Positions 1-64,000 of a stretch of DNA of 64,000 bases are shown here, in pieces. The notes beneath the pieces were generated by a model. It had not been told where the DNA came from and ran no database searches. It saw only the letters and a list, made by a program, of their open reading frames with translations. The stretch is taken from positions 1,021,001 through 1,085,000 of the forward strand of contig JACYXH010000091.1 in the NCBI GenBank assembly GCA_026745465.1. Reading direction: 5' to 3'. Origin of the DNA: Lota lota (lineage: Eukaryota; Chordata; Actinopteri; Gadiformes; Lotidae). Every line of letters starts with the position of its first letter. Positions within the stretch are counted from its first letter, which is position 1. The position numbers and the translations under genes are program-made.

Positions 1-475
1 GACACATCGGAGGACATATAAAAAACGATTGCATTTAATTGTCATGACATGTCTTCAGAACAGGTTCAGCTCAGTAAGAGGCAGACTACTCCGACATCGC
101 GTGCCACTTTGTCTCCCTATATACCCCGTTTGTTTTGATCTGTGTCCAAAAAGACGCGCTAACTGACTAGGCTTCTGGCGGCATGCCAGATCTACGCGCT
201 ACTTTGTTTCGCGCGCTAGCGTTCCAACCAAAGATCACGCAATCGCTCTCCAGTGAAAGTGGTTGCGTGGCTGGTGAACTTGAACACCTGTCAATCATCA
301 TTTTTTATATAACTCAGGGAACGTCATTGCCCATAAGGTAAGGCGCCCAGGAATAAGATGTGGTTGTGGTGTGCATATAGACAGGCAGAAATGTGTTGAA
401 CCAATGTGCGGCAGCATAGCTCCCTAAAAGAGCTGTCATCATGGTGATGGTCGTGTTGTGGTAGAGCTCCCGTAC
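1..475 (-). other. dio1 intron 3 (partial); no exon seen
   Basis: This is minus-strand sequence downstream of the exon 3 donor. I searched both strands for the expected final deiodinase exon and saw none. No other gene or clear repeat is visible. The introns at 686-1096 and 1241-1318 are likewise plain, AT-leaning DNA. Confidence 0.5.
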
Positions 476-685
476 CTTATTGACCACCTTGCCGGCCTGC
501 AGTACATACAGCCTCTCGGGGAGAGGCGGAGGCGTTGCTAATGTTGTCCACCGCCACCGGACAGCGTGGCTCCAGGTCCACCGGACAGCGTGGCTCCAGG
601 TCCACCGGGAGCTGGGCGGCCGTCAGCCTGTCGCCCGGCGTCTGGTGTTGCTTGATGTCCACGTTGTTGGTGAAAGCCCAACCGT
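476..685 (-). pseudogene. dio1: dio1 exon 3, frameshifted, with 24-bp internal duplication
   Basis: The acceptor CCTCAG precedes 685. The exon begins by completing Asp and reads DGWAFTNNVDIKQHQTPGDRL, a DIO1 signature, then the EPRCPV-VDN segment. A 24-bp perfect tandem duplication (554-601) repeats VDLEPRCP in frame, adding eight residues. After VDNISNASA the frame is lost. The conserved LPERLYVLQAGKVV continues in another frame from 523 down, so a deletion not divisible by three lies near 523-545 (about 14 nt, judging from usual family spacing). Read straight through, the frame ends at TAA (479-477), just before an intact-looking donor AAG|GTACGG. The short last coding exon (GPWGYNPEEVR-like in relatives) was not found in 1-475 on either strand and is presumably outside the window. 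Confidence 0.88.
554..601. repeat. 24-bp perfect tandem duplication in dio1 exon 3
   Basis: Two identical adjacent 24-bp units, 554-577 and 578-601, begin CCACCGGACAGCG on the plus strand; a partial third copy (CCACCGG) follows. The insertion is in frame and duplicates eight residues of the deiodinase. Confidence 0.95.
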
Positions 686-1096
686 CTGAGGAGGGACTAT
701 GACTCCAATACGGATATATTCACATTGAAGGTTTCTGGGTTGGATAACACGGCCTAACTTTGTAGGTGTCCCTGAGCAAGATGCGTAAACCCCAATACCT
801 GAAGATAATAGGATTCCCTGTCACTATATTGCGTCTGCTAAGCTAAATAACATAACATAATAATAAAAAATGTATAACGATGTTATGAGATGGAGCTAAA
901 TAGCACAATGATTACCAGACGAATTAATAGTAACCAACCAATACAAGGCAATTTATTTATGTGCAATGGGTGGTTGTCGTTCCTCTATAGCAAAGCTACT
1001 ATATCTATCATCAACAGTCCAAATCAAATAGGCAAAACATTCTAATTATAGAGCAACTATTTTCGACTAACGTTTCCATTGTAATTAAGTAGTTAC

Positions 1097-1240
1097 CAGT
1101 TGAGTGAGCTTCAGCGATGTAGACCACAAGACAGTCTGCCACATCTCTGTAGTCCTTGACAAGTTCCTTGAACTCATCGAGTTTAAACAGAAATGGGGAT
1201 CAGGTACAGCTTCCGAAACTCAGAACAAGTGGTCTGTTTC
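1097..1240 (-). pseudogene. dio1: dio1 exon 2, selenocysteine (active-site) exon, intact
   Basis: This exon has a CTGCAG acceptor before 1240 and a G|GTAACT donor after 1097. It reads, in one frame, GNRPLVLSFGSCTU then SPFLFKLDEFKELVKDY and DVADCLVVYIAEAHST. U is a TGA codon at the position of the catalytic selenocysteine of deiodinases. The usual motif continues PPF or PSF; here it is SPF. The Glu and His of the IAEAH segment, conserved in the thioredoxin-like core of the family, are present. The phase joins exon 1 (G|GA = Gly) and exon 3 (G|AC = Asp) exactly. No disabling change is visible in this exon, in contrast to exons 1 and 3. Decoding TGA as selenocysteine needs a 3'UTR SECIS element, which is not in this window. 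Confidence 0.93.
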
Positions 1241-1318
1241 CTGCAGAGATAAAAGGTTACATTAAGAATGCAATTGGTCAAGACACCAATCACTGACTAG
1301 GTGCGTTAGATCACTAAC

Positions 1319-1654
1319 CATTCAAGTGATTCAGTATGGTTGATGTATTTCCCTCCATGGTTACAACTTGTGAGTCTGGTGCCTCCCAACCCATAAAAGC
1401 TTCTTGACCAAGAGAGAGCCAAATGTGCTGGAGGACAGTTTTGAGGAACGTAAACGACGCAAACGTATAACCCCAATCTTCGAACTTGAATTTGGGATTT
1501 GGGGTCATGGTAACTCGCCCATTTTAAGCACCCATTTTTTGCCCAGAGCTGGCCAAAGCAAAAACCAGGACGCGAATGATGACAACGTGCATAAGACCGC
1601 CGCAGAAAAGACATGCCAGTGAGAGATAAACCCAGTTTTCTTTTTCAAAATCAT
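1319..1654 (-). pseudogene. dio1: dio1 exon 1 (type 1 iodothyronine deiodinase), frameshifted
   Basis: Type 1 deiodinase removes iodine from thyroxine to make active T3; it is a selenoprotein anchored in the membrane by an N-terminal helix. The proposed start is the ATG at 1654-1652. It opens a peptide with a hydrophobic stretch (VFSAAVLCTL then SWFLLWPAL) followed by LKMGE, as in DIO1. After MGE (1522-1514) the frame hits TGA at 1507-1505. The conserved continuation [13 protein letters not shown] resumes in another frame at 1508. The bases GTTACC before that ATG would encode the usual V-T, so about 4 nt appear to be lost near 1509-1516. The rest matches DIO1 closely ([30 protein letters not shown]). 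The exon ends AATG|GTTAGT, one base into a Gly codon. The start codon is less certain than the family assignment. Dio2 and dio3 are excluded by sequence and exon pattern. Confidence 0.85.
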
Positions 1655-3671
1655 TTTCTCTCTTTCAGGTAAGGGCAGGAAACCTTTGCACAAAAACACC
1701 ACAGTCACGCTTCTAGATGAAGTTTAACCACTGTCATGAACATTTCGCTGTGAAAACTTGGACCAGCCCCCTAGTATTGTAGGATTTTACCGTAATGTTT
1801 AACTTATGCGCGCATAAAAATGGAAAATGAACTTTTATACTATTTTGACTATTAACATTGAAAACTGTATTTGAGCCCTTACAATAAGCGTAACATAAAT
1901 GTAGTATTATTCTGTTTTGAGGCCTACTCCGTTTTTATCGATACCATGTTTGACCATGTTTTAACCGTAACAGTTTTACAGTTTGTGTGCGTGGAATTAA
2001 AACAACTATCTTGCAGTACACCAACTATGTCTTCGTTTTAAACGTCTTTGACTAAAGTCACATCACGATAGACTGGTTTGTCCTCCATGATGCAACCATA
2101 TTCAATGTGAGCAAGTCGAATTCTGAACAGCGTTCGTTAGATATTGAAACGTGCCTTTTAGCTCCCCTAGATGGTGCTCTATTCAACCAGATGGTCTTAT
2201 TAGGGAAGGAAAGAAGCTCCTCGCAGTTGGAAGTTCCTTGCTAGTTCCCAATTATACATTATAGTTAGTGACCGCTAGTCTAGCAGTCATTATTGAACGA
2301 CCGAGAGAATTTATCCAAGAAAGGCACATTTGGTAACTAACTCGACGAAAGAATAATTCTGGTAATTCTGGCTTTCAAAGGGCGCACAGGACGTCTTTTG
2401 AAAGCCTTTTTTTTTTCGCAGGTGGGCAGGTGGGCGAACCGTGAAGCTAGTTATCCCTAAATGGCTTTCATAAGATATTTTACAATTAAAAAACGGTCCC
2501 AGCCAGGTAACGTTGTATCGAGCTAAAAAAGAACCGAAAGCTTGCAGGTCCTCAGGCCTAGATGAAGGCTAATACTAGGCTAACTAATAATTGTAATTAA
2601 CAAGTAACGTTAGTTAAGTTTGTTGAAGGTTTGTTTGGTGTAGGACTTTCTACACAAGGAGTATTAATTGACCGAATTGAAATGATTTAATATGTAAACA
2701 GGTCTAATGTTAACCCTAACAACAATTTGTCATTCTTAAATTATATATATTATTAATATAAAATCATTAAAGTATTTCTTAAACATATTCAATATTTTTT
2801 GTCTTATAGCATTTTTTTTGAATTACACTGCCAAATTGTTTTTAGACATCCGCCGGTATAAAGGCCTATTAGGTTATAGAAATAGGCACATAAGCAATTA
2901 GTATATTACAATATTTTGCATTTGGGTCTGAAATAGCTCAACCCTTATTTATGCCGTTTTCTTCTGTTAGTTTTTTTTTTTTTTACTGTATTTGGTCAGT
3001 TCATAATAGCACACTATCGTTTCTATAATTGAATACGTTTATCGCGCAGCAAACCCTGCTGCTTGTAACAATTGTTTGGAAGTAACGTTAGCCTACGATC
3101 CGCGTTGATTCGGGACATTTCTGCGATGTTTAGACAGACACCACTTTGATTTCTGCTCGTAATCACCTTGGCTGCGGTCCAGGCCTTGACGCACAGGCTC
3201 TTGCGAGTCTTCGTCATCCCAGGGCTCCTCGACTGTTCGCCCCTGATGCACTTCGTCTCGATCGATGTCCTCCCACCATCGAGACAGTAGCTCATTGGCA
3301 AGCGGAGACTCCAGTTCGCTTCACTCCCCAATCCGACCAGACAGTGCATCTATCGGATGTCAATCAGGAGGGCAACGCGCATTCTGGATGCTGGGAAATA
3401 CTAAATACCGGACCGAGAGGATGCTATGGCCGAAACCATTAAATGCATTTTTCTTTCATGACGGAAAATATACTTATGTAGGCTATACCGTCTTAATGCA
3501 ATTGCCTTCAATGTTGTTACGCAGCCTTATTTGAATCGGTAAGTTAATGAACGAGATCGCTTTTTCCTTTAGTTCTTGTGTGATAAGTTGCGCGTAGTAT
3601 TACAGTGTGTTAAAACGTTCAAGTGCTGTCATGGCACATTGTCATTGATGATGTGTATCTCCTGTGTGCAG
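1655..3671. promoter_or_regulatory. Intergenic region between divergent dio1 and glis1; likely holds both 5' ends
   Basis: About 2 kb separates the proposed dio1 start (minus strand) from the glis1 first coding exon (plus strand). Positions 1740-3050 are AT-rich with poly-T tracts (2408-2416, 2972-2984). Positions 3060-3460 are richer in GC and CpG and could contain the glis1 transcription start and 5' leader. No TATA box or defined factor site is claimed. Function is inferred only from gene orientation. Confidence 0.4.
3060..3538 (+). other. Possible non-coding 5' leader exon of glis1 (start not defined)
   Basis: A good donor, TCG|GTAAGT, lies at 3538/3539. It would create a 133-bp intron ending at the TGTGCAG before 3672. 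The upstream sequence is the most CpG-rich part of the intergenic region. Short open frames here match no family I recognise. The left edge is arbitrary and the call rests on splice-site appearance only. Confidence 0.3.
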
Positions 3672-3719
3672 GTAATGTGACCAACAACTTGTACGCACAG
3701 AAACAAGGCAAGTAAATCA

Positions 3720-4020
3720 ATGCAGAACTCCTCATCAGCGCTCCTCGGGATGGTCAGTCACTGTCAACCCCCAGCCTTCACTGATCTCACGGGCTTTGCG
3801 CTTTCAATGTACAGCAGTAAAACAGAACTGTGTGCCAGACGCGCCGGAAATGATGGTTTTGGATCTCAGATTTGCCGGAATCATCACACCTCGACTCACA
3901 TGAACTGCTACAGTTCAAAGAGAATCGGCGCACCGTATGAAGATCGCTATGGATCGCAAGAAAAAGCGCAGCTCATCGCCAAGGTTTCTAGCGCCTGTTT
4001 CCCTCTCTCACCGGAGCAAG
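3720..4020 (+). CDS. glis1: glis1 exon 1 of the coding sequence (N-terminus), predicted
   Basis: An open frame of 100 codons plus one base starts at ATG 3720, which is preceded in frame by TGA at 3678-3680. It ends at a strong donor, CAAG|GTAAGC (4020/4021). A TGTGCAG acceptor at 3671 gives a 48-base leader. The trailing G joins the TA that opens the exon at 28842 to make Val, giving ...SPEQ-VNGVYG. This restores the VNG-YG segment I recall from the long GLIS1 isoform. The peptide starts MQNSSSALLGMVSHC, is polar and low in complexity, and has no domain I recognise. Assignment to glis1 therefore rests on phase match, strand, position and splice signals rather than strong homology. It could belong to an alternative first exon. 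Confidence 0.6.
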
Positions 4021-4709
4021 GTAAGCCCAACAATCATCAAAAAAAAAATCAATGAAATAGAATTGACTCAATTAGACATGTGTTGTGTTATAACCAAGTT
4101 GATCCGTAACCGTAAATTAAGGACAGCAGTTTGTAAATCGTGCAACTGATTGCCATGTGCCAATAACTGTGTCATAATAAATCAAGAGACACGAACAGCT
4201 GTTGTCAAACATGCTGTATGTTCGCACTTCACTGAACAACTTAAACAGCAGAAAAGGTTGACAACTTTAAGAAGATTTTTGCTTGAATTGCAAATCCCCC
4301 AAAAAGTTAAACAAATGCACCACATGGGGTATTAAGAGCCACAGCTCTGATTGAACTGAACTGAAGTGAACTCGGTGCTGTTTTCACAAATAACGCTGAT
4401 GTTGGTTCCATATGGCTGCACCTTTTTCTTTTCAGTCTTTGATCCAGTTGCACTGTAGGCCTATTTGCTGTTGACAGAATCCTGTTTGCAGTTGTGTATT
4501 AGGCGCCTTAATTAGAGCCAGAGCTTTTCTTGGATCCGGGGCCGATTCATAAATACTACCAGAATCAAAGTTAGCGCCGGGTAGCACATGTGAGGTGATA
4601 CATGAGGATCAACTGCCAAGGAACTGCGCACTTCCTATGCATGTCAAGATGCAGACGGCCGCACCAGCCAGAGAAGCTTCCTGTGTTATTAAGACAACCT
4701 CGACAGGAT

Positions 4710-4728
4710 CCCCCCCCCCCCCCCCCCC
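4710..4728. repeat. Poly-C run (19)
   Basis: Nineteen consecutive C in intron 1. Confidence 0.95.
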
Positions 4729-5126
4729 AACAAACATCTGCATCATAACAACTTAACGTTTGAATGAACATGTTGAAATCAGAAACTGGCATATTTAAAA
4801 TGATTATGCACTCATTTCCCATTAATTAGTTTTTTGTAAATATAAATGATTAGTTTCATGTTTGTTTTTTGGCTTCAGCATTCTGGCAATATTGGCTAAT
4901 TAATAAAGGGCAAATCCCACAATCTAACTAGGGGATCACACATAAATAATCATCCACACATCCACAGAGGGAGGCATGCTGTAACCTCTCTGTCTTCATG
5001 CATCCTCCATCCTGTTTAGACATGGGTGCCACTGTGATTGGATGTGTGTAAGGTATAATTACTGTCCCATCATATTAGCAGTCTTCCAAATGGGAACAAA
5101 ATAATCAAAACAGATTTGAATATTGT

Positions 5127-5259
5127 TTCTGTTTCTTCTTCTGTTCTTCTTCTTCTCCTTCATTTTCTTCTTCTACTTCTTCCTTCTCTCCTTCTTCCTC
5201 TTCTTCTCCTTCCTCAGCTTCTTCTTTTTGTCCTTCTTCCTCTTCTTCTCCTCCTCTCT
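5127..5259. repeat. TTC/CTT pyrimidine tract
   Basis: An impure TTC-rich polypyrimidine stretch. Confidence 0.9.
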
Positions 5260-5431
5260 AAACACAAACCATATGGCTGCTGATGCTGTTCAGCGTTCAT
5301 GTGTTTTCTTGGAATATACGACTGTGCCTTTAGCCCCTCCACCCAAGCATCCCCAAACCCCGGGATGAATTGTCTCATTGTCTTGTGCAGCGTTTTGAAC
5401 TTGGACTCCCCGTAAATTGTGGGAAGGCAAG

Positions 5432-5432
<1 letters not shown>

Positions 5433-5473
<41 letters not shown>
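5433..5473. repeat. (TG)n microsatellite
   Basis: About 20 uninterrupted TG units. Confidence 0.97.
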
Positions 5474-5477
<4 letters not shown>

Positions 5478-7611
5478 GAGGAATGATGTTGATGCAAATT
5501 AATATTTAATTTATTTTATTTTATGTTATCTTGTTTGTGTCACTCACAGCCCTCCCTTTGTCACAATGTGGCGTGGCTACATTGTTTAGCAACAGTTTCA
5601 CAACAAGAATGCGTAAATCAAAACAACGTGTAAACACTGTCAATGTAGAAAAACAGGCAAATATTTTATTACAAAAACGAATGAACAAAGAAAAAGTATA
5701 CTTTCCTTGTAATTGTCTCCAACACACATTCTGTCATTAATTGACGGAGAGATAGAATTGGAATTCATAATTTGTTATATATGCAATATATACAGTGCCT
5801 CTTTGTTTGTCTAATTAACATGATATGGTCATTATCTGTATCATAAATTTAAGTAAGATCAGAATCACAGGCAGTCATTTGTTAGACAATAACGCCTACA
5901 TTTTGATGGCTATAGATTTTTATTTATTTGACCTCACGAATCACAACTCTTATATAATTAATTTTAGGGTAATCATGATATTATTCACTTATGTATGGGG
6001 ATACCAATGTAGAAATTTAATTCTCCTTAATTTCCAAAGATCTAATCTGAAAGGAATATATGGACAATTAAAAGAGATTGTAGATATAACCTATGACAAT
6101 ATTGATAATAACACGTTTTGCCCGGTGCAGAGTAAAATATGAACCACAACCTTCCACTTGACCCTACAATTGCAAAACATTGAACATGCTGAGCTAAGAT
6201 AAATCATATGTTGCAAACCATGCCAACTTATACATTTGACAACCATTAGCATACAAGCTACATTTTCAGCAGTGCATAAATTACCTTGAGAACCATTGCC
6301 ATGTGTGTCCCATGCTAATGCTGCTAGCTGGAGGATGATACCGCTTAGCTGGAATAGAGCTAGCAAACAGCATCGTGTGCCAGTGTGTAGTGTGATGATC
6401 TCAGGAGAGACTGTGTCGGGAAGAAGTCAGTGAGTGAGGTTTGAAAGACGGTGAGTGAGCTTGTGAAGTAGTGTGAGTATGCGAGAGTGACTGAGTGAGT
6501 GATTCAAGAGAAGGTTAACAAGAGATTAAACAAGTCACTAGTACCAAGGATGTGCGTGAGGAAGGGAGGTTAAGGGCCCAAGGAGACTAGCTAAGTTAGT
6601 GTAGGAAACTGTATAGGTAAGGATTCATTGGGTTGGCTGTTAATTGGCTGACCGAGTGATGTGAACCAGGGTGAGTGTTGAAAGGCTGTGATGTCATGCC
6701 TCAGTCAGACATGTGGTGAGCTGGAAGGGAGAATGAGTGATGCTGATAGGCTGCAGGAGCTCAACGTTTGACGACTCCCCCATTTTACAGTTTGGATTAA
6801 TAGAACAACAAAGTCCTATCGATCATCTGAAGTATCATGAGTAGAAATCGTATAGTAAAATTAGAAGTACATGTATCAGAATAGTATAATAAGAAGACGT
6901 ATGAGTGGCAAACAAGTACAATTAGAAGTAGTACGTCCATGAGCATAAATATATGTATATTAGAAGTATAAGTATCTGTATGAGTACAAGTATAATTCTA
7001 AGTGCAAGAATAGTACAAGTATAGTAGGTTTATAAGTACAAGTAAAGTAAGAAATTTTACAGCTGGGGGATTCACCTTTAATATACTGGTTTATATGTAG
7101 TCTTGTGTCTACTTCAGCGAAAACACAGTTCGATCATCGGTCCATTATGCTAATAATATCTCTGCCCACCAGCAAAGAAAATATTTAGCTTGCGCGGAGA
7201 CTCTAACGACTTGATACAGAAATGTTTGAATAAGCGCATACTCGCATCATCTGATACCTTCCTAAAGTTGCGTCTGGCACGGGCTGCTGTTGCCTATTGG
7301 AGGGAAAATGTTAAAATTAGAGGAGTGTGCTGGAATCCCACACTCAGTCAGATAAACGTTGGGTTGAGTAATAGACTTTGGAGACAGTCCTGTTGGCTAA
7401 CGTAGTGTCAACATGGCGATGGCTGTTTCCTGTTCATTTTGGTATCCCAAAAAAAATAAAGAACCACAACGTCAATATGGCAATACAGCATTGCAAATGG
7501 CTTCCATGCCATGCTGTGTGGATGTAAGTCTTGTGGAATTTACATACGCAGAAAAACAACAGCCGTGCTAGTATTTAGATGTTTGACCCCCATATGTACG
7601 CACACTTGCAT

Positions 7612-7612
<1 letters not shown>

Positions 7613-7685
<73 letters not shown>

Positions 7686-7710
7686 AGACACAGACACAGA
7701 CACACACACA

Positions 7711-7742
<32 letters not shown>

Positions 7743-7745
7743 TAC
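7613..7745. repeat. (CA)n compound microsatellite
   Basis: A CA run with a GACACA sub-block at 7681-7700 and single TA interruptions. Confidence 0.97.
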
Positions 7746-8049
7746 AACCCTAACATTTTGCTGTGGTATGAAGGCACTCATGTTGAATTCCTGGGTTACC
7801 TGTGTGTTTCCCAGTAGCGTTAATGGGAGTCAGACTATCAGACTGCTGGGCGATAATGACCACTATTATCACAGCCTGCTTTCACACACTACTGTATCAC
7901 AGTCACCCCTAACGACGTGTGACTAGGCCTTAGCTTATTTGAACAAAGTGAAATTTTAATCGTAATGTAATCAAGATAGATTTATAACAGGAAACAACTG
8001 ATTTAACTGAATGCTTTTCTGAACCACCAGATTTAGTCATTTGGCTCAG

Positions 8050-8284
8050 TCTCTCTCTCTCTTTTCCTTGCTTTGTCTGTCTCTCTCTCTTTTCCTTGCT
8101 TTATCTGTCTCTCTCTCTTTTCCTTGCTCTTTGTCTGTCTCTCTCTTTTCCTTGCTCTTTGTCTGTCTCTCTCTCTTTTCCTTGCTCTTTGTCTGTCTCT
8201 CTCTCTTTTCCTTGCTCTTTGTCTGTATCTCTCTTTTCCTTGCTCTTTGTCTGTATCTCTCTCTCTTCCCATAACTCTTGTCTG
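8050..8284. repeat. Pyrimidine minisatellite, about 8 units of 28-31 bp
   Basis: Units have the form (TC)4-5 TTTTCCTTGCTCTTTGTCTG with small length and base differences. A C-rich tail follows to about 8320. Translated open frames across it are artefacts of the repeat. Confidence 0.9.
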
Positions 8285-8748
8285 CTCCCCCCCCCCCAGT
8301 CTGCTCCCTCCCCCCCACCCTACAGTGACGACTCTCCTCCAGTATGACTGTACCTCACTTAAAAGAACAACCACAAGCTTATATCTGCGTTTTCGGGGCT
8401 CTTCTCCAGGTTTTGCCATGTCTCACATTGACCAAGTGGTACGTCACCCCCCCCTCACCATATTCCCATGAGGTCGGAGCTCACGTTTTGCTTGTGTGAC
8501 TCAAATTATGTCATGGGTAAGGCACGGTTAAATGTGTGGGTGCTGTCCCAGAACGGGTGTTGTGTTGGGTGGAGGAGGAGAGTTTATAATGCTAGCAGCA
8601 TGTTCCGTTGATTCATATTATAGAGATGGGAAAAAAAACAAGCTAATGAGCAAGCAATTTTAGCGCTATTCCTGTAAACCTCAATCTGGGTTGAAAGGGG
8701 GGTAGGGGAGGAGAACTCTGTGTAATGGAATGAGAAAGCTTCCATCAA

Positions 8749-8753
<5 letters not shown>

Positions 8754-8800
<47 letters not shown>

Positions 8801-9031
8801 TAAGAGGAGAGAGAAAGTGAGGGATGGACAAGAGTGAAGTGAAAGATAGAAGAGGATAAAGGTGAGAGAAGGATTTAGAGGAATAGGGAGAGAAGCATAG
8901 AGCAAGGGAGAGAGAAAAAGAGGATGTGAGAAGGTGAGAGAGAGGCAGAAAGAGAATGAGTAAGTGAGAGATGAAGGGAGAAAACAGTAAAATATAGGGA
9001 AAGATGGACAGAGAGAGAGGGACAGATCACC
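8754..9031. repeat. (GA)n followed by a degenerate purine tract
   Basis: Pure GA at 8754-8798, then GA-rich but impure sequence. Confidence 0.93.
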
Positions 9032-9255
9032 CCTGGTTTGGCAGCTGCTGGGCTGAATTACCTTAGTTGAATCTGGCTGGGAACAGTCAATGTGAACCAG
9101 GGGACGAGTGGGAGGAAGAGATAAGCGTGTTGCATCATCCCCTCTGAGGTTTGCTTCAAAGTACGCGAGGGACGCAAATTTATGGGGCAGCCGTGGTGAC
9201 GCATTGTTCACACTGGGGGCTCTGAAGTTTGGGTGTATGCTTACTATAGACACGT

Positions 9256-9366
9256 GTCACACAAACACACACGCATACACACATTTACACACCATACTTA
9301 CACACACACACACACACACACACATACTCTGGATAACATACAGACACACAGACATGCACACACAAA
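9256..9366. repeat. CA-rich microsatellite
   Basis: Pure CA at 9301-9323 with degenerate flanks. Confidence 0.9.
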
Positions 9367-9999
9367 ATGTGTATATTAATGCATCGCCATGCATCTCTAG
9401 AACATTTGTTTGTTCTTCGAAACTATCCTCAGTGTTGCGGGCTGTGGTCTCCTTCAGTCTTTAGTGTTTGTTAGCAAAACCACATGTTCTCTGTCAGTGT
9501 ACAGCAAGTATATGGTACCAGTGTCTGCATGGCATGTCTTTGGAACCAAAGGCATTCTGAATGTCAAGAGCCACCATCATCTGCCAATGAATTCAAACGC
9601 GCCAACATAACAAAAATAAGATCTGGTTTCAGTGAGTGTCGAAATACCTCTGGAATACCAGAGGAAATGTGCTCTGGGACTCGGTCTGAACAAGGGGAAA
9701 AAGCCTTGGCTCAGAGATGTCATCAGAAAAAGTATTTTTAGCCCCGAGCATGCCTTGAGATCCACTCACAAGCTGCATTCCTCCCAGTCATGTGAAAAAG
9801 ATCTGATTGTTTTACCACTCACTTACAGATATAAAGAGAGACCTACATGCACTCTCTCTCTCTCTGAGTGGCTCTCTGTGTCTCTCTCCCTCAGTCTCTC
9901 AGGTTCCCTCCACGCTCCATTCCCGCTCCCATTCATGTTAGCGCTAGTGGTGGCATGCCACGGCTCACCGCACGTCCGCAGAGAGAGCATTACTCACTG

Positions 10000-10270
10000 C
10001 ATTTTCAGACGTCTGCAGCGGCGACGACGGCCCTCGATGCAGACCTCGGCTCGTCGGTGAAGGGAGAGAGAGGGAGTGGGGGTGGGGGTTTGATTTACAT
10101 CTCGGCTGTGCCACTTGCTGTTCTTGGCACGGCGTGCGCGTGCTTCATCAAAGGGGAATCCGACTGCGGCAGTTAGACGCGACGGCCGCTGGGGCCACCG
10201 CTGCCTCCGCCGTCCCACTGAGCGGGCCGGGGCCAAAGGGGGCCGCATCCAGGGGCCCTCGCAGCTGTCA
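10000..10270. other. CpG-rich segment in glis1 intron 1
   Basis: This is a GC-rich stretch with many CG dinucleotides (CAGCGGCGACGACGG, GACGCGACGGCCGC, GAGCGGGCCGGGG) set in CpG-poor surroundings. It is followed directly by a long purine tract. It could be an unmethylated regulatory island or an alternative promoter; no exon is evident. Confidence 0.4.
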
Positions 10271-10273
10271 GCT

Positions 10274-10736
10274 GGGGAGAGTGTGGCGGGGGAGGGATGG
10301 AGAGGCAGAGAGATGGGGGAGAGCGATTGGGAGAGAGGGAGAGGGAGAGGAAGAGACGGGAGGGAGAGAGAGAATGGGAGAGAGGGATGGGAGATAGCGA
10401 GAGAGATGAGGAGAGAGGGAGAGTGAGATGGGGGAGAGAGGGAGAGAGACGGGGGAGAGAGGGAGAGCGAGATGGGAGGAGAGAGATGGGGAGAGAGGAA
10501 CTGAGAGGGTGAGAGATGGGGGAGAGAGGGAGAGAGAGACATGGAGAGAGAGATGGGGAGAGTGTTAAATGGGGAGAGAGGGAGAGAAAGATGGGGAGAT
10601 GAGGATAAAGAGAGTGAGAGAAAGTCACAGGGTGATGAAAAGAAGGGGAGAGAAGGATAGAGAGTGAGATTGAGAGAGACAGACTGATGGTAATAAAGCG
10701 GGAGATATTAGGATGGAGAGAGAGAGAGAGACATAA
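10274..10736. repeat. GGGAGA-rich purine tract
   Basis: About 460 bp of GA/GGGA-rich sequence with GATGGGGAGAGAG-like recurring words. The long open frames in it on both strands are repeat artefacts. Confidence 0.93.
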
Positions 10737-11029
10737 GGGGAAGAGTAGCAAACAGCATGAGAGACAGAAAGGGGGAAACATGTACAGGGGAGAGGCATAT
10801 TTATTTGATACATTTCATTATTTATAAAATGACGTAGCTTTTAAAATGTGCCTTTATTGATTATAAATTGAGTTCCACTAAATGATTTGTGATTTGATAT
10901 ATGATAAACCAAATAATAATAATAATAAATATAAACAATATTTTTGCCAGCTTTCAAATAAGATCTCAGAAAAATGATCTAGACTAGAATGATGAAAGTC
11001 AGTAGCCTCCAGCACCTTTCATTGTTAAC

Positions 11030-11225
11030 TATTTACTATTTAGACATTCAGGAGAAGCTTTCATCCAAATTGACTCACAGTGAATTCAGATTCATGTCAT
11101 GAAGGAGTAGGTAAGGCATCTTGCCCAATGATGTTGTCTACGTACAGGTAGACTGCAGACAATGGGGTTTCAACCAGGAACCTTGGGCATAGCAACCAAG
11201 CTAATACAGGTGATATTAACAACAA
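11030..11225. mobile_element. Degenerate copy of a widespread teleost interspersed repeat
   Basis: The sequence reads ATTTAGACATTCAGGAGAAG, CTTTCATCCAAATTGACTCA, then GTAAGGCATCTTGCCCAATG and GGGGTTTCAACC. This follows the order of a common fish repeat that I remember as having a GCTTTTATCCAAAGCGACTT core, CTTGCCCAAGG, and GGGGTTCGAACC. I cannot name the repeat family with certainty. Confidence 0.55.
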
Positions 11226-11537
11226 TCAACGTGTACCATAGCATTTCAAAATAAAAACAATCAGCAGTGGAAATAGTCCCTCAGTGACAGTTCCTTGGAT
11301 GTGTATCACCTGGCATTCTGCGTGATACTGTGTCAAATAGGTCTTTTTTAACAAGCCTGGGCATAGACACAGACCAATCAGGAGGCCAATCAGCCAGCCA
11401 ATCACATGTTGGCTTCCTCCAACCAACCAAAAACAATGGTAAACGTGATGCGATGCAGGAGCTGCATTATGGTCTGTATTATGTATTATTCCTTCATTAG
11501 AGGCAAGGAGAAGGCAGCCAAGAGGGCTCAGATGTAT

Positions 11538-11631
11538 ACTCTCTCTCTCTCCCTCTGTCATGCTCTCATTCTCTCTCTGTCTCTGTCACTCTCTCTCTCT
11601 CTCTGTCTCTCTCTCTGTCTCCCTCTCTCTG
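11538..11631. repeat. (CT)n / CTGT microsatellite
   Basis: Impure CT repeat. Confidence 0.93.
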
Positions 11632-13489
11632 CCAGGAAGTAGCTCTGGGGAAGTGATACAAAGGCAAAGCTCGCCATTGGCTGGCTCGTACCCATGGGAC
11701 TAAGTAAGACATTATAAAGTCTAATAGTGCAGTCTATATAGTTTATTGGAGCTTGTTAATAAAAGCCCAGCTCGCTGGAATAATACATCTTTTTTTTTAT
11801 GCAACCCAATGCAGTCTCTGTGCCGTATTCAATTATGACCTGTGCTGACACTGGACTAATTAGACCAAGAGCTCTAAGTGCTCAAGACGACGTAAAAGCA
11901 AATTAAGTTTGTTTAAAGAAAGAGCACTTCTCTTTCGCAATATCTGCGGGCCGTCCACTGCAATAAACTCTGGCTCAAGGAATTGTACTTCTGGGCTCAA
12001 CTGCTTTGGCCTAATGATATTCATATGGTCATTTATTTTTGTACAGACACACATTTTGCCCTAGATTAGAAAAAACAAACACCAGTATTCATAAAAGAAA
12101 ACAGTAACACTGGTTTTATTTATTATTATTTATTTTTTTATAGTTATACGTGTATATTCACTTATGTTGGAGGTTATATCTTCAGAATCTGTCAGTATCT
12201 TCCACACAGTATCCCTTGGCAAGGCAGTGCTAGTTGAGGGATTGTGGTCTATCTGGCTTCCAGGAGATGTTGAGACGAATCCGGTCTGCAGTCCATGGAT
12301 CTGGGAGCTGGGCAGCAGCCAGCCCTGGTAGTCTTATGTTAAAGGCTCCATACCAGCATCCTGGGATCTCCCCACAATGTTCAGGGTTGTTTTTACAGTT
12401 TATTCTATTATATTTGAAATGACAGTTGGTTGTTCTGTGGGCTAAGATCACACCGAGGAGATGGCATACATGATAAAGACGATTCAATTTCCCCACGCTG
12501 TGATGGTACATGGATCACTGGCCAGGCACATGGATTTCTTCCTTGTCTGTGGCTCAAAGCAGGAATGTGTCCTCATATTGGCCCGTGTGAGAACTTTCAG
12601 AAGAAGCAACGCATACAGACGGCCACTCTGCAGACGCAGCAGACACTGCTGTTATTGGTGAACTCCTCGTTTGCACAAAGGCAGATTCCTGCCAAATTGC
12701 CAGCCTCATTCATTCATAGGTTATGAGTTAGCTGCGTCATACTAGCTTAGCAGTTTGGCTAGCACCACTACCACATATTAGTGGTAAGATTATTATTATG
12801 GTTAAGTCGGCAACATCGCAGATGATGAGTGTTTAATTTGAACCTCAGGAACTGGAAAGGCCTATCTCTAACCAGATGTTATGCGGTGCTTCTGTCTAGA
12901 GATTACCACTGAAAACATTGCACACATCTGTTATCTTCTAAATCATATTACCGTGCTTTGCCTCCAAATCTAGTTTTGCATTTACTTCCCTCTGCAACCG
13001 TTTCTGGAAGTTACATTTAGCCACTCAGTTATCAACTGCTTCACAGCATTTTAAATACAATTGGATGAATAGTGATTTGTAATATTGTAATAGCGTGTAA
13101 GTATTTTGTTGAACAGACAAAACAAATAGTTTTTCTTTAAATTACTGCTTTTAAATAAATCGTAACATATGTATTTCAGAAGGCAGCAGAATAGAATAAC
13201 AGACATGTGTTGTAATAAATACAGATTAACATGCTTAAGCCCATGTCCCTGTTTAGAATTAAGTATTTTCATGAAGCATGCTGCATTAAGTTTAAACAGA
13301 TCTACTCTATACTAGCTAATGATTTACCCTCATTATGCACCTCTTCATTAACCTCCTTTAACAATCCTTCCAGATCTGGGAACACTGGCAGTAAATAAAC
13401 CGTGGCTATTACAAACATCATGTTGGGAACTCAGTGTGTCCTATGGAGATTACTGTTGACAGTGTTAGTAGTAACTTTGCTTTAGTGTA

Positions 13490-13575
13490 ATGTGTTGGGT
13501 GTGTGTTTGTGTACAAATGTGTGCATGTGTGTTGACTGTGTGTGCGTACACATGCATGTGGGGGTACATGAGTCT

Positions 13576-13640
<65 letters not shown>

Positions 13641-13685
13641 GGTACATGCGTGTGTGGGTACATGAGTCTGTGTGTGTATGTGTGT

Positions 13686-13717
<32 letters not shown>

Positions 13718-13720
13718 ACG
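13490..13720. repeat. (TG)n compound microsatellite
   Basis: Long pure TG from about 13579, with repeated TGGGTACATG words (13639, 13655) between the TG blocks. Confidence 0.95.
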
Positions 13721-14659
13721 TGCATGCATTGGCCTGCCTGCCCCCTGTGCTTGCGTAAGTGTGATGGAAAATAATTTGTACAATAGGAGCCCTGGGGATT
13801 TGAATGGACAGATCTGCTTCACACTTGAAACCATGGCCACTGCTCTCTGCTCAGGGCTTGGACGTTTGTTATAACACCAGACCAACAGAAGCTCAGCACT
13901 CCGCCTTCAAACTAACTCGGAGAACCCACCTATACTAAACCCATATCCCACAACATGGGTGACATGAATATTATGGGAAAATATTGAATGTTTCTGATAA
14001 AGGTTGTGTAGAGTAAAGAAACAGATCTTTCATTACTTGTTTTTATTCTTCTTCTATTGATCTGACATTTGATTTATTAGCTCCGCTCGCAACTCAGGTT
14101 GACTTATACCGATAAAAAGCCAAATTAGACTCTGCTTATTTTGACAGTGAAACCTAAAATAAAGTTTGGCAGCATCGGCACATTGAAGGCCAGGTGCTGA
14201 ACACTTGGCCCGGTCCACTGTAGCCTGCGCCAAATGGAAAATGCTTTGCAGAATGTATCTGCACCCTTTTTCCCCCCTGACAAATTATTTTATTGTTCAG
14301 GCACTGTTGGTTTTCATTTAGGTCGTTTTCTTTTTTACATAGCTAATGATATGCAGAGTGCATGTGGACTCATTCTTCTACACAGTGCACATGGTAAGAC
14401 TAGGTTGTTTAAACAGAACAGGACACGTCAATGCCACACAGTCTGACACATGAGAGACATCAACACATGAACCCAAAGAGCTTATACATATGGCTTGCAT
14501 GGATGGGGGACCCCTACCCATAATTGACCTATCTTGATAAGCATTCTTTTTTTACCATGTGTATACGCTATGCTTAAAAAATTAGTCATGCTCATGTGGC
14601 ATGACCTTCACTGGTACCCTGTGTTTGACAGCGCTACCTAGAGGCATCAGACCTCTACA

Positions 14660-14683
14660 CCCCCCCCCCCCCCCCCCCCCCCC
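14660..14683. repeat. Poly-C run (24)
   Basis: Twenty-four consecutive C. Confidence 0.95.
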
Positions 14684-15148
14684 TTACCCCTGGTCAACCT
14701 CTACCTTCTCCTTCAGAACCCTCTTAATCACATTACGGCGTTGTGTCTCATACAGAACCCCGGACCCGGCAGACAGGTCTGTGTGACCACTGCAGATGGA
14801 GGAGAGATATGTAGGGTGGAACTCCCTGCCTCGCCCCTTAAGAGTGTCCGTGCAGTGCACTCTCACTGACCTCAGCGTAGTACACAAGGACCCGGGCGGG
14901 GTGGGCTGGGGGGGGGGGATAATCTTTTGCAAATGCTGGAAGTCTCCATGGCTCGGCCCACTCTGAGACGGTTTAGTCAAAACAGCTCGGGCCGCTCTTC
15001 CGCTGGTAGAACAGAACCTCTGCCTCTGGAGTGGAATTCAAACACTGAGGAACTTATAACAAGTACCTGCTGCTTGTTCCGCAGCATTACGCGGCCCGGC
15101 GCGTTCTGCGGCTCTCCATGGACTTTGACAGTGTGTTTGCTGTTCTGA

Positions 15149-15171
15149 GTGGTGGTGGTGGTGGTGGTGGT
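15149..15171. repeat. (GGT)n microsatellite
   Basis: About seven GGT units. Confidence 0.9.
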
Positions 15172-17364
15172 TTGGGGTAGGGGGTCGGGTGGCGAAGAAC
15201 AGACCTTCTGTGTTACAGGGTTTTTAAGGGCTTATTGGTAATCAGAGACAGAGATATCTGTGTTGTGCAGTACACTAGCTTAGGAGCGTTTAATTGTTTT
15301 ATCTTGATTCTTGTTTTTTTCTCTAAAGACCTGTGGTCTTTGGTTTGGAAACAAGGTGTTGATCCGGGTTTGTTGTGTGGCTTTGTGATACAACTTTGAG
15401 AGCTGTTCCACATGGGGGTGCATTTAATTTTTGTATTTATTCAACTGGAATACTGCTGGTTTAAGAGCAAGATTACAGATTTGAGATAAGACGTTTTATG
15501 GCGGCTTTTGTCATTGCCAAGTGAGTTCAAACTCACTTTGTGATTGGTTTGTTGGTGTTCCAATGAAAATGCTCGCTATGGTCAAATTCTGGGCTCAATG
15601 AAATTGATGGGCTAACAGAACATTTTAATGAGCTAATGAGATCAGAGTCATAAGTCATAACCCCAATTCCTTCCGAGCATGGCCCACCTCTTCATGTTTT
15701 TTGAAGAAGACCCCTAAGTGTCTTTCTGTCCTTTCCTATTCAGACTGGCTCAGTCACATCTTCTGACCTTGTTGGACCCCAATGAAGGACATTTAGCATA
15801 GGCCTCTTGCAATGGTAATGGTTATGCTAGGCTTACAATCATGAAACAAGCAACATACCCAACATCCTATTATCTGCTAAAATACCGAACTGTTTTCTGC
15901 CTCCCCAGAGATTTCTAAGTATTTGCAGTACGTTCCAGCTTTCAAAACAGAGTACTCGATGGTCCTGAGCTAAGGCAATGTGATCTCAACCTAGATATGC
16001 AATGGATTATTTCAACAGATCTTGTCAGTAATATCATGAATAATTCATGCTGTTCTGTTATTTATATTAATTTATATACATCTGTGGTGCTTTTTGATTG
16101 TCTTGAGTCTCATAATAATATTTGATTACATTGAAATGGTCTCACCATGCTGGCTTCCAGCATCCACTGCCAGAGAGTATTTTCTTTATGATTTGTGAAT
16201 ATTTTTGAAGGACTTGATATACTGGGAAAAATAAATTGTGACCAATAACAGTGATTGTTGTTTTCAAAAACGCTGATTTAGCTCCAACTAGGAATAACTA
16301 GAAGTCCAGCAGGGAAAATAAACCGACTCGGATGACAAACAAAGAAAAGTAGGCACACCAAGTTTGCAGAAAGGAATTGTACATATGAATCGCACTACAG
16401 CAAGAGAAAAACTTTATAAGTCCAGCTTCAAACACGCAACTTAACAAAGGTCCACAGGACTTGTTAGCCGCCATCCTTTGCTAGCAATAGCTATAAATCT
16501 AAATGTGCGATATACCACAATAGCCACGTTTAACGGGGCCAGTGCTGTCATGTGACACTAAAACATAGCTAATCGAGGGCACTGTAAAGATGCCAGTGGG
16601 CTAGGAGGCTTGGGAGCTCTGAGGCATGAAGGGAGCCCAGCTAGCATCAGTGTATGTACACTTTGGTGTGCCAAAGTACACTCATTTAACAGCACAAAGA
16701 GACTCAAACTGAAAACCCACAGCGTTTTCACTATGTTTATGTTAGAGATGATGTCAAATGGCCCGAATTCAAATTTCACATTAAATTCTCTATTTTAAGA
16801 TGACTCCTTTTAATGTTTTGTCAAGGTGTAAGGGAAACAAACATTTGCATTTTAAAGTTGCTCAAATAAAAATACATGAAAAGCAAACTTTTTTAGGGGT
16901 TTGGAGACTATATTGGAAAACAGGTCAGCGGCAAAGTGAATGTTTTTTTATGGTTTGTAAAAAGAGCTTCACAATTACTGCCAGGTTATGTGAAAGGCTT
17001 GACACAGGGTAGTGCCCTGAGGCTGCAAAGAATCCCTCTCCATACAGATCCAAACCTCCTGGTCCGCGATGAGCCAAACAACACAGACACAAATAGAGAG
17101 GGCTTTCTTCTTCTTTGTCTTCATTGTCATCTGATTGAGTTTGTTTTCTCTGTTGGCCCATCCAAGAAACCCAAAATGTAACAGCATCCAGTGATTCAGT
17201 TGTTGAGGTTTTTGCTCTCCAAACTGTTGTTGACATGCGGTTGACTGTAGTAAACGGCTAGCCATATCAATTCTCACCTGGTTAAAGACAAAGCTCAATG
17301 TTAAACGTCTTTAGGGATAGGATTACCTTTTTACTGATTTAAGTGTTGTTTGGGTCTTTAATAT

Positions 17365-17550
17365 GTAGACACATTTATTTTGCAGATGCTTTAATCCATA
17401 GCAATTTACAGTTCTTTCAGGTGTTGTTCTGGAGCAATTTAGATTTTACATCTAAGTGGTGGACATTGGAAATTGAACCAAGAAGCTGTCGACTGGACGT
17501 TAAACAGCCACTAGCCACTACACTTTACTATACTGCCCATGCTAGGATTC
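17365..17550. mobile_element. Second degenerate copy of the same teleost interspersed repeat
   Basis: It contains ACATTTATTTTGCAGATGCT, TTAATCCATAGCAATTTACA, a GACATTGGAAATTGAACC segment, and a CCACTACACTTTACTATACT GCC-type end. The same landmarks occur in the same order as in the copy at 11030-11225, and the tail is better preserved. Confidence 0.55.
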
Positions 17551-18218
17551 ATAATTGCATTACACATAATTGCCAGTAATTACATTGTGCTATAGAATAC
17601 CATTGAGATAACCCACAGAACAGAAAAAATGGCAAGCGCCAAAGTGATTAAAGATGGCTGCACCACTATGAGACACAACTTCCTCCTCATTTCAGGTCAT
17701 ATTCTTTGGCTGCCGCACATGGGGAAGGGACCTCAAGAAAGCAGAAATCATAATAAAAGGGAATCTTATTACAGCCATTAAACAAGAGAAGGGAAAACAG
17801 AGAGGTGCTTTAATGCCCAGGTTTCCAAATGCTTACACAGTCAAAACGTATTTGCTTGTAAAATTCTTTGATGGTGGCCACGTCTGTTCCAACGTGCACG
17901 GCTGCAGTCTATGTCAATAGATGTGTACCCGCGGCCCCCCGGTGAGTACGATTAAACCTGTTTCCATAGCATATCCACTGATTTTTACAAGCCCCAGTGT
18001 GCCTTGATCCGCAAAACAGCGGGACTCCGAATTTGAGCCATCATTTCTCAAACTGTGGTCCATCATAGGGGTTCTTTCTGAGGCTGAAGGGGAAATAGAT
18101 GGCTGTGTGAATATTAGGGACCCCCCACGCTCTCCTTCCTATATTCTCTCTCTACACTATTGTGAAGTTTTCTTTGATGTGTAATGATGATATACAATGT
18201 CCATTTGACCCATAACTG

Positions 18219-18219
<1 letters not shown>

Positions 18220-18281
<62 letters not shown>
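18220..18281. repeat. (GT)n microsatellite
   Basis: About 31 GT units, followed by GCACGTGCACGTGC. Confidence 0.97.
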
Positions 18282-18282
<1 letters not shown>

Positions 18283-20828
18283 ATGTGCACGTGCACGTGC
18301 GTGTGGGTGTGCACATGAGTATATGTGAACACAATGTGTATTGGGTTCGTTCTGCACCTTGAGGGTTGATTCTGTAGTGTTTGAATGTGTGTGAAAACCA
18401 GGGGTGTGATGTGGGTTTCCTCATACAATAAAAGCAGAATACTACAAACTTCCTGTACGTGATTTGAAAAGCAACACTGGTTTGCTCAGTGAAAACAGAC
18501 TGGGCCCCGTTTGATTTATTTTGTATATTTATGAGGACCCCGTGCTGGCTTCTGAGTCGGTGAAGGACCTCACTATTACAGGGTAACGCTATTTTTACTG
18601 GCCTGTTGCCTCTGGCCCCTATTCTAGCTTCATGTATGCATGTATGTATTTGCATTTACACTAACATTGCCATTTACTCTGGGGCTAAAATGGAGGTATG
18701 CTTTCATAATCTTACGTCAAAAATGTCAATACATTTTAATGTGTTAGAGTGATTTTAGTCTTACAGTGGGCTAGGATCATTGATTTATTTGCTTATTTTT
18801 TGTGACATGCTACATGGTGATTTAAGCGTATAACATGCACTGTACTCTATTTTGATTATAATATTTCCCCCATTCTACCTCTGAATGATTCATGCTCTAT
18901 AAGCATTAGAATCAACCGCAAATTGGTTCACTGTTCTCTGGAGAACAGCGTGCCGTTATAAACAGTGACAAACTATCCCCGTGTCATCTGTCCCGCGTGT
19001 TAAGATGTAATTGTTTTTGGGTGGTGCAGAGGTGGTGCCTCATGGTGGAGCAGATGGGCTTACTTAGTGCTCTGAAATCCGAAGGCCTGGAAAATGGTGA
19101 CATGAAACAACACCAATAATCAAATCAAAATAAAAGCTTCCCTTCTTCTGCCTCTGCTGTCAAAGTAAATTGGGGGGCCGTTTCAAAAACTCATTTTCCT
19201 CAAAGGCCTGCATTTGAGGGCAGGGTTAACCCCTAATCATTCTGACCAGCTAATATGCATCGTGGATACAGTGGGCAAGCTACTGGCCCTCAACTAAAAA
19301 CCGGAAACTTCAAAAGCCTAAGCAATTATTATGCGTGCTTTGAACATATCCTATTCACAAAGTAACATTCTATTATTCTTCCTACACTGACAGAAAAAAA
19401 AAGATGTAACAAAAGTTGGACATGAAATTGGATTCCTTTTCTGGCTTCCAAAACATCTGGTTTGGCCCTTGTTTTCAATAACTTGCATCCCCTCTGAGAA
19501 TACCAGAATGCTATGCGCTGCTCGGTGTGTATGTAGATAACAAAGTAATCATTTTCAAATGCTGCTGCAGACATATACAATCTATTTACCGCCAGTTAAA
19601 ATTTTACCTCTGATTGATACCACCAAACACGCATGGAATATTCCTTCAACTGCCATTCATTTATTTATCCCCCATTGCGGCCCTGAACAACTGTTAAAAC
19701 CTATACAGTAATTGCAGTTAATTAAACAGTTGTTTAACAGAGGTTGTATATATCATCTTGCTTGTCTTAAGCAGTAATAAGGTGGAGACGGTAAAGCTGT
19801 GTGCAGGAGAGAGAGGGAGGCAAAGAACTGTAGGATGAGGAAGAGTCTGCAGGATGGCTCTCCGTCGGTCCCCTGCATGGAGTTACTCTCATGTTCTGTG
19901 GTAGAATTTGTCCACTGTCATTTCAGAGGAATTTCCTGCCATCTGTGTTCAATCCAATTCCCTCACAGATTCGGGTCTGCTTGTAAATATCGGACTGAGA
20001 GAGTACTGTGTGTATTTTTGTACCATCAGGCCTTTTGGGTAACAAACTGTAAACAGGCTGCGATGCTAAGCTAACATGCCTGTATCAGTTGGAGCTACCA
20101 CAACACCCTAGTATATAGTCTGTAAAGTGACGTTGTTTATATCTCTGTCCCACTGAAGAGATTTGTATTTAATGACTTGTTAGGACAATATTGTGGTAAC
20201 TAGTTTCAGTTGTTTTTCCAGAGTTTCCAACTCACAAATGAACTCAAACAACAGTGAGAAAGAATAAGCAACAACGAGACACTTTCAGAGCGCATTTATT
20301 CTGAATGAGCACAAAACTCTGAGAATGGAATATGATGTTTTCGGCATCCTCTACAATGTATTACCAAGTAGAAACTAGGAAACTAGTAGACACAAGTTGG
20401 AAATGCAAAGTTGAAGTTAAATAATGTCCACCATAGCTGTACACTTATTACTGGAGATACAGGTCAAAAATATTAATAATGTTGATAATCCACCCGTCAT
20501 TTATGCCCTGCGGCATTAAATGATTACACCATTATTATATTTCCTGCTGATGTTTAACAAAATAGATCTGATTTCACATCAGTTTCACTGTGTTTTCACA
20601 CAACTTGGGCAAGCACTGCAACAGACTGAGGCCTATTGTTCAGCAGCCCAACACACTACCTCTGCACTCGCTCCCACTGTTTATTTTCTGCTGCAGACTT
20701 ATATACACTCTGTATTCTCTGGAGGAGTCCAAACACAGGCATGCATGCAAATGCACATGCGATTGTACAGGCGGGTGCACGTTTGCATGCACGTCTGCAT
20801 GTCACATTTATGAGTCCCAATACAGCCA

Positions 20829-20874
20829 GGGCGCGCGCGCTTGTGTGTGTGTGTGTGTGTGTTTGTGTTTGTGT
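20829..20874. repeat. (GC)/(GT) short tandem repeat
   Basis: GCGCGCGCGC followed by GT repeats. Confidence 0.85.
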
Positions 20875-21196
20875 GCCAAACACGCACACAGACATGAGCA
20901 CAAGCAGCACCTCTGTGGATTATGTGGAGTCATTGTGAATACTTGGATTGGGCTTTGTTTCCATTTGCTGCCTGAAAACGCTGAAGTCAGCCAGGAAGCG
21001 GACTTGTTCTCGGACCACATCACCTCAGACACTTTATTTCCAGAAAGGGCCAGGGAGTCTGGGGGCTGCGTATCCCTCCGTCAGCCCAGACGAGCCCTGG
21101 TCTCCGAGGGACGGCTACATCACTCTCTCAGTATTTACAGCCGCTTCCACCCTCAAACAGAGCAGGCCCTTGTCTGGTTCGGCAGCAGGTCCTGCT

Positions 21197-21244
21197 AGGA
21201 CCGCGGGCCAAGGGGTACTGAAGTACCCCTTGGCCCGCGGTCCT
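21197..21244. repeat. Perfect 48-bp palindrome (23-bp arms, 2-nt loop)
   Basis: The left arm, 21197-21219, begins AGGACCGCGGGCC. The right arm, 21222-21244, is its exact reverse complement. The loop is GA. The arms are GC-rich and would form a very stable hairpin. Confidence 0.95.
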
Positions 21245-21858
21245 GCGCAGTGTCGCTCACCTGACCTATAAAGACATTCTGTCGTCGGGCCAGACATCTC
21301 CGTCACGGCGACCGGCCCAACAGCCAAACGCTGCGCTTCAGTCCCTGGCCTGTCCCTTGTGTTTCACCTGTGCAGTCAAAAGTTAAGTCTGTGGAGGCTC
21401 GTGTATCTTTACTTTTTTCAAAGACTGCAATGGGAATTTGAAGAATGAAATTCCTTCCAATTATGTTGGTGCATTAATATTGGTATGCCTTTTTCTTTTT
21501 TCTTTTTTCTTTCAGTGGGCTGAATCAATTAAGCTTCATTGAGGAAGACATTTTTGCTTCAAGACATAAAACATGACTTTCCTGGTGTGTATGCACATCA
21601 TTATCCTTGCTTGTTCAGTGACAAGGATTTCTCCCTCACAAATTCCCAAATAAAAACACAAAAAAACGTGTTTTTACCCATGTAGCAGTAGTGTTATTGT
21701 ACCACCAGTGACTGGGTACTACCACCAGGTGGGGACATGCCCAAGTGTAACGTTTTAATTACCTTAATAGGTGAAGACAATGTGGCGTGTGGATGTGTTG
21801 CACCGGGCTAGAATGTAATTAGGAAAGGTCAAGGCTGAATGTGGTTACATGCTTGTGG

Positions 21859-22029
<171 letters not shown>

Positions 22030-23310
22030 CATTAATATATCGTTTTTTCCCGTGCATGGGATGCTAAACCCAGGGGTCCAGTCCTTCCATGCTGGTGACG
22101 ATGTCAGCCTGTGGGCCTACGCCTGCCAGGAGTTGTAAGGCCAAGTGAGGTTGGAGTGAATGAGTTTCACTGCCAGCTATTTGTTTGTGTTTATTGCTGG
22201 GGTCTGAGGTCTGCCGTTGCCCGGGTAACAAGGCAGACTGGTATTGAGGGGCTGGTATAACTTCTGTTTGCAGCAACATCTGTGATTCTTTTTTTTTTGA
22301 CAAGCATTGTCTGAACTTTTTTCCTTGTACATTTGTCTACTATGTCTCCTACGTCGGTCTGTAGGAAATGACGAATTGAGATCATGGACACATTGACGTC
22401 ACCGTAAATAACCAATTTACAACGGTTATTTTGGCTGTTTGTCTTTGTCCCGTGGGTTTGTTACTGGGAGATGAGTTCAGAGACAGATGCAAAACATTGC
22501 ATTGTGGGGTTTACATTCTCTGGACACAATATTACACAATATCGTGTGGAAATCATCTTGGTCGACCTCCTACAGTTCATTATCAAACCTATAAATTATC
22601 GGTACTTCACTACTTCAATGGTTTAATTTATATGTCACTTTAAGGTTCATTCAGAGGGCTTCACAGATTAGGTTGTGTTTTGTTTCATGGTTTATTGATT
22701 TACAAAAAATGAAATAGCATGCGTTATGTTAATTATTTTGTACATTAAACCCATCTTTAAACTTTATCTCAGCGTTCGACCATGAGAATAAAGGTAAGTG
22801 ATAACGGGCTGAGAATACTTAGTGCAGGGCACCGAACTCAGCCATAACAAACCGATTTCATCCTCATGAAAGTTTCATGTCTCTGCTTGGAACCAAGTAA
22901 TCTTGCTAGAACAACAGAGACATTTCTGTCCACCTAATTTAATACTGTGTTTTCTTCCCCTCCTCCCATGCTCCGCACCTGTTTTAAAAGAGGAGCTGTG
23001 GAAGACTAGACGTTGTTATTTTTCATTTTCTTCTGCCCTCCGGTTTTTCAATCATACAGCCATTACTAAGCAAACAAAAAGGTTCCGGGACTACACCGCA
23101 GACACAAATATAGACATGAGTTATGAGATTTCGGGAAGCCAGGAAAGGGCTTTGGACTGCTAATACACAACATCTGCACGGGGACAACACGCATCATTGC
23201 AGCTAACCCTGAGTGTCGTCCCCTCGTAGCTCGGAGCCCAGGACCCGAGGCCCCTGTGCCTCAGACACTTACTGTTGCGATGACCTGTCGAAGGAAAGAA
23301 CAAGCGAAAG

Positions 23311-23317
23311 ATGAGAG

Positions 23318-23353
<36 letters not shown>

Positions 23354-23356
23354 TGT

Positions 23357-23419
<63 letters not shown>

Positions 23420-23437
23420 ACGAGAGAGAGGGGGGGA
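23311..23437. repeat. (GA)n microsatellite, interrupted
   Basis: GA repeat with a few A or T interruptions, ending in a G run. Confidence 0.95.
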
Positions 23438-24123
23438 CAGAAGGGGTATGGTGGGGGTGTTACGGGGGGTGTTGTGGAGTAAAACGATCATTATTAACAG
23501 TTTAGGGCGCTGAACGCCATGATTTACAGGGGGCCGAAGTGGGACCGTATGAGGTGTCACGCTGGATTTCCACATGCATCCGTCTTGCCATGCTGGCAGC
23601 TTGTTGCACCTCGGGTTCAGATGTTCTTGTCACTTCTGACATCCTGTTCCTTCCCCCGAATCATCCGAAATCCCACCCCACCCCCGCTTCATCCACCAGC
23701 ACCACCTACCCCCCCTCAGACCTCCACCTCCCTCCCCGGGGTCACAAGTTATAAGTACTGTACACCTCTGATCACCAACTCTTCTTTCCTCTCCCTCAGC
23801 CATCAATCTGTCCACACATCTGCTCCTCGTTGAGCCCAGCATCCCGGGGAAGACTTGAACGCATTAGGCGCTGGCACCGCCGCTGGTCTCGGTGCAGCAC
23901 TTAACACGCCGCTTAGGTGACTTAAAAGAGAGAGGCGAGAATTGTAGAAAATGAAGTGTCACCGAAATCTAAAATCGCCTCAGATTACCACCACTTACAC
24001 TTAATAATGCTGCACGGCCCCATGTGCTGATCAGATGCCACGATGCGATTGTCCAGCGATGGCTAATAATACCGCGGATAGAGGCTTGAGGTAAGAGGGC
24101 GAGAGAGTTAGGAAGAGTTGGAG

Positions 24124-24126
<3 letters not shown>

Positions 24127-24195
<69 letters not shown>

Positions 24196-24240
24196 AGAGA
24201 GAGAAGGATGGGAAAACGAGAGGGAGAGAGAGAGAAAATG
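24127..24240. repeat. (GA)n plus G-rich purine tract
   Basis: Pure GA to about 24187, then nine G and degenerate GA; a separate G run lies near 24265-24278. Confidence 0.95.
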
Positions 24241-27131
24241 AAAGAGGAACATAGAAAGTTAACGGGGTGGGGGGGGGGTGAAATTGACAGATATAGTATG
24301 CAGAGCCAAGGCATTCCTGAGAGAGATATATAAACACAAACTCTCCACTATGTGATGATATGGTTTGATTACGGCGAGTGGTATGCTTTGTATGGCAGCG
24401 CGGCCATTACTGTGCATCCTGGGAATAATAGCCATGTTGTTTTCCAAAAGGTTCTGCTCTCGCCAAGATTGGAGACATGTGTCTGCTCTGCTTTATTACT
24501 TATTTATTAGTCACTGAGGTCAGCAGGGAGAATGTTGGCCAACGCAGAACACTGTTGAACTTGAACGTGACTCTGATTAACAGCGGCCCGAGGCTGCCCC
24601 ACCAAGGAAAGGTGTGCAATTAAAGTACACACACGCACACGCCGAGCGTGATGATTCCAACGAGGAGTCCGTCCAACATGCGGACGGCGCTCACACAATC
24701 AAATGAATCAACGTCACGATGACCGCAAGCTTCCCCTCCAGAGTGGCTCGTAGCCTCCAGTAATTATCTTCATTATCAATGCTATGTTCATTTATCAACC
24801 CTGTCTATTGTCTCGGGGCTCGCTCTCTCCCTCTCTCTCTGTATGCTCTATTTAACTCTCTGGTCCCCGTGAGCGGGTTAATCAGCGAGGAAGCGGGTTG
24901 AAAACACTTTCCACTTGTGGTTGAGATGCGTCTCAGTTTGAGTTTATTCGCTCCTTCCCAACGGGTTCAGACTGGGGGGAGCCATGACACAGGGATGACA
25001 TCACAACGTGCGTATTGGAGGGTGATTGGATCCTTGTTTCCTGTCCTTTGCCCCGGAGCCAGAGAATAATCACACGTGTCGTCCAATAACTCTCCTGAGT
25101 AACCGCAGCTATCTCGTATACGATGGCAACCCTCCGATTCAGGCAGCATCAGTCATTTCTCTACACCAGGTTATGGATTGATGTGTGGTTGGGGACGCAA
25201 AGACATCATGTCTAATCCTCATGATCTGTAATAACTAGCCTCAGTGTGTCCTTGAGTATCTTTGGCGAGGACCTCACATTGTCATCGCCCCATAGTAAAA
25301 GGGGTGTTCTTCGCCCGGTAGTGAAAGGAACATACCACTTTAATTACACAGGGGGGAGAAGGCAGGGAGAAGGAGTAGTTACCCGGTAATGACATTTACG
25401 GCATGGAACATCCCATTAAGTGTAATGGCGTGTTATTACATAGCGTGTTACCAGCAGGGCTTTTTTTTTCTCGTCATTGTTCCAGAAATGACCTTTCAGG
25501 GTGGCGTTCTGCGGGACGGATAACAATAGAGGCCTTTTTTGTGCGTCTGCGTCTCTGGTTGTTAATGCTGACATCAGTGGGGTCTTGTGAGGATGGGCCA
25601 GCACATCTGTACACGGTCTCTTCACTAAACAGAGCCCTCGCCCCAAGTTCTTCTGGCAGAGTCGCATCACTTTCTTTTCCTCTCCTCTCCCTCTCTTCTA
25701 ATCTCTCTCGCTCGCTCGCTCTCTCTCTTCTTTTTCTCTTTATCTCTCTTCCTCTCTCTCCATCCCTGATCTCACACACTGGGAGTGTCACTTTGAATCG
25801 GGCCTGAAAGATGAATGCTCCCTGTGTGTCTGGAGTTTCTTAGCACGAAATTGATCAAATGGCCTAATGCAATTGTGATAGCTATTGCAATAGCTTGTTG
25901 GTGTGGCAATAGCATTTTAAAGTTGTACTTTTCAGCACTTTTGATAGGTTTTGTGTGTGTTAAGTGGTGGAATTGCTGCAGAGTTTTAAAGCGACATTTA
26001 TTGGATATGAACAATTGTTACGTTGTTACATACAGTAGACAATCCCGACAGAAATATTGGGGTGAATTACAAAATATATATATAAAACATTTGAAAAGTT
26101 AAGCATTGCAACTTTTCTGATTTAATACAGACTTTATGATGGACACAAAATATACTAGGCATTCATTTTGTAATATGGATATAAAAACCATATGTCGTAG
26201 TGAGATAAATTGGTTCAACAGGCTACCATTAGACGATCAACATAAAGGCCCAGTCAGCTCACATTATTCAAAGCACTGTATGTACATTGCATATGCATTC
26301 ACTTTGAAACGCCATGCACGGACGCTCACATGCATGCACATGCATCAAGGCCCTGACGTTCTCTCTCCGTTCTCTCTCCGTTCTCTCTCAAATGTAATGG
26401 TTTATCTCTCTATCCCCCTGTACATTTTTTGAAATTCTCTCACCAGTCTTTCTACTCGTTCAGCTGTCACCATCTCTGGCGTCGGCGTCTTACATTTCAC
26501 CTCTTCGTCCCAGGTGCTCTGCCCAGGTTCCATGTCCTGATCAAAACCGAGCCTCAACGACAACACACACAATGAAATATTCAACGCTGAATTGCCATGG
26601 CACATTCAATATAAACTGAATTTACTGCTGGGTCCTGTCCAAGCCTCCATATGTTGGCCAGGCCTGTTAGTGCAGTCAGAGCATGACTGATTCTGTTAAT
26701 GTAATGTAAAGCTCTAAATTACTAGAGCGCAAAGCTCTTTTTCTACAGCACGCGGCGCAGGAACCATGACATCCATCGGTCTGGAATGGAAACACCTTAT
26801 TTCTTTTTTGGAGCGATGGCTGTGTTGTTCGCACGTCTCAAGAAAAAAAAGGAAAAGTAAAGAGGGTAGCTATGGGTTAACAACTGAACAATTGTCATTT
26901 CTCCACACTTTTTCTGGGAAACACAATCAACTTCCATGAACATGAGAGATGTCTGTGTGTTATTGAGAAACACCCAATTAGCTCTCTCCACTGTTTTCGA
27001 CCAGCGTCAAAGGCCTTTTGCCACATAAAACGTTGTAACTATGAAACAATTGTGACCCCAACGGACCCCATGAAAACGCAAAGGTCACACCAATAATATA
27101 TGACACCAAGGTCATCTCCAAAAACGGGGAT

Positions 27132-27156
27132 ATTGTGTGTGTGTGTGTGTGTGTGT
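27132..27156. repeat. (TG)n short microsatellite
   Basis: About 12 TG units in glis1 intron 1. Confidence 0.9.
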
Positions 27157-28841
27157 CTGTATGGGATTTTGAGCTTAAGCATGTAGTTCAAATGAAGATA
27201 TCCCAGATTTTGTGCTTCATAACATCCATGTTTGTGTTCTGCATGTAAGAAGGTTTCTGCCAGCTTGTGTGCGTGCACATGGACAGTCAAGCACTGTTGA
27301 GGAGATACTAGATGGTGATAGTCACCTCTGGCGATGCTGATTGAATTACTCAAAGTTGTGGCAAGAAACATTTGGCTCTTTGTCTGCCAGTCTTGAAAAA
27401 AATGTACACAAAATGGGTTAGATCACTAACCCATTAAAGAAAAAAAAATACAAAACAGGATAAAAGCACAAGAGAATAATCCACAATTTGATAAACATAA
27501 ATGTTTTGCCTGAAAGCAGGCTCCAGCATGGATGAAGACATCTTGCCCTTTTTTAATGGCTTTGAGTAAAACCAGCATGGTCCCCACAGCCCTTCAGGAT
27601 ACCAGCTTGTTCTGCCTTCCGTTCTTTTCCCTTCTATGTTGGGTTCGTTTTTATTCTATAAAATGTTTACAGTTCCTCAGCTATCTTTTATTCCCGATGG
27701 CCCTGTCGTTTATTTTACATTTTAACCAAATAATACACAATTTGAATGAATTTTGAATGTTTATAATTTGGATGAATCAATCCATTTTGTATCATGCGCA
27801 CCATATTCATAGTTTCCGATCGGTTCTTAGTTCCATGGTTCTGCGGTGCTGCAGTCCCACTGTGTTGGGCGACCACCTCAGTCACCACTCATGGTGCGAT
27901 AACGTTGTCAGAATCACAGTAGACAGTAAATTGAATTTGAGAAATTGAGTTAGGGAAGTCAGGAGGACACGTGGCCGTCGCCACATAGAGTGAGCCGGGG
28001 TATCTGCTTACCATGGACCAATATTTATTCATACATCTAATACTTCCTTGGCTTTTATCTCATTTTTACCCATCAATGGTCATCACTTTTCAAGTCATTT
28101 CCATTCATTGCATCATTTAAAATCTATTATTCATCCATTCAGAGTAATCGTCCATTAGTATAAGGTTTAACAGTTGAAAGAATTGTCGGACCCTTAATTG
28201 GTGTTGCATTTGAATTTGCTGCAAAGATCAACAATGGAAAAGTCGGTTGTTGAAAAATACAATACGATAATAGCATTGCTACAACATAAAATACTGTTGT
28301 CCATTGTTAAACAGCTATGGCACATTCCCAAGTGGAATTTTACAAAGCCCTGGAATACACTTCATACTTTTGGCAGACACAACGCACAACATCAACTACC
28401 CTGCTTGTTTAGCAACACATCTCTGTGACTTGTCCTTCGCTGTCAGCAGCTGGACTTTCACGAAGACCACAGTCTCCCTAAATCAACACCGTAGTCGCAG
28501 CCAGAGAGTTGATCCTCGCAGGAATATTTAGCCTCTTCCAATAGTATTTCAACACGCCACTGCTAGCTAGCAGGGGCCGCTTAGCAGCAGCACTTCAATG
28601 GCAAGTCGTCAGATGACTGAGTCCCCCTGTTACCTCTCTTGGTGTCGATGGATCAATGTCCTGCTCTGCCAGAGTTTACACTGAGTTTACAAGTTAAATC
28701 ATATGAGCAAGATAAAAAACGGCGTACTTCATAATATTATATATATTATAATAGCTAAACCAAATTGGCAAAGCACCATATAATGGACCAGCAAGTTTAT
28801 CCGTTTTCTGACTGACTTTGTGATGATTTGCTGTCTTCCAG

Positions 28842-29055
28842 TAAATGGTGTCTATGGCCCTGAGAAGGACAGTGCCAGTGAACTGGGTAGCAGCGTCAAC
28901 GTCGGTGTTGGTGGGGGGGCCCTGATGCGCGGTGGGCAGAGCTTGGCGCTGCCGCTGGGGGGTCACTCAGGGGGGCAATACCAGCACAGCCTCCACTGTG
29001 ACCAACCCAGCCACGACATACACATGCTGGACAGCCCCGAGAGCCAAGACTCCAG
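28842..29055 (+). CDS. glis1: glis1 coding exon 2 (N-terminal regulatory region)
   Basis: The exon lies between the acceptor TCTTCCAG (28841) and the donor AG|GTAAGC (29055/29056). It opens with TA completing a Val codon and reads VNGVYGPEKDSASELGSSV, then a Gly-rich run, and ends DIHMLDSPESQDSR, the final Arg codon being completed by the next exon. The VNG-YG start resembles the long N-terminal isoform of mammalian GLIS1. The segment corresponds to about residues 101-172 of the assembled protein. It has no globular domain; in GLIS proteins this region modulates activity and stability. The entry and exit phases fit the neighbouring exons exactly. Confidence 0.85.
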
Positions 29056-30142
29056 GTAAGCTGTGCGATCAAAGCTGTCCCTGTTGTCATGTTTGTATCT
29101 ATTTTGTAGTGTTGTAGTTGGCATGGTTAGTTTGTCGAAACATGGTTGTGTTAAAATGTGTGGTTCTGTTTCTCTTTGCTTGAGGACAATCAAGCAATAC
29201 TATCATATCTCCGGACAGTATTATATCATCGCAAAATACTTTCAGTACATTCAAGCAGGAAAGGAAAGGCAAGGCCCGAACGAATGAAAGGATAGGATAG
29301 GAGTTGTTCTTGACAGCGGTGATAGAGCTAGCCTGGGGCTCCTGTGGGTTGCTAGCTAGATTCTTATTTCCCCCCGGCGTGGTCAGGAGAGGGGACAAAG
29401 ACGATTCCTTCATGAGACAGCCCAAAGAAAAGAGGGCCCTTCTCACATCACTCAGGGGCTTCGGACAAAATCCATAATGAGCCAACTGACAGGAATGATT
29501 ATGTAGGAGATCACAGCGACGCATGGAGTAATCTGAGCCCGGTTCCCCATTCAGGGTAGCAACGATTCCCACCATAATACACAGTATTGTACATGGTGAC
29601 TCTTCATAAGCCACCATTATGCCACCAAAACAGGTGACTCCCTATTTTTTTTTCTCCAAACCTTGGATTGGGTTTAACCCCTTTGTGTCATCAAAGCCTG
29701 TCAGAGAGACAGAGTAGCCAGTGGCCTCTCTTTCTCTCTGGACACCGCCCTCCCACTTTCACCCCTTCCTTAGTTATAAATGGCCATTCATAACATATTG
29801 CCAGCAGAAGGTTTAATTTCCAGTTATTTGTGAAACTTCTGTGGCTCTCTGGCTGTGGACGGTTCCTGGCTTCGAACAACTCCAATAATCTCTAAACACG
29901 GGCTGCATGCTGTTTATGTTAGTAGTTAAATTAGGTAATTTCCTCTCTAGGAGAGGCCTAGTGTGAATGCTAGAGTCGTTTGAGGTTGACGTATAGGCTG
30001 CTGTAGGCCTCTCTGTTAACAGAGATGATGAGCAGCTTTCAACAGGCATTTGGCTAATAGCGCTCATATTCCCTCCCTGTGTCACCCTAATAGCATAGCG
30101 CTCAAATAGCCCTCAACGGTTTTTGTTCTTCTCCGTTCACAG
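29056..30142 (+). other. glis1 intron 2 (1.1 kb)
   Basis: The intron runs from GTAAGC to CCGTTCACAG. It is unique-sequence DNA with no long simple repeat. A minus-strand open frame of 172 codons (29099-29617) has no recognisable family and is not called as a gene. The mid-part (about 29380-29610) is of moderate GC and might be regulatory. Confidence 0.6.
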
Positions 30143-31685
30143 ATCATCCTCTGCCTTCCAGAGGTCCCTGCCGGTGGGCTCTCCGCACCAGGACAGCTGC
30201 AGCGTTAACGGCGGGAGAGCCGCTCTGCCTTACGGCATCAAACAGGAGGCCACTATGGGCTATAAGAACTCCTCCACGGGCCTGGGGACCCTCTGCGCGG
30301 CCCAGGCCGCTTTCCAGTGCTCCAGGGAGGGCATGGCCGCCGGCCTGCGGAGGGGGGAGATGGCGGAGGCTGGGAACGTTAGCAATGGCGGAAGCTGCGG
30401 CGTGTCACAGGATGCAGCGTGCGCCTTTAATAATGAAGATGGCTCCTCCCCGCTGGCTTTGTCCCCCGCAGGAGCCCGTCATTCAGCGCGCCCGCTCGAC
30501 GGCAGCAGTCCGAAGAGACACCGCCTGTCCCTGGCACCGCAGTCCGTCCCCGCCACCGGCCACAGCGGAGCCGCCGTCGCCGGGTCCCCGTCGGTCGCCA
30601 GCGCCGCCTGCGAGGGGATCGATATCGCCTCCATCATCTGCTCCTCCTCCCAGATGTCAGCGGTGGCCGGCGTCAACGTCCTCTGCTCCAACCCCTCGCC
30701 CAGCCACACCAGCAACGCCGGCTTCTCCTCCTCCTCCTCTACCACCACCTCCCCTGCCTCCACCTCCTCCTCCACCTACTCCACCCAGGCCGCCCCCCAC
30801 AAGCCCCAGCCCCTGCCCCCGCTGCCGCACGGCAGCCCCCAGCAGCCTACGAGACGGGAGAGCTGTCAGCTGCCCTCACCCGCCGCCTGCCTGCTGTCCC
30901 TCTCCTCCTGCGCCTCCTCCTCCTCCTCCTCCTCTCCCTCCTTGTCCTCCTCTGTGTCGTCGCTGGAGCAGGAGCACAGCCAGAGGCCGAGCCGGGGGCT
31001 GTGCGAGGAGCAGGGCTCCATGCAGCAGGGGCCTGGGGCGGGAGGTGGGCCCAGAGGAGGCTCTGAAGGGCTCGGCTTGCTGATGAGCGGGGCTCTGATG
31101 TCGGGACCCGTTCCCGGAGCGGGGACACCACAGGAGGGAGGCCATAGGCTGGCTGCAGCCCTGAAACAGGAGCCCCTGGATGACTTCTCCAATGAAGATG
31201 TGCTCTTTCAGCACCACTATCACCATCACCACCACCTTAATGGGCGCAATGGCCACCCGCGTCAGTTGCATAACCCTGTTCCCCCTCGGGCCGCCATGCC
31301 TCCACCTTACCACCTACACCAATACATGGGCCCCAGCCCCGGGGAGCTGCTTCACCTTCAGTCCACGGCACCCGCCCCCTCCCTGGGACCCAAGTCCTCC
31401 GCTAGAGTCCCAGCTCGATCTCACTCAGACCCAGAAAGAGACGAGCTCGGTGGGTCTGCCCCGGGCGACAGGCAGGTTTGTCGCTGGATTGACTGCAGTG
31501 CTGCTTATGACCAGCAGGAGGAACTAGTGAGGCACATCGAAAAGGTGCACATTGACCAGCGCAAAGGAGAGGACTTCACCTGCTTCTGGGCCGGCTGCAT
31601 CCGCCGCTACAAGCCGTTTAACGCCCGCTACAAGCTCCTCATCCACATGAGGGTCCACTCTGGAGAAAAACCCAACAAGTGCATG
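30143..31685 (+). CDS. glis1: glis1 coding exon 3: transactivation/repression region, zinc fingers 1-2 and start of finger 3
   Basis: GLIS1 is a nuclear DNA-binding regulator of the GLI/ZIC/GLIS family that recognises G-rich GLIS sites. This 1,543-nt exon encodes about residues 172-686. Landmarks: IKQE (K205); a basic PKRHRLSLAP patch near 295; EGIDIASIICSSSQ (329-342), matching the conserved DVTSIIRSSQ-like block of GLIS1/GLIS3; Ser/Thr- and Pro-rich tracts (about 360-460); ALKQEPLDDFSNED (511-524), followed by a His run. Then come finger 1 (C618, C623, H636, H641), finger 2 (C652, C657, H673, H677, with the longer GLI-type spacing) and the first Cys of finger 3 (C685). The text CRWIDCSAAYDQQEELVRHI is GLIS-specific. 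It starts after CCGTTCACAG and ends ATG|GTAGGT in phase 0. No frameshift is seen across 1.5 kb. The Ser-rich stretch is longer than I recall in mammals. Confidence 0.97.
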
Positions 31686-33404
31686 GTAGGTCCCCACAAC
31701 TCCCCATGACACAAACACACTCCTGTAACACACACTCTCCAAACACAGACTCTAGCCTAGGGGCTAGAGCCCTGTGGGCTCTAAAATCCCTTTCCTTTTC
31801 ATCCTTCCTGCTAGTGTATCAAAGTAAGCCCATGGCACACAACACTATTTCATGTTCATACTCAACAAAATCCAAATCAGTATCCTAATTATTCAAAACA
31901 ATCGACTCCTAATCCGGAAGCTATGTCTTGTTATCTTGATGATCTTATGTACAATGTAAATCAGGTTATCCTTTTTATTTAATCAAATTCATTTTAATTA
32001 TTTTCTTTCTTTTTTTATAGTTTATTCAATAAACATTTTAGTTCAAACAACTACAATCAATTACAATAAATAAAAAATTGGAATAACAGTACATTATATT
32101 AGGAAACATTAACAGTACAGCAGCATTCAGAATAATATGTATTTTTGTTGAGGACATTCTATATGCCAACTTGCACTAAACGTATACAACCTAAAATGAG
32201 ATGGGACGTGTCTTTCGTAAATTGCTTGAGCGTTACATTATGTTTATTTTTGGTACGAAAGAGAATCGTCCTATATTTGTAGCTGTATCATTTAAGTTTT
32301 TTTCCAATAAGACGTGGATGGTTACCTTGTCACTAGATAATTGCATTTGCGGTTGTATTCTTTACAGGTAAAGCTCCAATTCCACAAGTCAACACACTAA
32401 TCAACGTCAAACTGTCATTCTCCAGCATCCTTTCTCAAATGGAAAAAGCCCTCGAACCTTAAGAATGATTCAGTCCAAATACACAATTAGCCCACAATTT
32501 GTGTAGTGCGAAGCCATGTTTATTTTCTTTGTGCGCTCCATTTTTTAAGACGAGGGGTTCAAATCATGAAAAGCCAACACATCTGGTTAGCATAACCAAA
32601 CAATGCCTACACTTGATCCCTTTAAATACGCGATTTAAATGTTTAGCTGTCCCACAAGTATTAAGTGAGTTGCCTTTATATCCAAACCAAACATTTGAGA
32701 AATGTAGTAGTCTCCAGAAGGGAGCCGCAGGGACAAACGGTAACACTTTCTAGTCTTGCTCAATCCTTAGTTTCACCCAAAGCTCCTGTCAGAAGTTGTG
32801 TTCATCATCGTAAGGAAGCCGTCCAAATTCTAATTATTGAGAAGACTGAGTCTGCAATATTCAAGAGCACCTGTTATATGTCAAGAATTTCTTTGTTTTT
32901 TATTAAGAAATTGAGGCTTTGTTTTTAGTTTTTTTTTCGTCTTTAGTAGTTTCTGTGGTTTGCATGAAAACTTGAGGCACTCATTTGAAAGGAAATAGAG
33001 AGTTGCAGTTTGGTGAATGTTGAATGGCGCTGAAGGCGGTTGTGTTGATTCTAACTGATTTTGGTACATGTTATGGTATATGTGAAGTGAGCGTTGATTG
33101 AAGCTGAAAAGACCCACTGCACTGTTAGTGCCGTTCTGACAGGCAGGCTTGTTAGCTTTTCAGCTGTTTTGGTCTCAGAAATAACTGACCATTTGGAAGT
33201 CATGTTTGCCGTTGTACTCAAAGTTCTTCTGTTACATTGAGTTTTGCAGTGAGCTCTCTTTTGTCTGTTTTTTTATGAGTTGGACCGTTAAGCTATGGTG
33301 TCCCCAGTCAGCGCTAAAGTCATATCTCAGTTACACAAGACAGAAGAGAATATATGTTTGTGTGCACAGTCCGATACAGTACAGTGGTACATATGAACAT
33401 GGTG

Positions 33405-33500
33405 TGTGCATGTGTGTGTGTATGCGTGTGTGTGTGTGTGTGTATGTGTGCGTGTGTGCATTCATGTGTGTAAGTGTCAGTGTGTGTGTTTGCGTGCTTA
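33405..33500. repeat. TG-rich degenerate repeat
   Basis: TG repeat with CG and TATG interruptions. Confidence 0.9.
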
Positions 33501-33640
33501 TGTGTTTCAGTTGGGAGATGTTTACCAGATGTTAACACTGAAACAATTCAGCTCAGTGTGGACAACCCACTGGACTCTGTCTCAGGACATGAGGCACTGT
33601 AGAGGTGCACCGAACCTTCCCATCACCCTGACCTCCAACA

Positions 33641-33657
33641 CATGCATACACACACAT

Positions 33658-33695
<38 letters not shown>
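33641..33695. repeat. (CA)n microsatellite
   Basis: Pure CA from 33659. Confidence 0.95.
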
Positions 33696-33697
<2 letters not shown>

Positions 33698-35561
33698 TCA
33701 TATTCACAGACATATTTACTAGTAATGTAGAAATTGGGGAATGGTTTCCATTGACTCCTACAATGGGAAGTATTGATTCTGTGACAACCATGTGTTGGAT
33801 TGTAACGCTCACACTTCTCCGACAGAACACATAAACAGAAGTGTGAAATGTTTTCAGTCTTGATTCAACACAGCTAATCAGCAGGGATTTGATGTATGTT
33901 GATTTGGGAATCCAACAGATAAACTGGGAGTTGCAGAGAAAATAAACACACGTTCTGGGTGCATTTCTTGCTGTGTTAGTATTTGTACATGCTAAATGTG
34001 AGTAAGTCCTTTGTATTCATGGTTCAGGTTAGGGTTAAGGTTAGTTTTGAAGAAAATAAATGTGTGTGGGCATGGCACACTGTGAGTCTGAAAGGTACAG
34101 CTTAAAAATGTCAGTCTGTATTGTTTATCTCACGTCACAGTTTGGTGGCCAGTGCCTTTCTGACAAACTCATGCAACAGCAACACCCCACAACTCCCAGA
34201 AACCAGCATCGGGGAAACAGCGGAGACATTTTGATTTAGAACCGAATGCTTCAGAAAGAAAAGAAAGGACATACATGGGGTTAATCCCTTTATTATCTCT
34301 GCAGCAGCTGAATTCAGTGGGTGCTCTTGAGGCAGGACGCTCGTATCCAAACACAACACCGGGCCCTCTCCGGTTCTGCTACAGCTGCACTGCATTTAGT
34401 TCATGCTGCGTCTTGGCAGGAAAAAGTAAATATCACAGCCTCAGTCGTTGCCTCCCCCCTGCGATTGTCACAATCTCTACATAGTATATATATTTATTTT
34501 TTTACAGATTTAACGGAAAAAAACAACAACAAGAAAAGCTATATCTCTGACTCCGCCGCCATTTGTAAACAGCGGAGTCCCGGGCGCTTAAATACCGCAA
34601 TAAACCTTTAGAAGATAAGTGGTTGAACCACTTTCGTCCAATTAAAGCTCTCCTCGGGCTGTTGTGTAGCAGGGAAGAAGCAAACAGGGACACACTACAC
34701 ACAAAGGAATCAAACATAATCTCCCCGCAATATCCTGTTGTGTTTCATACCTAATTCGCCTGTTATTTTAGTTCCCCCTCTCTTCTCTGCATAAATATAA
34801 AAAGATGAACCCAGTCTACCACTGGTCTCAGGGTTCAGACATCTTCCTGGATTCTCAGGGGGCCATGTCCCGTGGATGTGAAGTGTGTAAGCGTTGGACT
34901 GCGAACTCTGCATGCAGGTCAGATAAATATCCAGCTAAAACCAGAGGATCCCTCTGTGAGCGGGAGGCCGAGTCACTGCGGAGCGACTCCTGAGTGCTCT
35001 CTCTAAAGTAACTGACTCAAAGCTGGATGAAAATGTTGTTGTTGTTTTTTTTCATAGAATGTTCTATGAAAAATCGTATGTGTTTTTAAATTGTATGTGT
35101 GCATTTCAAAGGGGCACCTGATTTTCACATTCATTTCAGTAATTATCCATATTACTTTTAGCCTTTGGTCAAAACAAAACTGTGAAGTAGATAAAGTCTA
35201 ACACAACTCATCAGCTTTATGAAGATTATAGATTAGCACAAAGAGTTTCTCTTTCATTAGTTCATTCATGACAATGTTTTTATTTGTTTATTGTTAATAT
35301 TTATTAAGTATTATTAGTTGATTAGTTTTATAATAATATTAAAATAGAAAAATATTATTGTCACATATTATAAAAAAATGTGTAAATGCAATTTATTACA
35401 CTGCTTCACCTTATTAAAATACATGTCCTGTTTCTTCAGGACTCATGAAGTCACATACATCAATACGATAAATTAATTCAGTGCCAAAATTATGATTACA
35501 ATTTTTTCGTGGATTATCCATTAGTACCAAAAGCAACAAACCAACTGAACCACCCACAGTT

Positions 35562-35569
35562 ACACAGAC

Positions 35570-35612
<43 letters not shown>
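35562..35612. repeat. (CA)n microsatellite
   Basis: About 22 CA units with one CG interruption. Confidence 0.95.
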
Positions 35613-35614
<2 letters not shown>

Positions 35615-36234
35615 CGCTCAAAATACTTTCTGAAGGAAAATTGGATGACGGGACGTTCTGGAAAAAAGGGTTAGGGTTGATCATGGAATTTCCTCAATTT
35701 TCTCACTCGTGTGAAACAAACAAACATATACACTCAGATTTATTGGACTGATTCTTGGACGAGAGCTTTCAAAAACCTTCACTTTCAGTCGCAGTAGAGC
35801 CCTGGCCAAGATGGCGGGTGTTCTAGGGGTAAAAATAGTATATTGTGTCCAATCAGCTCAGAAGCAGGGGATGAAGACGAGCACCATTAGCTAATTAAAA
35901 CGCGAGGTGCTACACACGAGCCAGTGAATACCGGCTGAAACTGAAGCTGTCTGGCCACTGGGCACCGGGCAGCCAATGACATTGATATTAACGCACTTGT
36001 ACCTGAACTAGCTGCTGACACTCCCAGCCCGTCTGAGTCGCTTAGCGGAAACGACCGCTCACGTTCGTTTTTGTTATTTTTATGTGCTCCGTTTGGGCTG
36101 CCGGTGGTGGCTAACTAGCTTGCTACCTGGAAAGATGTTGCTATGCTTGGGTTCTTGTTGCAGAAGGCTTGGTTTAAGTCTCTATTTAGAGAGGCTTAGA
36201 CCCAATCTCACACACACCTAGACATGCCTACACA

Positions 36235-36235
<1 letters not shown>

Positions 36236-36274
<39 letters not shown>
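36236..36274. repeat. (CA)n microsatellite
   Basis: About 19 CA units. Confidence 0.95.
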
Positions 36275-36276
<2 letters not shown>

Positions 36277-36939
36277 GCGTCAGTGGAGCCCTGTTGAGTA
36301 TCCATTACTCAGAGTCAAGGCTAAAATGACATGAAATTCAAATGTAAACTAAATTTTCTCTCTTATTGAAGGCAGCGAGGGAAGTGACTGTACGGCTAAT
36401 TTAAAGTGGTGTAATCATGGTCAATAAGCGGGAAAGACGTTGATTCTGCATTCTGAGGCTAAATGCATGATTAAGAACCAATCCGTGGCCCTAAACTCTA
36501 CTTAACTGGCCCGGCTGCCGAGATCCAATCCGGGGCCCAAGGTAACAGGATCAACCTGTTACTGGTAAAGTCTAGTGTCAAAAAGAATTCATAGTGAGTG
36601 TTGTCAGACACGCCGTGGACAAATAGGGTTATTGGGTAGCAAAGCCATAATCGCATTCTGTGGTTATCTGCCGTCTTCCTGTCACATCCGCGACCCAGTG
36701 CACAACATTTGGCGAGCGAACGGCGAGTTTGAGTAAGGCTACACCGTCCATATGTGACGGTCATATGAGGAAACTGTTGGCAAACACTCCCTCTTGGCAT
36801 GGGAATGAAAGTCCTCAAAAGAGATGGATCTTGCTTGTTTTCCTTGTCGATCGGACGTGGCCAACTTCCTGTCAGATCGCTAAGGTTTTCCAGTCAATCT
36901 TCTGCAGTAATGCAATCCAGTTTGCTCCTTCTATTTGTT

Positions 36940-37144
36940 GCTCTGCCGCTCTTTCTCCCTCTCTTTCTCCCTCACGCTCTACCTCTTTCACCTCTCCCCT
37001 CTCTAGTTCTTTCTATCTGTCTTTCTGTCTTCATATCTTATTCTACCTTCTCTGGCTTATCTCTCTATGTATCTATCTACCCATCTATCTATATATCTTT
37101 CCCTTTTCTGCCTTCTCTCTCACTCTATATTTCTCTCTCTATCG

Positions 37145-37188
<44 letters not shown>

Positions 37189-37400
37189 CTCTCTCTTTCT
37201 CTATCTCTCTTTCGCTCTCTCTCTCTATCTATCGAGCATCTACTTTTTTCTTCTCAGTACTATGTATGTATCTATTCATCTACTTGTACCTGCCTTTTCT
37301 GTTGCACTCTATATTTTCATTCCTTTTTCACCTCAACTATGATTCTTTTCCACTTTCTATACCTCTCCTGCTCCCCCCTCACTCTCTCTCTCTCTGTCTG
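36940..37400. repeat. CT-rich tract with (ATCT)n core
   Basis: Polypyrimidine stretch; pure ATCT tetranucleotide repeat at 37145-37187. Confidence 0.93.
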
Positions 37401-38298
37401 CATGTTTTCCCATCCCGTTTACATTCACTCCTCGTGTTCTTCTCATTCCTGCGTTGCACGGCGACAGCCATCTCACGTTAAAAGGTCCAGCGTCTGAAAG
37501 GCCTCACCGTGAAACCAAGGGAAAATGAACACGACCCCAGCCTTCCACACTGGGTTCCGACCACATCACTGCCGATCGCAGCATGGAGGATCCGCTCCAT
37601 GAGATGCACTCTAATTGCATTTGTCTGGAATACGGTATTTCAGTTTGCAATTTCCTCCACATTTAATCACACTCTGGTATCGGAAACCAAAGGACCGGTG
37701 GGGGGAAGGGAGGGAGGGAGAGAGGGAGACGCAGCTCGCCTATACATTGCACACAGATTGTGTCATATCCCGGTCTCATCCAAAAACATAATCAGTTTAA
37801 CTTCTCCAGCGAGGCCAGATCGGTTTACTAATACATAGGAGAGATAGAGCGGGACTGCCTTTGGAGTTCTCCATCACTTACAGGGGGCTGTGGAGGGGAT
37901 TCAGGTCCAGGTCTGTGTAGCAGGATGGGGGGTAGGGTGGGAGGGCAGGTTGACAGGAGACCTGGGGATTTCCATTGAGCTCTTTCTTGGATTAAAATAC
38001 TACCTTTTTGATTATGGCATGTTCCCCAGTTGTCAATGCGGGCTGATTGTGTAATGAGTGTATAATGTCATTATTTATTGATTGTGGAGGTGTAGTTAAC
38101 TGCGCTTTTTTGTGTGCACTGGCGAGCCACACGAAAACATGTCGGTTGGGTTTTTGAGAAATGCTCTGTAATCTGAAATGTGGATGTCTGGTCATCTCGT
38201 AACAGTGCTGCCCTTGTTAGGGCTCACACACAATTGATATTCTACACTAGCCATTTAGCTAACATGCCAGTCCAAACCAGCCAGTGTGTGAGGAATTG

Positions 38299-38429
<131 letters not shown>

Positions 38430-38514
38430 AAAACAATATTTCCTCGACCTCTGACTGACAACCAAGCCAATAAAGCGAAATGTTTAGAGAAACACACCAC
38501 AGCCTCGGTACTGG

Positions 38515-38695
38515 AGTACCCTACCATACCATACAGTTATACTCTACCACACATACTACACCACACCATTCCACATCACTCTACACTCAAATACTCTAGG
38601 ACACCATACCTAACCAAACCACACTATTCCATACCATATCACCATAGCACATCACACCACACCGTACCATGCCGCCATACCACTCCATACCCAGC
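38515..38695. repeat. Degenerate ACC/CCATA satellite-like stretch
   Basis: About 180 bp with recurrent CCATACC, CCACACC and TACCA words and almost no G on the plus strand. The units are too degenerate to fix a period by eye (about 5 or 10 bp). Confidence 0.75.
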
Positions 38696-39721
38696 CCCGC
38701 CGAGGCAGACCGGGGCCAGACTCGAGACCAGCAGATGAAGCTGATATATGCGGGCAAGCGATTCGCTACCGTGCAACATAAACACTAAGGATGAATTATC
38801 TAGTGAAAGATATGTTTACGTTTAGGGTGTCATGTTTAAATTATGCACCGCCGTGCTCCGCGGTTAGAATGACTGGTTTCATTTGAGCGTTTTACGGGAG
38901 AATTTAAGGCCAGGAGAAACACGGCCAGAAAAGCAATCAGAAGTGCACTGATGTCATACCAGAGAGACACTCTGCCCAGAATCTCTTGAGGAGTATTATG
39001 CATGACAGCAATGCGGTGTACCCTCAAATACATTTTTGAGGGTACTTTTTAAAAGCATTCTTCGAACATTATGCGCAATGAGGATCGACTCACAGCTGGA
39101 GTTTAGTGTAGCAATTAGGTTCTCCGAATGTCCCCTCAACCAGAATGTTTTTCTACGGGCCGAGCAGCACTTCAGATGCCAGGGCTCCTGTCAGAACCAG
39201 CTCTCTACCATTTCACCCACGGCTGCCAATGAGAGAGCAGGGGGAGAAAGCGGGAGAGGAGAGTGGGAGATGGGGGAGAGAGTTAGTAGGGGAGAGGGAG
39301 ACTATATTAAGACACAAGAGAGTGAGAGAGAAGAGAAGGAGAGAGCGAGAGAGAGATAAACAGAGAGAAGGAGAGACTATATTAAGACATAATGTGGGGA
39401 TAAATGGGAAGTCTTTCAAATCAGTAACACTTGGAAACACATTGAAAACCACAAGGAAATAACGGACCATGGGAAAAACAGGGCGAGATGGGGGAAGAGA
39501 GATTTCAAGTATTAAAAAGAAAAGTTGGAGTTGGAGTTGGAGAAGACGAAGCGTAGAGTGGAGTCAGGTAGCTCTTTATTATTCCCAGGGGGCCATTCCT
39601 TTGCAGCATGTGGGAAACACTTACTGTGGACCTTCACGTACGGGAAGCTTGTATGAAACCCTCGATCCACAACCAATACACAGAACAAGATGTACAGGCG
39701 AGAGCCTTCAGGCCAGAGGTG

Positions 39722-39722
<1 letters not shown>

Positions 39723-39793
<71 letters not shown>
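39723..39793. repeat. (GA)n microsatellite
   Basis: About 35 GA units; a weaker GA-rich stretch lies at 39228-39376. Confidence 0.97.
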
Positions 39794-39796
<3 letters not shown>

Positions 39797-40236
39797 GGCC
39801 TGGGCAAAGAGATATTATCAAGAGGCTCATTAATGGAATTACACCTAATCCCAATTTACTTCTTAATCTTAATTCGGAGACGATGCGATCCAGTTCAGGG
39901 AAACGATAAGTGATATTGAATTATCGTCCCCCCCATCCATAGAGACAGTGAGTGATGAATGGGGGTTTATAAAGAGGCTACATGGTTGTTAGAAACAACC
40001 AGGGCCCTGGCCTGCATCTGGAGCTGGGTAGCGCCTCCATTCTCCGGGACACTTAAGGACACTCGCACACAGATTGATCTGGTTCTGCTCCTTTATGGGC
40101 CGTCGGTAGACCCGGTGGAACCTGCACGATGAGAATCTGATATTTAAAATGAGATTTACCTCTACCCCATAGAGTTTTACACCCCAATGATCTCTAAGTA
40201 TCTCCAGAAAAGCAGCATCACCCCTACCCCTTTCTC

Positions 40237-40239
<3 letters not shown>

Positions 40240-40275
<36 letters not shown>

Positions 40276-40505
40276 CATCTCTCTTACCCCCGTCTCTTTC
40301 TCTCTTTCTTTTTCTCTCTCTCCATTCTTCTGTCTCTCTCCATCCTTCTATTTCCCCCCTCACTCTCTTTCTGTCTCACTTTATCTATCACTCTCTTCCC
40401 CCCTTTCTCTTTCTCTCTCCATCTCTCTCTTTTCCCCTCTCTCTCTCTCTCCATCCCTCCTACCCCCACTCTCTTTCTCTCTCCATACCTCTTTCTTTCC
40501 CTCTC
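40240..40505. repeat. CT-rich tract
   Basis: (CT)n then repeated TCTCTCCATCCTTC-like words. Confidence 0.93.
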
Positions 40506-42323
40506 TCGCGCAATTCAACAGTTCACTCTTGAACATCTGTTTCAAATTTGATCTGCTTGGTTTTTGGAATTAGTCTAACATCGATGTTAAAGGTTTACGC
40601 TGGGCTTAGATGGTGAATAGTTGAGCGTTTTCGTTTTTTTACGCATGGAATTAGAGTATCAGTAGAAACAGAAAAACAGTTTTTCCTCCCTATCCTATGG
40701 GACTTTGATTCTCGTGAAAACTGGCTTTGCACTCAGGTAACAAATTGTCATGTATAGATTGCTCTGTATACTTTTTTGAGAGGTAAAACAAATTAAAACA
40801 AAAACAAAATCACCATCAGTCATTTGCCAACTTCATTTTTGGAAGGAACCGAGCCAGTAAATGCAGATTAGGTCATGCACAATTTAAAGTACAACTGGGG
40901 AATGGATATAGAAAATGTTGGTATTATAACACAGGCTACTCTCTCACTGGCAGACCTGTGTGAGGCCCAGGAGTGGCAGGCTTATGCTCGTATTACCGCT
41001 AACACAAACAAATGTCTGATGAGAAATTTCAGGGAAAATCGTCCGTAAATAAGAAAAAGAAATTACCAGGGGTTGACCAATGGATGCTGGATCCTTGCAA
41101 TTCAATGCCCATGGCAGGTTTATTTTGTCCATCATTGTGTGCAACGTTTTTCCACTGGAATACAATGTATTTGTCCCGTAGGAGAACGGCTGGAGCCACA
41201 TATTGGTGGTGAGTCTGTGCTGACTTATTGAAAGTGAACAGAAGCAATGCTGAAACTTTACTGTGGTTACAGATTGGTTTAGGAAAAGGTTTATGAAAGA
41301 CAATGTGCTGATGTGTGACTGGCAAGCGATGAGCCCAGGTCTTTGTAAAGCAGTGACAGAGTGAGTGATTGGTGTAGGCCTAGTCTTAATATGGTTTGGT
41401 GTTACGGGCCACACCAACACATCCAACTACTAGTACCACAACCCCTTAGAGGACACAAAAGAGAGCACAACCATGTCTGAAGCTCCATCACAGACTGGTT
41501 GCAACACATGTTTTGGGCAGTTCCTCTTTTACCCACAGCGTTATTCTGGCCTGGGTCAATTCCAGTGAATTCTGAATAATTGCCCTTCCTCCTCTTTCCA
41601 ACCCAATGCCAACCGAAAACCTTGGGCTGGTGTTGATCACAATGAAGTCTTGGCCTATTGTTGAGTCCAGCTGCCACGTTCTCCCCCTCTGAACTCATTG
41701 AGCTGCCGTCGCTGGCTCCAAGGTCTCATCTTGGCTCCTCGCGTGGGCTTCTGAAATGTTTATTTGTTGTCAGGTCGGGGCTCCAGAATGGCCCAATGGT
41801 GCCAGCTCTCTCCCCCGACAACACCCCTCCACTGCCTCCCCCTCTGCACAAAGAACTGAAATACTGGGAGATAGGGTTAGGGTTATTCCGATCAGCATGA
41901 GAGGCCTAGTGGCCATGTGCTTGGAATCCCACACTTTCTGCCATGGCTTAGTTATTATTGTGGCATGGATTGGAAAAGGAAAGAGTATAATATCTCAATC
42001 TACAAAACCTTACATTATTTATTATTTCCAACCTAGTCTAATTAGGTAATTACCCTACAAAATTAAACCTCAAACAAAAGTTTGAACATAATGCAAAAAT
42101 AATGATTCGCTAATGAGAGTGCTAATAAACCAATAGATCGCTGATTGAAATTGCATCAACATTGATAATTCATGAATTTCATCCATGCTTGGCTGTCATC
42201 AGGCCCATTAAGGTGATAACAGAATGTCAAAGAACAGGAACAGTTTGCAGGTGTAAGCGAGAGGACAGAGAGGAAGGGAAAGAGAGATAATCTAATAGAT
42301 AGAGAGAGAACAGGAAGAGACAC

Positions 42324-42359
<36 letters not shown>
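42324..42359. repeat. (GA)n microsatellite
   Basis: About 18 GA units. Confidence 0.95.
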
Positions 42360-42361
<2 letters not shown>

Positions 42362-43853
42362 CTGAGTGGTAAAGAAAGACAGGAAGAGAATAGAAAGAGA
42401 GAATGGAAGCAGGTGTGAGTGAAAGGTGCTGGATGGATTGAATCGCTGGTGTCAATGGAGGCCATGGCTCACAGCCCCCCATCAAAACAAACAGATCCTG
42501 CATTGACCACCAGTAACATCAGCCATCTTGGACCACAGAACAAGTGAAGGATTTTCATTGCCTGCCTGCAAGTCTGTCTTTGACAGCGGTTTCAGGTTAC
42601 ACAAAGGTTTATAATTGATGCCTTTATAGTTATTAATGGCGGTTTACCCTAATTAACTATTAGAAAAGGTTGAGGCTAGCTAGCATAAATAAGCAAAATG
42701 TCAGTTGTGAGAAAGAATGATGGATGACTGGTACAGTAGCCCTTTCAGTCATGACGCGGCCTCACAAACTCTCCAAGTCACATCACACTTTTCCATGACC
42801 TATTACACTGAATAATGCAGCCTTCACAATATAAATATACTACTGTTCAGCATAGTTTGAAAACATTGCATCATTTCCACTACTGCCTTTCTGATATTGG
42901 TGGACCTGAACCTCTTGTCTGTTCTTGTCTAAACGGGTTGTTAAGGTCGTAGCCACATAGACATTGCGCCAGCTTCAGTCATCAGTCTGGCTGAAACCTG
43001 ACTTCCTGTTTCGTTGAAAGATGAGTTGGATTCAAGTGGAAATATGCAATTGGATCTTATTTAGTAGGTGCAGTAGAAAACCTTTCCCTTTCATTTCTAC
43101 ACTCTCTCCAGACTGTGAGAACCTGACCTTATTTACCTCCGTCCCTCAACCTGGTGACCCTTGTGTGCTCAGGCCAGTTCAGGGGGAGGAAGTCACGTCT
43201 TATCCCCTCTCCGCATTTGAAGGAAGCCAAGGCCCCTCAAAATCACAACAGGTTAAGTGCTTCCATGAAGCCCTCCACCCCCACTTTGCTGTTGCACACT
43301 GCTAGGACCAGGCCCCATCCCTCTCCATGCCAGGCCTCCATAACAGCAACAGGGGGTTCAGACCCATCGCTGCCCCCCACCCCACCACCTCATCCACCTC
43401 AACCTCCTTAATCTCCAGTGCAAAAAAACACAAAAACCCAAGCCCTGTTAAGAGGAACAAACCAGCTGCGGCCAGCTCATTATGCGAGCTGCTCCATTAA
43501 GTCATCATCGGAACACTTCCTGTTGTGCCATCCGCATCGTTTTCCCCTTTTCTTTATTTTTTAGTCTGGCCCTGAAAACAATGCAGGCAAGACTGCAGAG
43601 GTTCTTGTTTCGGAACAATTTCTTTAGTCATTTACATGACTACTTCCTCCCACTAATTTATCGGTTGAGCTATTGCTTTGGTTGCCTCTTTATTTCCCCC
43701 ATCTGGAGCCCAGCCCCTGGCTTTCAGTCACTCGCGGTCGTCACTCGTATCTCGGGAGACGGGATGAAGGGCATGACAACAACGGATCGGCGCTGGAAGG
43801 AAACACAAAGCAAGTGTATGAATCTATCTACGCCCCTGCCAGGAGAGAGAGAC

Positions 43854-43856
<3 letters not shown>

Positions 43857-43935
<79 letters not shown>
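43857..43935. repeat. (GA)n microsatellite
   Basis: About 38 GA units. Confidence 0.97.
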
Positions 43936-43937
<2 letters not shown>

Positions 43938-44889
43938 CAGGCAAAGACCCAGGCAATATCTTTAATTCTAATTAGGGCCCATTAGCGATGGATGAAGCTG
44001 GCTGCTAAAAGCCTCTCGCCCTGCTGTGGAAATGGTATGTGTAAACTATGTAATGTGAATGTTTTAGTCAAGCTGTGGTTAATTTTGCATCCTGACAAAG
44101 CGCATGAGAAACCTGTCTCGTTGAATCATATGGATATAATTTCATCCATTTAGAGGGCCTTTTTTCCCTTCTTCTCCTGCTCTTTACTGTGGTTGCCTCG
44201 GGACATTTGGAAGTAGGCAGATTAAACGCACATGTTGCTCCCAGCCGCAGTCGTCCACTCCGCTCCGCTGCTTTGCTCACTGATCCCAAAGTGTTGGTGG
44301 TTTCCATCTGCAGCCTCAGCAGGATGGTTCCTCACACCTTGTGAGGAACCATTTCTCTCGCGATGACCTGTATCTCAGGTAGATGGATGGAAAGATAGGT
44401 GGATAGATGCTAATAATGCTCGCCAATCGCCAGCCACTTTATATGGTTTGTTATTCTGAAGAGTTTTCTGTTAAGCCCTTAGCCTCCTCAGGCCAATTAA
44501 GCATCCGGGATACGTTGGCTTAAACAAACCAAAGCAGAACACTGGTGAAGATTGTTGAGGGCCTGAGTGCATTGGGGGCCTTTACGAGGCAGGGCCCCCT
44601 CTAAACATGAGTGAAAGTGTTTCTGTATGGTAGTTAGCAACCGTTGAACAGTTGAACCCGATCCAGCCTTTATTGGTGTTAGTCTGCTCCTCAATTACTG
44701 CCCAGTGCCAAAAAATATTATTATTGTTCAGATAAGATATCAGAAGCATTTCCTGTGTTTATAATCACGTCAGAGAAGCTGGACGGTCAAAGATTGGATA
44801 CTAAAGTCCTGATAATCGTAGTATAATCAGTGAAATCAAATGCTTTTTTTTAAGGAATCACTTCTGACCTCTACTGCCCCGACCACCAC

Positions 44890-44912
44890 TCTTTCTTTCT
44901 TTCTTTCTTTCT
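44890..44912. repeat. (CTTT)n microsatellite
   Basis: About five to six CTTT units. Confidence 0.9.
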
Positions 44913-45066
44913 CTGTACCTTGCTGTTTTCATCAGGGACCTTCTGCTAGAAGACAATTCATAATAATATATATTATAGTATAAAGATATATAGATTCAAC
45001 TTGAAGATGCCTGTCAAAAAGTAACTTTCCAGGGAAGGGGGCCCCTGGAGAGGGGGGTGAGGATGG

Positions 45067-45067
<1 letters not shown>

Positions 45068-45097
<30 letters not shown>
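45068..45097. repeat. Poly-G run (30)
   Basis: About 30 consecutive G. Confidence 0.95.
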
Positions 45098-45256
45098 CGT
45101 GCAGCACCATGCCGGGCCAACGTAACCTGTCTGTTATGTGATCTGATCTCCTTCATCCCCCGTCCCCCTCAACACACACTCTCAGATCTCTGGCCTGATG
45201 CTTCCATGTCGAGAACCCTAGTGTTTACCAGCACCTCTGCCAAGCGCCCCTCGCTC

Positions 45257-45510
45257 GAAACACACAGACACACCTAGACACACACACACACACCGAAACA
45301 CACACACACACACGCACACACACCTAGAAACACACACACACCGAAACACACACAAACAGCCCCCCCCCCCCATACACACACACTTATACACACACACACA
45401 AACACACACACAAACACATACTGACACACACACACACCGACACACACACACACACACAGACCCACACACACACTCACACACACACAACATACACATACAC
45501 ACAAACACAT
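45257..45510. repeat. Compound (CA)n with CACCTAGA/CACCGAAA interruptions
   Basis: CA repeat with recurring ACACCTAGA and ACACCGAAA words and a short C run near 45361. Confidence 0.93.
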
Positions 45511-46732
45511 ACTAACTCAGCTGCAGCATGTGACATGCTGTCAGAGGCGTCTCAGGCCCCCAGCAGACAGACCCGTCTTGCCTCTTTCATGTGGCGGCCT
45601 GTCAAAGTTAGCCGTCGACGTCGTGGAAAGCTAAACATGTTTAAAGCAATTAACGTGATAATCGCTCCCTAAACTGTTTTCATAGATAATATATCAACGT
45701 TAATATCTTGCCCTTGTGTGTTTTACTCAATTTCGGAAGCCAGAGCCTTGGTCGGTTGTTTACGTTTTTTGGAGGATTTAAGATAATCTTTGAGTTTTTG
45801 ATGACATATGCCATTGGCCGTGTGGCCTAATCAGAAGCTAATTACAGCGTGCTGCTGTAGGTCCCTTTGTGTGAGAAAAAGGTGGATACTCTAAATGGAA
45901 TGACACCAGTGGCAGTGGTTGTACTGGATACACACTCGGTTAACACAAACCTTAGAGAATCCGATCTGTCCTCGTCAATACTGTTCAAAACCACATGCTA
46001 ACACACTTTGACAAAACATAATACAGAAAATTATTAGCTTTCATAGGAAAAATTGTTTCACATCGATGTCTCCTATAAACAGCATAGCCACTGAAATATG
46101 CACACACAAAAAAAACAACGAAATATGCCCTTGGTACTCATGACAGGACTGAAATACAGTATTTCAACCTGGTCAGATTGGCTGTATATTAAAAAAACAC
46201 CTTACTGTAGTGAAGCATAACGTCTCACATGCAGGCCTTATGGTGAGTAATGCTGGTTGCCAGGGGTGGAATTAGCCATTAGTTTCCCAGCAGGCAGGAA
46301 ACACCCTGACGCTCACAGACTAGCAGCTCTCACAGTAATAATACACTCCACATGATTAACACCCTTCTCTCTACAGAGCCCTAGCTAGAATTTACCCTCA
46401 AATTTGTATGGCGGAAAAGAAAGCAAATGAAAGAGTGATTATTTCCGTTTAACATAAATACACACGCTTGGCACGTCAATAATGGCCGTGTTTGTTTTCA
46501 AAAGCTTAACCGTGCGGCGCCGTTTTTTCAGGAGTTTCAGCGCGGGCCGTGTCACTTCTGCAAGAGTTGTATTAAACGTTCCCACTCCGGCTCTCACTCC
46601 CACTTTATTCTTCCACCTTTGATTCCTGATTGGCCGTGCGGGAGAACAACGTGCCTCCACTGTACATTGCGTGTCCCGGGACATGTTAAGAAGTGTATCA
46701 TGCCTTTCAATTAGAAGAAACATGCACGCTGT

Positions 46733-46734
46733 GT

Positions 46735-46766
<32 letters not shown>

Positions 46767-47120
46767 ACTGTAGTGTTGATTTGTGCGTGTTTGTATTGAG
46801 TGTGTGTTTGTATGTATGTCTGTGTTTTTATGTGTGTGTGTGTGGTGGTGGTGTGTGTGTGTGTGTGTGTATGTGAGTGTGTGTACTGTAGTGTTGAGTT
46901 GTGCGTGTGTGCATTGAGTATGTGTGAGTACTGTAGTGTTGTTGTGTGCGTGTGTGCATTGAGTGTGTGTGTATGTATGTCTGTGTTTTTATGTGTGTGT
47001 GTGTGCGTGTTTGTGAGTGTGTGTACTGTAGTGTTGATTTGTGCGTGTGTGCATTGAGTGTGTGTGAGTACTTTTGTGTTTATTTTTTACGTGTGTGCAT
47101 TGAGTGTGTGTGTGTGTAGG
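46733..47120. repeat. Compound TG repeat with higher-order units
   Basis: ACTGTAGTGTTG recurs at 46767, 46885, 46930 and 47025, each followed by TTGTGCGTGT-type sequence and GCATTGAGT, set in TG runs. Confidence 0.9.
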
Positions 47121-47429
47121 TCTGTCATTGCATTGTAAAATAATATATTATGATGCGATTGAGTCCAACAGACTTACTAACATTGCGTTTGAGCATCAGA
47201 GGAATATTTTTCTTGACATTCCCTGCATTCCGATTGGTTTCCTCGCGGCTGGTGATTTGTGAGGTTTGCGTTCGCGTCTTGTACGATGCTATGCGTCTGT
47301 ATTTGTGTCTGGATGGCTTGGGTCTCTGCCGCGCAGGCAGTAAGTCATTTGAAATAATGAAGTACTTGAAGTATTCAAGCTCTTCAGAGTTGTGAAACAC
47401 ACCGGCCACACAGACCACTACAGTGGCGG

Positions 47430-47680
47430 CGTTCTCTCTCTTTTTGCTCTCTCATTTGCTTTCTCTCCCTCTTTTTTATCCCTCCCTTTTATCTCTCGCT
47501 CTCTTTTGCTCTCTCTCTCTCTTTTGCTCCCTCTCTCTTGCTCTCTTGCTCAATCTCTCTCTTTTGCCACCTCTCCCATCTCTCTATTTTGTTCTTTCTC
47601 CTTTCTTTTGCTCTCTTCTGTTCTTTTTTTACTCTCTCTTCCAATCTTTCTCCCTCTATCTGTCTCATACACTCTCTCGC
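47430..47680. repeat. CT-rich tract
   Basis: CTCTCTCTTTTGCTC-type words recur; a CA repeat follows at 47688-47725. Confidence 0.9.
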
Positions 47681-47819
47681 ATGCTCACGCACACACACAC
47701 ACACAGACACACAACCAAACACACAGGTCTTGATACCCAGTGCTGTTCTACCATGACAGGCTTAGGTTTCGGCCATATTAGATGGAGCTGCGGTGAATGG
47801 CAGGCCTTGCCTACTGTGT

Positions 47820-47824
47820 CTGTG

Positions 47825-47891
<67 letters not shown>

Positions 47892-47982
47892 ATGTGTGCG
47901 AGTTAGTATGCGTTTGTGTGTATGTGTATGTTGTGTGTGTGTGTGTGTGTGTGTGTGTGCATGTGTGTCTATGAGTGTGGGT

Positions 47983-48071
<89 letters not shown>
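47820..48071. repeat. (TG)n compound microsatellite
   Basis: Two long pure TG blocks (about 47827-47889 and 47990-48071) separated by degenerate TG. Confidence 0.97.
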
Positions 48072-48075
<4 letters not shown>

Positions 48076-48970
48076 AAGGAAGCCAGAGATGAGGCACGAG
48101 TCCTATTAGAGGGCCGGTGTCACTCTCTCCTTGGTCATCCGATCTTCGTCAGCTTCACTAAAGGTCAGGACACACTGTCCTCAGTGATGAGCAGAGTCCG
48201 GTTTGAACTCAGACACCTTTTCACCTTTTGTTTTTCAATTTCATATTTCACAATATACACACAAATTGTTTTTATTTTGTTTTGTTTTATATGCATGACA
48301 TACACTTTTACATTGAGAGATTTAGTTTATTATCTTAACCTACTTCCACCCTTTCCATCTCTATATTACTTTACTTTAGAAAATAACAACCAGGACCAAG
48401 TGAATATTCCATTTTTGGAATATTTACTTCTTTAGATGTTTTTATCATTGTCTTCTTTGCTTTTTCTCTTTTTCTTGCTACTCTCCCACAATCCGTACTA
48501 TATCAACTAAATAACTGAGAAACAGACTCATCCACCCCGTACCCCCCATCTCTTCTACGCACCCCTTCATGACTTCACCGTGTGTGTGTGTGTGTGGTCT
48601 GCGTCTCTGGAAGACCTCTGACTGCTAGCTCTCTAACGCCCCCTGAGTCTGCAGCCCTGCGGGAGGGGCTGACAGCCCAGCCAGTGCCGTACTGCAGAGG
48701 AGCTCTGACACCGGCGTCCTCAGCCCCCATTGTTGTCGCGGCCCTTTGACAGGAGAGACCCGGTATTGATGTCAGCCGAGCCTCACCAAGGAGAGTGCTT
48801 CTGAGTGGCTAAATAGGGCGATCACCTTGTCCAGAGAAGAGGCTACAGTAAACTAGTCACCATAACATCAATAGTTCCTGTAATAGCATGTGTGGTGCAA
48901 TACTGTCACATACGGAAGCACGTTATATCACACAGCCGATAGGACAGCTCTCTATGGCTCTGATGTCCAT

Positions 48971-48987
48971 GGGGGGGGGGGGGGGGG
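48971..48987. repeat. Poly-G run (17)
   Basis: Seventeen consecutive G. Confidence 0.95.
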
Positions 48988-49709
48988 AGTTCTTGCATTT
49001 GAGAGTAGCGGTGGATATGTAAGCAGCCCCATCAATAATGTGTGAGTGTGTCGACAAATCTGTGGTGCTCATTGGCTGAGTGGTCGGGATCAAATGGTCC
49101 CGCGCGGCAGGGTCAAGCCGAGACAGGGTTCTGTACCGCGGCTATCACCTCTCTATCTAATGTACCGTACGCAGCACACCCCAACACTCCTCTTATACGC
49201 TATATGCATTACAACACATTTACCGGTGGACTCCAGTTTCCTCGCAGAATACACGGAAAGGCTTTCCAGGCAGGTGTGGATGTGTTGTTGTTATCTTTAG
49301 GAACGGGCACGTCGTTCTTGACCTAATGGATTCAGACCAAGGCCCTTTGGGAGCGCTGGGTAATCCTAGAGCCACAGAGGAGCTCGGAGGGGACTTTCAG
49401 GATGTAGGGTTGGTCTGTGAACATCCCCACCTTCTCCACCACCTAATGTGGGACTCATATGGTGCTGAGTCATCTGTGGATTGATTGAGCGGTGGTGGGA
49501 CTTGAGGAGAGAGTGAGAAGGCTTCTCTCACGGAATCACGGAGCTTCTTGTACACAGAGCCCATATTGTAGCAGTATTTACCAGTGTCACGCTCATTGAT
49601 CTCTCTGTGTGCATGTGTGTTTGTGTTTGTGTCTATGTGAAAAATGTGTGGGACATGAAATATGTGTGGTATTTTTTGTTTACTTCCTAGTCTAGTTCAC
49701 ACACACGCC

Positions 49710-49844
49710 TTTGTGTGTGTGTGACTGTGTTTGTGTGTGTGTGTGTGTGTGTATGTGTGAACGTTTGCATTTGTGTGCCTGTGTGCATGTGTGTGTGAAT
49801 GTGTGCGCGTGTGCGTTTGTGTGTGCCTGTGTGTGTGTGTGAGT
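49710..49844. repeat. TG-rich tract ending 65 bp before the glis1 exon 4 acceptor
   Basis: Degenerate (TG)n in the sense strand of glis1, close to the 3' splice site at 49909. Confidence 0.93.
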
Positions 49845-49909
49845 GAGTGAATAACCCTCCATTCATGCCTTCCAGGCGCCATGCTCATACATCCCCTCTC
49901 TCCCTGCAG

Positions 49910-50071
49910 TTTGAGGGCTGTAACAAGGCCTTCTCCCGCCTGGAGAACCTGAAGATCCACCTGCGCAGCCACACGGGGGAGAAGCCCTACTTGTGCCAGC
50001 ACCCCGGCTGCCAGAAGGCCTTCAGCAACTCCAGCGACCGCGCCAAGCACCAGCGCACCCACCTGGACACG
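49910..50071 (+). CDS. glis1: glis1 coding exon 4: rest of zinc finger 3 and zinc finger 4
   Basis: The exon lies between the acceptor TCTCCCTGCAG (49909) and the donor GACACG|GTCAGC (50071/50072). It is 54 codons in phase 0 at both ends and covers residues 687-740. It reads [53 protein letters not shown]. Finger 3 is completed by C690, H703 and H707; finger 4 uses C715, C720, H733 and H737. The TGEKPY linker typical of C2H2 DNA-binding fingers joins them. Apart from single substitutions this is the GLIS1/GLIS3 core. Fingers 4 and 5 make the main base contacts in GLI-type proteins. Confidence 0.97.
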
Positions 50072-51169
50072 GTCAGCTACCACCCCCGCCCCCTCTTCTT
50101 CTTCTGTAGATATCTCCGTAGGCGTTGACGGCGCTGTGCCGTCTTCTCGCAGAAGGTCTGCTCTAACGTAGTTGGATTGCTGGATCTGAGATTATCCTCA
50201 ACATAAATGCCCTTAAGGCCATACAAATATGTACAAATAAATAAAAATAAAGTGATAGCCCAATGCCTGGGCTTAAGAAACCCAAATGTCTAAACGTACA
50301 ACTCTAGCCGCAGTGTCTCTACCGCAGTGTCTCTATTTCAAACCTGTTTTTCCACGGACTTGATGGGTGTTACGGTTCTGCTTGCTGTCAATCAGAGAGT
50401 GGGAGAGTGGGAGAGTGAGTTGTGTGGTGTGGCGTTGGCTGGGAGGCACCATCAGGGATCACTTGAGGATCAGGTCCTGCAGGCCTGAGTCACAGTTTGG
50501 ACCGGACCTGTCTGGCTGAGCCTGTTTCTTTATCCCAGGGACAGGGACGGCAGGGAAAGCATGAATCAGACTGCTGAACCTCAACCTCCTTACTGTCACA
50601 TTAATTCAAGAACTCTAAATGTCTTACTTTTTCGCCTTCCCGAGGGATTCAAATAGTTGGATGGTGAATGGTTTATTTTACGCTTAACTGTAGACCTTAA
50701 AAACATCTGTCACAGACTTATGCTTGGAATCAGGGACTCCTGATTTTTACTCCATTGTATTGTATAAAGTAACGGTTCGCAAATTGCCAACTTTTACTAA
50801 TAGCCATATAAATTTAATATAACTTATATATACACCCTTAACAAATGTTTTCTTATTATTACGCTTTCATTAGATTTGAGTTAAAAAGAGTTATATCATT
50901 TACTATCTTTTGGTTTGATTACTAGATAAGATAAATAAAAAACACAGGCAATTGCAACCCAACTTCAAATAGTATTATGAATCTATAGTATTGCTCTGTT
51001 CTAGGAATCCTTCTCTTTCCTCTCCTTCTTTATATCACGTTAATATATTCCGCTATAATATTTCCCGTTAGAGTAAAACTATATCACCTCAAATCCAAAG
51101 CGTACCGTACAGCTTCGGTACCTGGGGTGTATAAGAGCAGTTCACTCCGGTGCTTCAAGGACCTGTGTT

Positions 51170-51380
51170 ATTCTACACGCTGTGGGTCTGCCTTCACCAG
51201 AGCAGAGGCCGTTCGGCCAGGCGGTGACCACCTACGCTTTCCTTTCCACCGTAACCCTAACGACGCTGGCCGCCGCCCCGCGGGTCCCCAACGCGTACGA
51301 CCTTCCCTTTAGCGGCCCGACTACGGCCACCGCTGTGCAGGCCCGACCGCGCTGGCGCAGCCAAGAACACTTTGGGGAGG
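51170..51380. other. CpG-rich segment in glis1 intron 4
   Basis: The sequence is dense in CG dinucleotides (GACGCTGGCCGCCGCCCC, AACGCGTACGACC, CGACCGCGCTGGCG). A plus-strand open frame runs through it but matches no family. It is possibly a CpG island inside the gene. Confidence 0.4.
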
Positions 51381-51626
51381 AATCTATTCCACACGGTAAT
51401 GGTATTTATTCTAGACAGAGGTTCTGCTTTATTATTTTTACGCTGGGCCTTTCTTGTCGTGTTGTTGGGAGCGTTGCTTGGGAAAACAGGCAGAGCAGAG
51501 ATGAGTGGCGCGCCGAGCGTCCTGCAATAACAATGTGTTATTTACCGAGTAGGCCGCCGTGCGAAGGCAGGCCTAATAAAGACGTGTATCCAATTACACT
51601 TTAATGGCTACTTCATATTCTGGTGT

Positions 51627-51667
51627 GGGGGGGGGGGGGGGGGGGGCGGGGGGGGGGGGGGGGGGGG
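51627..51667. repeat. Poly-G run (about 41, one C)
   Basis: G run with a single C at 51647. Confidence 0.95.
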
Positions 51668-51832
51668 TGAAATGGAAGATTTTGCCATGAGGGGAAAATA
51701 TGCTCCATGGGTGAGCTAGCCATACGTTGTTCTTGCTCAGTTAGTGGGAGCAACATGAACGGGAATGTGTCAAATGCAGTCATTTTGCACATGTCGCTTC
51801 TTGGTACATCAGCTCTCCCGACTGCCGCCAGT

Positions 51833-52018
51833 GCACACACACACACACTCAAACACGCGCACATGGGCACACACACAAACACACACACATACACACACAC
51901 ACACACATTTGCTCACCAACTCAGACATCAACGCACGCGCACAAACACACACATACACATTTACTCATTCACTCACACAGAAACACATGCGCACAGTCCC
52001 ACACACAAACACACACAT
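51833..52018. repeat. CA-rich degenerate repeat
   Basis: CA runs interrupted by CT, CG and TCACTCA words. Confidence 0.9.
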
Positions 52019-52595
52019 AAATGATGTGGCCAAAGATAATTTTCCTTGTCTTTTTAGGAACCGCTCAAACTCATGTTTATTTGTACTGTGATGAGGCTCT
52101 GGTATAATCATGTAATGCTGATCTCTTCATTGACAGATTGATTGTTGTTCGCATGTTCTCTGTCTGATATATTTATCTTAACAACTAGTAATGCTGGAAA
52201 CAAGCTATAAGATGCTAATCTGCTGCATTAGGATGTTACAATTGATCAACAATTTCTCTCTTTCATGCTCTTTTCCTCTTTCTTCCTGTTCTGTTACTTT
52301 TTCAGCTGGAAGGTAGGCTCTTTCTCTAAACATTTCAGAAAAAGCATTATGTTCACACTCACTTTTCACAACTTTTACACATTTTGACTCACTAATTCCT
52401 CCTTTGGCACCATTATTGGCTAACCCATATTTATGTTTCACTCAACGCATTACTGTAAATTGCACATCTCAGAATTGTGTGTCTTCGTATTACACATTTC
52501 AACAAATACCTTATAAGCGCTGCGTGTTTTAGTCGCATTATATGAACATAAACATGTACTATAAAGTGACCCGTGAAATGTCTTCCACCATGCAG

Positions 52596-52706
52596 AAACC
52601 GTACGCGTGTCAGATCCCTGGCTGCACCAAGCGTTACACCGACCCCAGCTCGCTGCGCAAACACGTCAAGATCCACTCGGCCAAAGAGCAGCAGGTGCGT
52701 CGAAAG
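52596..52706 (+). CDS. glis1: glis1 coding exon 5: zinc finger 5 and adjoining basic segment
   Basis: The exon encodes 37 codons in phase 0 (residues 741-777). It starts [20 protein letters not shown] and continues [17 protein letters not shown]. Finger 5 uses C745, C750, H763 and H767. The basic VRRK tail continues the RK-rich part thought to aid nuclear targeting in GLIS proteins. The acceptor is CCACCATGCAG. The donor AAG|GTGAGC at 52706/52707 is preferred because relatives keep QQVRKK here. A second good donor, CAG|GTGCGT, lies 12 nt upstream (52694/52695) and would remove VRRK in frame. Confidence 0.96.
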
Positions 52707-53171
52707 GTGAGCTCACGAATCAAAAGTGCGATTGGAAGGGAGGGAACGTTCTTCTTTACTGCGTATTTGGGAAGCTACATCCTGCTGTCTCCATAAGTAC
52801 ATGTGTGGCTTGGCCAACTCCCAGACGGAACCTGAACTGATGCCAACGAATCAAGGCTAGAGCTCCACAGATACTAGAAGTTCCTGCTTGCATGGTTATT
52901 CTCAAAACACTGGCGCTCGATAGAGTTTCTCTTGAAGAAAGTGTGTTTGGCCGTTTTTGGAAGATTTGAAAACAACATTTTCAAAAGCTCCAACAATAGA
53001 TCAGCTTTTTTGACCATGTGGATCACCACGTCCGTGCTCCAAATGGCTGTTGTTCCCCCAGCCGGGACGGGTAAATACACAGAGGAGAATGGCTTCATTG
53101 TTGTGGAGAAGGGGCTGGATAGTGGCAGGCAGGATGATGGCTTCCTTCGACCTGGCGTGGTAAAGGGAAAC

Positions 53172-53261
53172 ATGTGTTTGTGTGTATGTGTGTGTGTGTG
53201 TATGTGTTTGTGTGTGTGCGTGCTTGTGTGTGTGTGCTTGTGTGTGTGTGTGTGTGTGCGC

Positions 53262-53309
<48 letters not shown>

Positions 53310-53383
53310 GTGTATGTGTGTGTGTGTGTGTGCAAGCGTGTGTGTGTGTGTGTGCGCGTGTGTGTGTGTTTGTGTGTGTGTAT
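53172..53383. repeat. TG-rich repeat with GTGC interruptions
   Basis: TG runs with GTGCGTG, GTGCGCGTG and TTTGTG interruptions. Confidence 0.95.
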
Positions 53384-53503
53384 TCGCTTGGAGCATTGTT
53401 AACATGCTGTTGAGCAGCAATACTCCAGTGGCCAGATGTTGTGGACAAATGTCAAAACAAACGCTCACAACTCCCTCCCTCTTCTCTTCTAGGAGCAGTG
53501 AAA

Positions 53504-53518
53504 GGGGGGGGGGGGGGG
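53504..53518. repeat. Poly-G run (15)
   Basis: Fifteen consecutive G, then TGGGG. Confidence 0.92.
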
Positions 53519-53976
53519 TGGGGTTGTTAGGTCTGCACAGAGCGGGTAAAGACGGACTCACAATTACATTTGACGTATGGCTGTTGTTTTTGCTGTGAGG
53601 ATTATGATCCTTATAGTATGTATGGTGGCTGCTGGCATGATGATAATGTCTCTGGCTTGATTTGCTGTGATTTCAACCAGCAGATAAGCAACTGTGATAC
53701 ATCTGCGGTCTAACGGTCAACTGTCAACATATTTAGTCCGTCATAGTTATCACTGAATCAGACAACGTATCCAAGCCTCTGCCCTGCCAGACCAGCGATT
53801 GTCATGTAAAACGTAGATAACCATGGTGTGTATGGTGTAAAGATCCATTAGGACACATCTAGGGTTTCTTGTATAGGTAGAGAGTCCTCTGTTTTCCATA
53901 AGATTCAGACGAACGCACCGTTGAACCTCCACTTCCATGTTTCCTCGTTGCACCACAGTGCACACTGTATGTATCC

Positions 53977-54017
<41 letters not shown>

Positions 54018-54018
54018 G
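53977..54018. repeat. (TGTC)n microsatellite
   Basis: About 10 TGTC units. Confidence 0.95.
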
Positions 54019-54781
54019 CTTCGTTCAGCTATCCACCGTGACCATCACAAACCTTATGTTGCCAAAGCGGTGTAGGGAAAATCTCCAGAGGCCAGGAAAA
54101 AGCAGGTTTTGCTGTATGTGTGTGGTGGCGTGCGTGCGGGGGGAGGGGGATTCCAATTGCATGTACCTCCACTACATACCTCTGTGTTTTATTACATATT
54201 TTTCTATTATGGAACAAGTCAACCTGATCCGATCACCAGAGCTGAACATCTCCCCGCGGATCCAAGCCTCCAGTTGCCCCCCATCACACCAGAGCCAGAG
54301 GTCATGTGGTTCCTCCGAGCAGCGCCCGCCTCATGGCGTGTGATTGTGGGGTAGAAAATGTGTCTTCACTTGTCCCTATTAGTGCTGGCAGAGCGGGAAA
54401 CAGAAGCAATTTCACCCTGGCACCGAGGTTTGGCGTACTGGTAGTCCACCCAAAAAGCGTTGGTGGCCAGGGCATGACGTAAGAGGGATGGAGACGGAGG
54501 GGGGTCCCTGGATCTCTCCGGCTCCTCCAGCTCTCCCTCGGTGACAATGTGTTTGTGATTGCTCTGTGAGTTTCTGTTTTAAATAAACTTATGAATCATA
54601 GCAAAGAAAAATAAACACGAGAGACAAAGATGATGAGTCATCATGTTCTGCAGTCGTATTGAAATGCGAGGTGACTTTAGGTAATCCGGGCACTCCTTTG
54701 TCTCTTTCGGCCGATCATTGACCCTCTCTTCTTCTCTTCCCTTATTGTTCTGCTTTATCATCCGTTTTGCTTGATGGACAG

Positions 54782-54947
54782 CTGCGGCCCTGCCCACATC
54801 TGGACCAGGACCTCCTGAGTGACTGCCTGTCCATCCAGCACCTGCAGAGCTCCAACCCCTCGTCCCAACACCTGCACTGCCCCCCCAACCCCCAGCATCT
54901 GTACAAAGACCTGCGCTCCCCCGGACTGGGCCAAGACATCTTTACAG
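54782..54947 (+). CDS. glis1: glis1 coding exon 6 (C-terminal region, first part)
   Basis: The exon encodes 55 codons plus one base (residues 778-832): LRPCPHLDQDLLSDCLSIQH, then a Pro/His/Gln-rich stretch, then LRSPGLGQDIFTG. The DLLSDCLSIQHL segment resembles the conserved DVLTECLVLQQL element after finger 5 of GLIS1, and GLGQDIFTG resembles GLGQELLPG. This favours GLIS1 over GLIS3. It is bounded by TGATGGACAG (54781) and ACAG|GTGTGT (54947/54948), leaving G in phase 1. GLIS C-termini carry the main transactivation domain. Confidence 0.93.
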
Positions 54948-55311
54948 GTGTGTAGCACATACACACGCACACGCACGTTTCCCAGTTGCTGCTGCTGTTC
55001 TTAGCCTGAGAGCACCTGTTTGTATTGTAACTGTTGCGTCAGCTAACGCAGGCTGTAATGTGTTCAGATTGAGTTTTAGATTGGTCCATGGCTCATGGAC
55101 AAATGCATGTCAATGCAATGTCATTGAGCCTTAAGATGAAATGCTGCATTGACTGTGTCTTGTGGTCACTGAGTTTAGTATGATGCAAACCCATTCAGTT
55201 TGATTTAAGTAACTGAAGTACAATGGAAAACTGTCCCAAAAGTTTTGTCATGCACGAAAAACACACACAAACACGTAATAATGATCGAGGACAAGTTTAA
55301 AAGGCCAAAGT

Positions 55312-55324
55312 CCCCCCCCCCCCC
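55312..55324. repeat. Poly-C run (13)
   Basis: Thirteen consecutive C. Confidence 0.92.
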
Positions 55325-55979
55325 AAACTAAATTAAAGTTAAGGTAAATACAAGGAAGTCATTAAAAGGCCTGTAGGGCTTGTCCTGATTTTCCATGAAA
55401 CTGTTGGCAGCCAAGACTCAAGGTCAGAGTGAGTAAGATTTTGCGTAAGTAAGACATGCCCCAAATTCTTCGCACTCGCACGGAATGCGCAAAACAATCA
55501 AGATCACTCCCTCATGGCGATGACCGCTCGTCCAAAGAATGTCGTCCAACACGTGCAGGCATTTGATTCCTAACGGGCCGACCAAATGTGTTTCTAAATA
55601 ATCAAACAGTCAACGAGCTGTGTTTGGACACAACTCACCATGTGACTACGACAAAACAATCGCTGAAAGTGCGTGGAAATGTTTATCTGATCACCCACGT
55701 GAGCCCTAAACTTCTACTTCAAGGACTTGAATTGATCCGTAAAGAGTCAACACAGGGCTCGATGCAGGAGTAGATGAATAAATAAACAAATGCTAACAAT
55801 GTGATGGACGGAGGGAGGTACCCCTGCGTTGATCGCACTTTATGGACACATCTTCCACTGTTTATTGCACCAGGCTCCCCACTGCCTTCTCGTCTTGTTT
55901 CTGGAGCCGACCAAGCGAGCCTCCAACGTGTCTTTTATTGTTCGATCGAATGTTTGTTCACCAACATCCCCACCATCAC

Positions 55980-56178
55980 TTCCTCCTCCTCCTCCTCCTC
56001 CTCCTCCTCCTCCTCCTCCTCCTCCTCCTCCTCCTCCTCCTCCTCCTCCTCCTCCTCCTCCTCCTCCTCCTCCCCCTCTTCCCCCTCCTCCTTCTCCTCC
56101 CCCTCCCCCTCTTCCCCCTCCTCATCCTCATCCCCCTCCCCCTCTTCCCCCTGCTCCCTCTCCTCCTCCTCCTTCTCC
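55980..56178. repeat. (TCC)n, about 31 pure units, then degenerate
   Basis: Pure TCC to about 56074, then TCC/CCCCTCTT variants. Poly-Ser, poly-Pro and poly-Leu frames through it are artefacts. Confidence 0.97.
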
Positions 56179-56616
56179 CCTGTGTCTTATTGAATAAATG
56201 TTTCTTGGTCATTTATTTTAAATGTTCTCTGGGCCTGGAGGCACTACAGGCTATGAGCTACGAGCTACGAGCTTGTTTTTTCAAAAGGTGTTTGAGGATA
56301 CAGTGTTTTGTTTAAACGTGTATTTCATGGCAGAGATTTAGCAACAAAAGATGACACTCCATTATTAGGATTTGCTTTGTTTGGGGGCCAAAAAAAGGCT
56401 GTGTTGGTGAGGGTTGAGTCCAGCGGGCAGGCATGCTGACATTAACACCTGTGGAGCAGAAAATGACTCACGCTTCCAGTCAGAACCCAGCGTGTTTCCT
56501 GGTTATAACTCTGCTCTCATTCATTTAAACCATGACTACAGCATGGCTTACCAAAAAAGCCCCATCCCTCTTTTATAGAGGGCAATTAGAGGGTTCTCTA
56601 AATCAACCCGGAGAAA

Positions 56617-56640
56617 GGGGGGGGGGGGGGGGGGGGGGGG
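56617..56640. repeat. Poly-G run (24)
   Basis: Twenty-four consecutive G. Confidence 0.95.
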
Positions 56641-57863
56641 TTTGCGTGCCACTGCTAGTCAGGCTGAATGGATTCTCCAATCTATCTCCTTCCCCCGTTG
56701 TTACACAGTAATCCACTCTTGGGTTCTTTGTTTTTCTTCCTTGGAATGTCCATAACATAACATGTTTTATACATCAATACAAAATCTGGAATACTAGAAC
56801 TTTTCCGCAGTACGCAAAATACACGATTCAGACATACTGGAATCACAAGCTGTTACTCACTCACTCCACATACATTGATCTCATTAACTCTCCCTTTCTT
56901 TTTTTTCCTTTTCCTGCGGAGCTCGCAATGAATTTGAGATAATCAGCCATTTTTTAGTTGTTGACTGTTTTTTGTCGGCCTGGCAACAGATGTCGGGGCT
57001 AAAGGGGAAACCATTAAAGGGGCTGTGATTGATGATTTGGAGGTAATGAATCAGGCTTGTAACCATTTCAGAGGCCTGTCGGATCGGGCCCCTACCGTTC
57101 CAACTGCTCCATCACATCTGGCCCCAGACATAACCAGGAGCCCAGATCTCTCGTGGCTTCTGACTTCTCCTCCTCTGCTCATTGAGACCCTAGCCTTTAA
57201 CATTGGCCCTATACATTGAGCATATTGCCACAGCAAGCCCCAATAGCAGTGATAAAGTCATCAGAGTGTTTCAGCACAGTAGAACGTTGAGATGCACTGT
57301 GTAGGATGAGCAGAGCCTTTGCAATGATTTTCATGTGTAGTCCAGGGTCCAAACATTCAGACGCAAATGTCATTGTTTAGGATGGGAAGTTCAGGAGTTG
57401 AGTTAATTTATCAGTGTGTTTCAGTGCGTTTATACACGCGCATGTCCCTGTGCAGTTCATAAAATAGACAGAGAGGCTTGCACTCTCATACACACAATAA
57501 AACAAAACAATAATGCAGATGTGTACCCACATAAAAAAAGAGTATTGAGTAAACCAAATTTCCCCGTTTCGAATCCTTTCAAAACATCAACACATGCAAA
57601 CTTTTACTTCATTATTCTATCATGAGAACAAAGAGCTAAAATGATAACCAGGGCCAATCCCTTAGGCAAGTCAGTGTACCCCCAAAATACAAACAGAACA
57701 TTTTTCTTTCTCAACCCTCCCTGATTGGATTGAGGCTTTTTTTCCCTAAACTCTGTCCCAACGCCGTGAAATGGCTTTTAATCTGGTCAAAGGGAGAGAC
57801 GAAGTGCAGGGCCCTGGTGTTTATTTGGTCCCGTTTACTGAGTTAACGTTGTTTGTCTTTCAG

Positions 57864-58038
57864 GCCTGTACACTGGCTCCAGCACGCCCCACCATTGTCC
57901 CTCGCTGGAGCTAGGGTCCGCGGCCCCAGCCTCCGGTTCTGCCCCTGAGATGACCTCCAGACTGGTCCGGTTGGACCCGGACCTCCACAGCCCCCACCAC
58001 CTCTCACCCCTGGCTGCCCTGGAAGGCACGCGCGAAGG
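57864..58038 (+). CDS. glis1: glis1 coding exon 7 (C-terminal region, second part)
   Basis: The first bases, GC, complete the Gly codon. The exon then reads LYTGSSTPHHCPSLELGSAA, a Pro/Ala/Ser segment, and DLHSPHHLSPLAALEGTREG. The pattern G-(L/V)Y-GS-TPH followed by HHLSPL---E-TR(D/E)G is that of mammalian GLIS1 and fixes the paralogue. It covers residues 833-890 and ends GAAGG|GTGAGT in phase 2 (58038/58039). The family continues for roughly 150-200 more residues (an LSP...PLKG-type Pro-rich region and a C-terminal transactivation segment). None of that is found before 64000, so the gene is truncated by the window edge. Confidence 0.94.
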
Positions 58039-58049
58039 GTGAGTACTGT

Positions 58050-58440
58050 AATGTAATAAAGCATGCGCGCGCACACAAACTCACACACACATACACACAC
58101 ACACCCCTAATAAAGCACACGCGCGCACACAGACTCACACACACATACACACACACACTCCTAATAAAGCATGCACGCACACACAGACTCACAGACACAT
58201 ACACACACACACCCCTAATAAAGCACGCACGCACAGACATACACACACACACCTCTAATAAAGCACGCACGCGCACACAAACTCACACACACATACACAC
58301 ACACCCCTAATAAAGCACGCGTGCACACACAGACTCACACACACAGACTCACGCACACAGACTCACACACACATACACACACACACCTCTAATAAAGCAC
58401 GCACACAAACTCACATGCACATCTACACACCCGTAAAAAA
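58050..58440. repeat. CA-rich minisatellite with AATAAA in each unit
   Basis: Units of about 54 bp share TAATAAAGCACGC followed by CA-rich sequence. AATAAA starts at 58055, 58109, 58163, 58217, 58257, 58309 and 58391, giving spacings of 54, 54, 54, 40, 52 and 82. The array starts about 12 bp after the glis1 exon 7 donor. A degenerate CA-rich tail runs to about 58540. Confidence 0.93.
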
Positions 58441-58627
58441 CTACGCGCACACACGCAAGCACACATGCACATTCACACACACGCTTACACACAAACGCGC
58501 ACACAAACACCCACGCACAAACACATCCACAGTGACACAACACAAAGGTCAAACACAACTAAATGAAATTATCATAAACTTGAATAAATGCCCAGATATA
58601 CAGTAACACACATACAGATATCACCGT

Positions 58628-58756
58628 GAACACACACACACACACACACACATACACACTAACATCAACACACAGCGTCACTCTTGACAAACTCGGTGAA
58701 CTCTATTGAAACTCTGACGACCGTCATCAGGTCAGCACACCCCCTGCCTCATTATG

Positions 58757-58792
<36 letters not shown>
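58628..58792. repeat. Two (CA)n microsatellites
   Basis: CA runs at about 58628-58652 and 58760-58792. Confidence 0.93.
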
Positions 58793-58974
58793 CGGAGATC
58801 ACCATGACACGGTTGCAGTGTCAATACACAGGAGAACCCCCCTGGCCCTTCGTCTTCATCGCCATGCGGAGAACACAGGAACACACGCAGGTCTCCTCCA
58901 CGTTAGCCAACACATCCGCCCAGGCCGCGGAAACCCGACGCCCCGTGACCCCCAAGAAGTGGTCCTCTGAGGAG

Positions 58975-59010
58975 GGGGAGGAGAGGGGAGGGGAGGGGAG
59001 GGGAGGAGAG
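58975..59010 (+). repeat. (GGGGA)n with G-quadruplex motif
   Basis: At 58985-59003 the sequence is GGGGAGGGGAGGGGAGGGG: four G4 tracts with one-base loops. Confidence 0.9.
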
Positions 59011-59364
59011 GCTGTAATGGCCACCACGGAGTCAGCATGACACACGGCCGATCGGCTCTATTTCTGGCAGGGCACGCGGTGTTTACACCACCCCCTCCAT
59101 CTCCGCTGGAGAGGACGGCGTCAGAGCCATGACATAACCCCTTGGCCGCACTTGATTCGGGTTTTAACGAGGACAAACCGGCACAAGCTGTGTGATGGGA
59201 TCCCATTGTGGGCGCTCCTCCTCAGATGTGCCTCCCACAACTGCTGTGATGCACTGCTGTGTGTCAGTGTGTTTGGTTGCAGCTCTCACCCTGGACCACA
59301 TTGGACGCCGTGATTAAGGCTAAGGGTTTAACTGGTGGTGATGTCAGATGGTAGGGACACTTTC

Positions 59365-59388
59365 GGGGGGGGGGGGGGGGGGGGGGGG
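59365..59388. repeat. Poly-G run (24)
   Basis: Twenty-four consecutive G. Confidence 0.95.
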
Positions 59389-59640
59389 TAGGGTGGCATG
59401 CCCCGGACTCATGAATATGTTTTCATAAGCCACAAGATCACTTGGCCTCCAGATGTTAGCCTCTGTCCATAAACATACTACGGAGGTTTCTGTAAAGACA
59501 GGGTGTCCTGCCCCAGATAACGAGCCCGCTCCCTTCTCTGAGCTCCGGTGACACTTGAAGGAGTTTGGGACCATCCTAACTTCACCTCAGTTTCTCTTTA
59601 CTCTATCTATTCTACTCTATCTATCTCATCTTTCTACCTT

Positions 59641-59660
59641 GTGTGTGTGTGCGTCAGTGC

Positions 59661-59709
<49 letters not shown>
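59641..59709. repeat. (TG)n microsatellite
   Basis: TG repeat with GCG interruptions at its start; preceded by short TCTATCTA words. Confidence 0.95.
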
Positions 59710-59710
<1 letters not shown>

Positions 59711-60546
59711 CTGCGTGCATGCCCGTGTGTGAATAAGGATAGCAGCATGTTTTCCATTAGGAACAGGATTTCCCGGGAGAAGGGGCCATGCAATGCTACG
59801 TGCTAGGCTACGAAGCGAAGGCTACGTGTGTTCTGTGCTTGACAACCTGCTGAGGAGCAGGGAGGGAGAAGGGAAAACACACTTTTACAATTGAATAACA
59901 TTTAGAACGAATGAATAGGATCAAGCACGTCGTAAAACCCTGTGTTACAAAACCTCTGCTAATGCCAGCGGCCTTTGCGTGCAAGCGCATGTGGATGTGC
60001 TTTTGCGTGAATAAAGTATAAGTGTATTTACACGGCAACGAGTACAATCCAGAAAAGGATTTGTAGACAGCTACTTACAATAGTATGCATACGTGCACCT
60101 GTCTCTCTGCGTGTATTCTTCTCCAGTGCATATCGTGGGAAGAATCTACGTTTAGGGGAATTGAAGCAGTATTATCCACAGGAGATTGCGTGTGATCCGG
60201 GCGGCTGGGAACAACCAAATATCTCTTCTAGGGAGCAGGGCTGGCAGTGCAGAGTAGGGTTGTAAATGTTCAGTAGTGCTGATCTCAGAGGCCTCACGTT
60301 CCTCTGAAGGATTCCCCAAGAGGCTTCAGGCTTCGAATGGCAGGAGTAAAACACCCTTGGATGACCCCGGACAGTTAGGCCGTCTTCCTCAGCAGCCTGT
60401 CCGGTTACGGCTGCTTGGTGGCGGACTGGAAAGGGGAATGGGTTGTGCAACCTGGAGCCATGGGGCCCTTGAGCCAAAAATATACAGGCAGGCGGACATA
60501 TTGGGGGTGAGATACATGTGAGATAAAGGTTATGCTTCTAATGTTC

Positions 60547-60548
<2 letters not shown>

Positions 60549-60595
<47 letters not shown>
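60549..60595. repeat. (GA)n microsatellite
   Basis: About 23 GA units. Confidence 0.96.
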
Positions 60596-60597
<2 letters not shown>

Positions 60598-63170
60598 TGA
60601 GTAAGAGAGAGAATAGCAAGATTGTTTACATGTACACAAACAGTATAAATCTATATATTTATATACTGTCAATGATTGTGGCCATGTTCCATGCCTGGAG
60701 CCTTTTGTGTGTAAATGTGTGTGTGGGTTTGTGAGCGTGTAAATCAGCATGTTCCCTACAGATGTTCTCTGCTTGTCGAGCCAAAGAAAACAACCGTCCT
60801 AATTCCTAAAACTCTTTTTTGCTAGGCCCACAGAAAGTCCACTACATTGATGTGACATGACAACAGGATTGCATTAGGAGAATTGCAGCAATTTGCAGGT
60901 TCACAAATTTCATCACATCACAAATGTGATTTGACCAATAAGCACTTAGGTAGGCACGTGTGTGTGTGACACACGCACACACATACACACACACTCACAT
61001 ACTGTAGTCCTCTATCTCTTCATCGCAGAAAGGGTTGGGTCGAAGGAGGGTTGATGCGTTGCCAGGACGTACAACAAGCCGGCATGAAATGTCTACTTAC
61101 ATTTGCCTGAAGATGGAGCTTTTGATTTACATGTTTAAAGCCTTGAGTATACAGCCCGCTGCCAAAGTCAATATCAGTGCTGCACTTGTTTTTCCCAAAC
61201 GGTTTAGCAGGACATTAAACATTTTGACAAAATTATCTAACTAACCTGCCTGTAGTGCAACAGTCATTGACCTCATACCCTAAATGTGTTTATCCTGGCT
61301 CAAATGGGCCATTTAGACTCCTTTTACTTTCTAAATACCGTGTGTCGTTTTTCTCAGAGCTAATATAAAAAAATGGCAGCTTGAAAAAAAAACGCCTTTG
61401 TGCGAGCTTTCGGCGACACGCACATGCACGCGCCAGCGGTGTCGTGTGTTTCTGGCCTTGTAGGGCCTCATTCACAGGCATAGCTGTTCAGAGCATGGCA
61501 GCATGTACTTATAGACAGATGGGTGGTAAATGTTGTCATTCACCGGCCCCCTTAGCCGTTTGCGGTTGTATAATTGCATGTGGAGAGAGTCCACTGTGCC
61601 CTTTTCCAGTTTATTGATATTGGAGGCCCCCCTTGATAAATATTAGTGCGAGCAGGTTTTGATACCCGGGCTTGTGAGTGACACTGTCTAATTGGATCAG
61701 AGTGGCAGCAATAACAGAAACAGAGCACACATTACCAGATATGTTCCACTGAAGGGTAACATGCAGGGGCGCGTAACTCTACACCGGCTGTTTTCCTGCT
61801 ATTACCAGTTCTCAATGATCCGCAAGATGAATGTCAATCTCTCTCTCTTTCCAAACGCTAAACAAAAGCATTCCTACGAAGTCACGGCAACTTAGTCATG
61901 AGTTGGCCAACGAAATGGTGTTGTCCTCCGGATGAAAACAAAACAAACAAAAGTTTAGCCTTCGGTTAGCTCATTCACGTTTGTTACGATTTGATATCAG
62001 CTCCAAAACAAGACAGCCAATTACAGGACATGTGTAATTTTGTGTGTTTGGTGCACTCATCTGTCTGAACAGAAAGCTTACAATGCCCTCCTCTCATATA
62101 ACTGGTCCTGCAGAGTTCTGGCTCGGCTTAAGCCAGTAGTACGCCTTGACCTCAGCCTTCGCTTTCCCGCTAACCAGAACCAGAAGCGTTCCCAGTGAGA
62201 CGCACCTAGCGCTAGCCCTGCCATCCGTCAGGGAGGCTTGAAGTTGGCTACAAAGGAGGGAGGAAGAAGAGGAGAAGGTGGGAGCTGAGGGGGCTGTTTA
62301 CGAGGAGTTGGGAGTCTGTTGAGGAGAAGGGCCTGATGGTCGGGGGGCCCCTAAGGGGCGGCTACGGCCCTCTGGTGAGGGAAGACAAACGAGCAGCGGA
62401 GCGTAGCAGCTCGTAAGTTCTGCAGGTCTCGCCGCTTTGACAAGTCTGTTTCCATCTCCTCACCCCGTTGTAGATGGGGAAGACGACGTGTGCTCTTGTT
62501 TCACACCGGGTTGGCACCTCTGGATGTAGTATTTGGGAGGGGTGGGGTGGTGGGGCTGGTGGCGGTTTCTGGACGATTCATGCGATCCAACAGTGATGCC
62601 TTCCATATTCGCATACCTGCTTTGCTTTACAGTAATTTGAGTCATTTTGGCTGAACTCTTGTGGCCTGAGGAGGCAGCTATAGTCCAGGTCGCGAATGAA
62701 GTCCTGATCCTTTGGTCTGTCGTAGGAATTTGAGAGCCAAGGTCAAGTCATGATAGTCATCTGCAATCAAATAATTGTTCCCAGGATCACGCAACGTTCG
62801 TAAACACTGACATAGTTACCAAGCGATATTGCGTTTGAGCCGTTTAGTCTTTAGGATCCTCCCCAGTCCCATTTTAGCACTGCCGGAGGGAATTAAAGGT
62901 TCAGAAAGATCCAGATTCACGCTCTTACTATGCTAAGTATTTTTGTAGAACTCACTGTGGACACTCAACCTAATATTGGCCTGTATCTGATTAAAAATAT
63001 TAGGGTTCAGAGGTCAAAACGCTCTCGAGTCAACATGGATGGCTTGGGAAGAGAAGAGTGTGTGAAGTGGTGGACGAGAGGATGATCAGTGAAGATGATT
63101 ATCACCGGCGAGATTCATCCAAGATCTGAAAGATTTCGGCCTCATGCACTGAGCCTGCGTAGCTAACTGT

Positions 63171-63173
<3 letters not shown>

Positions 63174-63226
<53 letters not shown>
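63174..63226. repeat. (GA)n microsatellite
   Basis: About 26 GA units. Confidence 0.96.
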
Positions 63227-63228
<2 letters not shown>

Positions 63229-64000
63229 AGGGGGGCAGCTGGCAATGATTATCTTATGATTCACTTTAGCTGTGCATAGAGGCTGCTTGTAAAAATATGA
63301 ACAGTATAACTGTTTCCTGAGTTTGTGCTGACAGCAGCTCCCACGGGGGAGTGCTGCTCTCCGCTGCAACACATGGCTCATACGCCAGGGTTAGCGCCAA
63401 GCAGTGTATTAGCCAAACTCGCTAACGGCTACCTGGTCAAAAGTTATGATTAACACAAGGTGCTATGCACAACATTCTCAAGGAGTGTTTTCTCAGAGCT
63501 TTGATGGTGGCTCCGGTCACGACTACACGACCACACTACAAATTAAGAAATCAAAGACACACAAACATTTGAATAACTAGGTTGGAGTTTTTCAATAGCA
63601 AAACAAATAATGAATCAATGCGTATCTATTGCCAAATGTTTGTATATCAATACCGGCAGCAATGCCTATTAGTCATAAAAGAGAGTAGAGTAGATGACTT
63701 CAGGCCAAACCAATGGATCACCGTGTTGCAACATTGTTGTCTATGTAATTTCTTCAAGATGGCTCATCATTCATCCTCAAAAACAGCAATATATTAATCA
63801 TGTTCAAAAAGGCCCTGCCAGGCCTGAGCATAGCTAGCATGATTGTAGCATATCCAGCTATTCGACGTGGGTCGGGTTTAGGTAGAGGCTCCGCTGCACC
63901 CAGACCAGTGAGCCCCAGTCATGTAATGGATCCTCGCCTCCAGCAACACTCTGTCATTACGCTGATGTAGCACTCAGTGCGAACCATATGCTCTCCTAGC

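Follow-up and report, generated by a model that had tools for sequence, protein, structure and literature searches.

The type 1 deiodinase gene (dio1) of Lota lota is very probably a unitary pseudogene. It would represent the original gene, introns included, at its ancestral site between glis1 and ssbp3, with its coding capacity presumably lost through several independent indels and its recognisable SECIS lost as well. The gene carries multiple lesions, has no second copy in the assembly and has ssbp3 as its neighbour, and the paralogues dio2, dio3a and dio3b are open. This reading rests on one assembly; the shifts in exon 1 and the comparison of the SECIS depend in addition on provisional mammalian sequences.

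The window, meaning the whole stretch of 64,000 nucleotides that was analysed, corresponds to C91:1021001-1085000 of an assembly of 575 Mb in 867 contigs. Negative window positions denote contig sequence before the window start. The following features were located:

1654-1319, minus strand: remnant of dio1 exon 1, with an ATG at 1654 and its frame changed three times (near 1636; ~1565 to 1532; at 1513)
1240-1097, minus strand: dio1 exon 2, open frame, with TGA 1202-1200 at the Sec position and Ser directly after Sec
685-476, minus strand: remnant of dio1 exon 3, ~14 nt short and out of frame from about 527-524 on; TAA 480-478 in the exon 2-derived frame
554-608, minus strand: tandem duplication inside dio1 exon 3, perfect 24 nt, 2.3 copies, 100% identical, adding 8 codons in frame
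1..475, minus strand: the part of dio1 intron 3 within the window, with exon 4 and the SECIS remnant beyond the window start
L003 9830-9764 (window -70 to -136, before the window start), minus strand: dio1 exon 4, with a further +1 shift
L003 9497-9476 (before the window start), minus strand: SECIS 5' arm remnant of dio1, TTTATGATGGTTACAGTGCAAA, 267 bases past the stop codon
30099..31709, plus strand: open-frame exon of the gene named glis1 by the earlier note, PF23561 zinc-finger match of 64.8 bits; used as a control, with 1431 nt counted

The gene has four exons on the minus strand, and all three introns show a GT donor and an AG acceptor. The acceptor of intron 3 was picked by alignment, with two AGs lying three bases apart. 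The TGA at 1202-1200 aligned with the active-site residue of mouse D3 (4tr3) and of D2 (9h48). The dio1 pieces matched the deiodinase family PF00837 in order, at family positions 41-98 (23.7 bits), 102-147 (69.9 bits), 149-196 (37.2 bits) and 201-224 (24.2 bits), with two of the four pieces singly above the cut-off of 27 bits. The match to 41-98, under the cut-off when taken alone, covers roughly the last half of exon 1; those to 149-196 and 201-224 sit in different frames, on either side of the exon 3 break. Recognisable stretches include LSFGSCTU, HSTDGWAF and LPERLYVLQAGKVV. Very long CA/TG and CT/GA repeats were also seen in the region, at L003 ~9757-9668 (directly past the dio1 stop codon), at window 7579-7926 and 47665-48102, and at other places.

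Identity as dio1 was assessed over 95 columns of the unbroken part. Identity to human DIO1 (provisional sequence) was 55.8% with a score of 296, compared with 48.4% and 225 for the fish's own dio3b, 46.3% and 217 for dio3a, and 47.4% and 176 for dio2. On these values, the broken gene resembles D1 more than it does D2 or D3. Its surroundings comprise ssbp3, which adjoins dio1 and lies convergent to it (its exons were identified by eye; PF04503, 278.6 bits), and, on the other side, a zinc-finger gene, for which the name glis1 is taken from the earlier note and one exon has a zinc-finger match. We take glis1 and ssbp3 to be the neighbours of dio1 in other vertebrates.

Frameshift-aware alignment to human DIO1 (provisional sequence) placed five shifts in the gene, near 1636, 1562, 1513, 524 and -100, and scored 475 with frameshifts versus 338 without. 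The shifts in exons 3 and 4 were also required in all three alignments to the fish's own paralogues: at window 524 (dio3a), 524 (dio3b) and 518 (dio2) for exon 3, and at window -94 (dio3a), -94 (dio3b) and -97 (dio2) for exon 4. The three exon 1 shifts rest on the provisional human DIO1 sequence, and those in exons 3 and 4 on the own paralogues. Even with the Sec UGA set aside, dio1 has no continuous reading frame, there being five shifts against human DIO1 and two against each paralogue.

Within exon 1, the N-terminal segment VYLSLACLFC...HVVIIRVL, which begins at 1631, is out of frame with the ATG at 1654; in its own frame, no ATG precedes it back to the stop at 1667. Reading from the ATG at 1654 meets a TGA after 49 codons. 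In the first third of this exon, Pfam found no family in either frame; because neither frame could be placed in this way, the frame change there rests on the provisional human DIO1 sequence. The second shift is a +1 change located between ~1565 and the six-A run of GGGCAAAAAATGG (1544-1532). The third is a loss of 4 nt between MGE and VTMTPNP, at 1522-1509. Exon 3 loses its frame at ~527-524, before LPERLYVLQAGKVV, with ~14 nt missing relative to the own dio3b, and alignments to the paralogues and to human DIO1 show inserted residues at its 24-nt duplication. The exon 4 shift is a single extra base. The residue directly after Sec is Pro in all five D2 and D3 proteins compared (own dio2, dio3a and dio3b; 4tr3 and 9h48) and Ser in dio1.

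These results agree with most of what the earlier note had read from the letters: a readable exon 2 with TGA at the Sec position, canonical internal splice sites, and frame losses at MGE/VTMTPNP in exon 1 and before LPERLYVLQAGKVV in exon 3 were all recovered. Its count of two frameshifts was too low; both are real features of the assembly, and two more in exon 1 and one in exon 4 bring the number to five.

Exon 2 and most of the catalytic motifs are well preserved. Over the same stretch of PF00837, dio1 exon 2 scored 70.5 bits, next to 80.0 for dio3b, 72.6 for dio3a and 89.5 for dio2. As exon 2 still reaches 70.5 bits, decay is limited. Five random shifts over 757 nt would leave exon 2 unhit with P = 0.35; its intact state is therefore unremarkable and is no evidence of retained function.

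Downstream of the coding region, TTTATGATGGTTACAGTGCAAA differs at two of 22 positions from the 5' arm of the mammalian DIO1 SECIS (provisional sequence). The best arm match in 60 random 20-kb sequences had 5 to 8 mismatches, and the best elsewhere in the 64-kb window had 4. No 3' arm and GA core were found adjoining this 5' arm. A script requiring NTGA, a stem, an AA or CC loop and a GA core recovered all five of the SECIS elements called by Rfam in the genome, and gave no convincing element in the 2.8 kb from dio1 exon 4 on, where its one candidate (-4.6 kcal/mol) lies away from the remnant. At the flanks of dio2, dio3a and dio3b, the same script gave weak candidates only. RF00031, whose cut-off was passed at only five places in the genome, detected no SECIS downstream of dio1, but also none in the dio2, dio3a and dio3b flanks examined. 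The Rfam scan is therefore not decisive, and the negative SECIS search is weak when taken by itself. A stretch complementary at 9 of 11 positions lies 45 bases past the loop of the arm; in the five control elements the corresponding stretch pairs at 8 to 10 of 11 positions and is 14 to 18 bases away. Pairing alone does not decide for SECIS loss; what speaks for it is the greater distance, together with the absence of a GA core that fits. The SECIS damage is thus a weaker part of the case than the frame damage.

A scan of the whole assembly with PF00837, at E values up to 10, gave seven matches. Two are dio3 loci of a single exon each, two are exons of dio2 and two are pieces of the present dio1, both passing the cut-off; the last, at 13.9 bits, falls short of it. 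No second dio1 was among them, which answers the earlier note's call to look for another intact copy. The own dio2, dio3a and dio3b (on C704, C249 and C479) are PF00837 deiodinases too, 46 to 48% identical to dio1 over the 95 columns and, unlike dio1, with frames open apart from the Sec UGA. For dio2, an additional TGA and TAG from the genome scan lie in the intron before the exon. Within the assembly, dio1 is therefore the only copy, with introns and position kept, and it is disabled, as defines a unitary pseudogene.

Some further observations came from these searches. A DNA search for a second dio1 returned a single other match, 62 bp long and involving part of intron 2 (window 761-821), which is 81% like C115:1271554-1271615 and is perhaps a dispersed repeat. 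One of the two dio3 genes (L006 ~1501-2214) has Ser in place of Thr before Sec (GSCSU). No COX1 match was obtained in the assembly, in which the mitochondrial genome is seemingly not included. The UDG family gave no match either.

Three other explanations of the broken frame were weighed. Shifts in homopolymer runs and single extra bases are typical long-read errors, and the gene offers candidates for both, in the possible shift within the six-A run of GGGCAAAAAATGG and in the extra base of exon 4; a long TG repeat also lies just past the stop codon. That dio1 is intact and its indels are base-calling mistakes is nevertheless highly unlikely. Base calling does not typically produce losses of 4 nt and ~14 nt or a perfect 24-nt duplication, and indel errors have nothing to do with the SECIS damage or with the change from Pro to Ser. 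No frameshift was found in 4,608 control coding nt (dio3b 792, dio3a 777, dio2 795, 1431 from one exon of glis1, and 813 from 13 exons of the neighbouring ssbp3), in line with the earlier note's argument, made from glis1, against a general sequencing-error problem. The probability that all five shifts fall in dio1's 757 nt by chance is 5.6e-5, or 0.02 if only the two paralogue-supported shifts count, a value that leaves some room for chance clustering; the controls are not a blind sample, because they were chosen as stretches reading intact.

Even less probable is a shortened, soluble D1-like protein, whose translation would start at the ATG at 1508 and read past the UGA into the altered end of exon 3. 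The spliced frame from 1508 does run through exons 1 to 3 with a single UGA, in exon 2, before it ends at the TAA at 480, and the catalytic exon is intact. The lack of a convincing SECIS in the 2.8 kb from exon 4 on means, though, that the UGA should be a stop, and the product would be without its membrane anchor and without the domain end (PF00837 from 201). We give an equally slight chance to a segregating loss-of-function haplotype, with an intact allele elsewhere in the species. The evidence does come from one assembly of one individual, but several lesions together with SECIS damage suggest a longer decay than that of one new allele, and the genome scan gave no second dio1 contig.

The unitary pseudogene reading accommodates these features. 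Translation from the ATG at 1654 would end at the stop after 49 codons, and a start at the ATG at 1508 would lead as far as the UGA; without a SECIS, that UGA is an ordinary stop. We infer that the D1 enzyme is absent in this animal and that its loss is tolerated through dio2 and dio3. D1 both activates and inactivates the hormone, and hepatic DIO2 activity is relatively high in teleosts, according to PMC7681243. With this dual role, the high hepatic DIO2 of teleosts and an open dio2, loss of D1 need not end T4 activation. The earlier note's description of dio1 as the T4-activating enzyme was thus right as to D1's activating role and incomplete as to its inactivating one. Judging from the reading frames, the open dio2 and the two open dio3 genes allow both the activation of T4 and inactivation to go on. 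Presumably dio2 was kept for T4 activation and the two dio3 genes for inactivation, and D1's share of both would be missing.

It is likely that this gadiform lineage is permanently without its only dio1 and runs its peripheral thyroid hormone economy on D2 and D3 alone, as a natural D1 knockout. If this is true, a vertebrate can do without D1, and the species offers a natural knockout for asking what D1 is needed for. The loss proposed by the earlier note is supported by the additional lesions, the damaged SECIS, the lack of a second copy and the clean controls; that it is recent is a possibility only. PMC10706248 lists dio1 among the genes with differential expression in Atlantic cod. This listing, which is by gene name only, is a hint, though no proof, that some gadiforms still have the gene.

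With vertebrate dio1 in general, the Lota lota gene has in common the four exons, the canonical splice sites, the UGA in exon 2, the flanking glis1 and ssbp3, and the stretches LSFGSCTU, HSTDGWAF and LPERLYVLQAGKVV. It differs in being frame-broken in exons 1, 3 and 4, in a SECIS that is not recognisable as a whole, and in the Ser after Sec.

In a 2012 survey of 44 genomes, Dio1 was among the 21 selenoproteins present in all vertebrates (PMC3316567). Among the matches listed in our literature search, which covered titles on dio1 or deiodinases and left the newer vertebrate selenoproteome survey of Tico and Mariotti outside its scope, there was no report of dio1 loss in a fish. The mammalian selenoprotein pseudogenes described in PMC3316567 likewise show frameshifts, or a SECIS without GA, beside a recognisable coding region. 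Those pseudogenes are additional copies, whereas the Lota lota dio1 is the only copy found and has kept its introns.

The case is a new one of lineage-specific gene loss, a known kind of event. In Gadiformes, mhc II and cd4 are reported to be absent and mhc I to be expanded (PMC9795746), and PMC3440568 also describes gadiform losses of mhc II and cd4. In the present assembly, at least 100 PF00129 exon matches to MHC I were counted, mostly clustered on C654, C823 and C169. For MHC II beta, PF00969 gave no matches in the genome and none in the control genomes either, so that this count is without a positive control. Together the two counts resemble a gadiform immune gene set and make the genome a probable gadiform one. 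Like dio1, the mhc II and cd4 genes lost in this order, as PMC9795746 and PMC3440568 describe them, are otherwise widespread among vertebrates. Those losses concern immunity, whereas that of dio1 concerns thyroid hormone metabolism; if true, it would extend the list of vertebrate genes lost in gadiforms to the endocrine system.
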